A stretch of DNA of 58,039 bases from Candidatus Kuenenia stuttgartensis (lineage in GTDB: Bacteria > Planctomycetota > JAKEIC01 > DYIT01): NCBI GenBank assembly GCA_020723505.1, contig DYIT01000014.1:1-58039 (forward strand). Reading direction: 5' to 3'. Positions 1-58,039 of this stretch are shown piece by piece. A program made the translations under genes and the position numbers. The number at the start of each line of letters is the position of its first letter. Position 1 is the first letter of the stretch. The notes beneath the pieces are model-generated. The model was given only the letters and a program-made list of their open reading frames with translations, was not told where the DNA came from and searched no databases.

Positions 1-90
1 GCCTTCGCGCTGGCCTTCGCGGCCATCGTCTTCCTAGCGGCGAGAAGGACGCTCATCCGGACAAGCCGGAACGCGATTGACGTCAAATAG
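1..90 (+). CDS. C-terminal fragment of a protein with a hydrophobic C-terminus (truncated at window edge)
   Basis: Frame 1 open from base 1 to TAG at 88-90: AFALAFAAIVFLAARRTLIRTSRNAIDVK*; TM-like segment, followed by a terminator. Confidence 0.5.
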   Translation, partial: AFALAFAAIVFLAARRTLIRTSRNAIDVK

Positions 91-115
91 GAAAGGCTTG
101 TCCGGATTGCGACAG

Positions 116-148
116 AAAACCCCCGGGCGGAAGCCCGGGGGTTTTTTA
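116..148 (+). terminator. Rho-independent terminator
   Basis: CCCCCGGGC-GGAA-GCCCGGGGG (120-141) followed by TTTTTT. Confidence 0.9.
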
Positions 149-230
149 TCATCGACCTCCCCGGCTGCCGCTTGTCAGGGAGGATGGGCATGCGTGCGGC
201 GATGAAAGGCGCTGCGGACCGCAGGCCATT

Positions 231-258
231 CGTCATTCCGGCGAAAGCCGGAATCCAG
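231..258. repeat. Dispersed intergenic repeat CGTCATTCCGGCGAAAGCCGGAATCCAG (VIPAKAGIQ type), copy 1
   Basis: Palindromic core ATTCCGGCGAAAGCCGGAAT; identical to copy at 288-315. Confidence 0.9.
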
Positions 259-287
259 GTGAATAAAAGGTGCGCATGGCGTCTTAT

Positions 288-315
288 CGTCATTCCGGCG
301 AAAGCCGGAATCCAG
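288..315. repeat. Dispersed intergenic repeat (VIPAKAGIQ type), copy 2
   Basis: 28-bp identity to 231-258. Confidence 0.9.
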
Positions 316-584
316 ACAAATCCGGGGCAATTCGTGGCGGCATGCAATAGTCTCCTGTGAAGAAATTATTGTAGAAATTGAAAGGAATCAGAGGAAGGAC
401 CGCGCGGAGCGCGTGATATAACCCGGACGAGCCTTGACTTCAATCAACGGAAACCCGATCCCCGAACGCCCCCGCCGCGCACGGCTCTTCGCTCCTGTCC
501 GAGCCGGAACCGGCTTGAGATTCCCCTGTCTCACCGGATACAATAAAAGCAATGCGGCCGGGCCTGATTTCGAGGGAGGAAGAC

Positions 585-1904
585 ATGCCTCGCATGAAAA
601 CCGCTTATCCCCTTATAGTCGTCATGGCGCTTTCGGCCGCGCTCGCCCGGGGGACCGCTTTTGCGACCGACGACCCCGCCGAAGCCCTGAAGGGCCCGAA
701 GAACAGGATTGCGGAAGCCTGCGAGAAGCAGGTGAAGGCTCTGATTCAGACCAGGTGCTTCTTCACGGTCAAGGAATACATCGATGTCGGGCTCTGGTTC
801 ATGCCGGACGGCGAGAGATTGCGGAAATACGAGGAATTCTACGCGTTCGTGCCCGAACTGTACGTTTGGGACAATGAACTCCGGCCCGAGAACCTGCCGG
901 AGAGCAGGGATTTGAGGAAAGCCAAGCACGACAGGAAGGCGGATTCCAAGGCGCTCCACGAGTTCTTCAGCATGAGCCTGAACGTCCTCCTCTGCGGCTA
1001 CGTCGATGAGCTTTCCACCTTAAAGGGCTATGACAAGGAGAGCTTCAAGGAGGCCGCGGGCAAGGATGTCCTCAGTCTGCATGAATTCCTGGACAAGCAG
1101 AACTGGGTCGGCATGTATCCCCGGAAGTACGTCCAGATCGAGGCGCCGATACTCGAGACCACCGTCAAGGCCGCCCTGGCCATGCAGGAGGCAGTGTTCG
1201 CCCGCCTTGCCGAAACCCTGAAGGCCGAGGATCCGGGCAGGTTCGACCCGCCAATCCGGACTTCAATCCTCGCCTCCAGGGACCTGTTCAAGAGGTACAT
1301 GACGGAGATGAAATCAGGCGACAAGGTCAGGAACAGCGCGTACGCCGAGAAGGAAGTCTCGGTCTACGACTCGGAGAGGAAATGCTTCGTCACGGCGGTC
1401 GAGACCTACGACGCGTTCATGAGGGACAACCTCGCGTTCGGAATCATCGGGCCTTCGCTGGACCGCTTGGGCTTCTCTTCAGCGCCGTTCTGGCTCAGGT
1501 TCGGAATCAACATGCATGTCACTATGGACCTGCTCGGCACGGCGGACACGGCGACCATCGACGCCCCGAAGGACGCAGATTACGTGCAGGCGTGGTCCTG
1601 GCGCAATTACTACAACTGGAAACAGACAATCAAGGATCTCGAGAAGGCGGGAAGCGCCCCTCCGCTCAAGGACATCCTGCTCAGGAAGGACGATTCCGAG
1701 ACCTCCGCCGTTGAGGGGATGAAGATATACTGCCTTTTCCAGTTCCTTGCGATCCAGGAGCCGGACAGGATGCGCAGGATGTTCCGCGTGGCCGGGACCG
1801 AGGGCTGGTCCCCGGGCCAGGACGGCGAATTCGGCGCCCTGAAGTCTGTCGGATGGTCTTTCGCTGAAATGGAGTCGGCCTACGTCAAGTTCGTGATCCG
1901 CTGA
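585..1904 (+). CDS. Secreted hypothetical protein
   Basis: ORF 552..1904; start at ATG 585 preferred (GAGGGAGGA upstream; MPRMKTAYPLIVVMALSAALARGTAFA signal peptide). No family recognised. Confidence 0.75.
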   Translation: MPRMKTAYPLIVVMALSAALARGTAFATDDPAEALKGPKNRIAEACEKQVKALIQTRCFFTVKEYIDVGLWFMPDGERLRKYEEFYAFVPELYVWDNELRPENLPESRDLRKAKHDRKADSKALHEFFSMSLNVLLCGYVDELSTLKGYDKESFKEAAGKDVLSLHEFLDKQNWVGMYPRKYVQIEAPILETTVKAALAMQEAVFARLAETLKAEDPGRFDPPIRTSILASRDLFKRYMTEMKSGDKVRNSAYAEKEVSVYDSERKCFVTAVETYDAFMRDNLAFGIIGPSLDRLGFSSAPFWLRFGINMHVTMDLLGTADTATIDAPKDADYVQAWSWRNYYNWKQTIKDLEKAGSAPPLKDILLRKDDSETSAVEGMKIYCLFQFLAIQEPDRMRRMFRVAGTEGWSPGQDGEFGALKSVGWSFAEMESAYVKFVIR

Positions 1905-1949
1905 GGCGGCATCCGCAGTTCCTATCGATTGGCTCCCATCGGAATCACC

Positions 1950-2035
1950 CATGGTTTACTGCCCACCGCTGACCGTTTACAGTTTACGTTATTAAACGCC
2001 GCTCACCGCTTACTGTTCACCTTACGGCTCTGCTC
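1950..2035. repeat. Degenerate GTTTAC/ACCG low-complexity tandem repeat
   Basis: ggtttactgcccaccgctgaccgtttacagtttacg...cgctcaccgcttactgttcacctta: imperfect reiteration between convergent genes. Confidence 0.6.
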
Positions 2036-2052
2036 CACGACAGTCCACGGCG

Positions 2053-3243
2053 CTACGACCGCTGCCGCACAATCCCGCGTTTGAGCAGGATGTCGAGCAT
2101 GATGCCGGCTGCCATGCCGACGAGATAGCCGTATGGGAGTCCTGCGGCCGCAAGGCCCGTCAGCACGGCGATGAGGAACCCGCTCCTGTCCCCGGCCAGG
2201 TCTCGGATTAGGAGCATGAGCGCCGCGCCCTCGAACAGGAGTATCACGCCCAGAACCGGCAGTGGAAAAATCGAGGCGACGGACTCGAACCCCCTGCCTA
2301 AGAACAGGCCGACGAGCACGTAGAACGCGCCCTCGATTATTACCGACCCGCCGGTCCTCGCGCCGAAGGCGTAATGCCCGGCCATGCCGCCGGACCCGTG
2401 GCACACGGGAATCCCGCCGAGGAACGGGCAGGCCAGGTTCATGAGCGCATAGGTAATGCCTATCCTGCGAAGCGCAATCGGACGGGACGGGAACAAATCG
2501 GCGGCCACCTGCCTCGTTGCGAATATGGAGTTCCCGATTGACAGCGGAAGCTGCGGAAGTGCGAGCAGGACGAATCCCGCGCAGACGTCGTCCAATTGCG
2601 GCACATGGAACGCGGGAAGGCCGAATCCCGCGCCGCGCATCGCCGCGTGCACGTCGAGCTTGAAGACGAGCGCGTAGGCGAAACCGAGCAGCACAATGAA
2701 CAGCGCCGCGGGGTACTTCCTGTTGCCGATGAGGACCACGGCGATGACGAACGCCGCCGCCGCAAGGAGCAGCCCCCCCGCCCCGTCCGACCGGACATAA
2801 TCCTTGAGCGCGAGCAGGGACAGCTGGAGCCCGAGCCCGAACTGGATGCCGCGGATGACGCTTTTCGGAATAATGCGGCCGAGCAGGTCGATGAATCCCG
2901 AGACGGACAGGACGAGCATCGCCGCGCCGATGGCGAGCCCGGCGCCGTGAAGAACCGGTCCGCCGACCTTCCCGGTTATCACGATGGCCGCCATTGCCTT
3001 CAGCGGCTGCACGGGCATCGGCATCCTGTACACCAGGCCGGTCAGGGCCTGCATCAGGCCGAACATGACCAGAGCGCCGGTGGCGTCCAGCTTCGCGGCG
3101 AGGATTATGCCCACCACCAGCGGGAGGTCCGTACCGAGGTCCCCGAAGGCTCCCGCGAGCTCGTTCCGATCGAACCTGATTCGGGGCGTGTCGGCGGCGG
3201 ATGTTTCCGCGGCTCCGGCGTCGGCAGTGCAGGGCCGCGTCAT
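2053..3243 (-). CDS. MOT1-type molybdate/sulfate transporter
   Basis: NELAGAFGDLGTDLPLVVGIILAAKLD and MPMPVQPLKAMAAIVI motifs, polytopic membrane protein; ATG at 3243 overlaps the upstream modE-like stop (ATGA). Confidence 0.85.
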   Translation of the reverse strand: MTRPCTADAGAAETSAADTPRIRFDRNELAGAFGDLGTDLPLVVGIILAAKLDATGALVMFGLMQALTGLVYRMPMPVQPLKAMAAIVITGKVGGPVLHGAGLAIGAAMLVLSVSGFIDLLGRIIPKSVIRGIQFGLGLQLSLLALKDYVRSDGAGGLLLAAAAFVIAVVLIGNRKYPAALFIVLLGFAYALVFKLDVHAAMRGAGFGLPAFHVPQLDDVCAGFVLLALPQLPLSIGNSIFATRQVAADLFPSRPIALRRIGITYALMNLACPFLGGIPVCHGSGGMAGHYAFGARTGGSVIIEGAFYVLVGLFLGRGFESVASIFPLPVLGVILLFEGAALMLLIRDLAGDRSGFLIAVLTGLAAAGLPYGYLVGMAAGIMLDILLKRGIVRQRS

Positions 3244-3602
3244 GCCTCTCCGCGCCTCCTGAGGATGCGGCATCCGAGATTCCGGGCGAATTCCTTCTCA
3301 GCGAATCCGGAAACTGCTGCCTCGAGCTTGGCAAACGCGTCTATAAGCCGCCCGGCGAGGTCGGTCAGTTCCGATCCGCCTCCCCCCCTGCCGCCCGCCC
3401 TCCGGAGCACGAGCCTCCCGCCTGCGCCCGCCTCCATCGCCTTCACGAGCCTCAGCGCCTTCATGTACGACATGCCCATCTCGGCGGCGGCACGATGGAC
3501 GGACCCGCACCTGCCGGTCCGCCGCAGGAGCTCCACGGGCCCCGGCCCAAGGAACGCTCCGCCTTTGCGGTCCAGAATCCGGATTTTCACTGATACGCGC
3601 AT
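3240..3602 (-). CDS. ModE N-terminal-domain-like molybdate-responsive regulator (no Mop domain)
   Basis: KIRILDRKGGAFLGPGPVELLRRTGRCGSVHRAAAEMGMSYMKALRLV matches the ModE winged-helix pattern; coupled to a molybdate transporter gene. Confidence 0.85.
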   Translation of the reverse strand: MRVSVKIRILDRKGGAFLGPGPVELLRRTGRCGSVHRAAAEMGMSYMKALRLVKAMEAGAGGRLVLRRAGGRGGGGSELTDLAGRLIDAFAKLEAAVSGFAEKEFARNLGCRILRRRGEA

Positions 3603-3605
3603 GTT

Positions 3606-3629
3606 CGTTGTATATTAATTTGGATAACG
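3606..3629 (-). promoter_or_regulatory. Candidate ModE box overlapping the modE-like promoter/start
   Basis: CGTTGTATA-ttaatt-TGGATAACG: half sites near CGTTATATA in a 9-6-9 layout, the spacing I recall for the E. coli modA operator; 3 bp upstream of the ATG. Confidence 0.6.
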
Positions 3630-3637
3630 CTTGTCCA

Positions 3638-3698
3638 AATAATTCAGGGCAATTCCGCGCGAGGGGCCGTGAAAGGCGCGGGATTGCCCTGAATTATT
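3638..3698 (-). terminator. Long hairpin at the tamA 3' end, probable terminator
   Basis: AATAATTCAGGGCAATTCCGCG (3638-3659) / CGCGGGATTGCCCTGAATTATT (3677-3698): 22 bp with one wobble, touching the tamA stop codon. Confidence 0.7.
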
Positions 3699-5803
3699 CA
3701 GAAGGGGTGGCCGATGGTCACGTGGAGGGCATATGCGTCTTCATTGTGCCTGCGGTCGGGATTCCATCCGGCGTCGAACCTAAGGGGGCCTATCGGCGTG
3801 TTCAGCCTGAGCCCCACGCCGACCGCGTGGCGGAAGCCGGTGAGATGGAGCCAGTGCGCCGCGCGCTCCTTGATGGAACCCGTGTCGAAGAACACGGCAA
3901 TCCCGAACAGCTTGAGCAAGGGAATGTCGCCGAACTCCGAGAAGGGGAACCTGGCCTCCAGGTTGACCTGGAGGTAGGCCTCGCCGCCAATGACCGACCC
4001 CGCCGCGTTCCTGGGCCCCAGCCGCCTTTCGCCGAAGCTCCGCACCGACGATATGCCGCCGCGGAATAGCCGGAGCTGGATTGGGATGTCCTCGGTGCGC
4101 GCCTTGGGGTCGACTATCGACGCCTCGCCGGCGACGCAGAACGTGATGCCGAGCAGCGGAGTTGCGCATGCCGAAGCCTTCAGAATGGACCTGTCGAAGC
4201 TCACCCCGCCCCTGAGCCCCCTGCCGCCGAACTCGTGGAACAAATCCACCAGAAAGCCCCATTTCGGATCGAAAACGCTGTCCCTGAAGTCGAAAAGCAG
4301 TCCCAGGCCGACCGAACTGATGTTGAGCTGCCTTGCCTTCGTGATGTCCACGCCTTCCTCGGCCTTGTAGACGTCCGAGAACTCGTAGTGGTAGGACGCC
4401 GAGGCGGAAATCCGGCGCGAGAACGGGAAGGTGAAGGTGAAATCCATGCCCCAGAAGAACTTCGAGAACTCCTCCTCTATTCGCCTCCCCACGAATCCCC
4501 GCCACTGGCCCCTGAATGGAAGGTTCATTACCCATGGATCGCACAGGCCGGATTCGACCTTCCATTCCCGGAACGAGAGCTCGCCGCCAATCCAGACGCT
4601 CCTGCCCGTGCCGAACGTGTTCGGGCTGCTGATCTTGACCTCACCGTTCAGCCACTCGTAGGAATGGAACCCGGCGGAGCATTCGATTTTTATATGGTCG
4701 CTCTCCCTTACCTTAATCAGGACGTCCACGCTTTCCGGCTCGCCTTCCACTGGCTTCGCCGAGACGTCCACTTCCTCGAACAGGCCCTGGAGGCAAAGGT
4801 CCGTAAGCGCCCTCCTCCGGTTGGCCATGTCGAACAGGTCGCCCTGCGAAAGCCCCGCGATGTGGAGGACGACGCTGTCCAGGGTGAGGCTGTTGCCCTC
4901 AACGGAAATCCGCCTCACGTAGGTCTTCCTTCCCTCCTGGACTGCGACGTCGATTAGCACGCTACCGGTTTTCGAATCGATGACCGGCGTCACCGCGATC
5001 CTGCAGAACGGGTACCCGGCAGCGGCGTAGAACTCGCGGACCATGTTCCGGACCCTGAGGGGCAGGCCGGGATTGAACTGGGAGCCCTTGAGCCCCGCAA
5101 TCCCTTCGATGGCTGCCGGGTTCTCGAGCCGCGCCCCCGTGAATCCGACGGCCGAGACCACCGCCCTCCTGCCCTCGACGATTGAAATCGCCACGAAAGC
5201 CCGGGTCCTGTCCTTGGAGAACTCGACCGGCTCCTCGGCGACCTGCGCCCAGATGTATCCCGCCTCCCTGTAGAGGCCGCGGATTTCGGAGACGGCGTCC
5301 TCCACCCTTTCCTTCACGTATAGCCTTTTCCCCTCCACGAGGGGGAAGACCTTCCCCGCCTTGAAGACTTCCTCGAGCCTTTCATTCGTGAAGAACTCTG
5401 CGCCCTTGAACGAGATTCGGCGCAGTTCGACCTCCGGGCCGGGATAAACGTCGAATCTCACGCGGAGGCCGTTTTCAGCAGCTTCGAATCCCGTCCTGGC
5501 GAACGGCCTCCCTTCGCGCTTGAGCCGAGCGGCGAGGCGCCATGCGGCGTCCTCGAGGCAGCTTCTCCTCCTTCCCGACTTGAGATACGCGAGCACGTCC
5601 TCCTCCACGGCCTTCCTCATCTCATCGAGGGGTAGGACGCTGACGTCCGTGAACTTAATCTTGAGCCCGCCAATCTCGGTCTTGTCCTGTTCGGCCGAAG
5701 CCGCCCCAGCCATGCCGAGAAGGAACACGGCCGCGCACGCGGTAATGATTCCCGCAGGAATCCGGCTCGCCGGCCGGCCGGCCTTTTCGACGCCCGCCTT
5801 CAA
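3698..5803 (-). CDS. tamA: Omp85/BamA-TamA family outer-membrane protein with POTRA domains
   Basis: Signal peptide, POTRA-like repeats and C-terminal surface-antigen barrel (GGEAYLQVNLEARFPF..., LRFDAGWNPDRR...YALHVTIGHPF); TTG start overlaps tamB stop. Confidence 0.85.
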   Translation of the reverse strand: MKAGVEKAGRPASRIPAGIITACAAVFLLGMAGAASAEQDKTEIGGLKIKFTDVSVLPLDEMRKAVEEDVLAYLKSGRRRSCLEDAAWRLAARLKREGRPFARTGFEAAENGLRVRFDVYPGPEVELRRISFKGAEFFTNERLEEVFKAGKVFPLVEGKRLYVKERVEDAVSEIRGLYREAGYIWAQVAEEPVEFSKDRTRAFVAISIVEGRRAVVSAVGFTGARLENPAAIEGIAGLKGSQFNPGLPLRVRNMVREFYAAAGYPFCRIAVTPVIDSKTGSVLIDVAVQEGRKTYVRRISVEGNSLTLDSVVLHIAGLSQGDLFDMANRRRALTDLCLQGLFEEVDVSAKPVEGEPESVDVLIKVRESDHIKIECSAGFHSYEWLNGEVKISSPNTFGTGRSVWIGGELSFREWKVESGLCDPWVMNLPFRGQWRGFVGRRIEEEFSKFFWGMDFTFTFPFSRRISASASYHYEFSDVYKAEEGVDITKARQLNISSVGLGLLFDFRDSVFDPKWGFLVDLFHEFGGRGLRGGVSFDRSILKASACATPLLGITFCVAGEASIVDPKARTEDIPIQLRLFRGGISSVRSFGERRLGPRNAAGSVIGGEAYLQVNLEARFPFSEFGDIPLLKLFGIAVFFDTGSIKERAAHWLHLTGFRHAVGVGLRLNTPIGPLRFDAGWNPDRRHNEDAYALHVTIGHPF

Positions 5804-8800
5804 TTCCGCCTCTCCGAACGGATCTTGAACCCCGTCTTCAGCGTGACCTTGCCGTTGTAGTACCCGTACTCGTCCTTCTCGCCGACCAGGTACAGCCAGT
5901 CGAAAACCCTGAAACCGGCGCTGTAAGTCATCTCCCTCGTGGCCGAGTCCTTTTCGGAATAGATTGAAATCCTGTCCAGAATCGACTCGCCCCCCTCTTT
6001 CCCCAGCAGCCTCGGGCTAATCTGCCTCGCGACGAGCTGCAGAAGCTGCACTCCCATGGCCTCCCCGGCCCCGGATCCCCTCAGGTCGGAAGGCCTGACC
6101 CCGGTGACCAGGAATACCTTGATATCCTCCTCGGGCATCGGGGGATCAGACCTGAAGGCCACTTCCGCTCCTGAAAGGGGGCCGTTCACGGACACGTATA
6201 TCGTGCTGTCCCCCCTGGCTGTTTTGCCGAGGATGCTGACTTCCGGATCAGAGGGCGCTTCCTCGGAGAATTTTACGGAGGCGGCGACCAGGTTCAGCCT
6301 GTAGAACGGCAGGTCCGCGTAGCCTTCCCTGGCGGAAATCCTGCCCGTCAGAACCGGGGCTTCCGTGACTCCCTTTATCTTGAGTTCTCCCGCCACGTCG
6401 GCGAATATCCCCGCCACCGATATCCCGGCCTGGTGGATTTCGGAAAAGACCTTCACCCCTTCCGGCGTGGAGACGTCCACGTCCAGGTCCACCTTCCCGA
6501 TGCCCGGAAGGCTGAAGCCCGGAATGACCGTTCCCCCTCCTGCCGACGATTCCGAGAGATCGATTCTCCGGTCTATCCTCGTGCCGAGCACCCGCACATT
6601 TCCGGTGAGCGACGCGCTTTCGGGGGTGCCGGCGAGCCTGAGGTCGAAATCCGCCCTGACCCTCGCGGGCGGCCCGGCGAGCACGAGCGGCCCGTCCTCT
6701 CCCTTCATCTCCGCCGTGAGGGAAACGACTCTTCCTTCCGAAAGCTCGACCTTGCTGCGCGCGCTGATTCTGCCGCCCGACGACTCGCCCTTGACCGAGA
6801 ATGATGCCTGCCTGCCGTCGGCCTTGAGCCTGCCGTTCACTCCGTCCACGCTCGGGAAAGCGGGATTGACGTGGGCGACCCTGCCGTTCGAGATTTCCGC
6901 CTCGATTGAGACTTCCGGCGCCTCCCATGTGCCGCTGACCATGGCGCGGCCTTCAACGAGGCCGGAAAGGGTCCTCAAATCCGGGAACGCGTCCGAGAAG
7001 ACGGACGGATTGAATCCCCTCAGGGACGCGGCGGCCCGGATTCCCGATTTCGGGTCGATTATCCTGCGGGCCGAGATTGAATCCATGCCCAAGCCGATTG
7101 GGAAACGCCCCCGCCCCTCGATACGGGCCGCTCCCATGGAGATCTCCGCGTCCTCGACGTCGAGCATGCCATCCGCGTACGCCGCCGAAATCCGGGAGTT
7201 GCATTCGCCTGACATCTTTGGCCAGGACAGGGCGGCGGCGTCCGCGCCAAGCGTGAGGACCGGCGAGTTCCAGCCTCCTCCCGCGTGCAGCCGGAACCTG
7301 CACCTTCCGGTCATCCCGGACAGGATTTCCGGTATTTTGAACGCCTTCGAAAGGTCTTCGATCTCGAACTCGTCGCAGGTGAAGTCCATGTCGAAAAGGC
7401 CCGATTCGGGAAACGGATTGAACGAAATCCGGCCGTCCGCTTCCCTTCCGGGGGACAGGCTCAGCGGCACGAGACCCGAGCATCTGATTTCCGCGAAAGG
7501 AAGCATGACGCTGCCGCGCTCAATCAGGACGCCGCCCTCCTCGGACCTGAACCTCAACCTTATCTTCTTCACTGGGAACGCGGGAGGACCCGCGTTCAAG
7601 GCCGTGAACTGCCCTTCAAACGTGGCATGCTCCACGGGCCCCCTGACCGTGGCGTCGAGCCAGGCCTTCCCTCCGGGATTCACGATTCCCGCCCACCCGG
7701 CCTGCGCAATACTGCCTGCGTCGTCAAGCACGCAGCTCAATGCCGCCTTGAATCCGGGATTGGACAGGAGGTCGTCGAGAAGCTTCCCGGGCGCCGGCGG
7801 CGCTTCGAGGTCGAGCCGGAACGGCATAGCCGCAGATATCTCCGCCCTTCCGCCGTCGAACCTGACGTCGGCCTTGCCGATTCTCAATTCTCCGCCGCCC
7901 GCGTCCATCTCGATTCGCGAGGAGAACTCCGGGAATCCGCCTGCCCTGATTCCCTCGAGCGACGCCCTGAACCGGAGGCCGGCGTCCGACAGCGGCCCGC
8001 TGACCGACACGTGCGCCTCCATCCTGCCGTCGGCTTCCGGCGAAGGCCCGGGAATGATGCCCCTAATCATCCTCAGATCGCGGCAGCGGAGGTCGAGGCG
8101 CCCCTCGATTGCCTCCCTGGAGACGCTGAATCCCAAGGCCAGGTCCCCGCAGTCGCCGGAGAGCGTGAAGGGCGCCGCCGAGATTCGGTCCTTCGAGGCG
8201 GTGGCGGATAGCGGCCCTCCGCTCTTCACCATGCCGCCCGCCCACGCGAATTCGAGGCTTCCGACCCCCGCTGAAATACCGTCCGGACCGAAGCCGAGTA
8301 CGGAGGAGTCCGCGCGGAACCTTACTCCCCCTGCCTCTGCCGAAAGGAACTCAATAGACAGGGCCCTGCCGCTGAACTCGGCCAGAGCCTCGAGGTCCCG
8401 GAATTCCACGCCACCGACCGACACGGTCCCGGCACGGACGCTTCCCCGAATCGCGAACCCGCCTCCGCCGGCCGTTATTCCGGCCTCGGCCGTGCATTTC
8501 GCCTCTATCCCGGCCTCGGGCACGAAAGCCCTGGGCAGAAGCTCCCAGAGGTCGTCCGTCCTGAGCGACGCATGGAAGTCGACTTCCGGCGAGCTTCCCG
8601 GGACGATGGATCCGGAGCATTCAACCCTGCCGTCGGATCGCTCAATCGTTCCGCGGCGGACGACGACGCCCGTCTTCGACGCCTCGAAGTCGGCATCCGC
8701 CGAGACGGCCTTCACGCCCGCCAAATCCGCCCATGCCGACCTGAGCCTTCCCGATACGCTCCAATCCCGCCCGGAGAGCGCCGCCTTGCCCTCGAATCCC

Positions 8801-10005
8801 AGCGATCCGTCGATTGCCATCTTCGGCGCTCCATCCAGGACTCCTGCCAGGTCCGGGACCTTCACCGACGAGGATAGCCCGAGGTTTCCGGCCCCGTCCA
8901 GCGACGCCTTGAGATCAAGGGCAAGGCCTTCCCGAAGCGCGCGGACGCTGACCCCCGCCTCGAGCCCTTCGGATAGCGAAGCGCCCGCCTCGACGTCGCC
9001 CAGGAAGACTCCGGCCACGGACGCGCCCTGCATTGAGGCGTCCATGACGCCCTTCATCCTCCTGGGATCCCAGTCCGGCCCCTCCAGGCGTCCGTTGAAA
9101 CGCGCCGTTCCGCCCGCCCGCGGCAGGACGCGGGCGGCAATCCCGGGGAACGCCCCGGCGTCGACCCCCGAGGCCTCGAAATCCGCGGAGAATCCCGTCC
9201 CCGGAGGCCAGTTGACGACGCCCCTGATGCCGAACTTCGAGTTCATCCATGGCTCCAGGGCAGTCTCGAAGCCGATTGATACGACTTCGCCGTCGGCCGG
9301 CACGGTCAGCACCGCCTTGAGCCGTTCCCGCCCTCCCGACTCAATCCTCGCCTCGATTGCCCCGTTCGAGGAGCTCAATCCGAGGCTGCCGGCCGGCAGT
9401 CTCACCGGCTCGGGAAAGCCGTCGATTACGACGGCCGACCATGAGGCCGAGACGGTTGCGGCTGAGAGCGGCCCGCCTTTCGAATCGGCATTGAATCCCG
9501 CGATTTCGAGCGTTACGCCGCCCGATCTGACTGCGAGGCTGACGTTCCTGATTATTGCCGGAGGAATCCGGATTGCAGACAGGTCGGGAAATGGACCGGG
9601 GGGCGCGCTGTCGGCCTTCGCCGGATCCGAGCCCGAACGGTCGAGGTCAATCTCTATCCTTGCGTTCTCGATTACCAGGGATTCAATCGAGCCGGGATCG
9701 CCTCCTGCCGCCGCCACGGGATTGAAGGCTATGCCAGCGGACTCAATCCTCAGGGACTTAATCTGGGGAATCCCGCCGATGCTCCTGATTTCAAGGTCAT
9801 GGAGCCTGACGTCCGAGATCCATCCGCCGCTTATCGCTCCGATGCTGATGTCCGACCTGGTCTCCTTTAAAAGAAGCGCGGAGATTTCCTCGCGCAGGAT
9901 CTTCTCGAAGAACGCCCGGCGGTTGGAATGCGCCCCCTGCAGGAGCAGCAGCAGGAGGATGACGGCTGAAATCGCGAGCCTTCCCAGGGCGCGCATAAGC
10001 CTCAT
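5800..10005 (-). CDS. tamB: TamB-like translocation/assembly module protein (AsmA/DUF490)
   Basis: 1401 aa, N-terminal anchor, long beta-repetitive body, C-terminal DUF490-like end (EEDIKVFLVTGVRPSDLRGSGAGEAMGVQLLQLVARQISPRLLGKEGGESILDRISI); next to tamA. Confidence 0.85.
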   Translation of the reverse strand: MRLMRALGRLAISAVILLLLLLQGAHSNRRAFFEKILREEISALLLKETRSDISIGAISGGWISDVRLHDLEIRSIGGIPQIKSLRIESAGIAFNPVAAAGGDPGSIESLVIENARIEIDLDRSGSDPAKADSAPPGPFPDLSAIRIPPAIIRNVSLAVRSGGVTLEIAGFNADSKGGPLSAATVSASWSAVVIDGFPEPVRLPAGSLGLSSSNGAIEARIESGGRERLKAVLTVPADGEVVSIGFETALEPWMNSKFGIRGVVNWPPGTGFSADFEASGVDAGAFPGIAARVLPRAGGTARFNGRLEGPDWDPRRMKGVMDASMQGASVAGVFLGDVEAGASLSEGLEAGVSVRALREGLALDLKASLDGAGNLGLSSSVKVPDLAGVLDGAPKMAIDGSLGFEGKAALSGRDWSVSGRLRSAWADLAGVKAVSADADFEASKTGVVVRRGTIERSDGRVECSGSIVPGSSPEVDFHASLRTDDLWELLPRAFVPEAGIEAKCTAEAGITAGGGGFAIRGSVRAGTVSVGGVEFRDLEALAEFSGRALSIEFLSAEAGGVRFRADSSVLGFGPDGISAGVGSLEFAWAGGMVKSGGPLSATASKDRISAAPFTLSGDCGDLALGFSVSREAIEGRLDLRCRDLRMIRGIIPGPSPEADGRMEAHVSVSGPLSDAGLRFRASLEGIRAGGFPEFSSRIEMDAGGGELRIGKADVRFDGGRAEISAAMPFRLDLEAPPAPGKLLDDLLSNPGFKAALSCVLDDAGSIAQAGWAGIVNPGGKAWLDATVRGPVEHATFEGQFTALNAGPPAFPVKKIRLRFRSEEGGVLIERGSVMLPFAEIRCSGLVPLSLSPGREADGRISFNPFPESGLFDMDFTCDEFEIEDLSKAFKIPEILSGMTGRCRFRLHAGGGWNSPVLTLGADAAALSWPKMSGECNSRISAAYADGMLDVEDAEISMGAARIEGRGRFPIGLGMDSISARRIIDPKSGIRAAASLRGFNPSVFSDAFPDLRTLSGLVEGRAMVSGTWEAPEVSIEAEISNGRVAHVNPAFPSVDGVNGRLKADGRQASFSVKGESSGGRISARSKVELSEGRVVSLTAEMKGEDGPLVLAGPPARVRADFDLRLAGTPESASLTGNVRVLGTRIDRRIDLSESSAGGGTVIPGFSLPGIGKVDLDVDVSTPEGVKVFSEIHQAGISVAGIFADVAGELKIKGVTEAPVLTGRISAREGYADLPFYRLNLVAASVKFSEEAPSDPEVSILGKTARGDSTIYVSVNGPLSGAEVAFRSDPPMPEEDIKVFLVTGVRPSDLRGSGAGEAMGVQLLQLVARQISPRLLGKEGGESILDRISIYSEKDSATREMTYSAGFRVFDWLYLVGEKDEYGYYNGKVTLKTGFKIRSERRN

Positions 10006-10048
10006 GCGACCGCGGGATTCCGGCAGCGCGTGCAGCGACGAACGTTTT

Positions 10049-10228
10049 CTAGTCGCGATTCCTTGTCCTCTCTTTCCAGCAGAAATAGACCATGCATTCG
10101 CTGCGGAACTTGCATGGCTGGTCCGGGAAAGGGCATTCCGCCGATTCCCATGTCATTGCCCGCCTGCTTTTCCTGCATTTGAGCCCGGACGCCCCGGACT
10201 GCTTCCGCGGTCTCTTTCCCGTTTCCAT
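10049..10228 (-). CDS. Small Cys-rich protein upstream of tamB
   Basis: METGKRPRKQSGASGLKCRKSRRAMTWESAECPFPDQPCKFRSECMVYFCWKERTRNRD* (59 aa), GC-rich third positions; C-terminal part of ORF 10049..10711. Confidence 0.45.
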   Translation of the reverse strand: METGKRPRKQSGASGLKCRKSRRAMTWESAECPFPDQPCKFRSECMVYFCWKERTRNRD

Positions 10229-10345
10229 TTCGGCTCCGAAAACCAGCGCAATTGTATCACGCCGATCCGTCTTTGCCCTCTGCCAAGCGCCGGCAAAGAT
10301 TGGTAGAATGGCCCCGTATCGCGGGACAGGCTTCCGGATTCGTTC

Positions 10346-10903
10346 ATGAAAAGACCGAAGGCGCTTCTTCACGTCTGCTGCGCGCCCTGCGCGGCCGGCC
10401 CTTCCAAATCCCTCGCGGATGCGGGCTGGGAGCCGGTCCTCTTCTTCCACAATCCCAACATACATCCCGACTCCGAGCTTGAAATGCGGCGTGTTGAGGT
10501 CGATAAGCTCGCGAAGGCCCGCGGATTCGGGTTGATTTCCGACTCCTCCGGGAAGGACGAATGGGAGCGGACCGCCGGAGTCCTGGGGCCGGGATCCGAA
10601 GGGGGGGCCAGATGCCGGGCGTGCTTCGGGCAGAGGCTTGGAAGGGCCGCCTTCAAGGCCGCGGAACTCGGGATCCCGGCGTTCACGACCACGCTCACGG
10701 CAAGTCCGCACAAGAACGCGATGATGGTGTTCGATGCGGGACGCGAAGCCGCGCTTGAATGGGGCGCGGCCTTCCTGGAATACGACTTCAAGAAGCGGGG
10801 CGGATTCGGGGAATCGGCGCGCCTATCAAGGGAGCTCGGGCTTTCGCGCCAGGATTATTGCGGCTGCAGGTTCAGCATGGACAGGCCGGGGAGGAAAAAA
10901 TGA
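10346..10903 (+). CDS. queH: Epoxyqueuosine reductase QueH
   Basis: LLHVCCAPCAAGPSKSL...VLFFHNPNIHPDSELEMR...TTLTASPHKN...DYCGCRFS: CC and CGC cysteine motifs of QueH (DUF208). Confidence 0.93.
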   Translation: MKRPKALLHVCCAPCAAGPSKSLADAGWEPVLFFHNPNIHPDSELEMRRVEVDKLAKARGFGLISDSSGKDEWERTAGVLGPGSEGGARCRACFGQRLGRAAFKAAELGIPAFTTTLTASPHKNAMMVFDAGREAALEWGAAFLEYDFKKRGGFGESARLSRELGLSRQDYCGCRFSMDRPGRKK

Positions 10904-11700
10904 TTGAGAAGAGAATACGGGAACTGCTCAAGCAGGTGAAGTCGGGCGAGATGGGCATCGACGGCGCGGTCGAGGCGCTCAGGCAGCTTCCCTTCGCTGA
11001 TTTGGGCTACGCCAGGGTCGACCATCACAGGCAGCTGCGGTGCGGTTTTCCGGAAGTGGTGTTCTGCATGTCCAAGACCAGGGACCAGGTCGCCGGGATT
11101 TTCAGGGAAATCCTCTCAAAGGGCTCCGACCTCCTGGCGACAAGGGTCACGCCCGAGCTCTGGGCAGCTCTGGGCTCCGCGTTTCCCGGCCTTGAATACC
11201 ATTCCGACGCCCGCGCCGTCACCTTCTCGAGCGGACCCCGCCGGGCACAGGGCCTCGTGTATGTCTTGTGCGCCGGGACCGCGGACGTTCCCGTAGCCGA
11301 GGAAGCGCGTATAACCGCCGTCATGATGGGAGCGGACGTGAAAACGGCCTACGATGTCGGCGTCGCCGGGATACACAGGCTTCTCGAGGGGATTGCCGAA
11401 ATCAGGAAGGCATGCTGCGTCGTCGTCGTCGCCGGCATGGAAGGCGCGCTGCCCAGCGTGGTCGGAGGCCTGGTGGACATCCCGATAATCGCCGTGCCCA
11501 CCTCAATCGGCTACGGCGCCAATTTCGGCGGCATAGCTCCGCTGCTGACCATGCTGAACTGCTGCTCTGCAGGCGTCGCGGTCGTGAACATAGACAACGG
11601 TTTCGGCGCCGGATATATGGCGGGGGTGATTAACCGGCAGAGCCTCCGAAAACCAGAACGTCCGAAAAGCCCGGTGTCGCGCGGATGCAGGCGACCGTAG
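10900..11700 (+). CDS. larB: LarB-like nickel-pincer cofactor biosynthesis carboxylase
   Basis: LPFADLGYARVDHHRQLRCGFPEVVFC...VLCAGTADVPVAEEA...VVVAGMEGALPSVVGGLVDIPIIAVPTSIGYGANFGGIAPLLTMLNCCSAGVAVVNIDNGFGAGY; overlaps queH by ATGA. Confidence 0.93.
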   Translation: MIEKRIRELLKQVKSGEMGIDGAVEALRQLPFADLGYARVDHHRQLRCGFPEVVFCMSKTRDQVAGIFREILSKGSDLLATRVTPELWAALGSAFPGLEYHSDARAVTFSSGPRRAQGLVYVLCAGTADVPVAEEARITAVMMGADVKTAYDVGVAGIHRLLEGIAEIRKACCVVVVAGMEGALPSVVGGLVDIPIIAVPTSIGYGANFGGIAPLLTMLNCCSAGVAVVNIDNGFGAGYMAGVINRQSLRKPERPKSPVSRGCRRP

Positions 11701-11827
11701 GCCGTTGGGGCGACCCGGCGCAGCCCGCCGTGTCATCAACTTGCTCCTCCAGACGGAGGTGGATTTGAATCGCCGCCTTTGTCCGTCTCGCCTTCCCGGC
11801 GGCTCCCACGGGCTCTCTTCTGTCTTA

Positions 11828-11856
11828 TTGACGGGAATCCATGTTGCAACTATAAT
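11828..11856 (+). promoter_or_regulatory. sigma70-type promoter
   Basis: TTGACG-N17-TATAAT, followed by a ~108-nt leader with hairpin TTCCACAG/CTGTGGAA (11899-11923). Confidence 0.7.
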
Positions 11857-11970
11857 TCCCGCGCAGCGTTGTCGATGTCTGGGACGTTGCGTATCCGGTT
11901 CCACAGCCTCCTTCCCTGTGGAATCCATGCAAGGCCGGAAGGATACCGCCGCGATGTAAGGAGTGCATGG

Positions 11971-14511
11971 ATGCTGATATGCGTCAACTGCGAGATTGAA
12001 GTGGAAGAAGGACAGGAGAAGTGCCCCAAGTGCGGCGGGTCTCTCGACGAAATCCTCGACGAGGAAGTCGAAGAAGGTCTGGAGGAGGATGAGGGGTTCG
12101 GGGACGAGGAACCTGCCGGCGAGCCTCAAGCGGCGGAAGCGGGCAAGGAAGCTGCTCCGGCAGGCGCGGGAGCGCCGGCCGGGGGCGGTGAGGCTCCGGC
12201 GGGTGCTGCTGCAGGCGCGGAGGATAAGAAGGACCGCGAGGAGCGGAAGAAGGACCGGATTCGCGACAGGAAATCCCGTCCGGAAAAGGCCGAGCGTCCC
12301 GGCAAGGACAGGAAGGGCAAGACGGACAGGAAGCCGAAGGAAACGGTTCCTGAGAAGCCCAAGCCGCCGAAGAGCATATGGCTGTCCCAGAGGCGCGCGC
12401 CGGTGCTCCTCGCGTCCGTGATGATGCTGTTCTTCTCGTTATACATGATTGCCGACTGCGTTATCGCTTTCCTGATGAGCCAGAACCACCCGATGCAGGC
12501 CTTCCTGGGCGCGGGCGGGCTCCTTGCAGCCGCGTTCCTCTACGGACACGGCAAGCTCGGGAGATGGGGGGCGATCCTCATCGGCGTGATGGTCCTTGCC
12601 GCGAGCGTGTACTTCAAGACCACGTTCAACCTCGAGAACTACGCATTCATCTTCGCCGTGGTCTGCTTCAATTTGATGCTCGCCGTGACCCTGTTCGGGA
12701 AGGGGTGGTTCCTGAGGACCGCTGCCGGGTTTGTTCTCAGCGTCCCGGTAGTCGTCGGATGCCTGATTTCGCTGGTCTTCGACTTCATTCCCGTGGCCGC
12801 GTCGAAACAGGCCGACGAAGCGCTCGACATCATCGCCAAAGCCGAAGCGACCCTCGACCTCGCGAAAATCGAGGAGGCCAGGGCGACAGCTCCGGTCCCG
12901 GCCATGGAGATGTACAAGGAAATCCTCGGACACCTCGACAAGGTGCCCTTCGACAAGATTCCGGAGAAGCCCCGGGGAATCATCTACATGTTCATGGGGC
13001 GGCTCAGGATTTCCAGGATGTACTTCAAGCCGGTGACGCTCCAGAAGAAGGTTTTCATGCTTTCGCCCGACCTCCTGCCGCAGACCAATCCAGAAGGGGA
13101 GGACCTCGCCCTGGAAGGAGGCGCATGGACCAGCATTCCCAAGACCGGAATCGAGCAGGGGAGCGTGAAGATTCTCAAGCCCGGATTCAAGCCCAAGGAC
13201 CAGGATGACATCGAGAGCGTATGGTTTACACAGGGCCTCGACTATGAAATCGAGTACGGCGGCGTGGCCGCGCAGACGAGGATTCGCAGGATGGCCACGG
13301 GCAACATGCCGGAGACAGGGAAGTTCAAGGTCTTCTACATGTGCATGAACGACCAGCGCGACGCGGTCCTCGAGGAGGCCATGACATACGTAAGGAAGGC
13401 CAAGGACTTCGTGACCGGCGCCGCGCCGGGGCAGATTGGGCCCGTGCTCGGGGAAATCTACGGGAAGCAGGCGAGCGGGGGCAAGCTCGTACTCGACGCG
13501 AACGGGCAGTCCATGCTCGAGCATTTCCTGTACTTCGACGCCCAGCACATCTGGCTCAGGGCGGATGCCGCCTGCAAGGCCGTGGAGGAAGGGTTGAAGG
13601 GCGGGGATAGGGCCAAGGTCGAGGAAGGATCGGCGAAAGGGAAGGAGCTCATCGAGTTCTTCGACAACGAGCTGTTCAACACGCTTGGATGGATGATTCA
13701 GAAGATGGACGCCGCCGATTCGCCAGGCGACAACGCGGAGAAAATCCTCGGCAGCGACGAATACCCGTTCCTGTACTACAACAACGCGAGGGTTTACTGG
13801 AACCTGTACCTCGCCAGCGAGCGCAAGACCGAGGCGGACTTCGAGCAGGCCAGGTCGCGCATGATCCAGATGAAGGAAATCATCACCAACAACGAACCCG
13901 TCAAGTTCCGCCAGCAGGCGGAGAAGATCGTGGCGAGATATCTGAACCGTGACGTTCCGCTGTGGGTGAACAGGTGGCGGAAAGCCGTCGAACTTGACGA
14001 CCTCATCCTTGCCGAGCAGGACAGGATAGCGGCGGCGAAGGGCGAAGGGCCAGAGAAGGACGTTCCGAAGGACATGGGAGGATGGGACCGGTCCTCCGGG
14101 GCGGACGGGGGCGGCATCAGCCGCAACTCGGTCGAAGGGAACAGCGTCACGGGGAAGGCCGTCAAGTTCCACCTGGAAATCCGCGATCCCGGCAACCTCC
14201 TGGAAGGCAAATCCCTGCCTTCGTTCAGGGATTTCCAGCTGCGCCGGAACAGGGTGGTCATGGAAATCGGGATAGTTACGGCGGGGCAGAGCGGAGGCAA
14301 AATCAAGTTCGCGTTCAAGTCCATAACCTGTCTCGACAAGGAAGGCGAGGAAGCCGCCGAGCCGAAGTTCAATCTGGTCAATCAGCTCGAATGGGTCGGT
14401 GAGCACGAGAAATTCTTCAATCCCGAAATCAACTACGACGAGATAGAGGAGACCGCGTTCAAGGCCATCGAGGCGGTGAGAATCGTGATGGAAATCTCGC
14501 GCGGGGAATAA
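11971..14511 (+). CDS. Zinc-ribbon protein with charged linker, TM helices and extracytoplasmic domain
   Basis: MLICVNCEIEVEEGQEKCPKCGG (CxxC...CxxC), acidic then K/R/E/P-rich linker, several TM segments from about residue 145. Confidence 0.75.
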   Translation: MLICVNCEIEVEEGQEKCPKCGGSLDEILDEEVEEGLEEDEGFGDEEPAGEPQAAEAGKEAAPAGAGAPAGGGEAPAGAAAGAEDKKDREERKKDRIRDRKSRPEKAERPGKDRKGKTDRKPKETVPEKPKPPKSIWLSQRRAPVLLASVMMLFFSLYMIADCVIAFLMSQNHPMQAFLGAGGLLAAAFLYGHGKLGRWGAILIGVMVLAASVYFKTTFNLENYAFIFAVVCFNLMLAVTLFGKGWFLRTAAGFVLSVPVVVGCLISLVFDFIPVAASKQADEALDIIAKAEATLDLAKIEEARATAPVPAMEMYKEILGHLDKVPFDKIPEKPRGIIYMFMGRLRISRMYFKPVTLQKKVFMLSPDLLPQTNPEGEDLALEGGAWTSIPKTGIEQGSVKILKPGFKPKDQDDIESVWFTQGLDYEIEYGGVAAQTRIRRMATGNMPETGKFKVFYMCMNDQRDAVLEEAMTYVRKAKDFVTGAAPGQIGPVLGEIYGKQASGGKLVLDANGQSMLEHFLYFDAQHIWLRADAACKAVEEGLKGGDRAKVEEGSAKGKELIEFFDNELFNTLGWMIQKMDAADSPGDNAEKILGSDEYPFLYYNNARVYWNLYLASERKTEADFEQARSRMIQMKEIITNNEPVKFRQQAEKIVARYLNRDVPLWVNRWRKAVELDDLILAEQDRIAAAKGEGPEKDVPKDMGGWDRSSGADGGGISRNSVEGNSVTGKAVKFHLEIRDPGNLLEGKSLPSFRDFQLRRNRVVMEIGIVTAGQSGGKIKFAFKSITCLDKEGEEAAEPKFNLVNQLEWVGEHEKFFNPEINYDEIEETAFKAIEAVRIVMEISRGE

Positions 14512-15107
14512 TGAAGGATTTTCCGCAGCAGACGGCGCTTCGCGACGGCACTACCGTCGAATTCCGCCCCCTCGCGAGGGAGGACGAGAAGGCCCTCTTC
14601 AGGTTCTTCTCACGGCTTCCGGAGAAGGAACGGCTGTACCTTCGCGAGGACGTCGCCGATCCCGACACCGCGAAGCGATGGTGCGAGGAACTCGATTACG
14701 AGACGGTCCTGCCCATCGTCGCCATGAGGAAGAAACGCATCTTCGGGCTTGCCTCGCTCCACCGGCCGGCCCGGGGATGGTCGATGCACGTGGGCGGAAT
14801 CCGCGCTGCCGTGGACCCGTCCATGAGGCGAAAGAGCATGGCATCGCTCCTCTTCTGGGAGCTCCTGAAAGAGGCCATCGAGAGGGGACTCGAGATTATC
14901 TCAATCGAACTCATCGACAAGCACGACTTCCTCGCGCAGTTCTTCGAGGGACTGGGATTCCGGAGAGAGGCGGAAATGGACGGGCTGGTCGTCGATCTGA
15001 AGGGCGGAAAGCACCGCCTCACGATTCTGACCAACGACACGATTACGGCATGGAGAAAGCTCAAGGAATACCTTCGCGAGCGCGGCGTGGGCGCGATGGG
15101 TCAATGA
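14511..15107 (+). CDS. GNAT family N-acetyltransferase
   Basis: LRDGTTVEFRPLAREDEKALFRFF...VDPSMRRKSMASLLFWELL...FFEGLGFRREAEM; TAATG overlap with previous gene. Confidence 0.85.
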   Translation: MKDFPQQTALRDGTTVEFRPLAREDEKALFRFFSRLPEKERLYLREDVADPDTAKRWCEELDYETVLPIVAMRKKRIFGLASLHRPARGWSMHVGGIRAAVDPSMRRKSMASLLFWELLKEAIERGLEIISIELIDKHDFLAQFFEGLGFRREAEMDGLVVDLKGGKHRLTILTNDTITAWRKLKEYLRERGVGAMGQ

Positions 15108-15592
15108 AGAAGCCGCCTGCCGGAAAGAAGGGGGCGCGGTTCGCGGACCTTATTGCCCGGGCCGATGAGATACTCTCCGGTCCCGGCGCGAAGGACGCGA
15201 AGCTGTCGGCGATCTGTTCCCTGCTCCGCAAGCAGGTTGCGCACTACGACTGGGTCGGATTCTACCTGATGGATTCGACGGGCAAGGAACTGCTGCTCGG
15301 CCCGTTCGACGGAGAACCGACCGAGCACGTCAGAATCCCCGTGGGCCGCGGGATATGCGGGCAGGCGGCCGCCTCGCGCTCGACCTTCGTGGTGCAGGAC
15401 GTGTCGAAGGAGAGCAACTACCTGTCGTGCAGCCTTTCAGTCAAATCCGAAATCGTGGTTCCGGTCCTGCACGGGAGGAAAGTCACGGGAGAACTCGACA
15501 TAGACTCGCATTCGAAGTCGGCTTTCACGCCTGAGGACAGGGAATTCCTCGAAGAAATCTGCAGGATGGTGTCATCGCGCGGGCTGGTCTAG
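15104..15592 (+). CDS. GAF-domain protein, fRMsr (free Met-R-sulfoxide reductase)-like
   Basis: YDWVGFYLMD...IPVGRGICGQAAASRSTFVVQDVSKESNYLSCSLSVKSEIVVPVLHGRKVTGELDIDS; GICG and LSCS cysteines; ATGA overlap. Confidence 0.75.
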   Translation: MKKPPAGKKGARFADLIARADEILSGPGAKDAKLSAICSLLRKQVAHYDWVGFYLMDSTGKELLLGPFDGEPTEHVRIPVGRGICGQAAASRSTFVVQDVSKESNYLSCSLSVKSEIVVPVLHGRKVTGELDIDSHSKSAFTPEDREFLEEICRMVSSRGLV

Positions 15593-15593
15593 C

Positions 15594-15633
15594 ATTCCAG
15601 ACGAAGCATGGTGCTGCGCGCTTCGTCTGGAAT
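15594..15633 (+). repeat. 40-nt hairpin element (A family), copy 1
   Basis: ATTCCAGACGAAGC-N12-GCTTCGTCTGGAAT, perfect 14-bp stem, one nt after TAG. Confidence 0.85.
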
Positions 15634-15745
15634 AATTGCCCCTCGAAGACCCTGCGTAGCCCCCACATTGACCAATCGGCGAAGCAGGGCTCACCCTTCC
15701 CCCGAATCCCGGGAGAGATGGTGAATCGATTGAAGCCTGCCGGTT

Positions 15746-15756
15746 TATGCTATAAT
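15746..15756 (+). promoter_or_regulatory. Extended -10 promoter
   Basis: TTATGCTATAAT context (TGnTATAAT), upstream of the lipoprotein gene. Confidence 0.55.
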
Positions 15757-15798
15757 GGAATTGATTCCCGATTTCCTTTTTCGCAGGAGCTGTGCCGG

Positions 15799-16272
15799 AT
15801 GCGCAGGATACCGCAACTCATAGCTGTTCTGGCATTGGGACTTGCGCTCGCGTCCTGCGGGGACACTTCGGGGAAATCCGCGCCAACGCCTAGGAAGATC
15901 CCGCATGCCAAGAGCGGGTCTAAGACCGGCGGCAAGAATCGGTCCGGCAAACGGTCCATCCTGCCGGATGACCTGAAGACCTCTGAAGAGGTCTCGAATA
16001 GCGGACAGAAGCCCGGCCCGCCCGAGGCTAAACCCGGACAGCCTGCGAAAAAAACCGGACCCGACAAGAAGAAGCAGCCGGAGAACCCGGACGGCGGCGA
16101 CCAGGGCGGCGGTGAGGAATCGGGCGGCGACGAGGGATTCGTCGAGAGTCCCGGCGACGATGGGGGCGGAGACCAGGGCGGCGGAGATGACGGGGCTGAT
16201 CAGGGCGGGGACGAAGGCGGGGGAGACGGAGGAGGAGAGGAAGAAGGGGGATCGGAAGAGGAGGGAGAGTAG
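15799..16272 (+). CDS. Lipoprotein with Gly/Asp/Glu-rich low-complexity C-terminus
   Basis: MRRIPQLIAVLALGLALASCGD lipobox; tail GGDQGGGEESGGDEGFVESPGDDGGGDQGGGDDGADQGGDEGGG... Confidence 0.7.
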   Translation: MRRIPQLIAVLALGLALASCGDTSGKSAPTPRKIPHAKSGSKTGGKNRSGKRSILPDDLKTSEEVSNSGQKPGPPEAKPGQPAKKTGPDKKKQPENPDGGDQGGGEESGGDEGFVESPGDDGGGDQGGGDDGADQGGDEGGGDGGGEEEGGSEEEGE

Positions 16273-17477
16273 GAGGGCGGATTCGCCGGTGAAGCCCCCC
16301 TCGCAATGAACCACAAAGTGCCTGCCGCGCCGCAAGCCGAAGCCGTCGCCAGATTGACCGCAGGGCCGATTTCCCACAGGAATGCCCCTCCGAAGGCGGC
16401 CAGGGACACGACCGTGTCGCGTATCAGATAATACTTGCCGAATGTCTCGGCCTTTCTTCCTTCCGGGGCGAGGTCCATTATCAGGGCTTTGCGGGTCGGC
16501 TCTCCGAACTCCTTGAGCCCGCGGAGCACGAACGCGGCGGCAAGCGGCCAGAACGATTGGCAGGACAGGAGAGCCATGGGGAAGAGCGTGAAGAAGGCGA
16601 ACGTGACGGCGACGAAGGGCTTCTTCTTTCCCCTGTCGGCGAAATACGCGACCGGCACGTAGATCAGCAGCGCGGTGGCCATTTCAATCGAAGTGAGGAC
16701 GCCGAATTCGAATTCCGTGACCGGCGAAGCGATTTCCCTGACGGCCCAAACGACGACGAAAGCGTAGGGAATCTGCTCGCAGAACCTCACCAGGATGTCC
16801 GCGACGAGCAGGTTCAAGAGCGGAGGCGAGAAGCAGCTCGCTGCGCAGGCTGCGGCTTTTTCGCCGTGCTCCTCCGCTTTCTTCCGGTCGGGCGCAATCA
16901 TGACCTGCTGCATGCCCGCCGCGACGATGGCCATGCCAAGCGCGGCGCAGAACGCCAGCCTGACGCCGAGTTCCGTTCCCCATTCGGCTATGAACAGTCC
17001 TCCTACAATCGGTCCGGCTCCCATCGGTATGCGCCGCACCAGGGAATGGACCGACACGCCCATTGTTCTCTTGTTCTTCGGCAGCGCCTTCGATACGAGG
17101 TCCATCGAAGCCGGCAGCGATATCGCGGTCCAGGAAAGGAACAGGAAGGAAGCCCCGATGACCGCGGGCCATGACGGCACCAGGATAACGATGACGAACC
17201 CCGCCATGGCAATAAAGTTGAAAACCAGCAGCGCCCTCTTCGTCCCCAGCCGATCCGAAAGCCAGCCGCCGGGATAGGAATAGAGCGCGGAAAGAAGGTT
17301 ATCCAGTCCGTTGAGCAGGCCTATGGAAATGGAACCGCCGCCGAGCGCAATCAGGTAGACCGGCAGGAACCTTTCAGCGACTTTCTCGCCCATCCCCACC
17401 AGCACGACCATCCCCAGGAGGCCCAGCATGCTCCTGTTGATGCCGAAGAAGCCGGTCAAGGCTTTCTTGAAACTCAT
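16200..17477 (-). CDS. MFS transporter
   Basis: MGEKVAERFLPVYLIALGGGSISIGLLNGLDNLLSALYSYPGGWLSDRLGTKRALL; about 12 TM segments; Ser/Pro tail overlaps lipoprotein ORF. Confidence 0.85.
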   Translation of the reverse strand: MSFKKALTGFFGINRSMLGLLGMVVLVGMGEKVAERFLPVYLIALGGGSISIGLLNGLDNLLSALYSYPGGWLSDRLGTKRALLVFNFIAMAGFVIVILVPSWPAVIGASFLFLSWTAISLPASMDLVSKALPKNKRTMGVSVHSLVRRIPMGAGPIVGGLFIAEWGTELGVRLAFCAALGMAIVAAGMQQVMIAPDRKKAEEHGEKAAACAASCFSPPLLNLLVADILVRFCEQIPYAFVVVWAVREIASPVTEFEFGVLTSIEMATALLIYVPVAYFADRGKKKPFVAVTFAFFTLFPMALLSCQSFWPLAAAFVLRGLKEFGEPTRKALIMDLAPEGRKAETFGKYYLIRDTVVSLAAFGGAFLWEIGPAVNLATASACGAAGTLWFIARGASPANPPSYSPSSSDPPSSSPPPSPPPSSPP

Positions 17478-18078
17478 GCACGTACCAAATGCTCGGAATC
17501 CAATGCCGGCTTTCCATCCTGACTATTCACGATCCTCCGTGAATAATCAGGGTTCTGATCTACAGTAGTATGTCCAGTAAAGACGATGAAACAAGCCTCA
17601 AGCTGACGGCAGGATCGGGATTTGACACCGGAGTGGAAGCGCATTGCCCAAAGCCTGAAGTCCCATGTCCAAGTTCCTGAGCAGAGGATCCTCATACGCA
17701 TGCCCCGCCAGGTGTCCAGCGGACAGAACTCAGGATCGCGCAGGTCTTTTCCGCCCATGGATGGAGAAAAGCACCGATGAATCCCGGCAAGGCATGAGCG
17801 ACCGCTTCGGAATCACCGGAATGATTTTCTTCCCATTGAATAGCGGACGCCCACCCGCAACGCGGGCAAGCGCTCACTATGACATCCTGCGATTCGGCGC
17901 TGAAAGTACTTCTAAAGCGCGACCGCTTTTCGCCGGCGGGCATACCCAAGGCATGCGGTTTGCTATAGAAATCAGGAAGCCAAAAAACCGTTTTTCGGGC
18001 GCGCTGGGCGTGTTATAACCTGGAGATTCCATCATCCCTTTTCGTGCAATGCCCGAGTTTCCGGGTCAGGAGGAATCG

Positions 18079-18510
18079 ATGCCCGAATTCACGCAGACGA
18101 TAGAAGTGGACAGGCCCGCCGGGGAGTGCTTCAGGGTCGCGCAGGATTTCAAGGCTTATCGGAACTTCATCCCTGCGCTGAAATCCGTGGAAGTCGACCT
18201 GTCCGATGCGATCAAACCGGTCGTCACTTTCAGCATCGAAGCGCCACTTGGAGACATAACCTACAAGGTCAGATATGAAATCCAGGGAGAGGGTCGGATG
18301 TCCTGGGCCATGATTGAATCAAACGTCCTCAAGGCCAACAGCGGATATTGGGCGATTGAGCCCTCCGCCGGAGGCAAATCCAGCGTGACGTACTCCATGA
18401 GCGCGGCATTCCCTGCCTGGATTGCATGGGCCGTGCCGCAAAGCAAGTTCGAGGAGCAGATTGGAAAGACGGTGAAGAGGTTCAAGGCATACGTCGAGAA
18501 TTCCCAGTGA
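18079..18510 (+). CDS. SRPBCC/polyketide-cyclase-like (START superfamily) protein
   Basis: TQTIEVDRPAGECFRVAQDFKAYRNFIPALKSVEVDL...VTYSMSAAF; AGGAGG SD. Confidence 0.75.
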   Translation: MPEFTQTIEVDRPAGECFRVAQDFKAYRNFIPALKSVEVDLSDAIKPVVTFSIEAPLGDITYKVRYEIQGEGRMSWAMIESNVLKANSGYWAIEPSAGGKSSVTYSMSAAFPAWIAWAVPQSKFEEQIGKTVKRFKAYVENSQ

Positions 18511-18559
18511 GGCGTGGGTAGAAGGGCGATTGGACAATGGCAGCCTCACTGGGAATTCT
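18497..18559 (+). repeat. Hairpin element related to the A family, overlapping the 3' end of the SRPBCC gene
   Basis: AGAATTCCCAGTGAGGC (18497-18513) / GCCTCACTGGGAATTCT (18543-18559), 17-bp perfect stem. Confidence 0.85.
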
Positions 18560-18566
18560 ATCCCGC

Positions 18567-18589
18567 CCCTCTCCCCCGCCGGGAGAGGG
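18567..18589. repeat. CCCTCTCCC/GGGAGAGGG hairpin (B family)
   Basis: CCCTCTCCC-ccgcc-GGGAGAGGG directly after the A-type hairpin. Confidence 0.8.
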
Positions 18590-18644
18590 GGGATCGGCGG
18601 AGCTTTGTATTGAAACTTGAATTGTTCGGCGTGGGTAGAAGGAT

Positions 18645-21600
18645 ATGAAGACCGTAAGGATGGAGATGGCGTTCGCAGCGGCAATCGTCATCGCCGCGGC
18701 ATCGTTTCTGGCAATCTGGAGGCTCTCGTCCGACCGGGCCTCTGATCTAGTGACGGAGGATCCCGGCGAACAGGCCGCGAAATCGCCCGGCGATTCGGGG
18801 GCTGAACCTGCGCAAGCCAAACCCGGACAGGCTCCCGCCGCGAAGAATGCGCCCGAGAAAACCGCGGCCTTGGGAACAATAGCCGGGAGGGTTCTCGATT
18901 CGTCCGGCGCCCCGATTCCCGAAGCCGCCGTGACCCTGTCGGCTGCCGGAGAATCTTCAACGCCCCGGTCCTGTTCGACCGGGCCTGACGGAAGCTATTC
19001 GTTCGGCGGGCTCGATACCGGTTCCGCGTACAAAGCCAGGGCGGAGAAGGGGGGATACGTCTCTTCCGAGTCCGGAGAAATCGCATTCGCTCCGGGCGCA
19101 GTCCGGGCCGACGCCGCCGATCTCGTCCTGGAGCAGGCATGCACCGTAGAGGGCTCGGTGTCCGGGGAGGGGGGGGGCGCCATATCAGGGGCGGAGATAA
19201 TCCTTGACCTTCTGGTGGAACGCGAAGGCATCCTCGTCACGTCTGCCAAGCCTCCGCATTCGGCAAGATCCGGGGAGGACGGCCGGTTCTCGATTTCCAC
19301 TCTGCCTCGGGGCGGCTACAGGATTATGGCCCAGGCCGAGGGATGGGCAAGGAAAGTCGAGCCGAAAGTCGACGCCTCCCCTTCCGGTCCCGCGCGAGTG
19401 GATTTCGTGCTGTCCGCGCAGCGCATTCTGGCGGGAACCGTGAGGAATTCCAGAGGCGAGGGAATCAGGGGCGCGTCAATCGCCGGATACTACCAGGGTA
19501 AGGGCGGCGGGTTCGCGACTCCGGCGGCGATCAGCGCCGGCGACGGCAGTTTCAGCATTCCGCACCTCCCGGAGGGGCAGGCGACCCTCCAGGCTTCCGC
19601 CGACGGGTATCTTCCGGAGCGGAAACTGGGAGTTCCGGTGCCTTCGACAGGCGTCGATTTCACGCTCATGAAAGCCGACGGGGCGATAGAAGGCAGTATT
19701 TCGGGCCCGTCCGGGCCGCTCGACTCGTTCAGGCTCAGGCGGTTCAAGGAGCACCCCGGCAACCTCCAGAAGACGGCCATCGGAATGATGGAAGGCGTGA
19801 GCAAGGAGTTCCGTGAAGCGGGGGGGAAGTTCCGCCTCGAGGGCCTTGGTCCGGGGAAATACGTCATCGAGGCGTATGCCCAAGGCTGCACGGGCGGCGA
19901 GAAGCGCGGCATCGAGGTCAGGGAAGGCGAAACGACCTCGGGCGTGGAAATCTCGCTTGGAACGGGCTTCCCGCTCAAGGGCAAGGTCGTGCGCAAATCG
20001 GACGGATCCGCGATCCCCGGGGCGGAGATTGCCGTCAACCTGACGATCAAGGGGCCGTTCCAGGAGGTGCCGTTCGCCCCTTCGGACGTGAAGACGGTCA
20101 CGGATGCGTCCGGGGCGTTCATGCTGGACATGCTCAAGGAGGGGAACGTTTCGCTCTCCGTTTCCCATCCCGAGTTCGGCATGGCCTGCAGATCAGGGAT
20201 AACAATCATCCCCGGCGAAGCCCCGGAGGATGTGACAATCTCCCTTTCAGCGCCGGGATTCGTGGCCGGGAGGGTCACGGACGCTTCCGGGAAGGGGGTC
20301 GAAGGCGACTATATCGTGATTCAGCATCCAACGGAGCCGACGCTCAAGCAGACGCTCCAGACCGGCCCGGAGGGCAGGTATGCGTCGAAACCGATCAGTC
20401 CCGGGACATACCAGGTGATTCACGTGAAAAACGCCGACCATTCCAAGGTCAAGGTGAAGGTGACGCCGGTGAAATCGGGAGAGACTGCCGTCATGGATTT
20501 CGCCGAGTCCGCCGGCTGCAGGCTTCATGGGACAGTGACATCGGGGGGAAAGCCTCTGGCCGGCTGCTACGTGACCATCCTGCCCGGAGGCGACGAGACG
20601 GCCGACCGCAAAGACATAGCGGTGGCCTCGACGGACGAGAACGGCCTGTACGTCCTGCAGGGAGTCCCGCCGGGCAAATATATCGTGATGGCGCAGACTT
20701 CGCTTCCCGGGTCCGATTCCTCGTCGAAGACGGTGCAGGTCGAGGTCGATGTGAAGGCGGACGAGTTTTCGAAGCTCGTGGACGTTGCGTTCCCCTCGGG
20801 GCGCGTGTCGGGCCTGGTAATCGAAGCATCCTCAGGCAAGCCCGTATCCGGCGCGCTCGTGATTCTTTCGGGCGCCGACCAGTGGGAGAAGAGCAACGAC
20901 CTTCGCTCGCTATCGGAGGCCGTCAAGCAGCTCATAGGGCAGGGGCTCACCGACGAGAAGGGGGGCTTCGAGATAGGCGGCCTTGCCGCAGGCAGGTTCA
21001 GGCTGTGGGTCACCAGGGACGGATACGCAGCGGAAGTGACGGACGTGCTCGAAGTGGCCGCGGGCGGGGCGGTCCATGTCACGGTGTCGGTTTCTCCGGA
21101 ATCGGTCGTGAAGGGGGTCGTCACGCTGCTCGGATCGGGGCCCGTCGAGAAAGCCGCGCTCTGCCTTCTCGACAAGGACGGCAAGCCCTGCGATTTCACC
21201 TTCGGGGTCTGTTTCTCGGACGCGTCGGGCAGGTACGAGATGCGGAGCATCAAGGATGGGACGTACGTGGTGTACGCCGCCGCGCCCGGATGCGGGAGGG
21301 CGGTCTCCTCACCCATCACGGTGCCGAAGGGCGGGTCGGTCGAGTGCAACTTCGCGCTGAGCCCCGAAGGCGGAATCGTCGTTACCGCCGCCAGAGGCGG
21401 CCTAGCCATGGAAGGCGCGGTCGTCAAGGTCTTCAATCAACTGGGAACCGAAATAGTCGACAGGCTGAACCTCGAGAACATCTACTCGTCGACCAGGGAA
21501 AGGAAGACGGATGCGACGGGAACGCTGCGCGTGGGCATGCTCGCCAAGGGCGTGTACCGCGTAGAAGTGAAAGCCCCTTCAGGAGAGACCAAGGTCCTCG

Positions 21601-21653
21601 AAGCGGCCGTGGAAGCGGGGACCGACGCCAGGATTCCAGTGGTTTTCGAATAG
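18645..21653 (+). CDS. Large secreted/anchored protein with multiple carboxypeptidase-regulatory-like (CarboxypepD_reg) domains
   Basis: Repeated G(R/K)V...G.PI.GA.V.L...T(D/G).G.F.I..L..G.Y.(L/V).. modules after an N-terminal TM segment. Confidence 0.85.
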   Translation: MKTVRMEMAFAAAIVIAAASFLAIWRLSSDRASDLVTEDPGEQAAKSPGDSGAEPAQAKPGQAPAAKNAPEKTAALGTIAGRVLDSSGAPIPEAAVTLSAAGESSTPRSCSTGPDGSYSFGGLDTGSAYKARAEKGGYVSSESGEIAFAPGAVRADAADLVLEQACTVEGSVSGEGGGAISGAEIILDLLVEREGILVTSAKPPHSARSGEDGRFSISTLPRGGYRIMAQAEGWARKVEPKVDASPSGPARVDFVLSAQRILAGTVRNSRGEGIRGASIAGYYQGKGGGFATPAAISAGDGSFSIPHLPEGQATLQASADGYLPERKLGVPVPSTGVDFTLMKADGAIEGSISGPSGPLDSFRLRRFKEHPGNLQKTAIGMMEGVSKEFREAGGKFRLEGLGPGKYVIEAYAQGCTGGEKRGIEVREGETTSGVEISLGTGFPLKGKVVRKSDGSAIPGAEIAVNLTIKGPFQEVPFAPSDVKTVTDASGAFMLDMLKEGNVSLSVSHPEFGMACRSGITIIPGEAPEDVTISLSAPGFVAGRVTDASGKGVEGDYIVIQHPTEPTLKQTLQTGPEGRYASKPISPGTYQVIHVKNADHSKVKVKVTPVKSGETAVMDFAESAGCRLHGTVTSGGKPLAGCYVTILPGGDETADRKDIAVASTDENGLYVLQGVPPGKYIVMAQTSLPGSDSSSKTVQVEVDVKADEFSKLVDVAFPSGRVSGLVIEASSGKPVSGALVILSGADQWEKSNDLRSLSEAVKQLIGQGLTDEKGGFEIGGLAAGRFRLWVTRDGYAAEVTDVLEVAAGGAVHVTVSVSPESVVKGVVTLLGSGPVEKAALCLLDKDGKPCDFTFGVCFSDASGRYEMRSIKDGTYVVYAAAPGCGRAVSSPITVPKGGSVECNFALSPEGGIVVTAARGGLAMEGAVVKVFNQLGTEIVDRLNLENIYSSTRERKTDATGTLRVGMLAKGVYRVEVKAPSGETKVLEAAVEAGTDARIPVVFE

Positions 21654-22117
21654 GACCGCACAAGGCAACCGGGCCGCAACCGCAATTTGCCACGGCGGAT
21701 TGGCTCATTTCCTGGCGGAGAGGGGTTCCAGCGCCTTCGCGGGGAGTTCCATGAGATGAACCCTGGGTTCGGGCCTCGAACATGTTCTCGCAGCCCTGAG
21801 CCCGAGGTCCAGGCGCAGGGCGAGCGCGTCGAAGGTGCGCGAAGCGGCCGATCCGAGATTCCTCACGAAGCTTTCCGGCGTGATTTGCATGCTGTCTTGA
21901 ATCCGGAATAGAATCCCGCGAAACGACCGGAACCAGTGAACGGATTTGATTATAGCAACTCCACGCCGCATGGGGCCACCTTTTCTTGAATCCGCCCTTC
22001 CGGAAAAGCGGCGGTTTTTACGGGGGCGACCAGGAATCAGATTGACCGGAAGAGGCGTAACATGGAGAATTCCGGCCTGACGCGAATCGTTTTCCGGACC
22101 GTCTTCGGAGAACAGCC

Positions 22118-23116
22118 TTGATTCCCGGTCTCGTCACAATCGGCTCCCCTGCCCTGTGGGCCGGCTTCCTCGTGTTCGTCCTGGCCATGCTGGCGCTCGA
22201 CCTCGGCGTATTCCACCGCAGGGAGCACGCCGTCAGCATCAAGGAAGCCCTGATCTGGACCGCGGTCTGGATCTCCCTCGCGCTCATCTTCAACGCGGGC
22301 GTCTATCACTGGTTCGGATCCGAGCGGGGTCTCGAGTTCCTGACCGGGTATCTAATCGAGAAGGCGCTGTCGGTGGACAACCTGTTCGTCTTCCTGGTCA
22401 TCTTCTCGTATTTCGGAGTCGCGCCTTCCCACCAGCACAGGGTGCTTTTCTGGGGCATCCTGGGCGCGCTGGTAATGCGGGCGATTTTCATCCTCGCCGG
22501 GGCCGCGCTGATACAGTCGTTCCACTGGGTGATATACATTTTCGGCGGATTCCTCGTAATCACCGCCGTGAAGCTCATGATCCACAAGGAGGGCGAGGTC
22601 CATCCTGAGCGCAATCCCCTGTTCCTGGTGTTCAGGAAGCTCGTGCCGTCCACGACCGAATACGACGGCACCCACTTCATCGTCAGGAAGGGCGGCAAGC
22701 TCTTCGCGACGCCGCTCATGCTGGTCCTGGTCACGGTCGAAGGGACCGACCTGGTGTTCGCGACTGATTCCATACCGGCCATCTTCGGGGTGACCACGGA
22801 TCCCTTCATCGTCTTCACATCGAACATATTCGCGATTCTGGGCCTGAGAGCTCTCTATTTCGTCCTCGCAGGCATGATGGGCAAGTTCCGGTTCCTGAAG
22901 TACGGCCTTGCTCTCGTGCTGGGGTTCGTGGGCGTGAAGATGCTCATTTCCAAGGCCGTGGAGATACCGATACCGCTGTCGCTCGGGGCTGTCGCGGGCA
23001 TCCTGGCCGTGTCCGTAGGGATATCCCTCCTGATTCCTTCCGCCCCGGCCGGGGAAGCGAACCAGGGCGGCGGCAATGCGGAGGGGGAGGCGGCGGGCGG
23101 GCCGAAGCACTCTTAG
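22118..23116 (+). CDS. TerC/Alx family integral membrane protein
   Basis: LALDLGVFHRREHAVSIKEAL...LTGYLIEKALSVDNLFVFLVIFSYF...VTVEGTDLVFATDSIPAIFGVT; TTG start. Confidence 0.93.
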   Translation: MIPGLVTIGSPALWAGFLVFVLAMLALDLGVFHRREHAVSIKEALIWTAVWISLALIFNAGVYHWFGSERGLEFLTGYLIEKALSVDNLFVFLVIFSYFGVAPSHQHRVLFWGILGALVMRAIFILAGAALIQSFHWVIYIFGGFLVITAVKLMIHKEGEVHPERNPLFLVFRKLVPSTTEYDGTHFIVRKGGKLFATPLMLVLVTVEGTDLVFATDSIPAIFGVTTDPFIVFTSNIFAILGLRALYFVLAGMMGKFRFLKYGLALVLGFVGVKMLISKAVEIPIPLSLGAVAGILAVSVGISLLIPSAPAGEANQGGGNAEGEAAGGPKHS

Positions 23117-23120
23117 CCAC

Positions 23121-23879
23121 TTAATGAAAAGATACTTGTAAAAATGAAAAGACTTGCGGCAAGGCACGCGCGAAGCGCGTGATATAGACTTGCTTTGCGG
23201 TTTTTTCGGGTTTTAAGGAGGAATCAGATGGCAGACGAAAAGGACGCGAAAGGCAAGGAGAAGGACAAGAAGAACATGCCCAAGAAGGGCGGCTGCTGCT
23301 GCGGCGGCAAGAAGGCGGAAGAGAAGAAGTAATCGGCAGGCGGAATCGCAGTCGAAGAGACCGCGGCCTCAAAGGCCGCGGTCTCCGTTTTCCGAGGCAT
23401 TTCACGTAGATTAGCTTCCCGTCGCCCGGGGCGTAGAACTCCTCTATGAATGCTTCCTTCACGTATCCGCATCGTTCGTAGAAAGCGCAGGTGGGCCGGT
23501 ACTTCTCCTGCGAGGAGGTCTCAATGTAAATCCTCCTCCCTCCCATGCCCGCCGCGGCGATTTCGCTCATCGCGAGCAGCCGCCGTCCGAGCCCCCTGCC
23601 CTGGAGCGGCGCCTCCACCGCAATCCAGAACAAGTCGAAGCTGGATACGGTGCAGGCGATGGGCCCGAAGCAGGAATACCCTACAGCGCCCCCCGGACCG
23701 TCTGCGAAAAGGAAGTAGTACCCGCTCCTCTCCCCCTTCGGGAGCCTCTCCTCGACGAGCTCCACCGCCACGTCGATCTCGTCCTTCCGGAAGAAGCCCG
23801 TCGATTCCACGATTCTCCGGACTGCCGCAGGATCATCCGGTTCGGGGACGCTCCTCAGCGAAACGTCCGGGTCCCTCAT
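23121..23879 (-). CDS. GNAT family N-acetyltransferase (conserved domain about 23395-23879; C-terminal 80+ residues antisense to microprotein)
   Basis: FDLFWIAVEAPLQGRGLGRRLLAMSE...CAFYERCGYVKEAFIEEFYAPGDGKLIYVKCLGK; start overlaps ATP-grasp stop (ATGA). Confidence 0.85.
   Translation of the reverse strand: MRDPDVSLRSVPEPDDPAAVRRIVESTGFFRKDEIDVAVELVEERLPKGERSGYYFLFADGPGGAVGYSCFGPIACTVSSFDLFWIAVEAPLQGRGLGRRLLAMSEIAAAGMGGRRIYIETSSQEKYRPTCAFYERCGYVKEAFIEEFYAPGDGKLIYVKCLGKRRPRPLRPRSLRLRFRLPITSSLPPSCRRSSSRPSWACSSCPSPCLSRPFRLPSDSSLKPEKTAKQVYITRFARALPQVFSFLQVSFH
23228..23332 (+). CDS. 34-aa Lys-rich microprotein with Cys-Cys-Cys motif
   Basis: AAGGAGGA SD then ATG: MADEKDAKGKEKDKKNMPKKGGCCCGGKKAEEKK*; terminator hairpin 25 nt downstream. 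Below the ORF-track size cut-off. Confidence 0.7.
   Translation: MADEKDAKGKEKDKKNMPKKGGCCCGGKKAEEKK
23357..23392 (+). terminator. Terminator hairpin after the microprotein gene (convergent with GNAT)
   Basis: GAGACCGCGGCC-TCAAA-GGCCGCGGTCTC + CGTTTT; perfect 12-bp stem. Confidence 0.75.
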
Positions 23880-25951
23880 TTCAGCGCCACCTTTGCGGGG
23901 CCGGAGAGGGCTGTCTTCCTCGAGAGCGCGGCATCCACTATTCTCTCGATAAGGCCGGTATAGCCAAGACCTCCCAGCTCCGCCGCCACGGCGAACCCGG
24001 CCTCGGGGGAGATGCAGGGATTCGAGTTGACCTCGAGGACCCAGGGAATGCCTCCGGCATCGACGCGGAAGTCCACCCGCGCGTATCCGTCGAGGTCGAA
24101 TATTTTCCAGCACGCCTCGACGGTCCTCGTGAGCCTGTCGAGCAGCGGCCCGTCCTCCGGCCCGAACTTGAAGGTCCTCGGCGTGTGATTGTATTCGAAG
24201 GAATCCTGCGTCCATTTCGCATTGTAATCCACGACCTTGAGCTTCTCGGGCGGATAGTCCACGAACTGGATTTCAGCGTGCGGGAGAACCCTGGGGATGC
24301 CGTTCTCCGAGATTGAGGCGATGTTGAACTCCCTCCCCTCCACGAACGCCTCGGCGTAGACCGTCCCCCGCTCCTTCGCGTGCTTCTCCATTTCCGCCAT
24401 GAGTCCGGCGTAGTCGCGTACCGTCACGAACGCCGAATCATCGAGGCCGATTGAGGCGTGTTCCCATTTCGATTTTATCACGAACATGCCCTTCGCGCGT
24501 GAGGCGCCCGGCCCCGTGCCGTCGGGATTGACCCAGTGCGGCGTCTGAATCCCCCCTCCCATGAGCACCATCTTCGCCACCAGCTTGTTGGATGTCGTGT
24601 ACAGGGCGTCCGTCGGGCACCCGGTGTACCGGAGGCCCATGTAATCCAGGAGGGCCGGGGCGAGGTGAATCAGGCTCCCCTTTCCTTCGACGGACTCCAC
24701 GAGATTGAACACGAACTCCGGCGCTATCTTCTCGAGCTGGCTCCTCACTCCGTTCAAATCGAGCGAGAATATGACGCGCGCGGGCTCGAATCCGAGTTTC
24801 GAGAGCGAATCCGAGACGGCTTCCGCCTCGATGAGCACGTCCTTCTCGTCCTCGGGGGCGTCCTCGGCGACTTCGCCGTGCATCACGGCGACGCGGCCGC
24901 TCCTCCTGCGCCTGACCCTGGCCTTCGCCTCGGCCTTCCCGCGCCCGGGCTTCGCCGCGGGCTTCGCCGGGCGGCCGGTCTTCACGCGCTTGACCGCGGA
25001 CTCCATGATTTGCCGCATGAGTTCCAGATATTCGCCGCCGCCCAGCGTCCAGAGAATCGGCAGGTCGGAATGGACAGGATGCAGTCCGGCGAGCGGATTC
25101 ACCTCCATGAACTGAATCCTCCCGTCCGCCCCCTCCCTGACGTCGACGCGCCCGGCATCCCTGCATCCCAGGCCCTTCCAGGCCCTCAGGGAGACGTCTT
25201 CCGCCTCCGAGGCCAGGGGTCCCTTCGCGAGCTTGTAGACCACGAGCTCCTCGCAGCGCTCCTTGTTGACGTAGGAGTAGACCTCCTTCTCGGCCTCGGG
25301 CTTGAGCTCGACCTCGATGACTCCCGCCGATCTGGCCTCGTCACCGGTGCCGATTATCCCGACCGTGAATTCCCTCCCGGGCAGGAAAGCCTCCACGAGC
25401 ACGGGCTGGTCGTAGGCCGCGAGCAGCTTCCTGCAAACCGTCTTCAGCTCCTGCGCGGACTTGATTTTCGATTCCGCGTTGACCCCCTTGCCGGTCCCTT
25501 CGGCCACGGGCTTCGCGAACAGGGGATACGGCAGCCGGACGGACGCGATGTCCTTCTCGCTCTCGACGACGCAGAAATCCGGGGTCGGAATGCCGAGGTC
25601 CCTCACGACCCTCTTGGTCATGGCCTTGTGCAGCGTCAGCGAAAGCACAAGCGCGTCGGAGAACACGGTGGGTATTCCATAGGCTTCAAGAATGGCCGGG
25701 ACCTCCGCCTCCCGTCCGAACCCCTTCATGCCCTCGGCGATGTTGAAGACGATGTCCCACCTGTGCCCCGCGGCAAGGCGTTCCGTCAGTCGTCTCGCGT
25801 GCCCTATTCGGTCGGTGTCGTAGCCGAGCCGCCTCAGCGCGCTCTCAATGGCGTCGATTGTGTCGGGCTTGTCGAACTCGGCGGTCTCTTCCTCCCCATA
25901 GCCCTCGGCAAGGTAGTCGAGGCGCAGATCGTAGGTGATTCCAACCAGCAT
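23876..25951 (-). CDS. Tandem D-Ala-D-Ala ligase-like ATP-grasp fusion protein
   Basis: Two Ddl-like modules, each with ligand motif (FMEVNPLAGLHP; VLEVNSNPCISPEAGF), joined by a K/R/A/P linker; SD AGGGGAG before ATG 25951 (MLVGITYDLRLDYL). Confidence 0.85.
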   Translation of the reverse strand: MLVGITYDLRLDYLAEGYGEEETAEFDKPDTIDAIESALRRLGYDTDRIGHARRLTERLAAGHRWDIVFNIAEGMKGFGREAEVPAILEAYGIPTVFSDALVLSLTLHKAMTKRVVRDLGIPTPDFCVVESEKDIASVRLPYPLFAKPVAEGTGKGVNAESKIKSAQELKTVCRKLLAAYDQPVLVEAFLPGREFTVGIIGTGDEARSAGVIEVELKPEAEKEVYSYVNKERCEELVVYKLAKGPLASEAEDVSLRAWKGLGCRDAGRVDVREGADGRIQFMEVNPLAGLHPVHSDLPILWTLGGGEYLELMRQIMESAVKRVKTGRPAKPAAKPGRGKAEAKARVRRRRSGRVAVMHGEVAEDAPEDEKDVLIEAEAVSDSLSKLGFEPARVIFSLDLNGVRSQLEKIAPEFVFNLVESVEGKGSLIHLAPALLDYMGLRYTGCPTDALYTTSNKLVAKMVLMGGGIQTPHWVNPDGTGPGASRAKGMFVIKSKWEHASIGLDDSAFVTVRDYAGLMAEMEKHAKERGTVYAEAFVEGREFNIASISENGIPRVLPHAEIQFVDYPPEKLKVVDYNAKWTQDSFEYNHTPRTFKFGPEDGPLLDRLTRTVEACWKIFDLDGYARVDFRVDAGGIPWVLEVNSNPCISPEAGFAVAAELGGLGYTGLIERIVDAALSRKTALSGPAKVALK

Positions 25952-26017
25952 GCGCTCCCCTCCAGTCTTCTCGGACATTCCGCGTGACCCCGTCGGTCCG
26001 CGCGAGAATGATACAGA

Positions 26018-26052
26018 AGGGGCTGCAATCGCACAAGGCAATTGCAGCCCCT
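26018..26052 (-). promoter_or_regulatory. Intercistronic hairpin between kamA-like gene and ATP-grasp gene
   Basis: AGGGGCTGCAAT (26018-26029)/ATTGCAGCCCCT (26041-26052), perfect 12-bp stem, 11-nt loop; no strong U tract on the minus strand. Confidence 0.7.
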
Positions 26053-26067
26053 ATGGAAGTTTTCTGA

Positions 26068-27477
26068 CTACTCACAGAACGGCGAGTCTGACTGTTCCCT
26101 TTCCGCCCTCCGCTTGAGCCGGCTGGTCTTCTCCGGACTGATTGATGACGCCTTCCCGGTGGCTAGCTCCCAGACGCCCGGGGCGGCATCGCCGCGCACC
26201 GGCTCGCTCCGCCTCGAGTACGGCTCCGGATAAGTCACCATCATGCCCTCGTAGTTCCTGAGGACCGTATGGGTCGGGCTCATGGAGATCACGTAGGACG
26301 GCAGGACAGGAATCTTGCCTCCGCCGTGCGGGGCGTCGACGATGAACGTCGGAATCGCTATGCCGCTCAACCTGCCCCGCAGGTACTCCATAATCTCGAT
26401 GCCCCTCGACAGCGGCGTGCGGAAATGCTCGACGCCCCTTACGAGGTCGCACTGGTAGAGGTAGTAGGGCCTGACGCGCATGCGCACGAGGCCGCGGCAG
26501 AGTTCGGCGTAGGTTTCCGGATTGTCGTTGATACCCCTGAGGAGCACCGACTGGTTTCCGAGCGGTATGCCCGCGTCCGCCAGCCTCCCGCAGGCCTGCG
26601 CGGCCTCGGGCGTGAGCTCCTGCGGATGGTTGAAGTGGGTGTTAATCCAGATGGGGTGGTATTTCCTGAGCATCTCAGTGAGTTCCGCGGTTATCCTCTG
26701 CGGCAGAACCACCGGCGTCCTGGTCCCGATGCGGATTACCTGGACGCTCTGGACCTTCCTTATCTCCTTGAGTATGCCTTCCAGGACCTCGGTCGCCATC
26801 GTGAGCGGGTCCCCCCCGGACACGATGACGTCGGAAATCTCCGGATGGGCCGCAAGGTACTCGGTCGCGCGCTGAATCCTCCTCGGGCTGACCACGCACT
26901 CCCTTGATCCCGCTATCCTCTTCCTCGTGCAATGGCGGCAGTAGGAAGCGCAGGTGGTCGTCGCGATGAACAGGGCCCGGTCTGGGTAGCGGTGCACCAG
27001 GTTCGGCACGGGGCTGTCCATCCCTTCCTCAAGCGGGTCGTCCACGAGCGCCGGCGCGTCCAGGAGCTCCTTGGTGTTCGGCACGCACATGGCGAACACC
27101 GGATCGGAGAAGTCGGGTTTGCGGACGAGCGAGGCGTAATATGGCGTAATCGCCATCGGGAAGGTGAGGGTGACGCCCGCGGCTTCCGGCATCTTCTTCA
27201 CAGCCGGCATCAGCCTTTCGAGCTGCTGGAACGAACGGATGCGCTTGCGCATCTGCCAGCGCCAGTCATCCCACTGGTCCCGGTTCGCGCCGAACGCCCT
27301 CGGATCATCGAGGGGCAGTTCCAGGGGGAAGAATTCCTGCGCGGGTTCCGGGGCTTTTTCCGGGAAGACTGACGCGATACTTCGCCCCGGAGGTTCCGAA
27401 GGTTCGTCCCCGGCCGAAAGATCCTCCTTCGGCAGAGGGTGCGCGTTCAGCGAGGGACTCGCCACTGGGCTCTTCAT
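26068..27477 (-). CDS. kamA: KamA-family radical SAM aminomutase (lysine 2,3-aminomutase-like)
   Basis: CASYCRHCTRKR (CxxxCxxC), VIVSGGDPLTM, HFNHPQELTPEA, GNQSVLLRGINDN, PYYLYQCDLVRGVEHFRTPL, APHGGGKIPV. Confidence 0.93.
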   Translation of the reverse strand: MKSPVASPSLNAHPLPKEDLSAGDEPSEPPGRSIASVFPEKAPEPAQEFFPLELPLDDPRAFGANRDQWDDWRWQMRKRIRSFQQLERLMPAVKKMPEAAGVTLTFPMAITPYYASLVRKPDFSDPVFAMCVPNTKELLDAPALVDDPLEEGMDSPVPNLVHRYPDRALFIATTTCASYCRHCTRKRIAGSRECVVSPRRIQRATEYLAAHPEISDVIVSGGDPLTMATEVLEGILKEIRKVQSVQVIRIGTRTPVVLPQRITAELTEMLRKYHPIWINTHFNHPQELTPEAAQACGRLADAGIPLGNQSVLLRGINDNPETYAELCRGLVRMRVRPYYLYQCDLVRGVEHFRTPLSRGIEIMEYLRGRLSGIAIPTFIVDAPHGGGKIPVLPSYVISMSPTHTVLRNYEGMMVTYPEPYSRRSEPVRGDAAPGVWELATGKASSISPEKTSRLKRRAEREQSDSPFCE

Positions 27478-28182
27478 TTATGCCTCCATAACCTTACTCA
27501 CGGCCCCGGAGGCGGAACTGCTCCGCCGCCCGAACGACGCATTGCCGCGGCTCTGCTGTTGCACAAGCGTGGCGATAGCGTCAATCATGGCTTTCCTTAC
27601 CGGGTCGAAAGCCATGACCATGCGTTCGGCTCCGATGTCGAAGGCCGCGAATGACAGGTAACCGTTCGAAACATTGGCAAGCAGGATTGCTATCCTGCGA
27701 AGGAACAGGGGAGTGGGCCTGAAGCCGGCGTGCTTCCTTATCACCTTTTCGACGAGCTTGAAGTACTTCTCGAACTCTTCCGCGCACTCGGGTAGCTCGA
27801 TTTCGTTGAGCTGCATCAACGTGCGCGCGTAGATGACCAGGGGGAACCCCTTGGGGTCCTCCCTGTAGAAACCGAGCTCGGCTTCCACAATCCGCTCGAC
27901 GGCCGAATAGAGGCCGTCGGCGTCCTTGGCGGCCGCCCTTATCCTCGAGAGGAGCTTCCTCAGCGTGGATCCGACGATTGTCTCGAAGACGGCGCTCTTG
28001 GACGAGTAGTAGATGTAGAACGTGCCCTTGCCTACGTCGGCTCGGGTGGTTATTTCATCGATGGTCGCGGCGGCGAGGCCGCGATCGAGGAAGATATCCC
28101 TGGCAGCGTCAAGGAGCTTCTTGAGAGTGCGCGCCGCGCGCCTCTCGTATCTTGTCAGCGGCTGTTGGTGCTCTTCTTCCAT
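27478..28182 (-). CDS. TetR family transcriptional regulator
   Basis: ILDAARDIFLDRGLAAATIDEITTRADVGKGTFYIYYSSKSAVFE-type HTH; TAA directly abuts the kamA ATG. Confidence 0.93.
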   Translation of the reverse strand: MEEEHQQPLTRYERRAARTLKKLLDAARDIFLDRGLAAATIDEITTRADVGKGTFYIYYSSKSAVFETIVGSTLRKLLSRIRAAAKDADGLYSAVERIVEAELGFYREDPKGFPLVIYARTLMQLNEIELPECAEEFEKYFKLVEKVIRKHAGFRPTPLFLRRIAILLANVSNGYLSFAAFDIGAERMVMAFDPVRKAMIDAIATLVQQQSRGNASFGRRSSSASGAVSKVMEA

Positions 28183-28248
28183 CTCAAAGCCTGTTCCGTC
28201 CCGGCCCCCCGTTGACCCCGCGGTCTGTCATGACGGAAAATTCATAAG

Positions 28249-28289
28249 TGACTACATAGTCATAATACACCGGATTTTCCCGTTGGCAA
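28249..28289 (-). promoter_or_regulatory. Promoter of the tetR-kamA operon with palindromic operator at the start site
   Basis: Minus strand TTGCCA (28289-28284)-N16-TATTAT (28267-28262); palindrome TGACTA-CA-TAGTCA at 28249-28262. Confidence 0.65.
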
Positions 28290-28383
28290 CATTTTTCTGG
28301 GAAAAATCCGGAAATTTCCTCCGCTCGGGAGGACGGCCCCACCCCGCCGGCGACGACGGCTCCGAAAATCGCCCGGGAATTTG

Positions 28384-28389
28384 TATAAT
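28384..28389 (+). promoter_or_regulatory. -10 element for the divergent RimK-like gene
   Basis: TATAAT in gggaatttgTATAATacgcc; no clear -35. Confidence 0.45.
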
Positions 28390-28443
28390 ACGCCCTTTCG
28401 CGGCAGAAACGGGTCCCGGGTCGCTTCTTTGAGAGGACCGGCA

Positions 28444-29349
28444 TTGAGAGGATGGATTCTACACAAGAGCAACGGCTCCGAAGGCAGGCCGGAGTCCTAT
28501 TCCATACGCAGGTTCAAGGAGACCGCGGCCGCCAGCGGCATCGAAGTCAAAATCGTGAGGCCGGAGCAAATCGACCTCATCATCACGGGCGACGACCAGA
28601 AAAGCGTCCGGCTCGACGGGGAGGTCGTCCCTCTCCCCGACTTCCTCCTCCCTCGCATGGGCTCGGGAACCACGTACTTCGCCCTTGCCGTAATCAGGCA
28701 GCTCGAGCGCCTCCGCGTCAAGACCTTCAACAAGTCCTCGAGCATCGAGACCGTCAAGGACAAGCTCTACACCCAGCACGTCCTTGCCGCCTCCAACCTC
28801 CCCTTCGCGAAGACCATGCTGGTGAAGTTCCCGGTGGACGTGGACCTCGTCGAGAAGGTCCTCGACTTCCCGGTCGTCGTGAAAACCATCTCCGGGTCGC
28901 GCGGCGACGGCGTCTTCCTCTCCGAAGACAGGTCGAAGTTCGAGGATCTCATGAAGCTAATCAGGGCTTCGAAGAGCAACATCAACCTGATTCTCCAGGA
29001 GTTCGTGTCCTCTTCCTTCGGAAGGGATCTGCGAGTGATAACAATAGGCGGCCGGGCGGTCTGCTGCATGAAAAGGTCCTCGACCAGGGGTTCCTTCAAG
29101 GCCAATTTCTCCGCCGGAGGCTCGGTGGAGGCGTTCGACCTCACCCCGGAAATAGAATGGCTGGCCTCTGAGACCAGCAGGGTCTTCGACCTCGACATCG
29201 CGGGGATAGACCTGCTCTTCGACGGGGACCACTTCAAGATTTGCGAGGTCAACTCCTCTCCCGGCTTCAAGGGCATGGAACTCTGCCACAGCATCAACGT
29301 CCCCCGGGAGATATTCAACTACATCAGGCTGAGAATCGGGGCGTACTGA
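28444..29349 (+). CDS. RimK-like ATP-grasp ligase
   Basis: TTG start: (M)RGWILHKSNGSEGRPESYSIRRF...TYFALAVIRQLERLRVKTFNKSSSIETVKDKLYTQHVL...VVVKTISGSRGDGVFL...DLRVITIGGRAV...ICEVNSSPGFKGME. Confidence 0.88.
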   Translation: MRGWILHKSNGSEGRPESYSIRRFKETAAASGIEVKIVRPEQIDLIITGDDQKSVRLDGEVVPLPDFLLPRMGSGTTYFALAVIRQLERLRVKTFNKSSSIETVKDKLYTQHVLAASNLPFAKTMLVKFPVDVDLVEKVLDFPVVVKTISGSRGDGVFLSEDRSKFEDLMKLIRASKSNINLILQEFVSSSFGRDLRVITIGGRAVCCMKRSSTRGSFKANFSAGGSVEAFDLTPEIEWLASETSRVFDLDIAGIDLLFDGDHFKICEVNSSPGFKGMELCHSINVPREIFNYIRLRIGAY

Positions 29350-29388
29350 TTCCACGCGAAGCGGAAGGCCGCGTGCATCGCGTGGAAT
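29349..29388. repeat. 40-nt hairpin element (A family), copy 2a
   Basis: ATTCCACGCGAAGC-N12-GCATCGCGTGGAAT; begins on the A of the RimK-like TGA. Confidence 0.9.
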
Positions 29389-29407
29389 ATTCGCCCCCAC
29401 TCCCCTG

Positions 29408-29436
29408 CCCTCTCCCCCGAACTCGGGGGGAGAGGG
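29408..29436. repeat. B-family CCCTCTCCCCCG/CGGGGGGAGAGGG hairpin
   Basis: ccctctcccccgaactcggggggagaggg between the two A copies. Confidence 0.8.
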
Positions 29437-29456
29437 GGAACCGTCGGAGTTTCTTT

Positions 29457-29496
29457 ATTCCACGCGAAGCGGAAGGCCGCGTGCATCGCGTGGAAT
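29457..29496. repeat. 40-nt hairpin element (A family), copy 2b
   Basis: Identical over 40 nt to 29349-29388. Confidence 0.9.
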
Positions 29497-29504
29497 GCGC
29501 CGGG

Positions 29505-30773
29505 TCACTTCGCGGGACGCAGCGAGCTCAGGCTTTCCTGGACCTCGGCCATGCTCCGGAACCTGTTCGAAGGGTCGCGGGACATCATCTTCCCGACCGC
29601 TTCCGACAACCCCTGCGGCAGGGCCGGGTTCACCACGTTCAGCGGCGCGAGATCCACGTGCACCTGGGCCTTGAGTTTCAACGTAACCTTCCCCACTTCG
29701 TCATAGGGCTGCCTTCCCGCGCCGGCGAAATACAGAGTCGCTCCCAGCGAATAGATATCCCCGGAAAAGCTCGGAGCCTGGTACTGCGCAATGCTCTCGG
29801 GAGGCACGAACCCCGGCGTGCCCATGAACGTCCCCTCCTTCGTCAGCCGCTCATCGTCGATGGAGCATGCAAGCCCGAAGTCCACCAGCTTGTATTCCCC
29901 GGGGCCGCAGACGATTATGTTCCCGGGTTTCACGTCCCTGTGCATGAACCCCCGCCGGTGCATGTAGGCCAGACCCGACGAAATCTGCAGGCCCAGTTCG
30001 GCCAGTTCCTCTCCCGCCACCGCCCCATTCGCGCTTATCTCCTCCTCGAGGGTCCGCCTGGGGAGGCGTTCCATCGCGTAATAGTACACGTCTCCCGACG
30101 TCCCGACGTCGAAGACCTTGACGATGGACGGGTGCTCCATCTGCACCGCAATCCTCATCTCGCGGAGAAACCTGAGGACGTATTCCCTGTTCCCGGCCAT
30201 CACGGGATTCAGGACTTTCAAAGCCACCTCGGACCCGTATCCCAGATGCTGGGCAAGGTACACCGTCCCCATTCCGCCCGAGGCGATTTCACCGATGATT
30301 CCATACTTGCCGTTGTCTATCACCGCCCCGGGACCGATGTCCTCGATGCGCACCGCCCCCGACCTGCGTTCGGAATACCTGATGTTGTCCGGGCTTATCC
30401 TCTTGCCGAGCGCGACCTGGATTCTCTGCAAAAGGTCCGTGAAGTCGAACGGCTTGACTATGTAGTCTGTCGCCCCGGCCTTGAACGCCGAGGCTACGTC
30501 CGCCTCCTGCCCGAATCCGGACACGACTATCACCGGCAGCGTGGACGACGGGATTTGAGCCCTTATCCTTTTTATATACGCCATGCCGTCCATCACGGGC
30601 ATCCTCATGTCCGTCAGCACGACGTCCGGGACTTCGGAAAAGGTCTTCTGTATCCCCTCCATCGCGTTCGAAGCCGTAACGACCTCGTAGCCCTCCATCT
30701 CGAGGACCGACGTGATGAACACCCGTATGCTCTCCTCGTCGTCTATGGCGAGGACTTTGAGGGCCTTTTTCAT
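29505..30773 (-). CDS. Response-regulator receiver domain fused to Hanks-type Ser/Thr kinase
   Basis: REC: KVLAIDDEESIRVFI...DVVLTDMRMPVMDG...PVIVVSGFG...YIVKPFDF; kinase: GEIASGGMGTVYLAQ, VALKVL, HRDVKPGNI, LVDFGLA, GTPGFVPPE. Confidence 0.93.
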   Translation of the reverse strand: MKKALKVLAIDDEESIRVFITSVLEMEGYEVVTASNAMEGIQKTFSEVPDVVLTDMRMPVMDGMAYIKRIRAQIPSSTLPVIVVSGFGQEADVASAFKAGATDYIVKPFDFTDLLQRIQVALGKRISPDNIRYSERRSGAVRIEDIGPGAVIDNGKYGIIGEIASGGMGTVYLAQHLGYGSEVALKVLNPVMAGNREYVLRFLREMRIAVQMEHPSIVKVFDVGTSGDVYYYAMERLPRRTLEEEISANGAVAGEELAELGLQISSGLAYMHRRGFMHRDVKPGNIIVCGPGEYKLVDFGLACSIDDERLTKEGTFMGTPGFVPPESIAQYQAPSFSGDIYSLGATLYFAGAGRQPYDEVGKVTLKLKAQVHVDLAPLNVVNPALPQGLSEAVGKMMSRDPSNRFRSMAEVQESLSSLRPAK

Positions 30774-31597
30774 ATGCACAGCTCAATCCCCACCGGGCAA
30801 TGGTCCGATCCGAGGACCTTGTCCAGGATGAAAGCCGACTTCACTTTGCCCGCGATTTCGCCGGATGCGAAGAAATAGTCGAGACGCCAGCCCACGTTCC
30901 TCGGCCTCGCGCGGGTCCTTTGGTCCCACCAGGTGTACGCGCCTTCAGTACCGGGATGAAAGACCCTGAACGTGTCCGCGTAGCCGCTCGCCGTGAACTT
31001 GTCCAGCCAGGCCCGCTCCTCGGGGAGGAAACCGGTGGAACCCCGGTTCTCCGCAGGCCTCGCAAGATCAATTTCCCTGTGGGCGGTGTTGAAGTCGCCG
31101 CAGACGATCACGCCCTCCCCGCGGCGCCGCCTGCGCTCGCATGCGTCGAGGAGGGCGTCCGAAAAATCCAGCTTGAAAGGCACCCTGCTCAGGTCGGACC
31201 GGCCGTTGGGAACGTACACGTTCACGAGCGTGAAACCGGGGTATCTGAGGAACATGGCGCGGCCTTCAACGTCGAACCTCGCGTCGCCGAGCCCCATCCA
31301 AGCCTCGACCGGCTCGATTTTCGAGAAGACCGCCGTGCCGCTGTAGCCCTTGCGCTCCGCGGAATGGAAATACGACCGGTAGCCATCAGACGATGCAAGG
31401 CCGGGAGGGAACTGCTCCGGAGAAGCCTTGGTCTCCTGGAGGCATGCCACGTCGGGCGATGTCCCTGAAAGGAATCCGGCCAATCCCTTGCCGGCAGCCG
31501 CCCTGATCCCGTTCACGTTCCAGGAAACCAGCGTCAGCCGGCCCGGGATCGGAGACTTCAGATCGGCTTTCTTCAAGTTCCCCCGCCTCCTTTCCAA
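30770..31597 (-). CDS. xthA: Exodeoxyribonuclease III (AP endonuclease)
   Basis: LVSWNVNGIRAAAGKGL, CLQETKA, GYSGTAVFSK, VNVYVPNG, VCGDFNTAHREIDLARP, GWRLDYFF, LGSDHCPVGIEL. Confidence 0.95.
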   Translation of the reverse strand: MERRRGNLKKADLKSPIPGRLTLVSWNVNGIRAAAGKGLAGFLSGTSPDVACLQETKASPEQFPPGLASSDGYRSYFHSAERKGYSGTAVFSKIEPVEAWMGLGDARFDVEGRAMFLRYPGFTLVNVYVPNGRSDLSRVPFKLDFSDALLDACERRRRRGEGVIVCGDFNTAHREIDLARPAENRGSTGFLPEERAWLDKFTASGYADTFRVFHPGTEGAYTWWDQRTRARPRNVGWRLDYFFASGEIAGKVKSAFILDKVLGSDHCPVGIELCI

Positions 31598-31624
31598 TCG
31601 TCCGGATTCCGATGCCGCTTCGCC

Positions 31625-32335
31625 TCATCCAGAAGCCGCGGCGATTTCCGCCGACACCGCCTCGTCCCCGCGCCACAGCTGCGAAACCGCCTCGAAATCC
31701 GCGAAGTCTATCCCTTCGTCCTTGCAGGCCTTGCGCCTCTCCGCATCCGCCGCCGCGTTGTCGCCGCCCGCCTTTTTCCGGGCGCCGGATTCCATCCCGA
31801 CGTACCGCTCGAGCGGCACCGCGGTCACCGCGGCATAGTATCGTTCGATTCTGGCTAGTATCTCGCCGTCCGTCTCGGAATCGCCCGCCCAGATGCGCTC
31901 GGCGGCTTTGAACGACGCGGGATTCACGTCCCACTGCCTGCAGAGCGCGGCCGTTTCCTCGTTGAAGTCCCTTTTCCTTGCGCGGGATCGGGCGTACGCC
32001 GCGGCCCTGAAAAGGACGTACTTCGTCCTCCCCATGTCCCCCCTCGCCCTCAGAAGGGCCTGCATTCCCGCGTTAACCTCGGAAGCCGTCTCCTCCGAAA
32101 ACCATTCCGCCTCGGCCCTCTTCCAGTCGTCCTCGTCGCGGCCGAGCATGCGGTACACGGCCAGGAGCTCGGACCTCACAGGAGTGTCCTTTTCGAACGC
32201 CCTGAGGGAGGCCACAATCCACGCGTCCACGTATTCCTTGCGGGATACACCCCCCGAACAGGACGGCAGGACCGGCATGAGACAGCCTGCGGCCGCGGCC
32301 ATGACGAAAACCCTGCTCTTAAGCGCGATGCCCAT
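31625..32335 (-). CDS. Hypothetical lipoprotein
   Basis: MGIALKSRVFVMAAAAGCLMPVLPSCSGG lipobox; alpha-helical body. Confidence 0.65.
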   Translation of the reverse strand: MGIALKSRVFVMAAAAGCLMPVLPSCSGGVSRKEYVDAWIVASLRAFEKDTPVRSELLAVYRMLGRDEDDWKRAEAEWFSEETASEVNAGMQALLRARGDMGRTKYVLFRAAAYARSRARKRDFNEETAALCRQWDVNPASFKAAERIWAGDSETDGEILARIERYYAAVTAVPLERYVGMESGARKKAGGDNAAADAERRKACKDEGIDFADFEAVSQLWRGDEAVSAEIAAASG

Positions 32336-32473
32336 GGCAGCCATGATATCAGGCCGGCTTCGACCGGCCAAGGAGGATCCGCGCGAACCGGTTTTTCTTC
32401 AAGAATCGCACCCGGCGGAACGATAAACGGCATGGTGAAGGGCAGGAAATGCCCATAGCGGCGGGAGGGAGCC

Positions 32474-33637
32474 TTGTTCAGGATTCTAATCTGCAAAGAC
32501 TGCGGCGAACGCTACGACGCTTCAGGCCTATCCAGCGGCGGAAGTTTCAAATGCGCGGGTTGCGGAAGGACGATTTCGCCCGAAATCCGAGTGCTCAAGC
32601 ACCTGTTCGGTCCTGATGAGGAGAATGCCGAATCCGGGGAGTCGCCCGCTTCCGGTACATGCTCCTCTGCATGGCAGGAGAAGCTCATCGGGCCGTACAG
32701 GGTTCTTTCCGAAGTCGCAAGAGGCGGAATGGGCGTCGTCTACCGCTGCAAGCATGTCGAAGACGGTGAAACCGTGGCATTGAAGGTCCTGCAGTCGCCC
32801 AGGCGGTCCGGCAGGAACATGGTCCAGCGGTTCCGGCACGAAGCGCGCCTCACCGCGGGCCTCAGCCATCCCAACATCATACCCATATATGACATAGGGC
32901 ACGACGGGCCCCTTCATTATTTCTCCATGAAATACGTCGAGGGAACCACGCTGGACTGCCGCATGAGCGAGGCGGGCTTCAGCATTATGGACGGGATAGC
33001 ATGGCTCGCCAAGACCGCACGGGCCATGGACTACATGCACCAGAAGGGGGTGGTCCACAGGGACGTGAAACCGGGCAACATAATCCTGGACCGCGACGGA
33101 GAGCCGTACTTAATCGATTTCGGCCTCGCCAAGAGCATCGAGTCGCCCCTGCACATGACGAAACCGGGCATTGCCATGGGGACACCAGCCTACATGTCGC
33201 CCGAGCAGGCCGAGGGCGACAGGAAAATAGACGGCAGGGCCGACGTATATTCGCTCGGAGCCGTTCTGTTCGAGATGATAACCGGCGAACCGCCCTTCAA
33301 GGGCGAGAGCCTTATGGAAACGATGCTGATGGTCGTGTCGGACATGGCGCCGTGCCTCAGGAAGTACAAGCCGGACGTGAATCCGCGGCTCGAGGCCGTC
33401 TGCCTCAAGGCCCTCCAGAAGAACCGGGACAGGCGGTACCAGACGGCAAGCGCATTCGCCGAAGACCTCGAAAGAATCGTCGAGGGCAAGCCGGTCGCGG
33501 CCAGGCCGCAGACGCTCAGGGACAAGGTCCGCGAGAACATCAGGCGCTACAAATATCCCGGGCTGCTCTTCATGGCTTCGATGGCCGGCGGCTTCGCCGC
33601 GCTCGCCTCCGTGATGGCCATTGCGGGAAGGCTTTAG
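32474..33637 (+). CDS. Zinc-ribbon Hanks-type Ser/Thr kinase with C-terminal TM segment
   Basis: N-term CKDCGERYDASGLSSGGSFKCAGCGR; GGMGVVYRCKH, VALKVL, HRDVKPGNIIL, LIDFGLAK, GTPAYMSPEQ; C-terminal TM. Confidence 0.93.
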   Translation: MFRILICKDCGERYDASGLSSGGSFKCAGCGRTISPEIRVLKHLFGPDEENAESGESPASGTCSSAWQEKLIGPYRVLSEVARGGMGVVYRCKHVEDGETVALKVLQSPRRSGRNMVQRFRHEARLTAGLSHPNIIPIYDIGHDGPLHYFSMKYVEGTTLDCRMSEAGFSIMDGIAWLAKTARAMDYMHQKGVVHRDVKPGNIILDRDGEPYLIDFGLAKSIESPLHMTKPGIAMGTPAYMSPEQAEGDRKIDGRADVYSLGAVLFEMITGEPPFKGESLMETMLMVVSDMAPCLRKYKPDVNPRLEAVCLKALQKNRDRRYQTASAFAEDLERIVEGKPVAARPQTLRDKVRENIRRYKYPGLLFMASMAGGFAALASVMAIAGRL

Positions 33638-33783
33638 CGGCCAAATCCAATCCGGCAGAGCAAGTTCCTTCCATCGCCGCCTTGCCGTGTCAGTAATATA
33701 CCCGCGGCTCCCACAGGGCGTGTTTCCATACTGCGGGCTTCGCCGGGTCGAATCGACGGCTCGCGGCCCTCTGCCCACGGTTT

Positions 33784-34548
33784 CTATTGGGTTGAGCCTG
33801 GCATGTCCGGGACGTCCTGCTTTTTCTCGGAGGCGCTCAGGATCTTCTCGGCCATTCTCCTGCCCATCTGCTGGGCCTGGGCGAGCAGGCTCTGGTTGTA
33901 CAGGAAGTCCTTCTTCGGAGACTTGCCTTCCACCTTGAGCCGCTGATAAAGCTTCTCGAGATCCCTGTCGTTCTTGAGCACCTGCCCCTCCATCGCGAGG
34001 CCCTTGCAAACCAGCGTATCGACCTTGCGCTCCCTCATGTATGAGAGGTTGGAGGCCAGGAAGTTGATGAGATCCCTGACTCCGTCGCACCCGAACTCCG
34101 CAAGCCCGCCCATGACCATCACCAGCGCGTATTCCTTGTCCGTGGGGAATCGAGCCTCGTGGGCGAGCCCGTCGCCGGACGAGGTCAGCGTGACGTGCAT
34201 CAAGGACCTGAACCTGTCTATGAGGAGCTTCAGGACCCCGGTCATGGAGAAGAAATAGATTGGGGTCGCGAAGAGCATTCCCGATGCCTTCCCGATCTTC
34301 TCGGCGATATCCGGCCAGTCGTCTCCCTTGATTGTGCACCTTCCCACGACGTTGCATCGCAGGCATCCCGTGCAGGGCTTTATATCAAGGTCCGACGCGT
34401 TGATGATCTCTGCGCGGACGCCAGCCTCCTCGACGCCCTTTGCAAAGCATGCGGTCAGGGCTGCCGTGTTCCCGTTCTTCCTGGGGCTTCCCTGGAAGCA
34501 TAGCACGAACCGCCCGGCCGGCTCCGGAATTGCTGGGGATTCGCCCAT
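33784..34548 (-). CDS. NADPH-dependent FMN reductase/flavodoxin-like protein
   Basis: VLCFQGSPRKNGNTAALT...PCTGCLRCNVVGRCTIKGDDW...ATPIYFFSMTGVLKLLIDRFRSL. Confidence 0.9.
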   Translation of the reverse strand: MGESPAIPEPAGRFVLCFQGSPRKNGNTAALTACFAKGVEEAGVRAEIINASDLDIKPCTGCLRCNVVGRCTIKGDDWPDIAEKIGKASGMLFATPIYFFSMTGVLKLLIDRFRSLMHVTLTSSGDGLAHEARFPTDKEYALVMVMGGLAEFGCDGVRDLINFLASNLSYMRERKVDTLVCKGLAMEGQVLKNDRDLEKLYQRLKVEGKSPKKDFLYNQSLLAQAQQMGRRMAEKILSASEKKQDVPDMPGSTQ

Positions 34549-34790
34549 GCCGCTATTCTAACAGCTTCTTGACTTTGGCCCCAATAATATTAAGATCAAT
34601 GGTTCGAGACCCGTCGTCGACCCGGATCATCGGCATGTGATTGCGGGTTTTCCGGGAGCCGGGCGCGCGAGCGGCTCCGGAAGCCGACTGCTCCGGCCGG
34701 CCGTCGATTTCCGGTGCCGCCTGGAAAGGCAGGGCGCGGACAGCCTCGCGCACAACCCAATCCCAAGCAGGGATCAGTGGAGGTTCAATC

Positions 34791-37061
34791 ATGGACGGAG
34801 GAAAATCCGGGATCCTCTCTGTTATTCTCCTCGTCGGCATCCTCGTTATCTCCCTGTTCGCCGTGGCGCAGAAGAACAGGACCGAGGACAGGCTAAAGAA
34901 GATAAACGAATCCCTGACGTCGATGGAGGACGAGCTCAAGAAGAACATCAGGGACGTATCGCAGATGAAGGGCGATTTCGGCTCAATCACCGACAATTTC
35001 CGGGAATCCAAGCTCAATCTCAAGGATCTCGAGACCGAGAGCAAGGTGCTCGGAACCCGTTTCGAGTCGGTGACCGGCAGCATGGAGAAGCTCGCCGCGG
35101 AAATCAGGGAACTCGCGAAGGAAGTCAACTCAATCGAAATCCGCGCAGCGAGAGCCGAGGAAACCGCCGGGAAATCCTCGAAGAACGGAGACGAGGCCGG
35201 CGAGAGGAAAGGGACGGATTCGTCCGGCAAGCCCGGCGACGGCGTGAGCGCGGGCTCCGACGGCACGGGCGGACGAGCCGGAAGCCGTCCGAAATCGCCG
35301 TGGGGGCCGCAGGGGCCCACGAGGGACGAGGCGGACAGGCTCTGGGAACCGGACGCGAACGGTATTGTGCGCCCGGTCATCGACGACTACACCGCCGGGG
35401 AATACAACCCTGCCCTCAACGGCGGCACTCTCATGGCCATGCTCGGCACGGATCCCAAGGGATTCAACCCGCTCACCGAGAACAGCGACGACGTCTCCTA
35501 CCTCCAGAGCTACTGCTGGCCCAGCCTCTGCGGGCGGCTCCGGTTGAGGCCGGAGATATGGGTCTACGACCTTGCCGAATCCTGCGAGATTTCCGACGAC
35601 TTCAAGGTCTATACCTTCCGCGTAAGGAAGGGAGTCAAGTGGCAGAAGCCCATCGCCAATTATGCGGACCAGAAGTACGCATGGCTCAGGGACGCGGACC
35701 GGGAGGTCACGGCACGTGACTTCCAGTTCTTCTTCGAGATGATGATGAACCAGCAGGTCCAGTGCACGCACGCGAGGAACTACTACCAGGACATAGAGAA
35801 AGTCGAGGTCCTCGACCGCTACAGCCTCCGGATTACGTGGAAGCGCAAGGTCTACCAGTCCATCACCGTAAGCCTCGGGTTCCAGCCCCTTGCCGAGTTC
35901 CTCTACGCATACGACGAGAACGGGAACAGGTTCCCGGACGAGTCAATCGGCCTCGATTTCAATACCCACTGGTACAACAACAAAATCATCAGCTGCGGGC
36001 AGTTCCTGTTCCATGAATGGAACCACGGGGTGTCCGTCACGCTCGTCAAGAATCCCGATTACTACGGAAGGCCGGCCAATATAGAGAAGATTGTATACAT
36101 GATTATCCGCGAGGATGACCAGGCGCTGCTCAATATAAAGAACCACGAGGTCCAGATAAGCGGCATCCGGATGGCCCAGTACAAGCAGGAGGTCATCGAG
36201 AAGGGCGACAAGAGCATGTTCTTCAAGCGCGGCGAAGAGCCGGTGGGAAACCAGAAAATCATGTACGACTTCTACGACAGGTTCGGCTACTACTACTTCG
36301 GCTGGAACCTGGAGAACCCCAAGTTCAAGGACAAGAGGGTCCGGAATGCGCTGACCTACGCCTGTCCGAGGAGGAAGATACTCCAGGAAATCTGGGTGGG
36401 GCTCGGCGAAGTCGTCACGGGCGAGGCCTATTACAGGCATCCGTACTACAACCCCAACATCAAGGAGCACCCCTACGACCTCGAGAAGGCCAAGCAGCTC
36501 CTCTCCGAGGCCGGATGGTTCGACACGGACGGCAACGGGATACTCGACAAGATTATCGAGGACAAGAAGGTCGAGTTCGAATTCAAGCTCCTCCTGTACG
36601 GCAACTCCAAGGAATGGCAGTCCACTGCCGACGCCTACAAGGAAAGCCTGAGAAAGATTGGAATCACCCTGAACGTCGAGGTGCTTGACTGGGCGCTCAT
36701 GCAGGAGAAGATGGAAGCGAGAGAATTCGAAGCCTATTCCGGCGGTTGGGCTCTGGCCTGGGAAGTGGACCCGTACCAGATTTGGCATTCATCCCAGGCG
36801 AACGAGCCCAAGTCCTCCAACATGGTCAGCTTCAGGAACGCAGAGGCCGACAAAATCATCGAGGAGGGGAGGGTGACCTTCAGCGAGGCCAGGCGGCGCG
36901 AGATTTTCTGGCGCTTCCACGAAATCGTACATGATGAGCAGCCGTACACGTTCCTCTTCTGCCTGAAAGCCATACCGGTCTGGTGGCAGGAGGTGAAGGG
37001 CGTGCAGTTCTCGCTCATACGGCCCCAGAGTTTCAAGGGCAACTGGTACCTGAACAGGTAG
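34791..37061 (+). CDS. ABC oligopeptide transporter substrate-binding protein (SBP_bac_5) with N-terminal TM anchor and coiled coil
   Basis: TM + heptad-like N-term (MDGGKSGILSVILLVGILVISLFAVAQKNRTEDRLKKINESL...) then SBP family-5 body (GGTLMAMLGTDPKGFNPLTENS...FKVYTFRVRKGVKW...); GTGGAGG SD. Confidence 0.85.
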   Translation: MDGGKSGILSVILLVGILVISLFAVAQKNRTEDRLKKINESLTSMEDELKKNIRDVSQMKGDFGSITDNFRESKLNLKDLETESKVLGTRFESVTGSMEKLAAEIRELAKEVNSIEIRAARAEETAGKSSKNGDEAGERKGTDSSGKPGDGVSAGSDGTGGRAGSRPKSPWGPQGPTRDEADRLWEPDANGIVRPVIDDYTAGEYNPALNGGTLMAMLGTDPKGFNPLTENSDDVSYLQSYCWPSLCGRLRLRPEIWVYDLAESCEISDDFKVYTFRVRKGVKWQKPIANYADQKYAWLRDADREVTARDFQFFFEMMMNQQVQCTHARNYYQDIEKVEVLDRYSLRITWKRKVYQSITVSLGFQPLAEFLYAYDENGNRFPDESIGLDFNTHWYNNKIISCGQFLFHEWNHGVSVTLVKNPDYYGRPANIEKIVYMIIREDDQALLNIKNHEVQISGIRMAQYKQEVIEKGDKSMFFKRGEEPVGNQKIMYDFYDRFGYYYFGWNLENPKFKDKRVRNALTYACPRRKILQEIWVGLGEVVTGEAYYRHPYYNPNIKEHPYDLEKAKQLLSEAGWFDTDGNGILDKIIEDKKVEFEFKLLLYGNSKEWQSTADAYKESLRKIGITLNVEVLDWALMQEKMEAREFEAYSGGWALAWEVDPYQIWHSSQANEPKSSNMVSFRNAEADKIIEEGRVTFSEARRREIFWRFHEIVHDEQPYTFLFCLKAIPVWWQEVKGVQFSLIRPQSFKGNWYLNR

Positions 37062-37085
37062 CATGGACGCAAGGCGGCGGACGCG

Positions 37086-38987
37086 ATGAGATCCTATTTC
37101 ATAAAGAGGCTTCTCCTGATGATCCCGACCCTCTTCGGGATTTCAATCGTCGTCTTCGTCGTCATCAACCTCGCCCCGGGATCCCCGGCCATGCTAATCA
37201 CCGGGTCCCAGGGCGGCCAGGTGGACCCCGGGACCGTGGGCTCCAAGGAGAACGTCCTCATCTTCAAGCGCCAGTGGAACCTCGACAAGCCCGCCATCAT
37301 CAACACTAGGGGCTACTTGCTCGACGAGGAGGACGTTTCGAAGCACGTCGACGCAATGATCTGGGGCAGCGCCAAGGAGAGGATGAAATCCAACGAGGAA
37401 CTGGAAAACCTCTGGCTCGACGCGGTCCCGCACCTAGTCTCCCTGCTCGAGAAGGAGCGCGAAGCCGAAAAGAACGCGGCAACCGGACCCGAACGGGAAA
37501 GAAACACCAAGAAGAGGCTGTACCTCATCAACCTTCTCGTGCAGAACGCGAAGCGCAAGATAGAGAAGGTAAGGAAAGACGAGGACGCCGAGGACTACAC
37601 CGACTCGCAGAAGCGGACCCTCGCGCTCAACGAGGAAATCGGCAAGGACAAGGCCAGGTTCGACGCGTGGAAATACCTCCTCCTCAAGCTCTCGGACCTG
37701 AAGCCGGAAGTGAGGGACAGGCTCGAACGGAACTGGATTAACTGGTTCCGCGGGAGCAGAGGGCTGTACCCGGCCGCGGCGGACGCCGGCGCCGTCCTCG
37801 CGGAAATGAGGAAGCACAAGCCTGCTCCCGACGCGGGCCAGGCCGGAAAGACGAAGGCCGTGAAAGAGGCCGCCTCCGCCCTTTCGGGACGATTCGGCAG
37901 GGCAGCGCTCCCGGCGCTGGTGGAAACGCTCCTCGGGAACGGGAAGGATGACGCGCTCTGGATTGAGCTCACCCCGGTGGCGGTGGAGCTCGTGCGCATT
38001 CTCGACCCCGTGCCTTCGAGCGCCTCGCCGGAGGAGCTCAAGGCCTATTACTCCTGGTGGCGCGAAAACATCTTCTCTGCCGGATTCAGCGATCTCGAGA
38101 AGGAATACCGCAGAATACGCTGGCGTGAATGGTGGGAGGGGACCCGCAGCCGCTTCGAAAAGACCGCTCTCGGCAATTTACGCGACCTGTTCCTCGAGAC
38201 GAGGTTCGCCAACTACATATCGAAGGTCATATTCCTGGATTTCGGCGAATCCATCCAGTACAAGGGCGAGCGCGTGCTCGACATCATCTCCGAAAGGCTC
38301 GAGGTCTCAATGACCTTCGCCATATCGGGATTCATCATCGCGTACATATTCTCCATCCCGATAGGCATCTACTCCGCGGTGTTCAAGGACTCCATTCCGG
38401 ACAGGATTTCGACGGTTGTCCTGTTCATGCTCTATGCGCTTCCGAGCTTCTACGTGGGCACAATACTCCTGACCTATCTCACGACCGAGGAATACCTGGC
38501 GATTTTCCCCACGGGAAGATTCAAGAGCCCGGGGTCGGAAAACATGACCACAATCGAATTCGTGCTCGATGTGGCATATCACATGGTCCTGCCGATTATC
38601 TGCTACGAATATGCGAGCCTCGCCACGCTCTCCCGCTACGCGCGCGCCGGGCTCCTCGAGGTGATAAGAGCGGACTACATCCGGACGGCGAGGGCAAAGG
38701 GGCTTTCGGAACCCGTTGTAATCCTCAAGCATGCGCTCAGGAACGGCGTCATTCCCCTGCTGACGATGATCGGCGGCATATTGCCTGCGCTTATCGGCGG
38801 ATCAGTCATTATCGAGACGATTTTCAACATCGACGGCATGGGAAAGCTGATGTTCGATTCCATAATGGGAAGGGACTACACGGTCGTGATGGCGGACGCG
38901 CTAATAGCCGCGTTCCTCGTCCTTTGCGGGATACTCCTGTCCGACCTCACCTACGTGCTGGTGGACCCGAGAATCTCGTTTGATTGA
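37086..38987 (+). CDS. ABC peptide transporter permease, DppB/OppB-like, with ~300-aa extracytoplasmic insertion
   Basis: N-term MRSYFIKRLLLMIPTLFGISIVVFVVINLAPGSP; C-term SRYARAGLLEVIRADYIRTARAKGLSEPVVILKHALRNGVIPLLT; insertion about 37296-38200. Confidence 0.9.
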   Translation: MRSYFIKRLLLMIPTLFGISIVVFVVINLAPGSPAMLITGSQGGQVDPGTVGSKENVLIFKRQWNLDKPAIINTRGYLLDEEDVSKHVDAMIWGSAKERMKSNEELENLWLDAVPHLVSLLEKEREAEKNAATGPERERNTKKRLYLINLLVQNAKRKIEKVRKDEDAEDYTDSQKRTLALNEEIGKDKARFDAWKYLLLKLSDLKPEVRDRLERNWINWFRGSRGLYPAAADAGAVLAEMRKHKPAPDAGQAGKTKAVKEAASALSGRFGRAALPALVETLLGNGKDDALWIELTPVAVELVRILDPVPSSASPEELKAYYSWWRENIFSAGFSDLEKEYRRIRWREWWEGTRSRFEKTALGNLRDLFLETRFANYISKVIFLDFGESIQYKGERVLDIISERLEVSMTFAISGFIIAYIFSIPIGIYSAVFKDSIPDRISTVVLFMLYALPSFYVGTILLTYLTTEEYLAIFPTGRFKSPGSENMTTIEFVLDVAYHMVLPIICYEYASLATLSRYARAGLLEVIRADYIRTARAKGLSEPVVILKHALRNGVIPLLTMIGGILPALIGGSVIIETIFNIDGMGKLMFDSIMGRDYTVVMADALIAAFLVLCGILLSDLTYVLVDPRISFD

Positions 38988-38995
38988 AGCTGAGA

Positions 38996-41023
38996 ATGGA
39001 CGACGAAAAAAACATGGCTGGAAACATGCCGGACCCGCCGGCTCCCGAAGGCGGACCCGGCCTTCAGTCCGGCGCTCCCGCGGGGCCGGACGCCGAATCC
39101 GCCCCCCCCGCCGGCGCGGACGGACTCCGCTTCGCGCAGGAGGAAGCCGACAGGCCCGGGAAATCCTACTGGCAGATAGTGGCAAGCCAGTTCAGGAAGA
39201 ACAGGCTCGCGGTCTGGTCCATGAGGGTGCTCATCCTGCTGTTCCTGCTGGCGATTTACGCGCCGGTCATTTCCCACAACGTGCCCTTCCATTTCAAGGA
39301 CAACCTCAGAAGCCGTATCGGGGACGGTGACGTCGTGACCGTGGGCAGGCATTCGTTCAAGGTCGTGAAGTCCGAGGAAGCCGCCCCGGCGGCCTCGCAG
39401 GAAGGCGAAGCCGGCGAAGGGCCCAGATCCAGGTTCAACATCGTGGACGAAACGGGCGCCAGGTTCCCCATCCTCGGGGAAGTCACCGCCGGCAGCCGCG
39501 AGACCTGCGCAATCCGGAGGCCTGATCTCCCGGCAATTCATGCCCGGTTCGGCCTTTTCAGGGACAGCGTCTACGTCGAGGACGTGTCCGGTGGCCGGTC
39601 GGTCCAGGTCAACGGCCTTCCCGTGGGCAGCGTCGAATGGCCGTGGTTCGCCTCCCTGTTCGACCGCAACGAGTTCGAGACCGACATCGACATCGTTTTC
39701 AACCTGCTGGTCTTCTACCTTCCCCCGGCCCTGGCGGCGTTCCTGGCGGCGCGCTTCTTCATGAAGGGCAGGCCCCGCGCCTGGAAGGCCGGACGCGTCG
39801 TCTGCGCGGTCATTCTCGCATGCGGCCTCGGCGGGGCGTTTGCGCTTACCAAGCTCTATGAGACCAAGATTCCGTTCCGGGATTTCAAGGCCGAAATTGA
39901 GGCTTCCGGGGGCGAGAAATCCGGCGTATTCCCGCTGATTCCCCATTCCTACAGGCAGCAGTTCCTGGCAATCAACCAGAAGCCGCCGTGGAGAACGGCC
40001 TACTTCGGGAAGACCGGCGATTCCTACAGGGCCGAATTCGGGAAGAACGACGAGATCCGGGTCTGCGGAAACGCGTTCAAGGTCGTGTACAAGTCGGTGG
40101 AACTGCCTGGAGGAGGCGTGGGCAAGGCAAGGCACTTCCTGAAGGACTCCGCAGGCCGGGAGTACGTCATCGACGGCAGGATCACGATTGGAAGCGGTCC
40201 GGGCTGCCAGGTCGGAATCCAGGGCCCGGGAATCGCCGAGGCGCATGCCACGGTCGAAACGGAAGACGGGAAGTTCTGGGTCGAGGACCTCACGAGGACG
40301 GGCACCGTCACTGCCGGAGGGATTCCGGCGAACGGGGTGCAAGAAACCCTGTTCTCCAGGAAGTACGTGTTCGGCGCGGACCAGCTCGGCCGGAGCGTCT
40401 TCTCGAGGCTGCTGTACGGAACCAGGATTTCCCTGACAATCGGGATAATCGCCGTCTCGATTTACGTCACCATCGGCATCTTCATCGGAGGCATCGCCGG
40501 GTACTTCGGCGGGATAGTGGACATTCTCGTCTCGAGGGTCATCGAGATCATGATTTGCTTCCCGACGTTCTTCCTGATTCTCTCCCTGGTCGCTGTGCTC
40601 GGGAAGAGCATCTTCATGGTCATGCTCATCATAGGCGTGACGAACTGGACGGGGGTCGCAAGGCTTATTCGTGGTGAATTCCTCAAGCAGAAGCAGATAG
40701 ACTACGTCACGGCGGCGAGGGCGCTGGGGGTATCGAGGTTCCGGATAATGTTCAAGCACATTCTCCCGAACGCCATATCGCCCGTGCTGGTTTCGGCCAG
40801 CTTCGGCGTGGCGGGGGCCATACTGGTGGAGACTGGGCTGAGCTTCCTCGGGCTCGGGGACGCGAGGACGCCGAGCTGGGGCCAGATTCTCGACGCAGGC
40901 AGGGCTTCCAAGGAGGCGCATCTGATACATCTGCCCGGCCTCGCGATTTTCATGACCGTTGCGATTATGAACCTCATGGGCGAGGGTTTGAGGGACGCGC
41001 TTGATCCAAAACTCAGAAAATGA
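38996..41023 (+). CDS. ABC peptide transporter permease, DppC/OppC-like, with ~350-aa insertion containing two FHA-like domains and two extra TM helices
   Basis: Core [26 protein letters not shown]...[45 protein letters not shown]...[13 protein letters not shown]; insert described in findings. Confidence 0.88.
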
Positions 41024-42038
41024 CGGCGTGAATCCGGTTTCCACGGCCGATGCCCCGGCGGGATCGGTGCCTCCGGCGGACGTCCTGGTCTCGGTGAGGG
41101 ACCTGAGGACCTACTTCTTCACCGACGAAGGCGTTTTGACTGCCGTGGACGGCGTCTCCTTCGACATTCCGAAGGGAAGGACGCTCTGCATAGTCGGGGA
41201 ATCCGGGTGCGGCAAGAGCGTCACCGCGTTCTCAATCATGCGGCTCATTCCCGAGCCGCCGGGACAGATTGTGTCCGGCGAAATCGTTTTCGAAGGCAGG
41301 GACCTCACGAAGATATCCGAAAGGGAAATGCGGAGGATCAGGGGAAACAAGATATCCATGATATTCCAGGAGCCCATGACCTCCCTGAACCCCGTCTACA
41401 CGGTCGGGAACCAGATTATGGAGGCCGTGACGCTCCACCAGGGGAAGAGGTCCTATGAGGCGAGGCAGATCGCGGTCGAGTTCCTGCGCAAGGTCGGCAT
41501 CCCCTCTCCCGAGCATAGAATCGACGAATACCCCCACCAGATGTCCGGAGGCATGAAGCAGAGGGTCATGATTGCCATGGCCCTGTCGTGCTATCCCTCC
41601 CTGCTCATCGCGGACGAGCCGACCACCGCGCTCGACGTGACAATCCAGGCGCAGATACTCGACCTCATGAACAAGCTCAAGGCCGAATTCGGCATGTCGA
41701 TTATGCTCATCACGCACAACCTGGGCGTCGTGGCCGAGATGGCCGACGAGGTGGTGGTCATGTACGCGAGCAAAATCGCCGAGAAGGGGTCGGCGGTCCA
41801 GGTGTTCAAGAATCCCCTGCACCCGTATACGCACGGGCTGTTCAACTCCATACCGGTGCTCGGAATGAAGAAGGACAAGCTCGAAGTAATCCCCGGGGTC
41901 GTCCCCAACCCGCTCGATTTCCCGTCGGGCTGCAAGTTCCGCACACGCTGCAAGCGCGCGCACAACCGCTGCCTCGACGAACCCGAGCTGAAGGAAGCAG
42001 AACCCGGCCACCACGTGGCCTGCTGGTTCGCCGCATGA
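41001..42038 (+). CDS. ABC peptide transporter ATP-binding protein, DppD/OppD-like
   Basis: [53 protein letters not shown]-terminal oligopeptide domain [14 protein letters not shown]. Confidence 0.95.
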
Positions 42039-43072
42039 CGGCCATGGACGCAAACGGCATGGAAGGAAAGAGGATGCTGATTCAGGTCGCGGACCTCGTG
42101 AAGCACTTCCCCATCAGGAAAGGGGTCTTCTCGAAGGTAACCGGCCAAGTCAGGGCAGTTGACGGCGTCTCCTTCCATCTCTTCGAGGGCGAGACGCTCG
42201 GGCTCGTGGGCGAGTCGGGATGCGGGAAGACCACCGTGGGAAGGGCCATTCTCCGCCTCATCGAACCCACCTCCGGGAGCGTGAAGTTCAGAGGCCAGGA
42301 CCTTCTCGCCATGGGCAGGCGCATGATGAAGAGGATGCGCAAGGAGATGCAGATTATATTCCAGGACCCCTTCTCCTCGCTCAATCCCAGGATGACGGTC
42401 GAGGGAATCGTCGGCGAAGGCCTCGCCGTGCACGGCATGGCCCGCGGGGAGGAGCGCCGCAGGATGGTGCGCGACATACTCGAGAAAGTCGGCCTGTCGA
42501 AGAACCACATAACCCGCTATCCCCACGAGTTCTCGGGAGGCCAGCGGCAGAGAATCGGCATCGCAAGGGCCGTGGTGCTGAATCCGGGCTTCATTGTGTG
42601 CGACGAGGCCGTGTCGGCGCTCGACGTCTCCATCCAGGCGCAGATAATCAACCTGCTTCAGCAGCTCAAGAGCGAATTCCGGCTCTCGTACCTGTTCATA
42701 GCGCATGACCTGTCCGTTGTGGTCCACATCTCCGACAGGATCGCGGTCATGTACCTCGGGGAAATCGTCGAGACCGCCCCTTCAATGGAGATTTGGCAGA
42801 AACCGCTGCATCCATACACGCAGGCGCTCATATCGGCGGTGCCCGTGCCGGATCCGACCCGAAGGAAGGACAGGATTCTGCTCAAGGGCGACGTCCCCAC
42901 GCCGATAAATCCGCCTTCTGGCTGCAGGTTCCATACGCGGTGCAGCCACGCCATGCCGATATGCTCGAGGGAGAAGCCGCCGACCGTCTCGGCCGGAGAG
43001 GGACACACGGTCGCCTGCTTCCTGGTCAGCGGCGCCGGCGGGACCCAGTCGGCCCCTCCCCCCGCGATTTAG
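42035..43072 (+). CDS. ABC peptide transporter ATP-binding protein, DppF/OppF-like
   Basis: [70 protein letters not shown] overlap with DppD gene. Confidence 0.95.
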
Positions 43073-43149
43073 AATCCGCATGCGGCGCCGGCCGCCTGAC
43101 GCGTCTGATTTGCCTCTGATACGGTCTTTATTACAGGAGCGTTGCGGTC

Positions 43150-44409
43150 TTGGAGGAGACGGCAGCCTACATCGCCGGCGGGATTTCGCTGTGCCTCGTC
43201 GTCCTGTTCTCGCTAGCCGACGCGGCGCTCTCAGAATTCTCGTGGCAGCGGCTCGAGCAGAAGCTCAAGGACGATTCCAAACTGAGGGAATTCTCCAAGC
43301 TCAAGCTCCGCATGGGCATCTCCGTCAAGATTATGATTGCCGTCTTCAACGCCCTGTTCGCGGTCTCGGGGTTCTTCGCCATCAGATGCCGCGCGTTCGC
43401 CGACCCCGCGGACTTCCTCGTCGGAGCCGGCATCATCGTGGCATCACTCCTCCTGTGCGACATGGTCCCGGACCTTCTGGGGCGCCGGAATCCGGACTCG
43501 GTCATCGCCGCCCTCCTTCCCGTGCTCGGGGCTGCCGAAAAGGCGCTGAGACCCCTCAACGCCGCATTCGCCGCCGCGGCCGAGGTCCTGGGCCGCATCA
43601 TAGGATTCCCCGCGGCGGAAACCGACGAATCCGAGCTCGTCCACGAGGAGCTCATGTCCGCCATAAGCGGCGCCAAGCACGGCGGCGCCTTCGCCGACGG
43701 CGAAGACCGGATGCTGAAAAGCATACTCGAGTTCCGGGGCCTCCAGATTAGCGAAATCATGACCCCTCGAATCGAGATTTTCGCAATCCAGGCTGATACC
43801 GCCATCAACGACGCCGCCAAGCAGTGCTTCGAACAGGGGCACTCGAGGATTCCCATCTACCGCGAAAACCTCGACGACATAACCGGCGTGCTCTACGTGA
43901 AGGACCTCCTTCTCCACTGGGGCGACCCGGCCGGCGCGTCGAGGAAAATCTCTGAAATCGCGCGGGAACCGAACTTCGTCCCCGAAACGAAGATCGTCGG
44001 CGACCTGCTCGTGGAGTTCAAGAAGGACAAGGTCCATATCGCGGTCGTCATGGACGAATACGGCGGCACCGCAGGCATCATCACCATCGAGGACATAATC
44101 GAGGAGATAATCGGCGAAATCGAGGACGAATTCGACGAGAAGGGATCCGACCCCGTCGAAATCGCCGCCGACGGGTCCGCGATCGTGGACGCAAGAATCA
44201 ACGTCTACGAGATTAACGAGGCCCTCGGCATCTCCATCCCGGAAAGCGGGTCCTACGACACATTGAGCGGGTTCATCTTCTCGAAGACCGGCAGGATTCC
44301 CGAGGTCGGCGAAAGCATATCCCATGGCGGGGTGGCCTTCACCATTCTGGACGCGGACCACCGCAGAATCAGCCGGGTAAAGGTGGTCAAGGCCGGGGGC
44401 GAGGAATGA
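43150..44409 (+). CDS. CNNM/CorC-HlyC family protein (DUF21, CBS pair, transporter-associated domain)
   Basis: FRGLQISEIMTPRIEIFAIQADTAIND...GHSRIPIYRENLDDITGVLYVKDLL...VVMDEYGGTAGIITIEDIIEEIIGEIEDEFD. Confidence 0.93.
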   Translation: MEETAAYIAGGISLCLVVLFSLADAALSEFSWQRLEQKLKDDSKLREFSKLKLRMGISVKIMIAVFNALFAVSGFFAIRCRAFADPADFLVGAGIIVASLLLCDMVPDLLGRRNPDSVIAALLPVLGAAEKALRPLNAAFAAAAEVLGRIIGFPAAETDESELVHEELMSAISGAKHGGAFADGEDRMLKSILEFRGLQISEIMTPRIEIFAIQADTAINDAAKQCFEQGHSRIPIYRENLDDITGVLYVKDLLLHWGDPAGASRKISEIAREPNFVPETKIVGDLLVEFKKDKVHIAVVMDEYGGTAGIITIEDIIEEIIGEIEDEFDEKGSDPVEIAADGSAIVDARINVYEINEALGISIPESGSYDTLSGFIFSKTGRIPEVGESISHGGVAFTILDADHRRISRVKVVKAGGEE

Positions 44410-45179
44410 CCGAAACCGTTAGAGCCCTCGTTCTCAGGGCGTTCGATTTCAGCGAGACCAGCCTGGTGGTGACCCTCTACTCGGATCGCCTCGGGCTGCT
44501 GCGCGCAATCGCGAAGGGCGCCAGGCGCCCCGGCAGCATGCTGCACGGCGGGCTGGGGCGCTTCTCGCTCTCCAGCGTGACCTTGTATCCCAGGAAGACC
44601 GGGCTGCACGTCCTGTCCGAAGCGGACCTGGAGGACGGCTTCCCCGGCCTCGGCGACAGCCTGCCCGCCTATTTCGGAGCCCATTACGCGGCCGAAATAC
44701 TCCTCGGGATGACCGCCGAGGGCGATCCGTCCGCGGGGATTTTCGACGCCGCGCTCTCGGCGTTCAAGGCGCTCTCCCGGGGCCTGGACCGCGACCTCGC
44801 CCTCTTCCGCTTCGAGGCGGGCATGCTCTTCCACACCGGACACCTGCCACTGACCGGTGAGTGCGTCGAATGCGGGAGAGCGCTCGACAGGAAGGCCGAG
44901 GTGGCTTTCTCGGCCTGGTCGGGCGGCGCCTTCTGCCCGGCATGCGACAAGCCCTCCCCGGAGAAACGCGTCCGGGCAAAGACGGGTACGCTCGCCCTGC
45001 TCGGAAAATTCGCCGGTGCCGGAGACATGGACGTAAGCCGCGTGCGCATCCCGGCCGTGACGAGGGCCGAAATGCGCGCCGTGCTGTCCGCATGCTTCCG
45101 CAGCCTCATGGAAAGGGACCTGAGGACGGCGCGGTTCCTGCATTTTTCCGCGCCTTCTCCGCGGAAAAATGATTCTTGA
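44406..45179 (+). CDS. recO: DNA repair protein RecO
   Basis: RALVLRAFDFSETSLVVTLYSDRLGLLRAIAKGARRPGS...ECVECGRALDRKAEVAFSAWSGGAFCPACD; ATGA overlap with upstream gene. Confidence 0.88.
   Translation: MTETVRALVLRAFDFSETSLVVTLYSDRLGLLRAIAKGARRPGSMLHGGLGRFSLSSVTLYPRKTGLHVLSEADLEDGFPGLGDSLPAYFGAHYAAEILLGMTAEGDPSAGIFDAALSAFKALSRGLDRDLALFRFEAGMLFHTGHLPLTGECVECGRALDRKAEVAFSAWSGGAFCPACDKPSPEKRVRAKTGTLALLGKFAGAGDMDVSRVRIPAVTRAEMRAVLSACFRSLMERDLRTARFLHFSAPSPRKNDS
45143..45169 (+). terminator. Hairpin at the recO 3' end, possible terminator
   Basis: TTTTTCCGCG-N7-CGCGGAAAAA embedded in the last recO codons; no downstream U tract. Confidence 0.5.
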
Positions 45180-45230
45180 GACCGGACTCCAGACTCCGCA
45201 CTCCGGGCTCTCAAAGCGCCCGCCGCTGCC

Positions 45231-47273
45231 TTATCTGGAAAGCCCGAGCTTTTCCGCGAACTCCCTCACCGTTTTCGCGAACTTCCGCCCCTGCGCCGCG
45301 GAGAGCCAGGCGGTCGCAAGCCTGCCCGTATCGACGCCTTTCTTCTCGAGCTTCCGCGAAAGCTTTTCCATGCGCTTCCTGCAGTCCGCGTTTCCGGCGA
45401 TGTAATGGCAGGTGGGGAACTCGCAGCCCATCACCAGGACGCCCGCCGCCCCCATATCGAGAGCCTTCATGACGTGGTCCTCGTCCACCCTGGCCGAACA
45501 CATCACCCTGATGATGCGCACGTTAGGCGGGTATTCGAGCCTGCCCACGCCTGCTATGTCGACCGCACCCATGGCGCACCAGTGGCAGCAGAATGCCACT
45601 ATCTTTGCGGCAGGATCCTCGAGGAGCGCGGCCTCCACCTGCGCCATAATCTGCGCGTCCGTGTAGTGGATAATCTGGACCGCGTCCTTCGGGCATCCGG
45701 CTGCGCATGTGCCGCAGCCCTTGCAAAGGGCCGAGATGACGGACGGCTTCTCGTCCTTCATCTCGATTGCGCCGTACGGGCAACCCTTCGCGCAGAGCAT
45801 GCATCCGCTGCAGGATTCGAGGTCGATGACCGCTACCGTGCCCTCGGCCTCGACGTAGCCGCGCCTCATCGGTATCGACGCCCGCATCGCCGCGCCGGCG
45901 CCGTCCTCGATTGATTCCCTTATCCCCCGCGGGGACCTCGCGCACCCCGCGAGGTATACCCCGTCGGCGGGGAAATCCAGCGGCCTGAGCTTTATGTGCG
46001 CCTCCTTGAAGAAGCCCTCGGAATCCGCGGAAACCTTGAGCAAACCCTTAAGCCGCTCCACGGACCGGTCGCCGGTGAAGCCGACGGTCAGCACCACGAG
46101 GTCCGCGTCGAGCACGACTTCCTCGCCGAGCTGAAGGTCCCGGACCGACACTTCCAGCAATTCGCCCCTCTCCCGGACCGCCGGGGGCGCATCGGAGGAG
46201 TAGCGCACGAACCGGACCCCCTTCCCGGCCGCGGCGCCACGGAGCATGGACTCGTTCCCCACGACGGTGAGATCCCTGTACAGCACGGTAACCTTCGCGG
46301 AAGGATTCGCCGCAAGCACGGCCTCGGCGTTCCTGAGCGAAGCCGCGCAGCCCACGTGGCAGCATCCGCGCTCGGCGTTGCGCGACCCGGCGCAGTTCAA
46401 AATCACCACCGACCGGATTCCCGCGGGGAAACCATCCTTCAGCATCCCCTCGAGCCCGAGCTGGGTAACGACCCGGGGCCCGGGCTTTGCTCCGAACAGG
46501 CCGCCCGCGTCAATCTCGGCCATTCCGGTGGCTACGATGATTGTGGATACCCCAATCTTCCTGCCGTTCGAGAGCTCCGCTTCATAGTTGCCCACGTACC
46601 CCTTCAGCCCGGTCACCTCGGCCGGGGCAATCACCTCTATTCCCCGCGCGCTCATGACCTTCGCGGCCATTTCACGCGCGATGACGGCGGGTTCCTTCTC
46701 CCCGTGCCCGGCGCCGTGCAGCCTGTTCAGGAGCCCTCCGAGCTCCGCCGACCTCTCCACCAGGAAGACCTCGAATCCCTGCAAGGCCAGGGCGAGGGCC
46801 GCGCTCATGCCCGCGGGGCCGCCGCCGATTACGAGGCTGCTCCTTCCCACGGGAATGCGAACCTCTTCGGCCGGTTCGAGCAGCATTGCCTTTGCGACGC
46901 CCATCCGCACCAGGTCTTTCGCCTTGGCCAGTGCCGCTGCCCGGTCGCTCCTGTGCACCCAGGACACCTGCTCGCGTATGGAGACGAACTCGAGGAGGTA
47001 CGGGTTGAGGCCGGCCTCCCTGACGGTGGACCTGAACGTGGGCTCGTGGGTCCTCGGCGTGCAGCAGGCCACGACCACCCGGTCGAGCTTCTCGGCTCCG
47101 ACCGCCTGCGAGAGCTTCGCGAGGTAATCGACGGAACAAATCCACTTGCCGACGTCGACGTACCCGACGCCGGGAAGCGTCTTGGCGAACGCTGCGAGCG
47201 CCTCCACGTCCACGGTCGCGGCTATGTTGGTGCCGCACCTGCAGATGAACACCCCGATTTTCGGATCACCCAC
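45231..47273 (-). CDS. HdrA-MvhD fusion, QmoB-like FAD/Fe-S electron transfer protein
   Basis: HdrA N-term VFICRCGTNI, ACCTPRTHEPTF, FAD GGGPAGMSAALALALQG, two 4Fe-4S (CSGCMLCAKGCP, CKGCGTCAAGCP), MvhD tail FCCHWCAMGAVD...VMCSARVDEDHVMKALDMGAAGVLVMGCEFPTCHY. Confidence 0.88.
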   Translation of the reverse strand: MGDPKIGVFICRCGTNIAATVDVEALAAFAKTLPGVGYVDVGKWICSVDYLAKLSQAVGAEKLDRVVVACCTPRTHEPTFRSTVREAGLNPYLLEFVSIREQVSWVHRSDRAAALAKAKDLVRMGVAKAMLLEPAEEVRIPVGRSSLVIGGGPAGMSAALALALQGFEVFLVERSAELGGLLNRLHGAGHGEKEPAVIAREMAAKVMSARGIEVIAPAEVTGLKGYVGNYEAELSNGRKIGVSTIIVATGMAEIDAGGLFGAKPGPRVVTQLGLEGMLKDGFPAGIRSVVILNCAGSRNAERGCCHVGCAASLRNAEAVLAANPSAKVTVLYRDLTVVGNESMLRGAAAGKGVRFVRYSSDAPPAVRERGELLEVSVRDLQLGEEVVLDADLVVLTVGFTGDRSVERLKGLLKVSADSEGFFKEAHIKLRPLDFPADGVYLAGCARSPRGIRESIEDGAGAAMRASIPMRRGYVEAEGTVAVIDLESCSGCMLCAKGCPYGAIEMKDEKPSVISALCKGCGTCAAGCPKDAVQIIHYTDAQIMAQVEAALLEDPAAKIVAFCCHWCAMGAVDIAGVGRLEYPPNVRIIRVMCSARVDEDHVMKALDMGAAGVLVMGCEFPTCHYIAGNADCRKRMEKLSRKLEKKGVDTGRLATAWLSAAQGRKFAKTVREFAEKLGLSR

Positions 47274-47277
47274 AGAA

Positions 47278-48630
47278 TCACCTCGGCAATACCGCCCTCA
47301 TCCCGGCCGCGAGCGCCTGCGCGACCGATTCGCTGATGTCAATCGGCCCCGTCGCTCCGCCGCAGACGTATATCCCGGGCACGGTGGCGGCGAGCGGATC
47401 ACCCGTCGGATCCGGCTGCCTGAAGAAGCCCGACTCGTCCAGTTCAATCCTCAGCGCCTTCGCGAGCCTCTTGTTCCCCGGGGAAGGGAGCAGGGCGGTC
47501 GAGAGCACGAGCAGCCCGGCGCGGGCTTCGACAACCCTGCCTGCGTCCACGTCCTCGTAGCGGAGGACGAGGTCTCCCGACGCCGCGTCCGCCGATACGT
47601 CCGAAGGCCGGCCGTGGACGAACCTGACGCCATGGCCTGCGGCCCTTTGCGCGAAGTCGTGGAACCCCTTGCCGTAGCACTTGAGGTCGTTGTGCAGGAC
47701 CACGGCGTCCATGCCGGGATCATGCTCCTTGGCGATGATTGTCTGCTTGGCCGCCACCATGCAGCAGACCTTGGAACAATAGGGAACGCCGATGCCCTTC
47801 TCCCTCCCCACGCACTGGACCCAGTACGCGCTCCGCGGATGGGTCCGGTCCGACGGACGCAGTATCTCCCCGCCCGTGGGCCCGCCCGCGTTCATGAGCC
47901 TCTCGAACTCGAGGTGGGTGATTACGTCCGGGTACGCCCCGTATCCGAGGTGCCCGGCGGGAGGGACGAGCACGTCCACGCCCGTGGCCACGATTATGCT
48001 CCTCACCTTGAGGTCAATCTGCTCGTCCCTTGCCCAGAGCTCGATCGCGTTCTTGCCCTCCTCTTTGCACGCCTTCACGCACAGCGCGATGGGGCACTCC
48101 CTGCACTGGAGGCAGTCGATGACGCATCCGCCTATGCACGCCCCGTCCCCCCTCTTCTTCCCGAACCGGCATTCGGGGTCCACGGTCATGGCGTTGGGTA
48201 CGGCCTGGGGGAAGGGAACGTAGATCAGCTTGCGCTTGCCGGAAATCCTGCCGTCGAGCCTGTCGGGGACCGATACGGGACAGGCTTCCACGCACTTCCC
48301 GCAGGCCGTGCACTTCTCTCGGATTACGAAGCGGGCCTTCTTGAGCACTCTGACCGCGAATCCCCCCTCCTCGGCCGACGCCCGCCTGACCTCGGCATTG
48401 GAAAGGATTTCGATGTTCGGGTGCTTCTGCACCTCGTACATCTTGGGCGCTTCTATGCAGATGGAGCAGTCGTTCGTCGGGAAGGTCTTGTCGAGCCTCG
48501 CCATGACCCCGCCGATGCTGGGCGTGTCGTCGGCGAGATAGACCTTGCACCCGTAGTCGGCGAGGTTGAGCGCGGCCTCGATGCCCGCAATTCCCGCCCC
48601 GATGATGAGAACAGAATCCTGCATGGGCAA
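47278..48630 (-). CDS. HdrA/QmoA-like FAD- and Fe-S-containing subunit
   Basis: VLIIGAGIAGIEAALNLADYGCKVYLADDTPSIGGVMARLDKTFPTNDCSICIEAPKMYEV; ferredoxin CTACGKCVEACP. Confidence 0.88.
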   Translation of the reverse strand: MPMQDSVLIIGAGIAGIEAALNLADYGCKVYLADDTPSIGGVMARLDKTFPTNDCSICIEAPKMYEVQKHPNIEILSNAEVRRASAEEGGFAVRVLKKARFVIREKCTACGKCVEACPVSVPDRLDGRISGKRKLIYVPFPQAVPNAMTVDPECRFGKKRGDGACIGGCVIDCLQCRECPIALCVKACKEEGKNAIELWARDEQIDLKVRSIIVATGVDVLVPPAGHLGYGAYPDVITHLEFERLMNAGGPTGGEILRPSDRTHPRSAYWVQCVGREKGIGVPYCSKVCCMVAAKQTIIAKEHDPGMDAVVLHNDLKCYGKGFHDFAQRAAGHGVRFVHGRPSDVSADAASGDLVLRYEDVDAGRVVEARAGLLVLSTALLPSPGNKRLAKALRIELDESGFFRQPDPTGDPLAATVPGIYVCGGATGPIDISESVAQALAAGMRAVLPR

Positions 48631-48724
48631 TCCCGCAATCAGCCCGGAACCCGCACAGTAAAAGGACGCCGGCCCGGAATCGGGACAATATTAATGCCTG
48701 CGCGCCGCGTGAAAAAGGCAAATC

Positions 48725-48752
48725 TTGATTCGCCCGCGGCCTGTGCTATAAA
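48725..48752 (+). promoter_or_regulatory. Promoter for the GNAT-cupin gene
   Basis: TTGATT-N16-TATAAA, with palindrome GTGCT-ATAAA-AGCAC around the -10. Confidence 0.65.
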
Positions 48753-48762
48753 AGCACGACCG

Positions 48763-48824
48763 AATCCGGGAGTTCCGTACAACCGCGGATTGCCGCTGCC
48801 ATCCGTACGGTATTCCCGGGGATT
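48763..48824 (+). promoter_or_regulatory. Structured 5' UTR hairpin
   Basis: AATCC.GGGA.CCGTAC (48763-48780) pairs with GTACGG.TCCC.GGATT (48805-48824); ends immediately before GAGGAG SD. Confidence 0.6.
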
Positions 48825-48838
48825 GAGGAGAGCCTGGC

Positions 48839-49693
48839 CTGGAATTCATCATCCGCCACTACCGCGAAGAGGACGCCGAGGCGCTCGCCCGCATCTACCG
48901 GAAGGCTGCCCTCGAGACCGGGGCGGGCGCGTATGCGCCGGAGCAGCTGAAGGTCTGGGCTTCCTGGCCGGACGACTTCGAGGGCTTCAAGTCTCATCTG
49001 GCCCTGGGCCTGACCCTGGTCGCCGCGGACGGGGAAGTCCCTGTCTCGTTCGGCCAGCTCTTCCCCGATGGCCATGTATCCCTGCTCTATACCGACCCGG
49101 CGTATTCCCGGATGGGGGCCGCCTCGCTGATTTACGCACAGCTCGAAACCCGTGCCAGGAACGCACTGTGCGCCGCCGTCAGGACCGAAGCGAGCAGGAT
49201 ATCCAGGAGCTTCTTCGCCAAACACGGATTTGCCGTGGAAGCCGCGGAAACGGCGATAAGGGGAAACGTGGAGTTCGAGCGGTTCAGGATGGTCAAGACG
49301 CTGGAGCAAGGAGCATGTCAGGCGAAGAAGAAACAACCTTATTCGATTAACCTCGATGTGCGGTTCGCGCCCCTCGAGCTCATCGACGTCGAGGCGCTTG
49401 CCGGCGCCTGCAAAATTCCCTGGTTCAATCAGACTCTCTGCAAGGTGAACGACTGCGTGGTGAGGATGGGGGTCATGAAGGGGGAATTCCACTGGCACAA
49501 GCACGACAAGGAGGACGAGTTCTTCTTCGTCATCGATGGCAGGTTCATCATCGAGCTCGAGGGCAGGACCGTGGAGCTCGGGAAGAACCAGGGTTTCACG
49601 GTGCCGAGGGGCGTCATGCACAGGCCGAGATCCCCGGAGGGGAGCGTAATCCTCATGTTCGAGGGCAAGGGAGTGTCTCCCCAGGGGGACTGA
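48839..49693 (+). CDS. GNAT acetyltransferase - cupin fusion ORF, apparent CTG start
   Basis: In-frame stop at 48824-48826, no ATG/GTG/TTG until 49112, but GNAT N-term (EFIIRHYREEDAEALARIYRKAALETGAGAY) opens at CTG 48839, 8 nt after GAGGAG. C-terminal half is a cupin (GEFHWHKHDKEDEFFFVIDGRFIIELEGRTVELGKNQGFTVPRGVMHRP). Confidence 0.75.
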   Translation: MEFIIRHYREEDAEALARIYRKAALETGAGAYAPEQLKVWASWPDDFEGFKSHLALGLTLVAADGEVPVSFGQLFPDGHVSLLYTDPAYSRMGAASLIYAQLETRARNALCAAVRTEASRISRSFFAKHGFAVEAAETAIRGNVEFERFRMVKTLEQGACQAKKKQPYSINLDVRFAPLELIDVEALAGACKIPWFNQTLCKVNDCVVRMGVMKGEFHWHKHDKEDEFFFVIDGRFIIELEGRTVELGKNQGFTVPRGVMHRPRSPEGSVILMFEGKGVSPQGD

Positions 49694-49755
49694 GCGCATG
49701 GCGGCAGGGGCGAAGAGTCCGGAATCTTCGGTCGGCGGGTGCTCAAGTTTTCTCT

Positions 49756-49795
49756 ATCCCACACGAAGCGGGAAGCAACGAGCTTCGTGTGGGAT
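49756..49795 (+). repeat. 40-nt hairpin element (A family), copy 3
   Basis: ATCCCACACGAAGC-N12-GCTTCGTGTGGGAT, perfect 14-bp stem. Confidence 0.9.
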
Positions 49796-49813
49796 AATCG
49801 CCCCCTCACCCCT

Positions 49814-49841
49814 CCCTCTCCCCCGACCGCGGGGGAGAGGG
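49814..49841. repeat. B-family hairpin
   Basis: CCCTCTCCCCCG-accg-CGGGGGAGAGGG, perfect 12 bp. Confidence 0.85.
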
Positions 49842-49873
49842 TGCAACAGCGGAATATCATATTCATAAATGAT

Positions 49874-49894
49874 CCCTCTCCCTTGGGGAGAGGG
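49874..49894. repeat. B-family hairpin, short copy
   Basis: CCCTCTCCC-ttg-GGGAGAGGG. Confidence 0.8.
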
Positions 49895-49897
49895 TAA

Positions 49898-49960
49898 GGG
49901 TGAGGGGTATTGCCCTTTTTTCGTTCCCGTTGACGTTCTCGTACCCGTACACGGATTCCA
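49898..49960. repeat. Direct repeat with CGTNNN hexamer array, copy 1
   Basis: gggtgaggggtattgcccttttttCGTTCCCGTTGACGTTCTCGTACCCGTACACGgattcca. Confidence 0.85.
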
Positions 49961-50030
49961 AGGGAAAGGGGGGATCTTCGTGCAGCTTGAAGGGAGAGGG
50001 GAAGAGAAAGGGCATGGGTAACCGAGAAAA

Positions 50031-50095
50031 GGGTGAGCGGTATTGCCCTTTTTTCGTTCCCGTTCTCGTACCCGTACACGAATTCCACACGAAGC
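50031..50095. repeat. Direct repeat with CGTNNN hexamer array, copy 2, ending in a half A-family element
   Basis: gggtgagcggtattgcccttttttCGTTCCCGTTCTCGTACCCGTACACGa + ATTCCACACGAAGC (50082-50095). Confidence 0.85.
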
Positions 50096-50205
50096 GCGGC
50101 AGTTCCATCTCGCAAGTCCTTCCAAAACCCCACGACTCCCTTTACGGTTGCCGGCTCGACCGACCTCGCGCCCGACTCTTCAGCGCTGCCGGGAGGCGCG
50201 AACCC

Positions 50206-50234
50206 TTGACAAATGGTACGGAATAACGTACGAT
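50206..50234 (+). promoter_or_regulatory. Toxin-antitoxin promoter/operator
   Basis: TTGACA-N17-TACGAT with two GTAC boxes (50216-50219, 50228-50231). Confidence 0.75.
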
Positions 50235-50264
50235 TTGAACTAGGACCTTGAAGGAGACCAGTCG

Positions 50265-50507
50265 ATGCCGACGCTGAAGGCTAGCGAGGCCCGATCGAGG
50301 CTTTACCGGCTGATGGACGAAACCTCCGAATCGCATGAACCGATTCTCATCACCGGCAGGCGATCGAACGCTGTGCTGGTGTCAGAGGAGGACTGGAGGG
50401 CCATCCAGGAGACGATGTATCTGCTTTCGATTCCGGGCATGAGGGAGTCCATAAGAAGGGGAATGAAAACTCCGGTCGGGAAATGCTCGGAGGATCCGGG
50501 CTGGTGA
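50265..50507 (+). CDS. Phd/YefM-family antitoxin
   Basis: MPTLKASEARSRLYRLMDETSESHEPILITGRRSNAVLVSEEDWRAIQETMYLLSIPGMRESI. Confidence 0.93.
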   Translation: MPTLKASEARSRLYRLMDETSESHEPILITGRRSNAVLVSEEDWRAIQETMYLLSIPGMRESIRRGMKTPVGKCSEDPGW

Positions 50508-50767
50508 GATGGCTAATCGTCTTCACAAAGCAAGCGCAGAAGGACGCCCGGAAACTCGCCGCTGCCGGGCTTCGTCCGAAGGCGGAAGTCCTGATCTCAA
50601 TCCTGGCGTCCAATCCCTTTCAGAGCGAGCCTCCGTATGAGAAACTCAGGGGGGATCTTTCAGGCTCCTTCTCGCGCCGAATCAACATCCGCCATCGCCT
50701 GGTCTATCAGGTTCTCAAGGATGAGAGGACGATCAAGGTAATACGGATGTGGACCCACTACGAGTAG
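50504..50767 (+). CDS. Txe/YoeB-family toxin
   Basis: GTG start overlapping antitoxin stop: RWLIVFTKQAQKDARKLAAAGLRPKAEVLISILASNPFQSEPPYEKLRGDLSGSFSRRINIRHRLVYQVL...IRMWTHYE. Confidence 0.93.
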   Translation: MRWLIVFTKQAQKDARKLAAAGLRPKAEVLISILASNPFQSEPPYEKLRGDLSGSFSRRINIRHRLVYQVLKDERTIKVIRMWTHYE

Positions 50768-52320
50768 TCGAACACCTTCTCCCCTGCAATCCACGTCTGT
50801 TCAACGCGGATTTCGGAAATCCGCGTTGAATCGAGGCCTGAGAGGGGTTCGGAAAGGACGACGAAATCCGCTGCCTTGCCCGGGGTAATCGACCCGCGCA
50901 TGTCGAAGTCGCAGGTCAGCTTCGCCGGAGCCGAGGTGTAGCACGCGACGGCTTCGGAAAGCCCAATCTTCTGCTCCGCATGCCAGCCGCCCGCGGGTGA
51001 TCCGTCCTGCTTCTGCCTGTTGACGGCGGCGTGGAGGCCGAGAATCGGGTTCATGGGCGCGATTGGAGCATCGGAACCGAACGCGACCCTTACTCCCGCG
51101 TCCAGCAGCGACCTGAACATGTAGGCGAACGCTGATCTGCCTGCGAGGTGCCTGTCTATCGGGTCCATGTCGTAGCACAGGTGGACCGGCTGCATGGAAG
51201 CCGCGGTCCCGGACGCCGCAATCCTCGCGACGTCGGCGGAATCGAGATGCTGGACATGCTCGATGCGGTCCGGGAAGCGCGAGCCGGGCATCCTGTCCGA
51301 GAAGGCCGAAACGACCTCTTTCACGGCGGCGTCGCCGATTGCATGCACGGCAAGGGGCATTCCCATGGAGCGCGCCCTTCGCCTCAAATCCGATATCGCC
51401 TTCGAGTCCCTGAGTAGGATGCCTCTTCCTCCCTCCGATCCGTAAGGTTCGAGCATGTACGCGGTCTGCACATTCAGCGCGCCGTCTGCGTACGACTTGA
51501 CGCCGATGACCCTCAGCGAACGGTCCCCGAACCCGGCTTCCACTCCAGCGGTCGCGAACGCGTCCAGCTCCTGTTCGTCGATGTAGTGGCATACATTGAG
51601 CCTGAGCTTCCCCGGGGAATGCAATCTTTGCAGGGCCCTGAAAGCCTCGGCCTTCTCGAAATTGTGGAGGGCGGTGACTCCGAGCGAAAGGGCTTTTTCC
51701 TGGCCTGCTTCCATGGATCTGGCGAGCGAGTCGGGATCGGGCTTCGGGATGGCGTCCATCATGAGCTTCACGGCGTTTTCCAGCAGTATTCCCGTCGGCT
51801 CGCCGGATTCGTCGCGCTCGATTTCCCCGCCGCTGGGATTCGGCGTGTTCCTGTTTATTTCCGCCATGGAGAGCGCAAGGGTGTTGACCCACATCGCGTG
51901 GCCGTCGAAGCTGGATATCGCGGCCGGGTAGTCCTGCGCCGCGCGGTCCAGGTCAATCCTGGTCGGAAAGCGCATGCCCTTGAAACCGCCTTTCACGAAC
52001 CCGCGTCCGCGAATCCATTCACCCGGCCTTTTCGCCTTGGCCCTCACGAGATCCAGGGCCTTCTCCAAATCCGTCACGCCCGTCATGTCGATTCTGTCGA
52101 GCGACAGGGAGAAGTTCGCGAAATGCGCGTGGCTGTCCGTGAATCCGGGCAGGACCGCGCACCCGCGGAGGTCTATCACCTCGACTCCCTTCCTGCGGCG
52201 GCAAGGGACGGACGCCACAATGCCGTTCTCGAACGAAAAGGAGTCGGCCCTGGGCCTGGCCGAATCCATTGTCCAGACGTCCGCGTTGATGAAGACGGTC
52301 TTGCGCGCGGTTTTCTTCAT
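50758..52320 (-). CDS. YtcJ-like amidohydrolase
   Basis: VLPGFTDSHAHF, FDGHAMWVN, VKSYADGALN, LAVHAIGDAAV, RIEHVQHLD, FGSDAPIAPMNPILGLHAAVNRQ; tail overlaps toxin gene by 10 bp. Confidence 0.93.
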   Translation of the reverse strand: MKKTARKTVFINADVWTMDSARPRADSFSFENGIVASVPCRRRKGVEVIDLRGCAVLPGFTDSHAHFANFSLSLDRIDMTGVTDLEKALDLVRAKAKRPGEWIRGRGFVKGGFKGMRFPTRIDLDRAAQDYPAAISSFDGHAMWVNTLALSMAEINRNTPNPSGGEIERDESGEPTGILLENAVKLMMDAIPKPDPDSLARSMEAGQEKALSLGVTALHNFEKAEAFRALQRLHSPGKLRLNVCHYIDEQELDAFATAGVEAGFGDRSLRVIGVKSYADGALNVQTAYMLEPYGSEGGRGILLRDSKAISDLRRRARSMGMPLAVHAIGDAAVKEVVSAFSDRMPGSRFPDRIEHVQHLDSADVARIAASGTAASMQPVHLCYDMDPIDRHLAGRSAFAYMFRSLLDAGVRVAFGSDAPIAPMNPILGLHAAVNRQKQDGSPAGGWHAEQKIGLSEAVACYTSAPAKLTCDFDMRGSITPGKAADFVVLSEPLSGLDSTRISEIRVEQTWIAGEKVFDYS

Positions 52321-52443
52321 ATAAAAGATGATGTCTCGGGCGGGCCGGGAGATCAAGGCATTTCCGGTGCGCAGCCGAGCCTCATATGCGTCAACTTAGG
52401 AAAGGCCGAAAGAGGGCATTCGACACTGAAATCGCTGAAGGCC

Positions 52444-52470
52444 GTTATTCCTGCGAAAGCAGGAATCCAG
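52444..52470. repeat. VIPAKAGIQ-type repeat, copy 3 with altered but complementary stem
   Basis: gttATTCCTGCGAAAGCAGGAATccag versus ATTCCGGCGAAAGCCGGAAT in copies 1-2. Confidence 0.85.
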
Positions 52471-52510
52471 AGTCTAAATCCTGGATCGGCAAGGCGAATC
52501 AATCTCAGCG

Positions 52511-54115
52511 CTAATCCCGGGCGAATATCACCGGTCCTACCTTGTCCCCGGCGCGGAATTCCTTCTTTATGACTTCCTTGTTTTGAATCTCGTATTCTGA
52601 TGGCTCCCTGATATCAATCTCGTGCCTGCTTTCTGCGCTCAGTATATTGAATTCGAACCGGCCGTTTTCATCAGTCGCGATTTCATCGAAAACCATATTT
52701 ACGCAATCAGGATCGTTATTCAAATCGTAATACAGGACAACCCCTACGTCTTCAATCGGGTTGCCTTCCGTATCTTGAACTATACCCGACAATATCCTCC
52801 CGGGTTTATCAAGAATTATCTCTTCCGTTCTGTTCCGGTCAAAATATACAATCTGATATTTGAATTCGTATCCCCTCGCCAGCACCAATGCCTTGAATGC
52901 CCATCCATGGTTCGTCTCCTCGGGGAGTGAAAGACGCCCTTTTCCGTCATTGTCCGTGACCGTTTCCGTCGAAACAATGATGGAACCTTCATGAGTAGGC
53001 CTCACCGCGACCATCTTGCACCTTGCTCCCTTGACAGGCGAACCTGATTCGTTCTTAACTAGAATCTTCTGGCTCGGCTCGCCGACGGCCAGGAAATTCA
53101 CCTCTTTGTCTCCCCCGTCAAGCACAATCTGCGCCCTGTTCTCCGACATGAACTTCGGCTGATCCCTCTCCTCATAGTCTCCACCATACCTTTGAAATAA
53201 ATATCCTTTCTGGTTCAATCCGATTTCTATGAAATATATTCCCGAAGAAAGCCGGGGAAAACTGAATTTACCGTTTGAATTGGTTGTGACAGTTAATGTA
53301 TTGCCCTGAGCATTTTTCATGATTCTGCCATGTAATTCTCTATCTATTTCCTTCATCCATGGGAATGCAGTCACATTGATATCCGCGATACCGCAACCGT
53401 CTTTATTTCGCACTTCCCCAAATATCGAACCAGGTGCCAAAATATGAATATCTATTTTGACTTTAGTACTGTTTAAGCACGCTTTGCCTTTCCCGAAGAT
53501 ATATTCAGAATCCATTTTGATTAGAAATGATGAAATAGTTATTTCGGCTTTACATAAATAAGAAGCCGGCATCTTGATGAACATCCGATACTCACCCGCA
53601 GAATTCGTTCTTACCTTTTCATCCATTGAAGGCGCCTCGGAATCGACAAATACCCTGCGAGGAATGCTTTTCCCGTTTTCAGTTTCATTGAGGCTAAGGA
53701 CGGAAACCTCAGCTCCAGTCAAAGGTTCCCCGAGCGAACTAACCGTTACTTTGCCATATATCTCGACGATGCCATCGCAAACGACGCTCTCACTGAAGAA
53801 CTCACCAGCGTTCGGACTCCTAGCCTCTTTAAAAGCCTTGTCAACTCTCTCTCTCATTTGTTTTCGAAGTTCGTCCGCGTCTATGAGGTTGCATGAAGAG
53901 ATTCGACTTGAATGCTTCTCGAGATCTTGTCTAGTCGAATCAGTGTCTTTAAAGCTGGATCGAGAATTGAAATCGTCAACGCTGGTTTCCTTTATACTTT
54001 TTGAAACATCACCTTCCACAAAGGGATCTGCGGCACTCCTGCCCCTGTACAGAGTGAAGAGGGCGGCAAAAAGGAATAAAACGGCTAGTAGACCTAAAAC
54101 AGGATTTCTTTTCAT
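52511..54115 (-). CDS. Membrane-anchored protein with carboxypeptidase-regulatory-like domains
   Basis: N-terminal TM; modules such as GSIFGEVRNKDGCGIADINVTAF...TVTTNSNGKFSFPRLSSGIYFI, RILSGIVQDTEGNPIEDVGVVLYYDL...ATDENGRFEFNIL; AT-richer than neighbours. Confidence 0.75.
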   Translation of the reverse strand: MKRNPVLGLLAVLFLFAALFTLYRGRSAADPFVEGDVSKSIKETSVDDFNSRSSFKDTDSTRQDLEKHSSRISSCNLIDADELRKQMRERVDKAFKEARSPNAGEFFSESVVCDGIVEIYGKVTVSSLGEPLTGAEVSVLSLNETENGKSIPRRVFVDSEAPSMDEKVRTNSAGEYRMFIKMPASYLCKAEITISSFLIKMDSEYIFGKGKACLNSTKVKIDIHILAPGSIFGEVRNKDGCGIADINVTAFPWMKEIDRELHGRIMKNAQGNTLTVTTNSNGKFSFPRLSSGIYFIEIGLNQKGYLFQRYGGDYEERDQPKFMSENRAQIVLDGGDKEVNFLAVGEPSQKILVKNESGSPVKGARCKMVAVRPTHEGSIIVSTETVTDNDGKGRLSLPEETNHGWAFKALVLARGYEFKYQIVYFDRNRTEEIILDKPGRILSGIVQDTEGNPIEDVGVVLYYDLNNDPDCVNMVFDEIATDENGRFEFNILSAESRHEIDIREPSEYEIQNKEVIKKEFRAGDKVGPVIFARD

Positions 54116-54121
54116 GAATTG

Positions 54122-55699
54122 TTATCTAGGAGCCCCTGCCCCTCCTTTGCCTCCTTTCCCTCCTTGACTCAATGTATTCGAGCTCATGGATGTAATTTCG
54201 CCAATTTCACCCTCTGCCCCGGAGACTCCTCCAACCCAACCTCCCGTTCCCCCTGTTCCACCGTTTCCACCACGTGTGGAACCTGCCGTTGAATAATGCT
54301 CCGCATCCCCGCCACTGCCTCCTCTGCCTCCCCTACCGCCATCCCTTTTCCCGGAGACGCCTGGTGATCCTTCTCCCCCAATTCCACCATCTCCTCCGTA
54401 TGCAATGCCTGCTCCACCCTCTATTCTTGCTTTTCCTCCTCGACCACCATCGCCACCCTGACGAAACTTGTCTCCGTTCACGGCTCCTCTGCCTCCTGGA
54501 CCTCCATTTCCCCCCTCTGCATAAACTTCTGATGATATTCCTCCAATTGCTCGACCTATCCCACCTGGTCCGCCTTCACCACCCTTTTCGACCAGACCAT
54601 TTGCTCCCTTTCCACCTTTTCCACCGACCGCTAAAGCAGATGGATATCTGCTGCCAGGTTCTCCGGACCAAGTCCCTGTTTCAGCATATGCATCTCCGCC
54701 TTTAGCTCCCATTATCGAAGAATCGAATTCCACTGAATCTCCCCCTGCACCACCTCGAGCTATCGATTCACCATCATCGCCTGATCGCGCATACGCGTTT
54801 CCGCCGTTGCCAGGTGTTTTCCCTGAACCGCCGTCACCGCCAAAAGCTCTAGATTTACCCATCTTTCCTGAATTGGATTGTGCATTTCCGCCCTTCCCCC
54901 CGTCCAGAAATCCCCAGCCTCCATTCCCTCCGGTGGATCTTGATTGACCGTCTTTTGCGCTGTCCGCAAGCGCATCACCACCGTTGCCTCCATTTGCTCC
55001 TCCATTGCCTCCGGTCCCGCCAGTCGATTCTGCTAACCCATTCAATTTAGACCAAGCTGCAGCATTTCCACCTTTGCCTCCGTTCCCGACCCATCCTAGG
55101 TTTCCTTGCCCGCCGACTGCCTTCGAGTCTCCCAAGTCCGCAGTCCTAGCTTCTGCATTTCCTCCGTTACCTCCATTGGATGATCCAACACCTCCGTTTC
55201 CTCCTTGAGAAAATGCAGTCCCATGGTCTCCATTGTCTGAAGTTGATTTACCATTTCCACCATCTCCGCCTTTCCCGCTTGTGTTGTCTGCACCATGTCC
55301 ACCCTGTGAAATAGCAGTCCCACCTGGACCGCTTTCGGCAGTTGCTGGGGACCCGTTACCCCCTGGAGGGGATCCGTTATTCCCAAGATGAATCGTGATG
55401 CCATTGGGAAGAGGATCTTTCGCTGGAACTGGATTGCCAATGCCATGAAACGTTAAATATGCTTCGGTTCCGTCAGATAAGGTAATGGGACCATGATAAT
55501 TGCCATTCCCGATGAGTCTCCGTAACTCTTCGATTTGTTCACAGGTAAGAGGCTCACGCGGCCTCACTTCCCCGTCTGGACCTCTTTCAAAGCTGATTCC
55601 TGCTGCGCTAAGCGCACCTTCAACGGTTTCTCTCGATTGCGCTAAAAGAGGACTCGAGAGAAGAACGATTACGAAGAAAGAGATGGAGAACGGCTTCAT
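54122..55699 (-). CDS. Secreted Gly/Asn-rich repeat protein (PGRS-like GGxGG repeats)
   Basis: Signal peptide MKPFSISFFVIVLLSSPLLAQS, ~80-aa non-repetitive domain, then ~400 aa of GGxGG...GGNAxAxS repeats; SD GGAGG. Confidence 0.8.
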   Translation of the reverse strand: MKPFSISFFVIVLLSSPLLAQSRETVEGALSAAGISFERGPDGEVRPREPLTCEQIEELRRLIGNGNYHGPITLSDGTEAYLTFHGIGNPVPAKDPLPNGITIHLGNNGSPPGGNGSPATAESGPGGTAISQGGHGADNTSGKGGDGGNGKSTSDNGDHGTAFSQGGNGGVGSSNGGNGGNAEARTADLGDSKAVGGQGNLGWVGNGGKGGNAAAWSKLNGLAESTGGTGGNGGANGGNGGDALADSAKDGQSRSTGGNGGWGFLDGGKGGNAQSNSGKMGKSRAFGGDGGSGKTPGNGGNAYARSGDDGESIARGGAGGDSVEFDSSIMGAKGGDAYAETGTWSGEPGSRYPSALAVGGKGGKGANGLVEKGGEGGPGGIGRAIGGISSEVYAEGGNGGPGGRGAVNGDKFRQGGDGGRGGKARIEGGAGIAYGGDGGIGGEGSPGVSGKRDGGRGGRGGSGGDAEHYSTAGSTRGGNGGTGGTGGWVGGVSGAEGEIGEITSMSSNTLSQGGKGGKGGAGAPR

Positions 55700-55733
55700 T
55701 TAGACCTCCATCTTAAAACCATTGGTATTTTAT

Positions 55734-55762
55734 TTCATAGGAGGGGAAAAGGCAAGTTTCAA
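55734..55762 (-). promoter_or_regulatory. Promoter for the Gly-rich two-gene operon
   Basis: Minus strand TTGAAA (55762-55757)-N17-TATGAA (55739-55734). Confidence 0.6.
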
Positions 55763-55790
55763 TAGCGTTCTACTAGATTCATTTTGACAA

Positions 55791-56642
55791 CTATAAAAAT
55801 GATGAAGTGTAGCCATGGATTCTTGCGAACCATTCCAAGGCAAGGCGGACCAGGGCGTCGAGGATTTCCGGCCTCGCGCCATCCGGTCCGGATGCCGGGA
55901 AGGGCGAGGCGGACAGGACCTCGTATCGCCTTCCAGTCTTGCGGAGCTCGAAGAGGCCGAAATCCAGGCCGAGCGCCCTTACAGCCGCGACCGCCGCGCG
56001 AGCCGCCGCAGCCGGTGGATTGCCCGGGAATCCGAATGCCTTCCTCCCTACTACCGACACCCGGCAACCCGCGAAATCCGCGAGCGCCGTCCCCCCCCTT
56101 ATTATCGCCGACCCGTCCTTGCGCCAGACGAGGTTTAAAATGCCGTCAAGCGACCCTGCGTCATGCACCTCGACCCTCTCCTGCAAGCCGCCCGGACCGA
56201 GTATCTCGACCACCGCCGGGAACGCGAACCCGCGGCTGCCCGGTTCGAAGGGCTTCCTCGCCCAAATCCAAGGACTGACCGGCACGCCCTTGCGCCTGAG
56301 AACCACAAGCGGTTTCGCCGGATCGGAGAACTGCTCGAGCGCGTGCATGCTGTTGATGACCTTGAACCCCCGGTCCTCGAAATCCCTGGCCACGGCGAGG
56401 TCATGCGGAATCACGAGCGGTGAAAGCGCCGTCACGACCAGCCCATGCGTCCCCCGAGGCCTTGCCATGCCCGGCTTCGATTCCACGGCCATGTCGAGCG
56501 GATCAGCGAGCTGAACTTTGCACCCATTCGCCTCGAAAGCTGCTTTGAGAGCCGCTCCGAGCTTGCATGGCCTCCCCCTCCCGGCGGGCACGTCCTCGAA
56601 GCGGGCAAGGACCGTTATTGGCGGCGCGCTGCGGGCTTTCAT
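55791..56642 (-). CDS. Divergent RimK/ATP-grasp-like protein
   Basis: ALSPLVIPHDLAVARDFEDRGFKVINSMHALEQFSDPAKPLVVLRRKGVPVSPWIW; CRVSVVGRKAFGFPGN; canonical Gly-loop and E-x-N metal motif not evident. Confidence 0.6.
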   Translation of the reverse strand: MKARSAPPITVLARFEDVPAGRGRPCKLGAALKAAFEANGCKVQLADPLDMAVESKPGMARPRGTHGLVVTALSPLVIPHDLAVARDFEDRGFKVINSMHALEQFSDPAKPLVVLRRKGVPVSPWIWARKPFEPGSRGFAFPAVVEILGPGGLQERVEVHDAGSLDGILNLVWRKDGSAIIRGGTALADFAGCRVSVVGRKAFGFPGNPPAAAARAAVAAVRALGLDFGLFELRKTGRRYEVLSASPFPASGPDGARPEILDALVRLALEWFARIHGYTSSFL

Positions 56643-58039
56643 TGATCTGTCATGTCGCGATCCCCTGAAGGCGCCGGCACCCTCGATAGAATCTTCTCCG
56701 CCCTCGCTTTCAAGGCATCGGGGACCGTTTTTCCCCCGAGCATGAGCCTCAACGCCTCAATCGCCTTCTCCGAGCCCTGCGTCGCGCGCCTCTCGAGCAG
56801 ATCCACGCACAGGCCGATTTCCTGCCCTGCGCTTGCGACGGAATTCGGCCCAGCGAGAATCCTGGCGGCGGCAAGCAGAAACGGGTCCGTCTCCGACGGG
56901 CCGAGCCTGCTCGCACCCATCCCGACGTCGAGCAGCCTGCGGCCGACGCCGGAAGCAAGCGCCGCGGAACCTTCCACCGCGCCTTGATGAAGCGCGATGC
57001 TCAAGACCTCCACGACGGAGTGCTCGGTCGGATCCTTCCAGAACAGCTTCGCGAGGAATACCAGAATCTCCTGCTTCATGGTCTCCCTCGCCGCGCCCGA
57101 GGACAGCATTCCTGCGAGAGTGTCCAGCACCAGCCGCCTGTTCTTGAGGCTCCAGACCGTCTTCATGCTCTCGGTTTCCTCGAACTTCCTCATGAGCGAT
57201 CTGGCAATCATCTGGGGGAACGGAGCCTCGCCCCCTATGGATGCCGCGGCGGCCGCCAGCCCCCGCAGCGCGGCGGGGATGAGCATGGTGTGCACGTCCG
57301 CGCCCGCGAGCGCCTTCAGAAGAGTGCCGTCCGCCTCCTTGACCTCCTCGGCCACGGCCTGCTTCTGGTCCGCGTTCAGGACCTTGATGAGCAGACGGGT
57401 CAGGTCCTTCTTAAGGTCGGCATGCACGGCCGGGGATTCCGCGATGCAGGCGGCCTGGGCCACGTCGCCCGGGCCGTACTTGCGCGATTTGAGCTTCGCC
57501 AGGCAGCGTCTCGACAGCAGTTCGACGGCGCCGGCGGGAGCCGCGGGATTCAGAATCAGAGTCCCGGCCATCGCCGCGACCCTGTTGGCCACCACCGGAT
57601 TCGCGCCGCCCGCCAGCGCCTCGAGTCGAATGAGGAATCTCCTGAACTCGGCCTTTCCGACGCCCGCGACGACTCCCGCGTCCGCCAGAAAGCCGTCGAG
57701 AATCTCGACGAGCTCCAGCCTCTGCCGCGTATCGCGCAGCTCGACGCCGATGAAGTCCAGGATCGGCCCGGCGGCAGCGAAACCCAGGCTGCGCATGGCC
57801 TCGTATATCTCGGCGTTGTACTCGGGCAGGAATTCGGTGTTGAGAATCTTCACGAACAGCCGGGCGAACCTGGATCGCAGGGCCGCTCCCATGCCCGGTC
57901 TCGCGTGCAGGCCGGACCTCATCAGGGCCCTGATGTCGGCCTGGCTCCCGGATTCGGCTACGCCGAGGCAACGTGCGGCCAGCGCGGCAGCCGCGCGCGC
58001 AGGCGCCTTGCAGGAAGCCACGACCTCGGCGGCGATCTT
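56639..58039 (-). CDS. HEAT-like alpha-helical repeat protein, N-terminus outside window
   Basis: 460+ aa helical repeats; reading frame open to window end; ATGA overlap with next gene. Confidence 0.6.
   Translation of the reverse strand, partial: KIAAEVVASCKAPARAAAALAARCLGVAESGSQADIRALMRSGLHARPGMGAALRSRFARLFVKILNTEFLPEYNAEIYEAMRSLGFAAAGPILDFIGVELRDTRQRLELVEILDGFLADAGVVAGVGKAEFRRFLIRLEALAGGANPVVANRVAAMAGTLILNPAAPAGAVELLSRRCLAKLKSRKYGPGDVAQAACIAESPAVHADLKKDLTRLLIKVLNADQKQAVAEEVKEADGTLLKALAGADVHTMLIPAALRGLAAAAASIGGEAPFPQMIARSLMRKFEETESMKTVWSLKNRRLVLDTLAGMLSSGAARETMKQEILVFLAKLFWKDPTEHSVVEVLSIALHQGAVEGSAALASGVGRRLLDVGMGASRLGPSETDPFLLAAARILAGPNSVASAGQEIGLCVDLLERRATQGSEKAIEALRLMLGGKTVPDALKARAEKILSRVPAPSGDRDMTDQ

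Follow-up and report, generated by a model that had tools for sequence, protein, structure and literature searches.

An expanded DppC-type permease with two FHA-like modules in apparently permuted order

Results

A DppC-Type Permease Contains Two FHA-Like Modules and an Added Helix Pair.

In a 58,039-nucleotide stretch of DNA from Candidatus Kuenenia stuttgartensis (hereafter, the window), the product of the gene at 38996-41023 is a genuine DppC-type permease and an expanded member of that family, in which TM1 is followed by an FHA-like module, a pair of TM helices flanking a positive loop, a second FHA-like module and then the DppC core (Table 1). This domain architecture is real and unusual; the transporter itself is of a known type. 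Both modules look, from profile scores and alignments, like circularly permuted FHA domains, and this probable permutation is the most surprising part of the architecture. Pfam and the homology between the modules, together with AlphaFold for the helices, bear out a permease of ~675 aa with two FHA-like domains and two extra TM helices after TM1, as the earlier note had described it.

The ORF runs uninterrupted for 675 aa and thus departs from a typical DppC, which has six TM helices only and ~300 aa. It matches OppC_N at residues 57-95 (41.1 bits, Pfam cut-off 23.9) and BPD_transp_1 at residues 494-675 (110.1 bits, above cut-off), and a structure search aligned its permease core with E. coli DppC (8z1w_B; 43% identity over ~220 columns, 1.8 Å, E 1e-13). 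The importer genes are ordered A-B-C-D-F. The order of the operon, the combination of OppC_N with BPD_transp_1 and the fold of the core are those of E. coli DppBCDF (PDB 8z1w), whereas solved DppC/OppC structures lack the two added TM helices and the two FHA-like modules. Third-position G+C is fairly even across dppC (0.77-0.90), and the two FHA modules are separated by a motif conserved in the subfamily, which makes an assembly chimera unlikely. The DppB insert (window 37263-38186) has no Pfam family above cut-off over its ~300 aa; it is mostly helical, with parts that resemble HEAT repeats by eye. The SBP N terminus (window 34791-35186) consists of a TM segment and then a coiled-coil-like stretch; in related SBPs only a short linker occupies that place. 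Two genes near the operon (window 29505-30779 and 32474-33637) are kinase-like.

Table 1. Features of the importer operon and of its DppC-type permease (window coordinates; residues are those of DppC unless stated)
Feature	Coordinates	Strand	Basis
SBP (SBP_bac_5) with N-terminal TM segment and predicted coiled-coil-like tether, SBP residues ~28-132	34791..37061	+	
DppB with ~300-aa insert between TM1 and core, DppB residues ~60-367	37086..38987	+	
DppC-type permease, 675 aa, with two FHA-like modules and added TM pair inserted	38996..41023	+	Pfam, AlphaFold, structure search
TM1, residues 70-92, inside OppC_N	39203..39271	+	Pfam, AlphaFold
Module 1 hairpin, residues 102-127, C-terminal FHA hairpin ahead of its own core	39299..39376	+	Profile scores
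Module 1 FHA core, residues 145-212; GS, PAIH and VNG replace GR, SxxH and NG	39428..39631	+	
Conserved subfamily lead-in, residues 215-236	39638..39703	+	Alignment of relatives
Added TM helix 2', residues 230-255	39683..39760	+	AlphaFold
Positive loop, residues 256-267, predicted cytosolic	39761..39796	+	Net +5 in the 15 residues after TM2'
Added TM helix 3', residues ~268-287 (helix 260-287 in the model)	39797..39856	+	AlphaFold
Module 2 hairpin, residues 344-369, ahead of its own core	40025..40102	+	Profile, alignment
Module 2 FHA core, residues 377-447; GS, AEAH, AGG	40124..40336	+	Pfam FHA match at 396-438
Permease core, residues 454-675	40355..41020	+	Pfam, structure match to 8z1w_B
DppD-type ATPase (ABC_tran, oligo_HPY)	41001..42038	+	Pfam
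ORF with DppF-type ATPase; true start internal, beyond the dppD end	41588..43072	+	Sequence reading

The Permease Belongs to an Expanded DppC Subfamily.

A search for DppC homologues with inserts found the added TM pair, with varied loop fillings, in at least 78 of 101 distinct close relatives (as judged by hydropathy), probably from Planctomycetota, Myxococcota, Sumerlaeota and other groups. Many of these relatives have in common TM1, a lead-in that follows the pattern (F/W)PWFxxLFDRxxFExxVDIFFN, the helix pair and, ahead of the core, a segment rich in proline, and the window DppC likewise has the TM pair with the conserved lead-in after TM1. The extra helices are therefore present as previously noted, but they are conserved across the subfamily and not peculiar to this gene. 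In family f25 of the window's phylum, the DppCs closely resemble those of the Schlesneria loci L015-L020, which points to Planctomycetota as that phylum.

What differs among the relatives is the content of the loops on either side of the TM pair, which range from 27 to 348 aa ahead of it and from 4 to 245 aa behind it in the 101-member set, and whose fillings are helical, weakly EF-hand-like or OB-like by eye. In L058, the DppC of genome G013, an EF-hand-like stretch, DGNGDGSVSKSE, below cut-off, fills the loop after TM1, the site of FHA module 1, and in L154 and L198 beta fillings that look OB-like by eye occupy the pre-core loop, the site of module 2. Judged from these comparisons, the loops flanking the TM pair are an insertion hot-spot, and the FHA modules are the filling of the window gene. 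The partners of DppC are enlarged as well: with phylogeny ignored, the distance from TM1 to the core of DppB has a median of 195 aa where DppC has the extra helices and of 43 aa where it lacks them (p = 0.001), and the SBP tether measures 98 versus 3 aa (p = 0.03). The window importer thus resembles its expanded relatives in its TM pair with a WPWFxxLFDR-type lead-in, its large DppB insert and its tethered SBP, but differs from them in that their loops are filled otherwise, with no FHA above threshold.

Both Modules Are FHA-Like and Appear Circularly Permuted.

The FHA fold, an eleven-strand beta sandwich, is known above all for reading phosphothreonine in the cytosol. Module 2 matches it over residues 396-438 with 33.3 bits (Pfam PF00498, cut-off 20.7), while the core of module 1 alone scores 13.3 bits, below that cut-off. 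The two modules, ~29-30% identical, align end to end, hairpin included, with a score of 92 (2000 shuffles: mean 28 ± 5, maximum 54), and module 1 is accepted as FHA-like because of this homology. On the strength of that alignment, one module is a duplicate of the other, in permuted order. A profile built from both modules matched FHAs of the same genome in hhalign with E ~1e-11 in native order (59 columns, score 58) and ~1e-14 in restored order (79 columns, score 74). When searched by sequence against PDB chains, core 2 weakly matched the Mycobacterium TB39.8 FHA (E 0.21) and core 1 gave no match.

FHAs encoded by the same genome close with a hairpin that follows the pattern L..GDxIxIG...FxF. 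In the window DppC, such a hairpin instead precedes each FHA core, in departure from the canonical strand order, and no hairpin-like stretch follows either core. Placing core 1 ahead of its own hairpin raised the Pfam score from 13.3 to 20.3 bits (cut-off 20.7), with the match covering positions 15-67 of the 67 in the profile. Using an HMM built on 28 of the genome's own FHAs, core 1 alone scored 19.7 bits and core 1 with its hairpin 30.3 bits, a value that neither the 599 other windows of the protein nor 2000 shuffled hairpins attained. With core 2 there was no gain from the hairpin (39.3 bits either way, with 22 of 2000 shuffles reaching the same score), perhaps owing to extra residues that trail the core. 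When every position of the protein was scored with a hairpin profile, residue 105 came first (19.7) and residue 345 second (11.9), the third-best position scoring -3.9 (mean -25.9, SD 8.4). These scorings (Pfam, HMM and hairpin profile) also rule out “VGRHSF” as the FHA G-R motif of module 1, a reading made in the earlier note: that stretch belongs to the transposed C-terminal hairpin, and the core at ~145-212 has “TAGS,” “PAIH” and “VNG” in the corresponding places. Moreover, both modules can be aligned over their whole length with the hairpin of one FHA and the core of the next in tandem FHA proteins, suggesting an origin for the permuted unit. Both modules therefore look, by these scores, like circularly permuted FHAs with the order C-terminal hairpin, linker, core. 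The note's view that both domains derive from FHA stands, given the Pfam match and the mutual homology; the apparent permutation had escaped it. Two FHA proteins, L085 and L095, were considered as further permuted cases since their profile match stops short of the hairpin, but a hairpin-like stretch follows the core in each, and both are canonical.

In a full-chain AlphaFold model, computed with 23 aligned sequences, the core and the helices at 70-92, 230-255 and 260-287 are confident (pLDDT ~85-93 for the two added helices). The FHA modules have low pLDDT in this model, because none of the aligned relatives carries them; tandem FHA rows were left out of the whole-protein alignment, where MAFFT had set them on the permease core. 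Modeled separately with five aligned rows in all, module 2 is all-beta, hairpin included (pLDDT 71, pTM 0.65). Since the input rows were already in permuted register, this model is no proof of the permutation by itself. Foldseek found no significant match to it in the PDB, the best FHA being OdhI (E 0.45, TM-score 0.26).

Two other accounts of these modules have to be weighed here. That module 1 and the hairpins resemble FHA by coincidence, the inserts being some other small beta domain, would fit the score of module 1 alone, which is under the Pfam cut-off, and the weak Foldseek match of the module 2 model; given that module 2 exceeds the FHA cut-off by itself, that the two modules are clearly homologous and that both orders match same-genome FHAs in hhalign, we consider it very improbable. 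A cross-paired arrangement, in which hairpin 2 completes core 1 (in canonical order, across the intervening TM pair) and hairpin 1 completes core 2 to give an interlocked pair, is improbable as well. Pairing cannot be read from sequence alone, and with the 28-FHA HMM the crossed combinations score 25.9 bits (core 1 with hairpin 2) and 42.6 bits (core 2 with hairpin 1). However, core 1 scores higher with its own hairpin, each hairpin lies only ~10-20 residues from its own core, and at least one permuted pairing is needed in either case.

The Modules Have Lost the Reading Residues and Probably Lie Outside the Membrane.

The R and S that read phosphothreonine are absent from both modules, and the N is also absent from module 2; by contrast, all five reading residues are kept in 17 of the 28 FHAs of the same genome. 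The alignment thus bears out the earlier remark that the canonical residues are altered (GS, AEAH), G-R and S-x-x-H being lost in both modules. Elsewhere in the genome, some FHAs have GS/AxxH sites like those of module 2, for example one fused to a histidine-kinase-like protein on contig C156.

In E. coli DppC the TM1-TM2 region is periplasmic, and a scoop motif that follows TM1 of DppB grips the SBP (PMC12136057). This topology, together with a count of three helices ahead of the core and the +5 loop within the added pair, would place both modules outside the membrane. The extracytoplasmic position proposed in the earlier note is thus supported by the known topology of DppC and by the added helix pair with its positive loop.

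FHA-Derived Pieces in Other Permeases and in the Same Genome.

None of the other DppCs in the 101-member set scored as FHA (next best, 4.2 bits), nor did any in a second set of 36, most of them from the phylum of L010, on the Myxococcota side; these sets overlap slightly and comprise ~137 DppCs together. An apparently longer match in G654 proved on examination to contain no FHA. Four DppCs (L059, L190, L135 and L206) of the planctomycete family f19, a different family in the phylum of the window, resemble the window DppC in that an FHA-like C-terminal half (hhalign E 2e-6) with a GD-x-I/L-x-V-G hairpin lies in the pre-core loop, but there the order is canonical, as opposed to the permuted order of the window DppC. 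This segment has no reading residues and no Pfam FHA call, and the TM pair was not detected in these four DppCs by hydropathy. In L059 and L190, and more weakly in L206, the hairpin-type segments stand immediately before the core in degenerate, canonical-order form, so that FHA-derived pieces may, on this sequence comparison, have entered the pre-core loop more than once.

The permuted form was seen in the window genome only, and the sole other genome of the same order has no match to the insert. The window genome, of 4.9 Mb, has ~60 FHA matches, some in tandem arrays, with six in one ORF on contig C74. In three Myxococcota-side genomes (L010, L012 and L014), dppC has FHA-CpaF-like and tandem-FHA genes at a distance of a few kb, in a conserved neighborhood; these genes are read as belonging to another system.

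Discussion

From these results, the importer is one of an expanded subfamily whose DppC carries an added TM pair after TM1, whose DppB has a large loop at the corresponding place and whose SBP is held on a long tether; the loops on either side of the added pair accept foreign domains. The simplest route to a permuted module would be the excision of one period from a tandem FHA array, and the permuted module would then have been duplicated into the second loop. Each module would close on itself as an FHA sandwich outside the membrane and would most likely serve in protein-protein contacts, as a phosphorylation-independent docking or scaffold piece on the outward side of a tall importer, holding the tethered SBP or the DppB insert in register over the pore. 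The subfamily, the FHA homology, the transposed order, the duplication, the lost reading residues and the joint expansion of the parts are backed by sequence statistics; the extracytoplasmic site, the closed FHA fold and the docking role are what we infer from them. Docking of the binding protein or cargo, the role put forward in the earlier note, would draw indirect support from the larger DppB loop and the longer SBP tether that accompany an expanded DppC, a comparison made with phylogeny ignored. Taken as a whole, this explanation (an expanded-subfamily DppC with permuted, duplicated, extracytoplasmic FHA modules for docking or scaffolding) seems to us evenly balanced between right and wrong.

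The main rival is that the loops are merely permissive, and that folded but functionless FHA modules persist there after a recent insertion and duplication. The same loops in relatives hold unrelated fillings of very different length, and the permuted form is confined to one genome, with no insert match in the only other genome of the order. Against such neutral accretion, the parts of the transporter expand together across the relatives, and the two copies, although diverged to ~29-30% identity, both retain the pattern of hairpin and core, which suggests constraint on the fold; we hold this rival to be unlikely. The modules might instead be working phospho-dependent readers, either cytosolic or reading phosphorylated outer proteins, through which Ser/Thr kinases gate the importer. 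The wealth of FHA matches in the genome would be in keeping with this, as would the kinase genes near the operon, the abundance of Ser/Thr kinases in the genome and the ABC transporter Rv1747 of Mycobacterium tuberculosis, which has a pair of FHA domains and reads phosphothreonine through the intact first one (PMC5549992). Yet R and S are gone from both modules and N from module 2, helix count and loop charge place the modules outside, and the periplasm is without ATP (PMC11032199), all of which makes phospho-dependent reading extremely improbable.

As an ABC transporter with two FHA domains, Rv1747 is the nearest functional parallel to the window DppC. It differs in being a putative exporter and in that its first FHA reads phosphothreonine, whereas the window DppC has lost the reading residues. 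A structural FHA-like domain within a membrane complex is also found in inner-membrane proteins of the YscD/PrgH type, where it is cytoplasmic. The window DppC matches PF16697 (Yop-YscD_cpl) weakly (17.9-19.3 bits, below the Pfam cut-off of 33.2); the host proteins of the YscD/PrgH type are unrelated to DppC, and their FHA-like domain lies on the cytoplasmic side. In the open-access literature we found no circularly permuted FHA, no extracytoplasmic FHA and none in the outer part of an ABC importer, nor anything relevant on FHA together with ABC permeases or the periplasm.

On balance, we lean slightly toward these modules being natural circularly permuted FHAs that act outside the cytoplasm as phosphorylation-independent structural parts and stem from one period of a tandem array duplicated into two loops. 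If so, a fold would have been re-ordered and relocated outside the membrane in the service of a transporter; within the open-access literature, this would be the first described circularly permuted FHA, and the tandem FHA arrays present in the same genome make visible a route by which it could have arisen. Beyond this gene, the relatives look like an apparently undescribed class of expanded peptide importers in which DppB, DppC and the SBP tether grew together, and which would offer a testable system for the evolution of the outer parts of importers.
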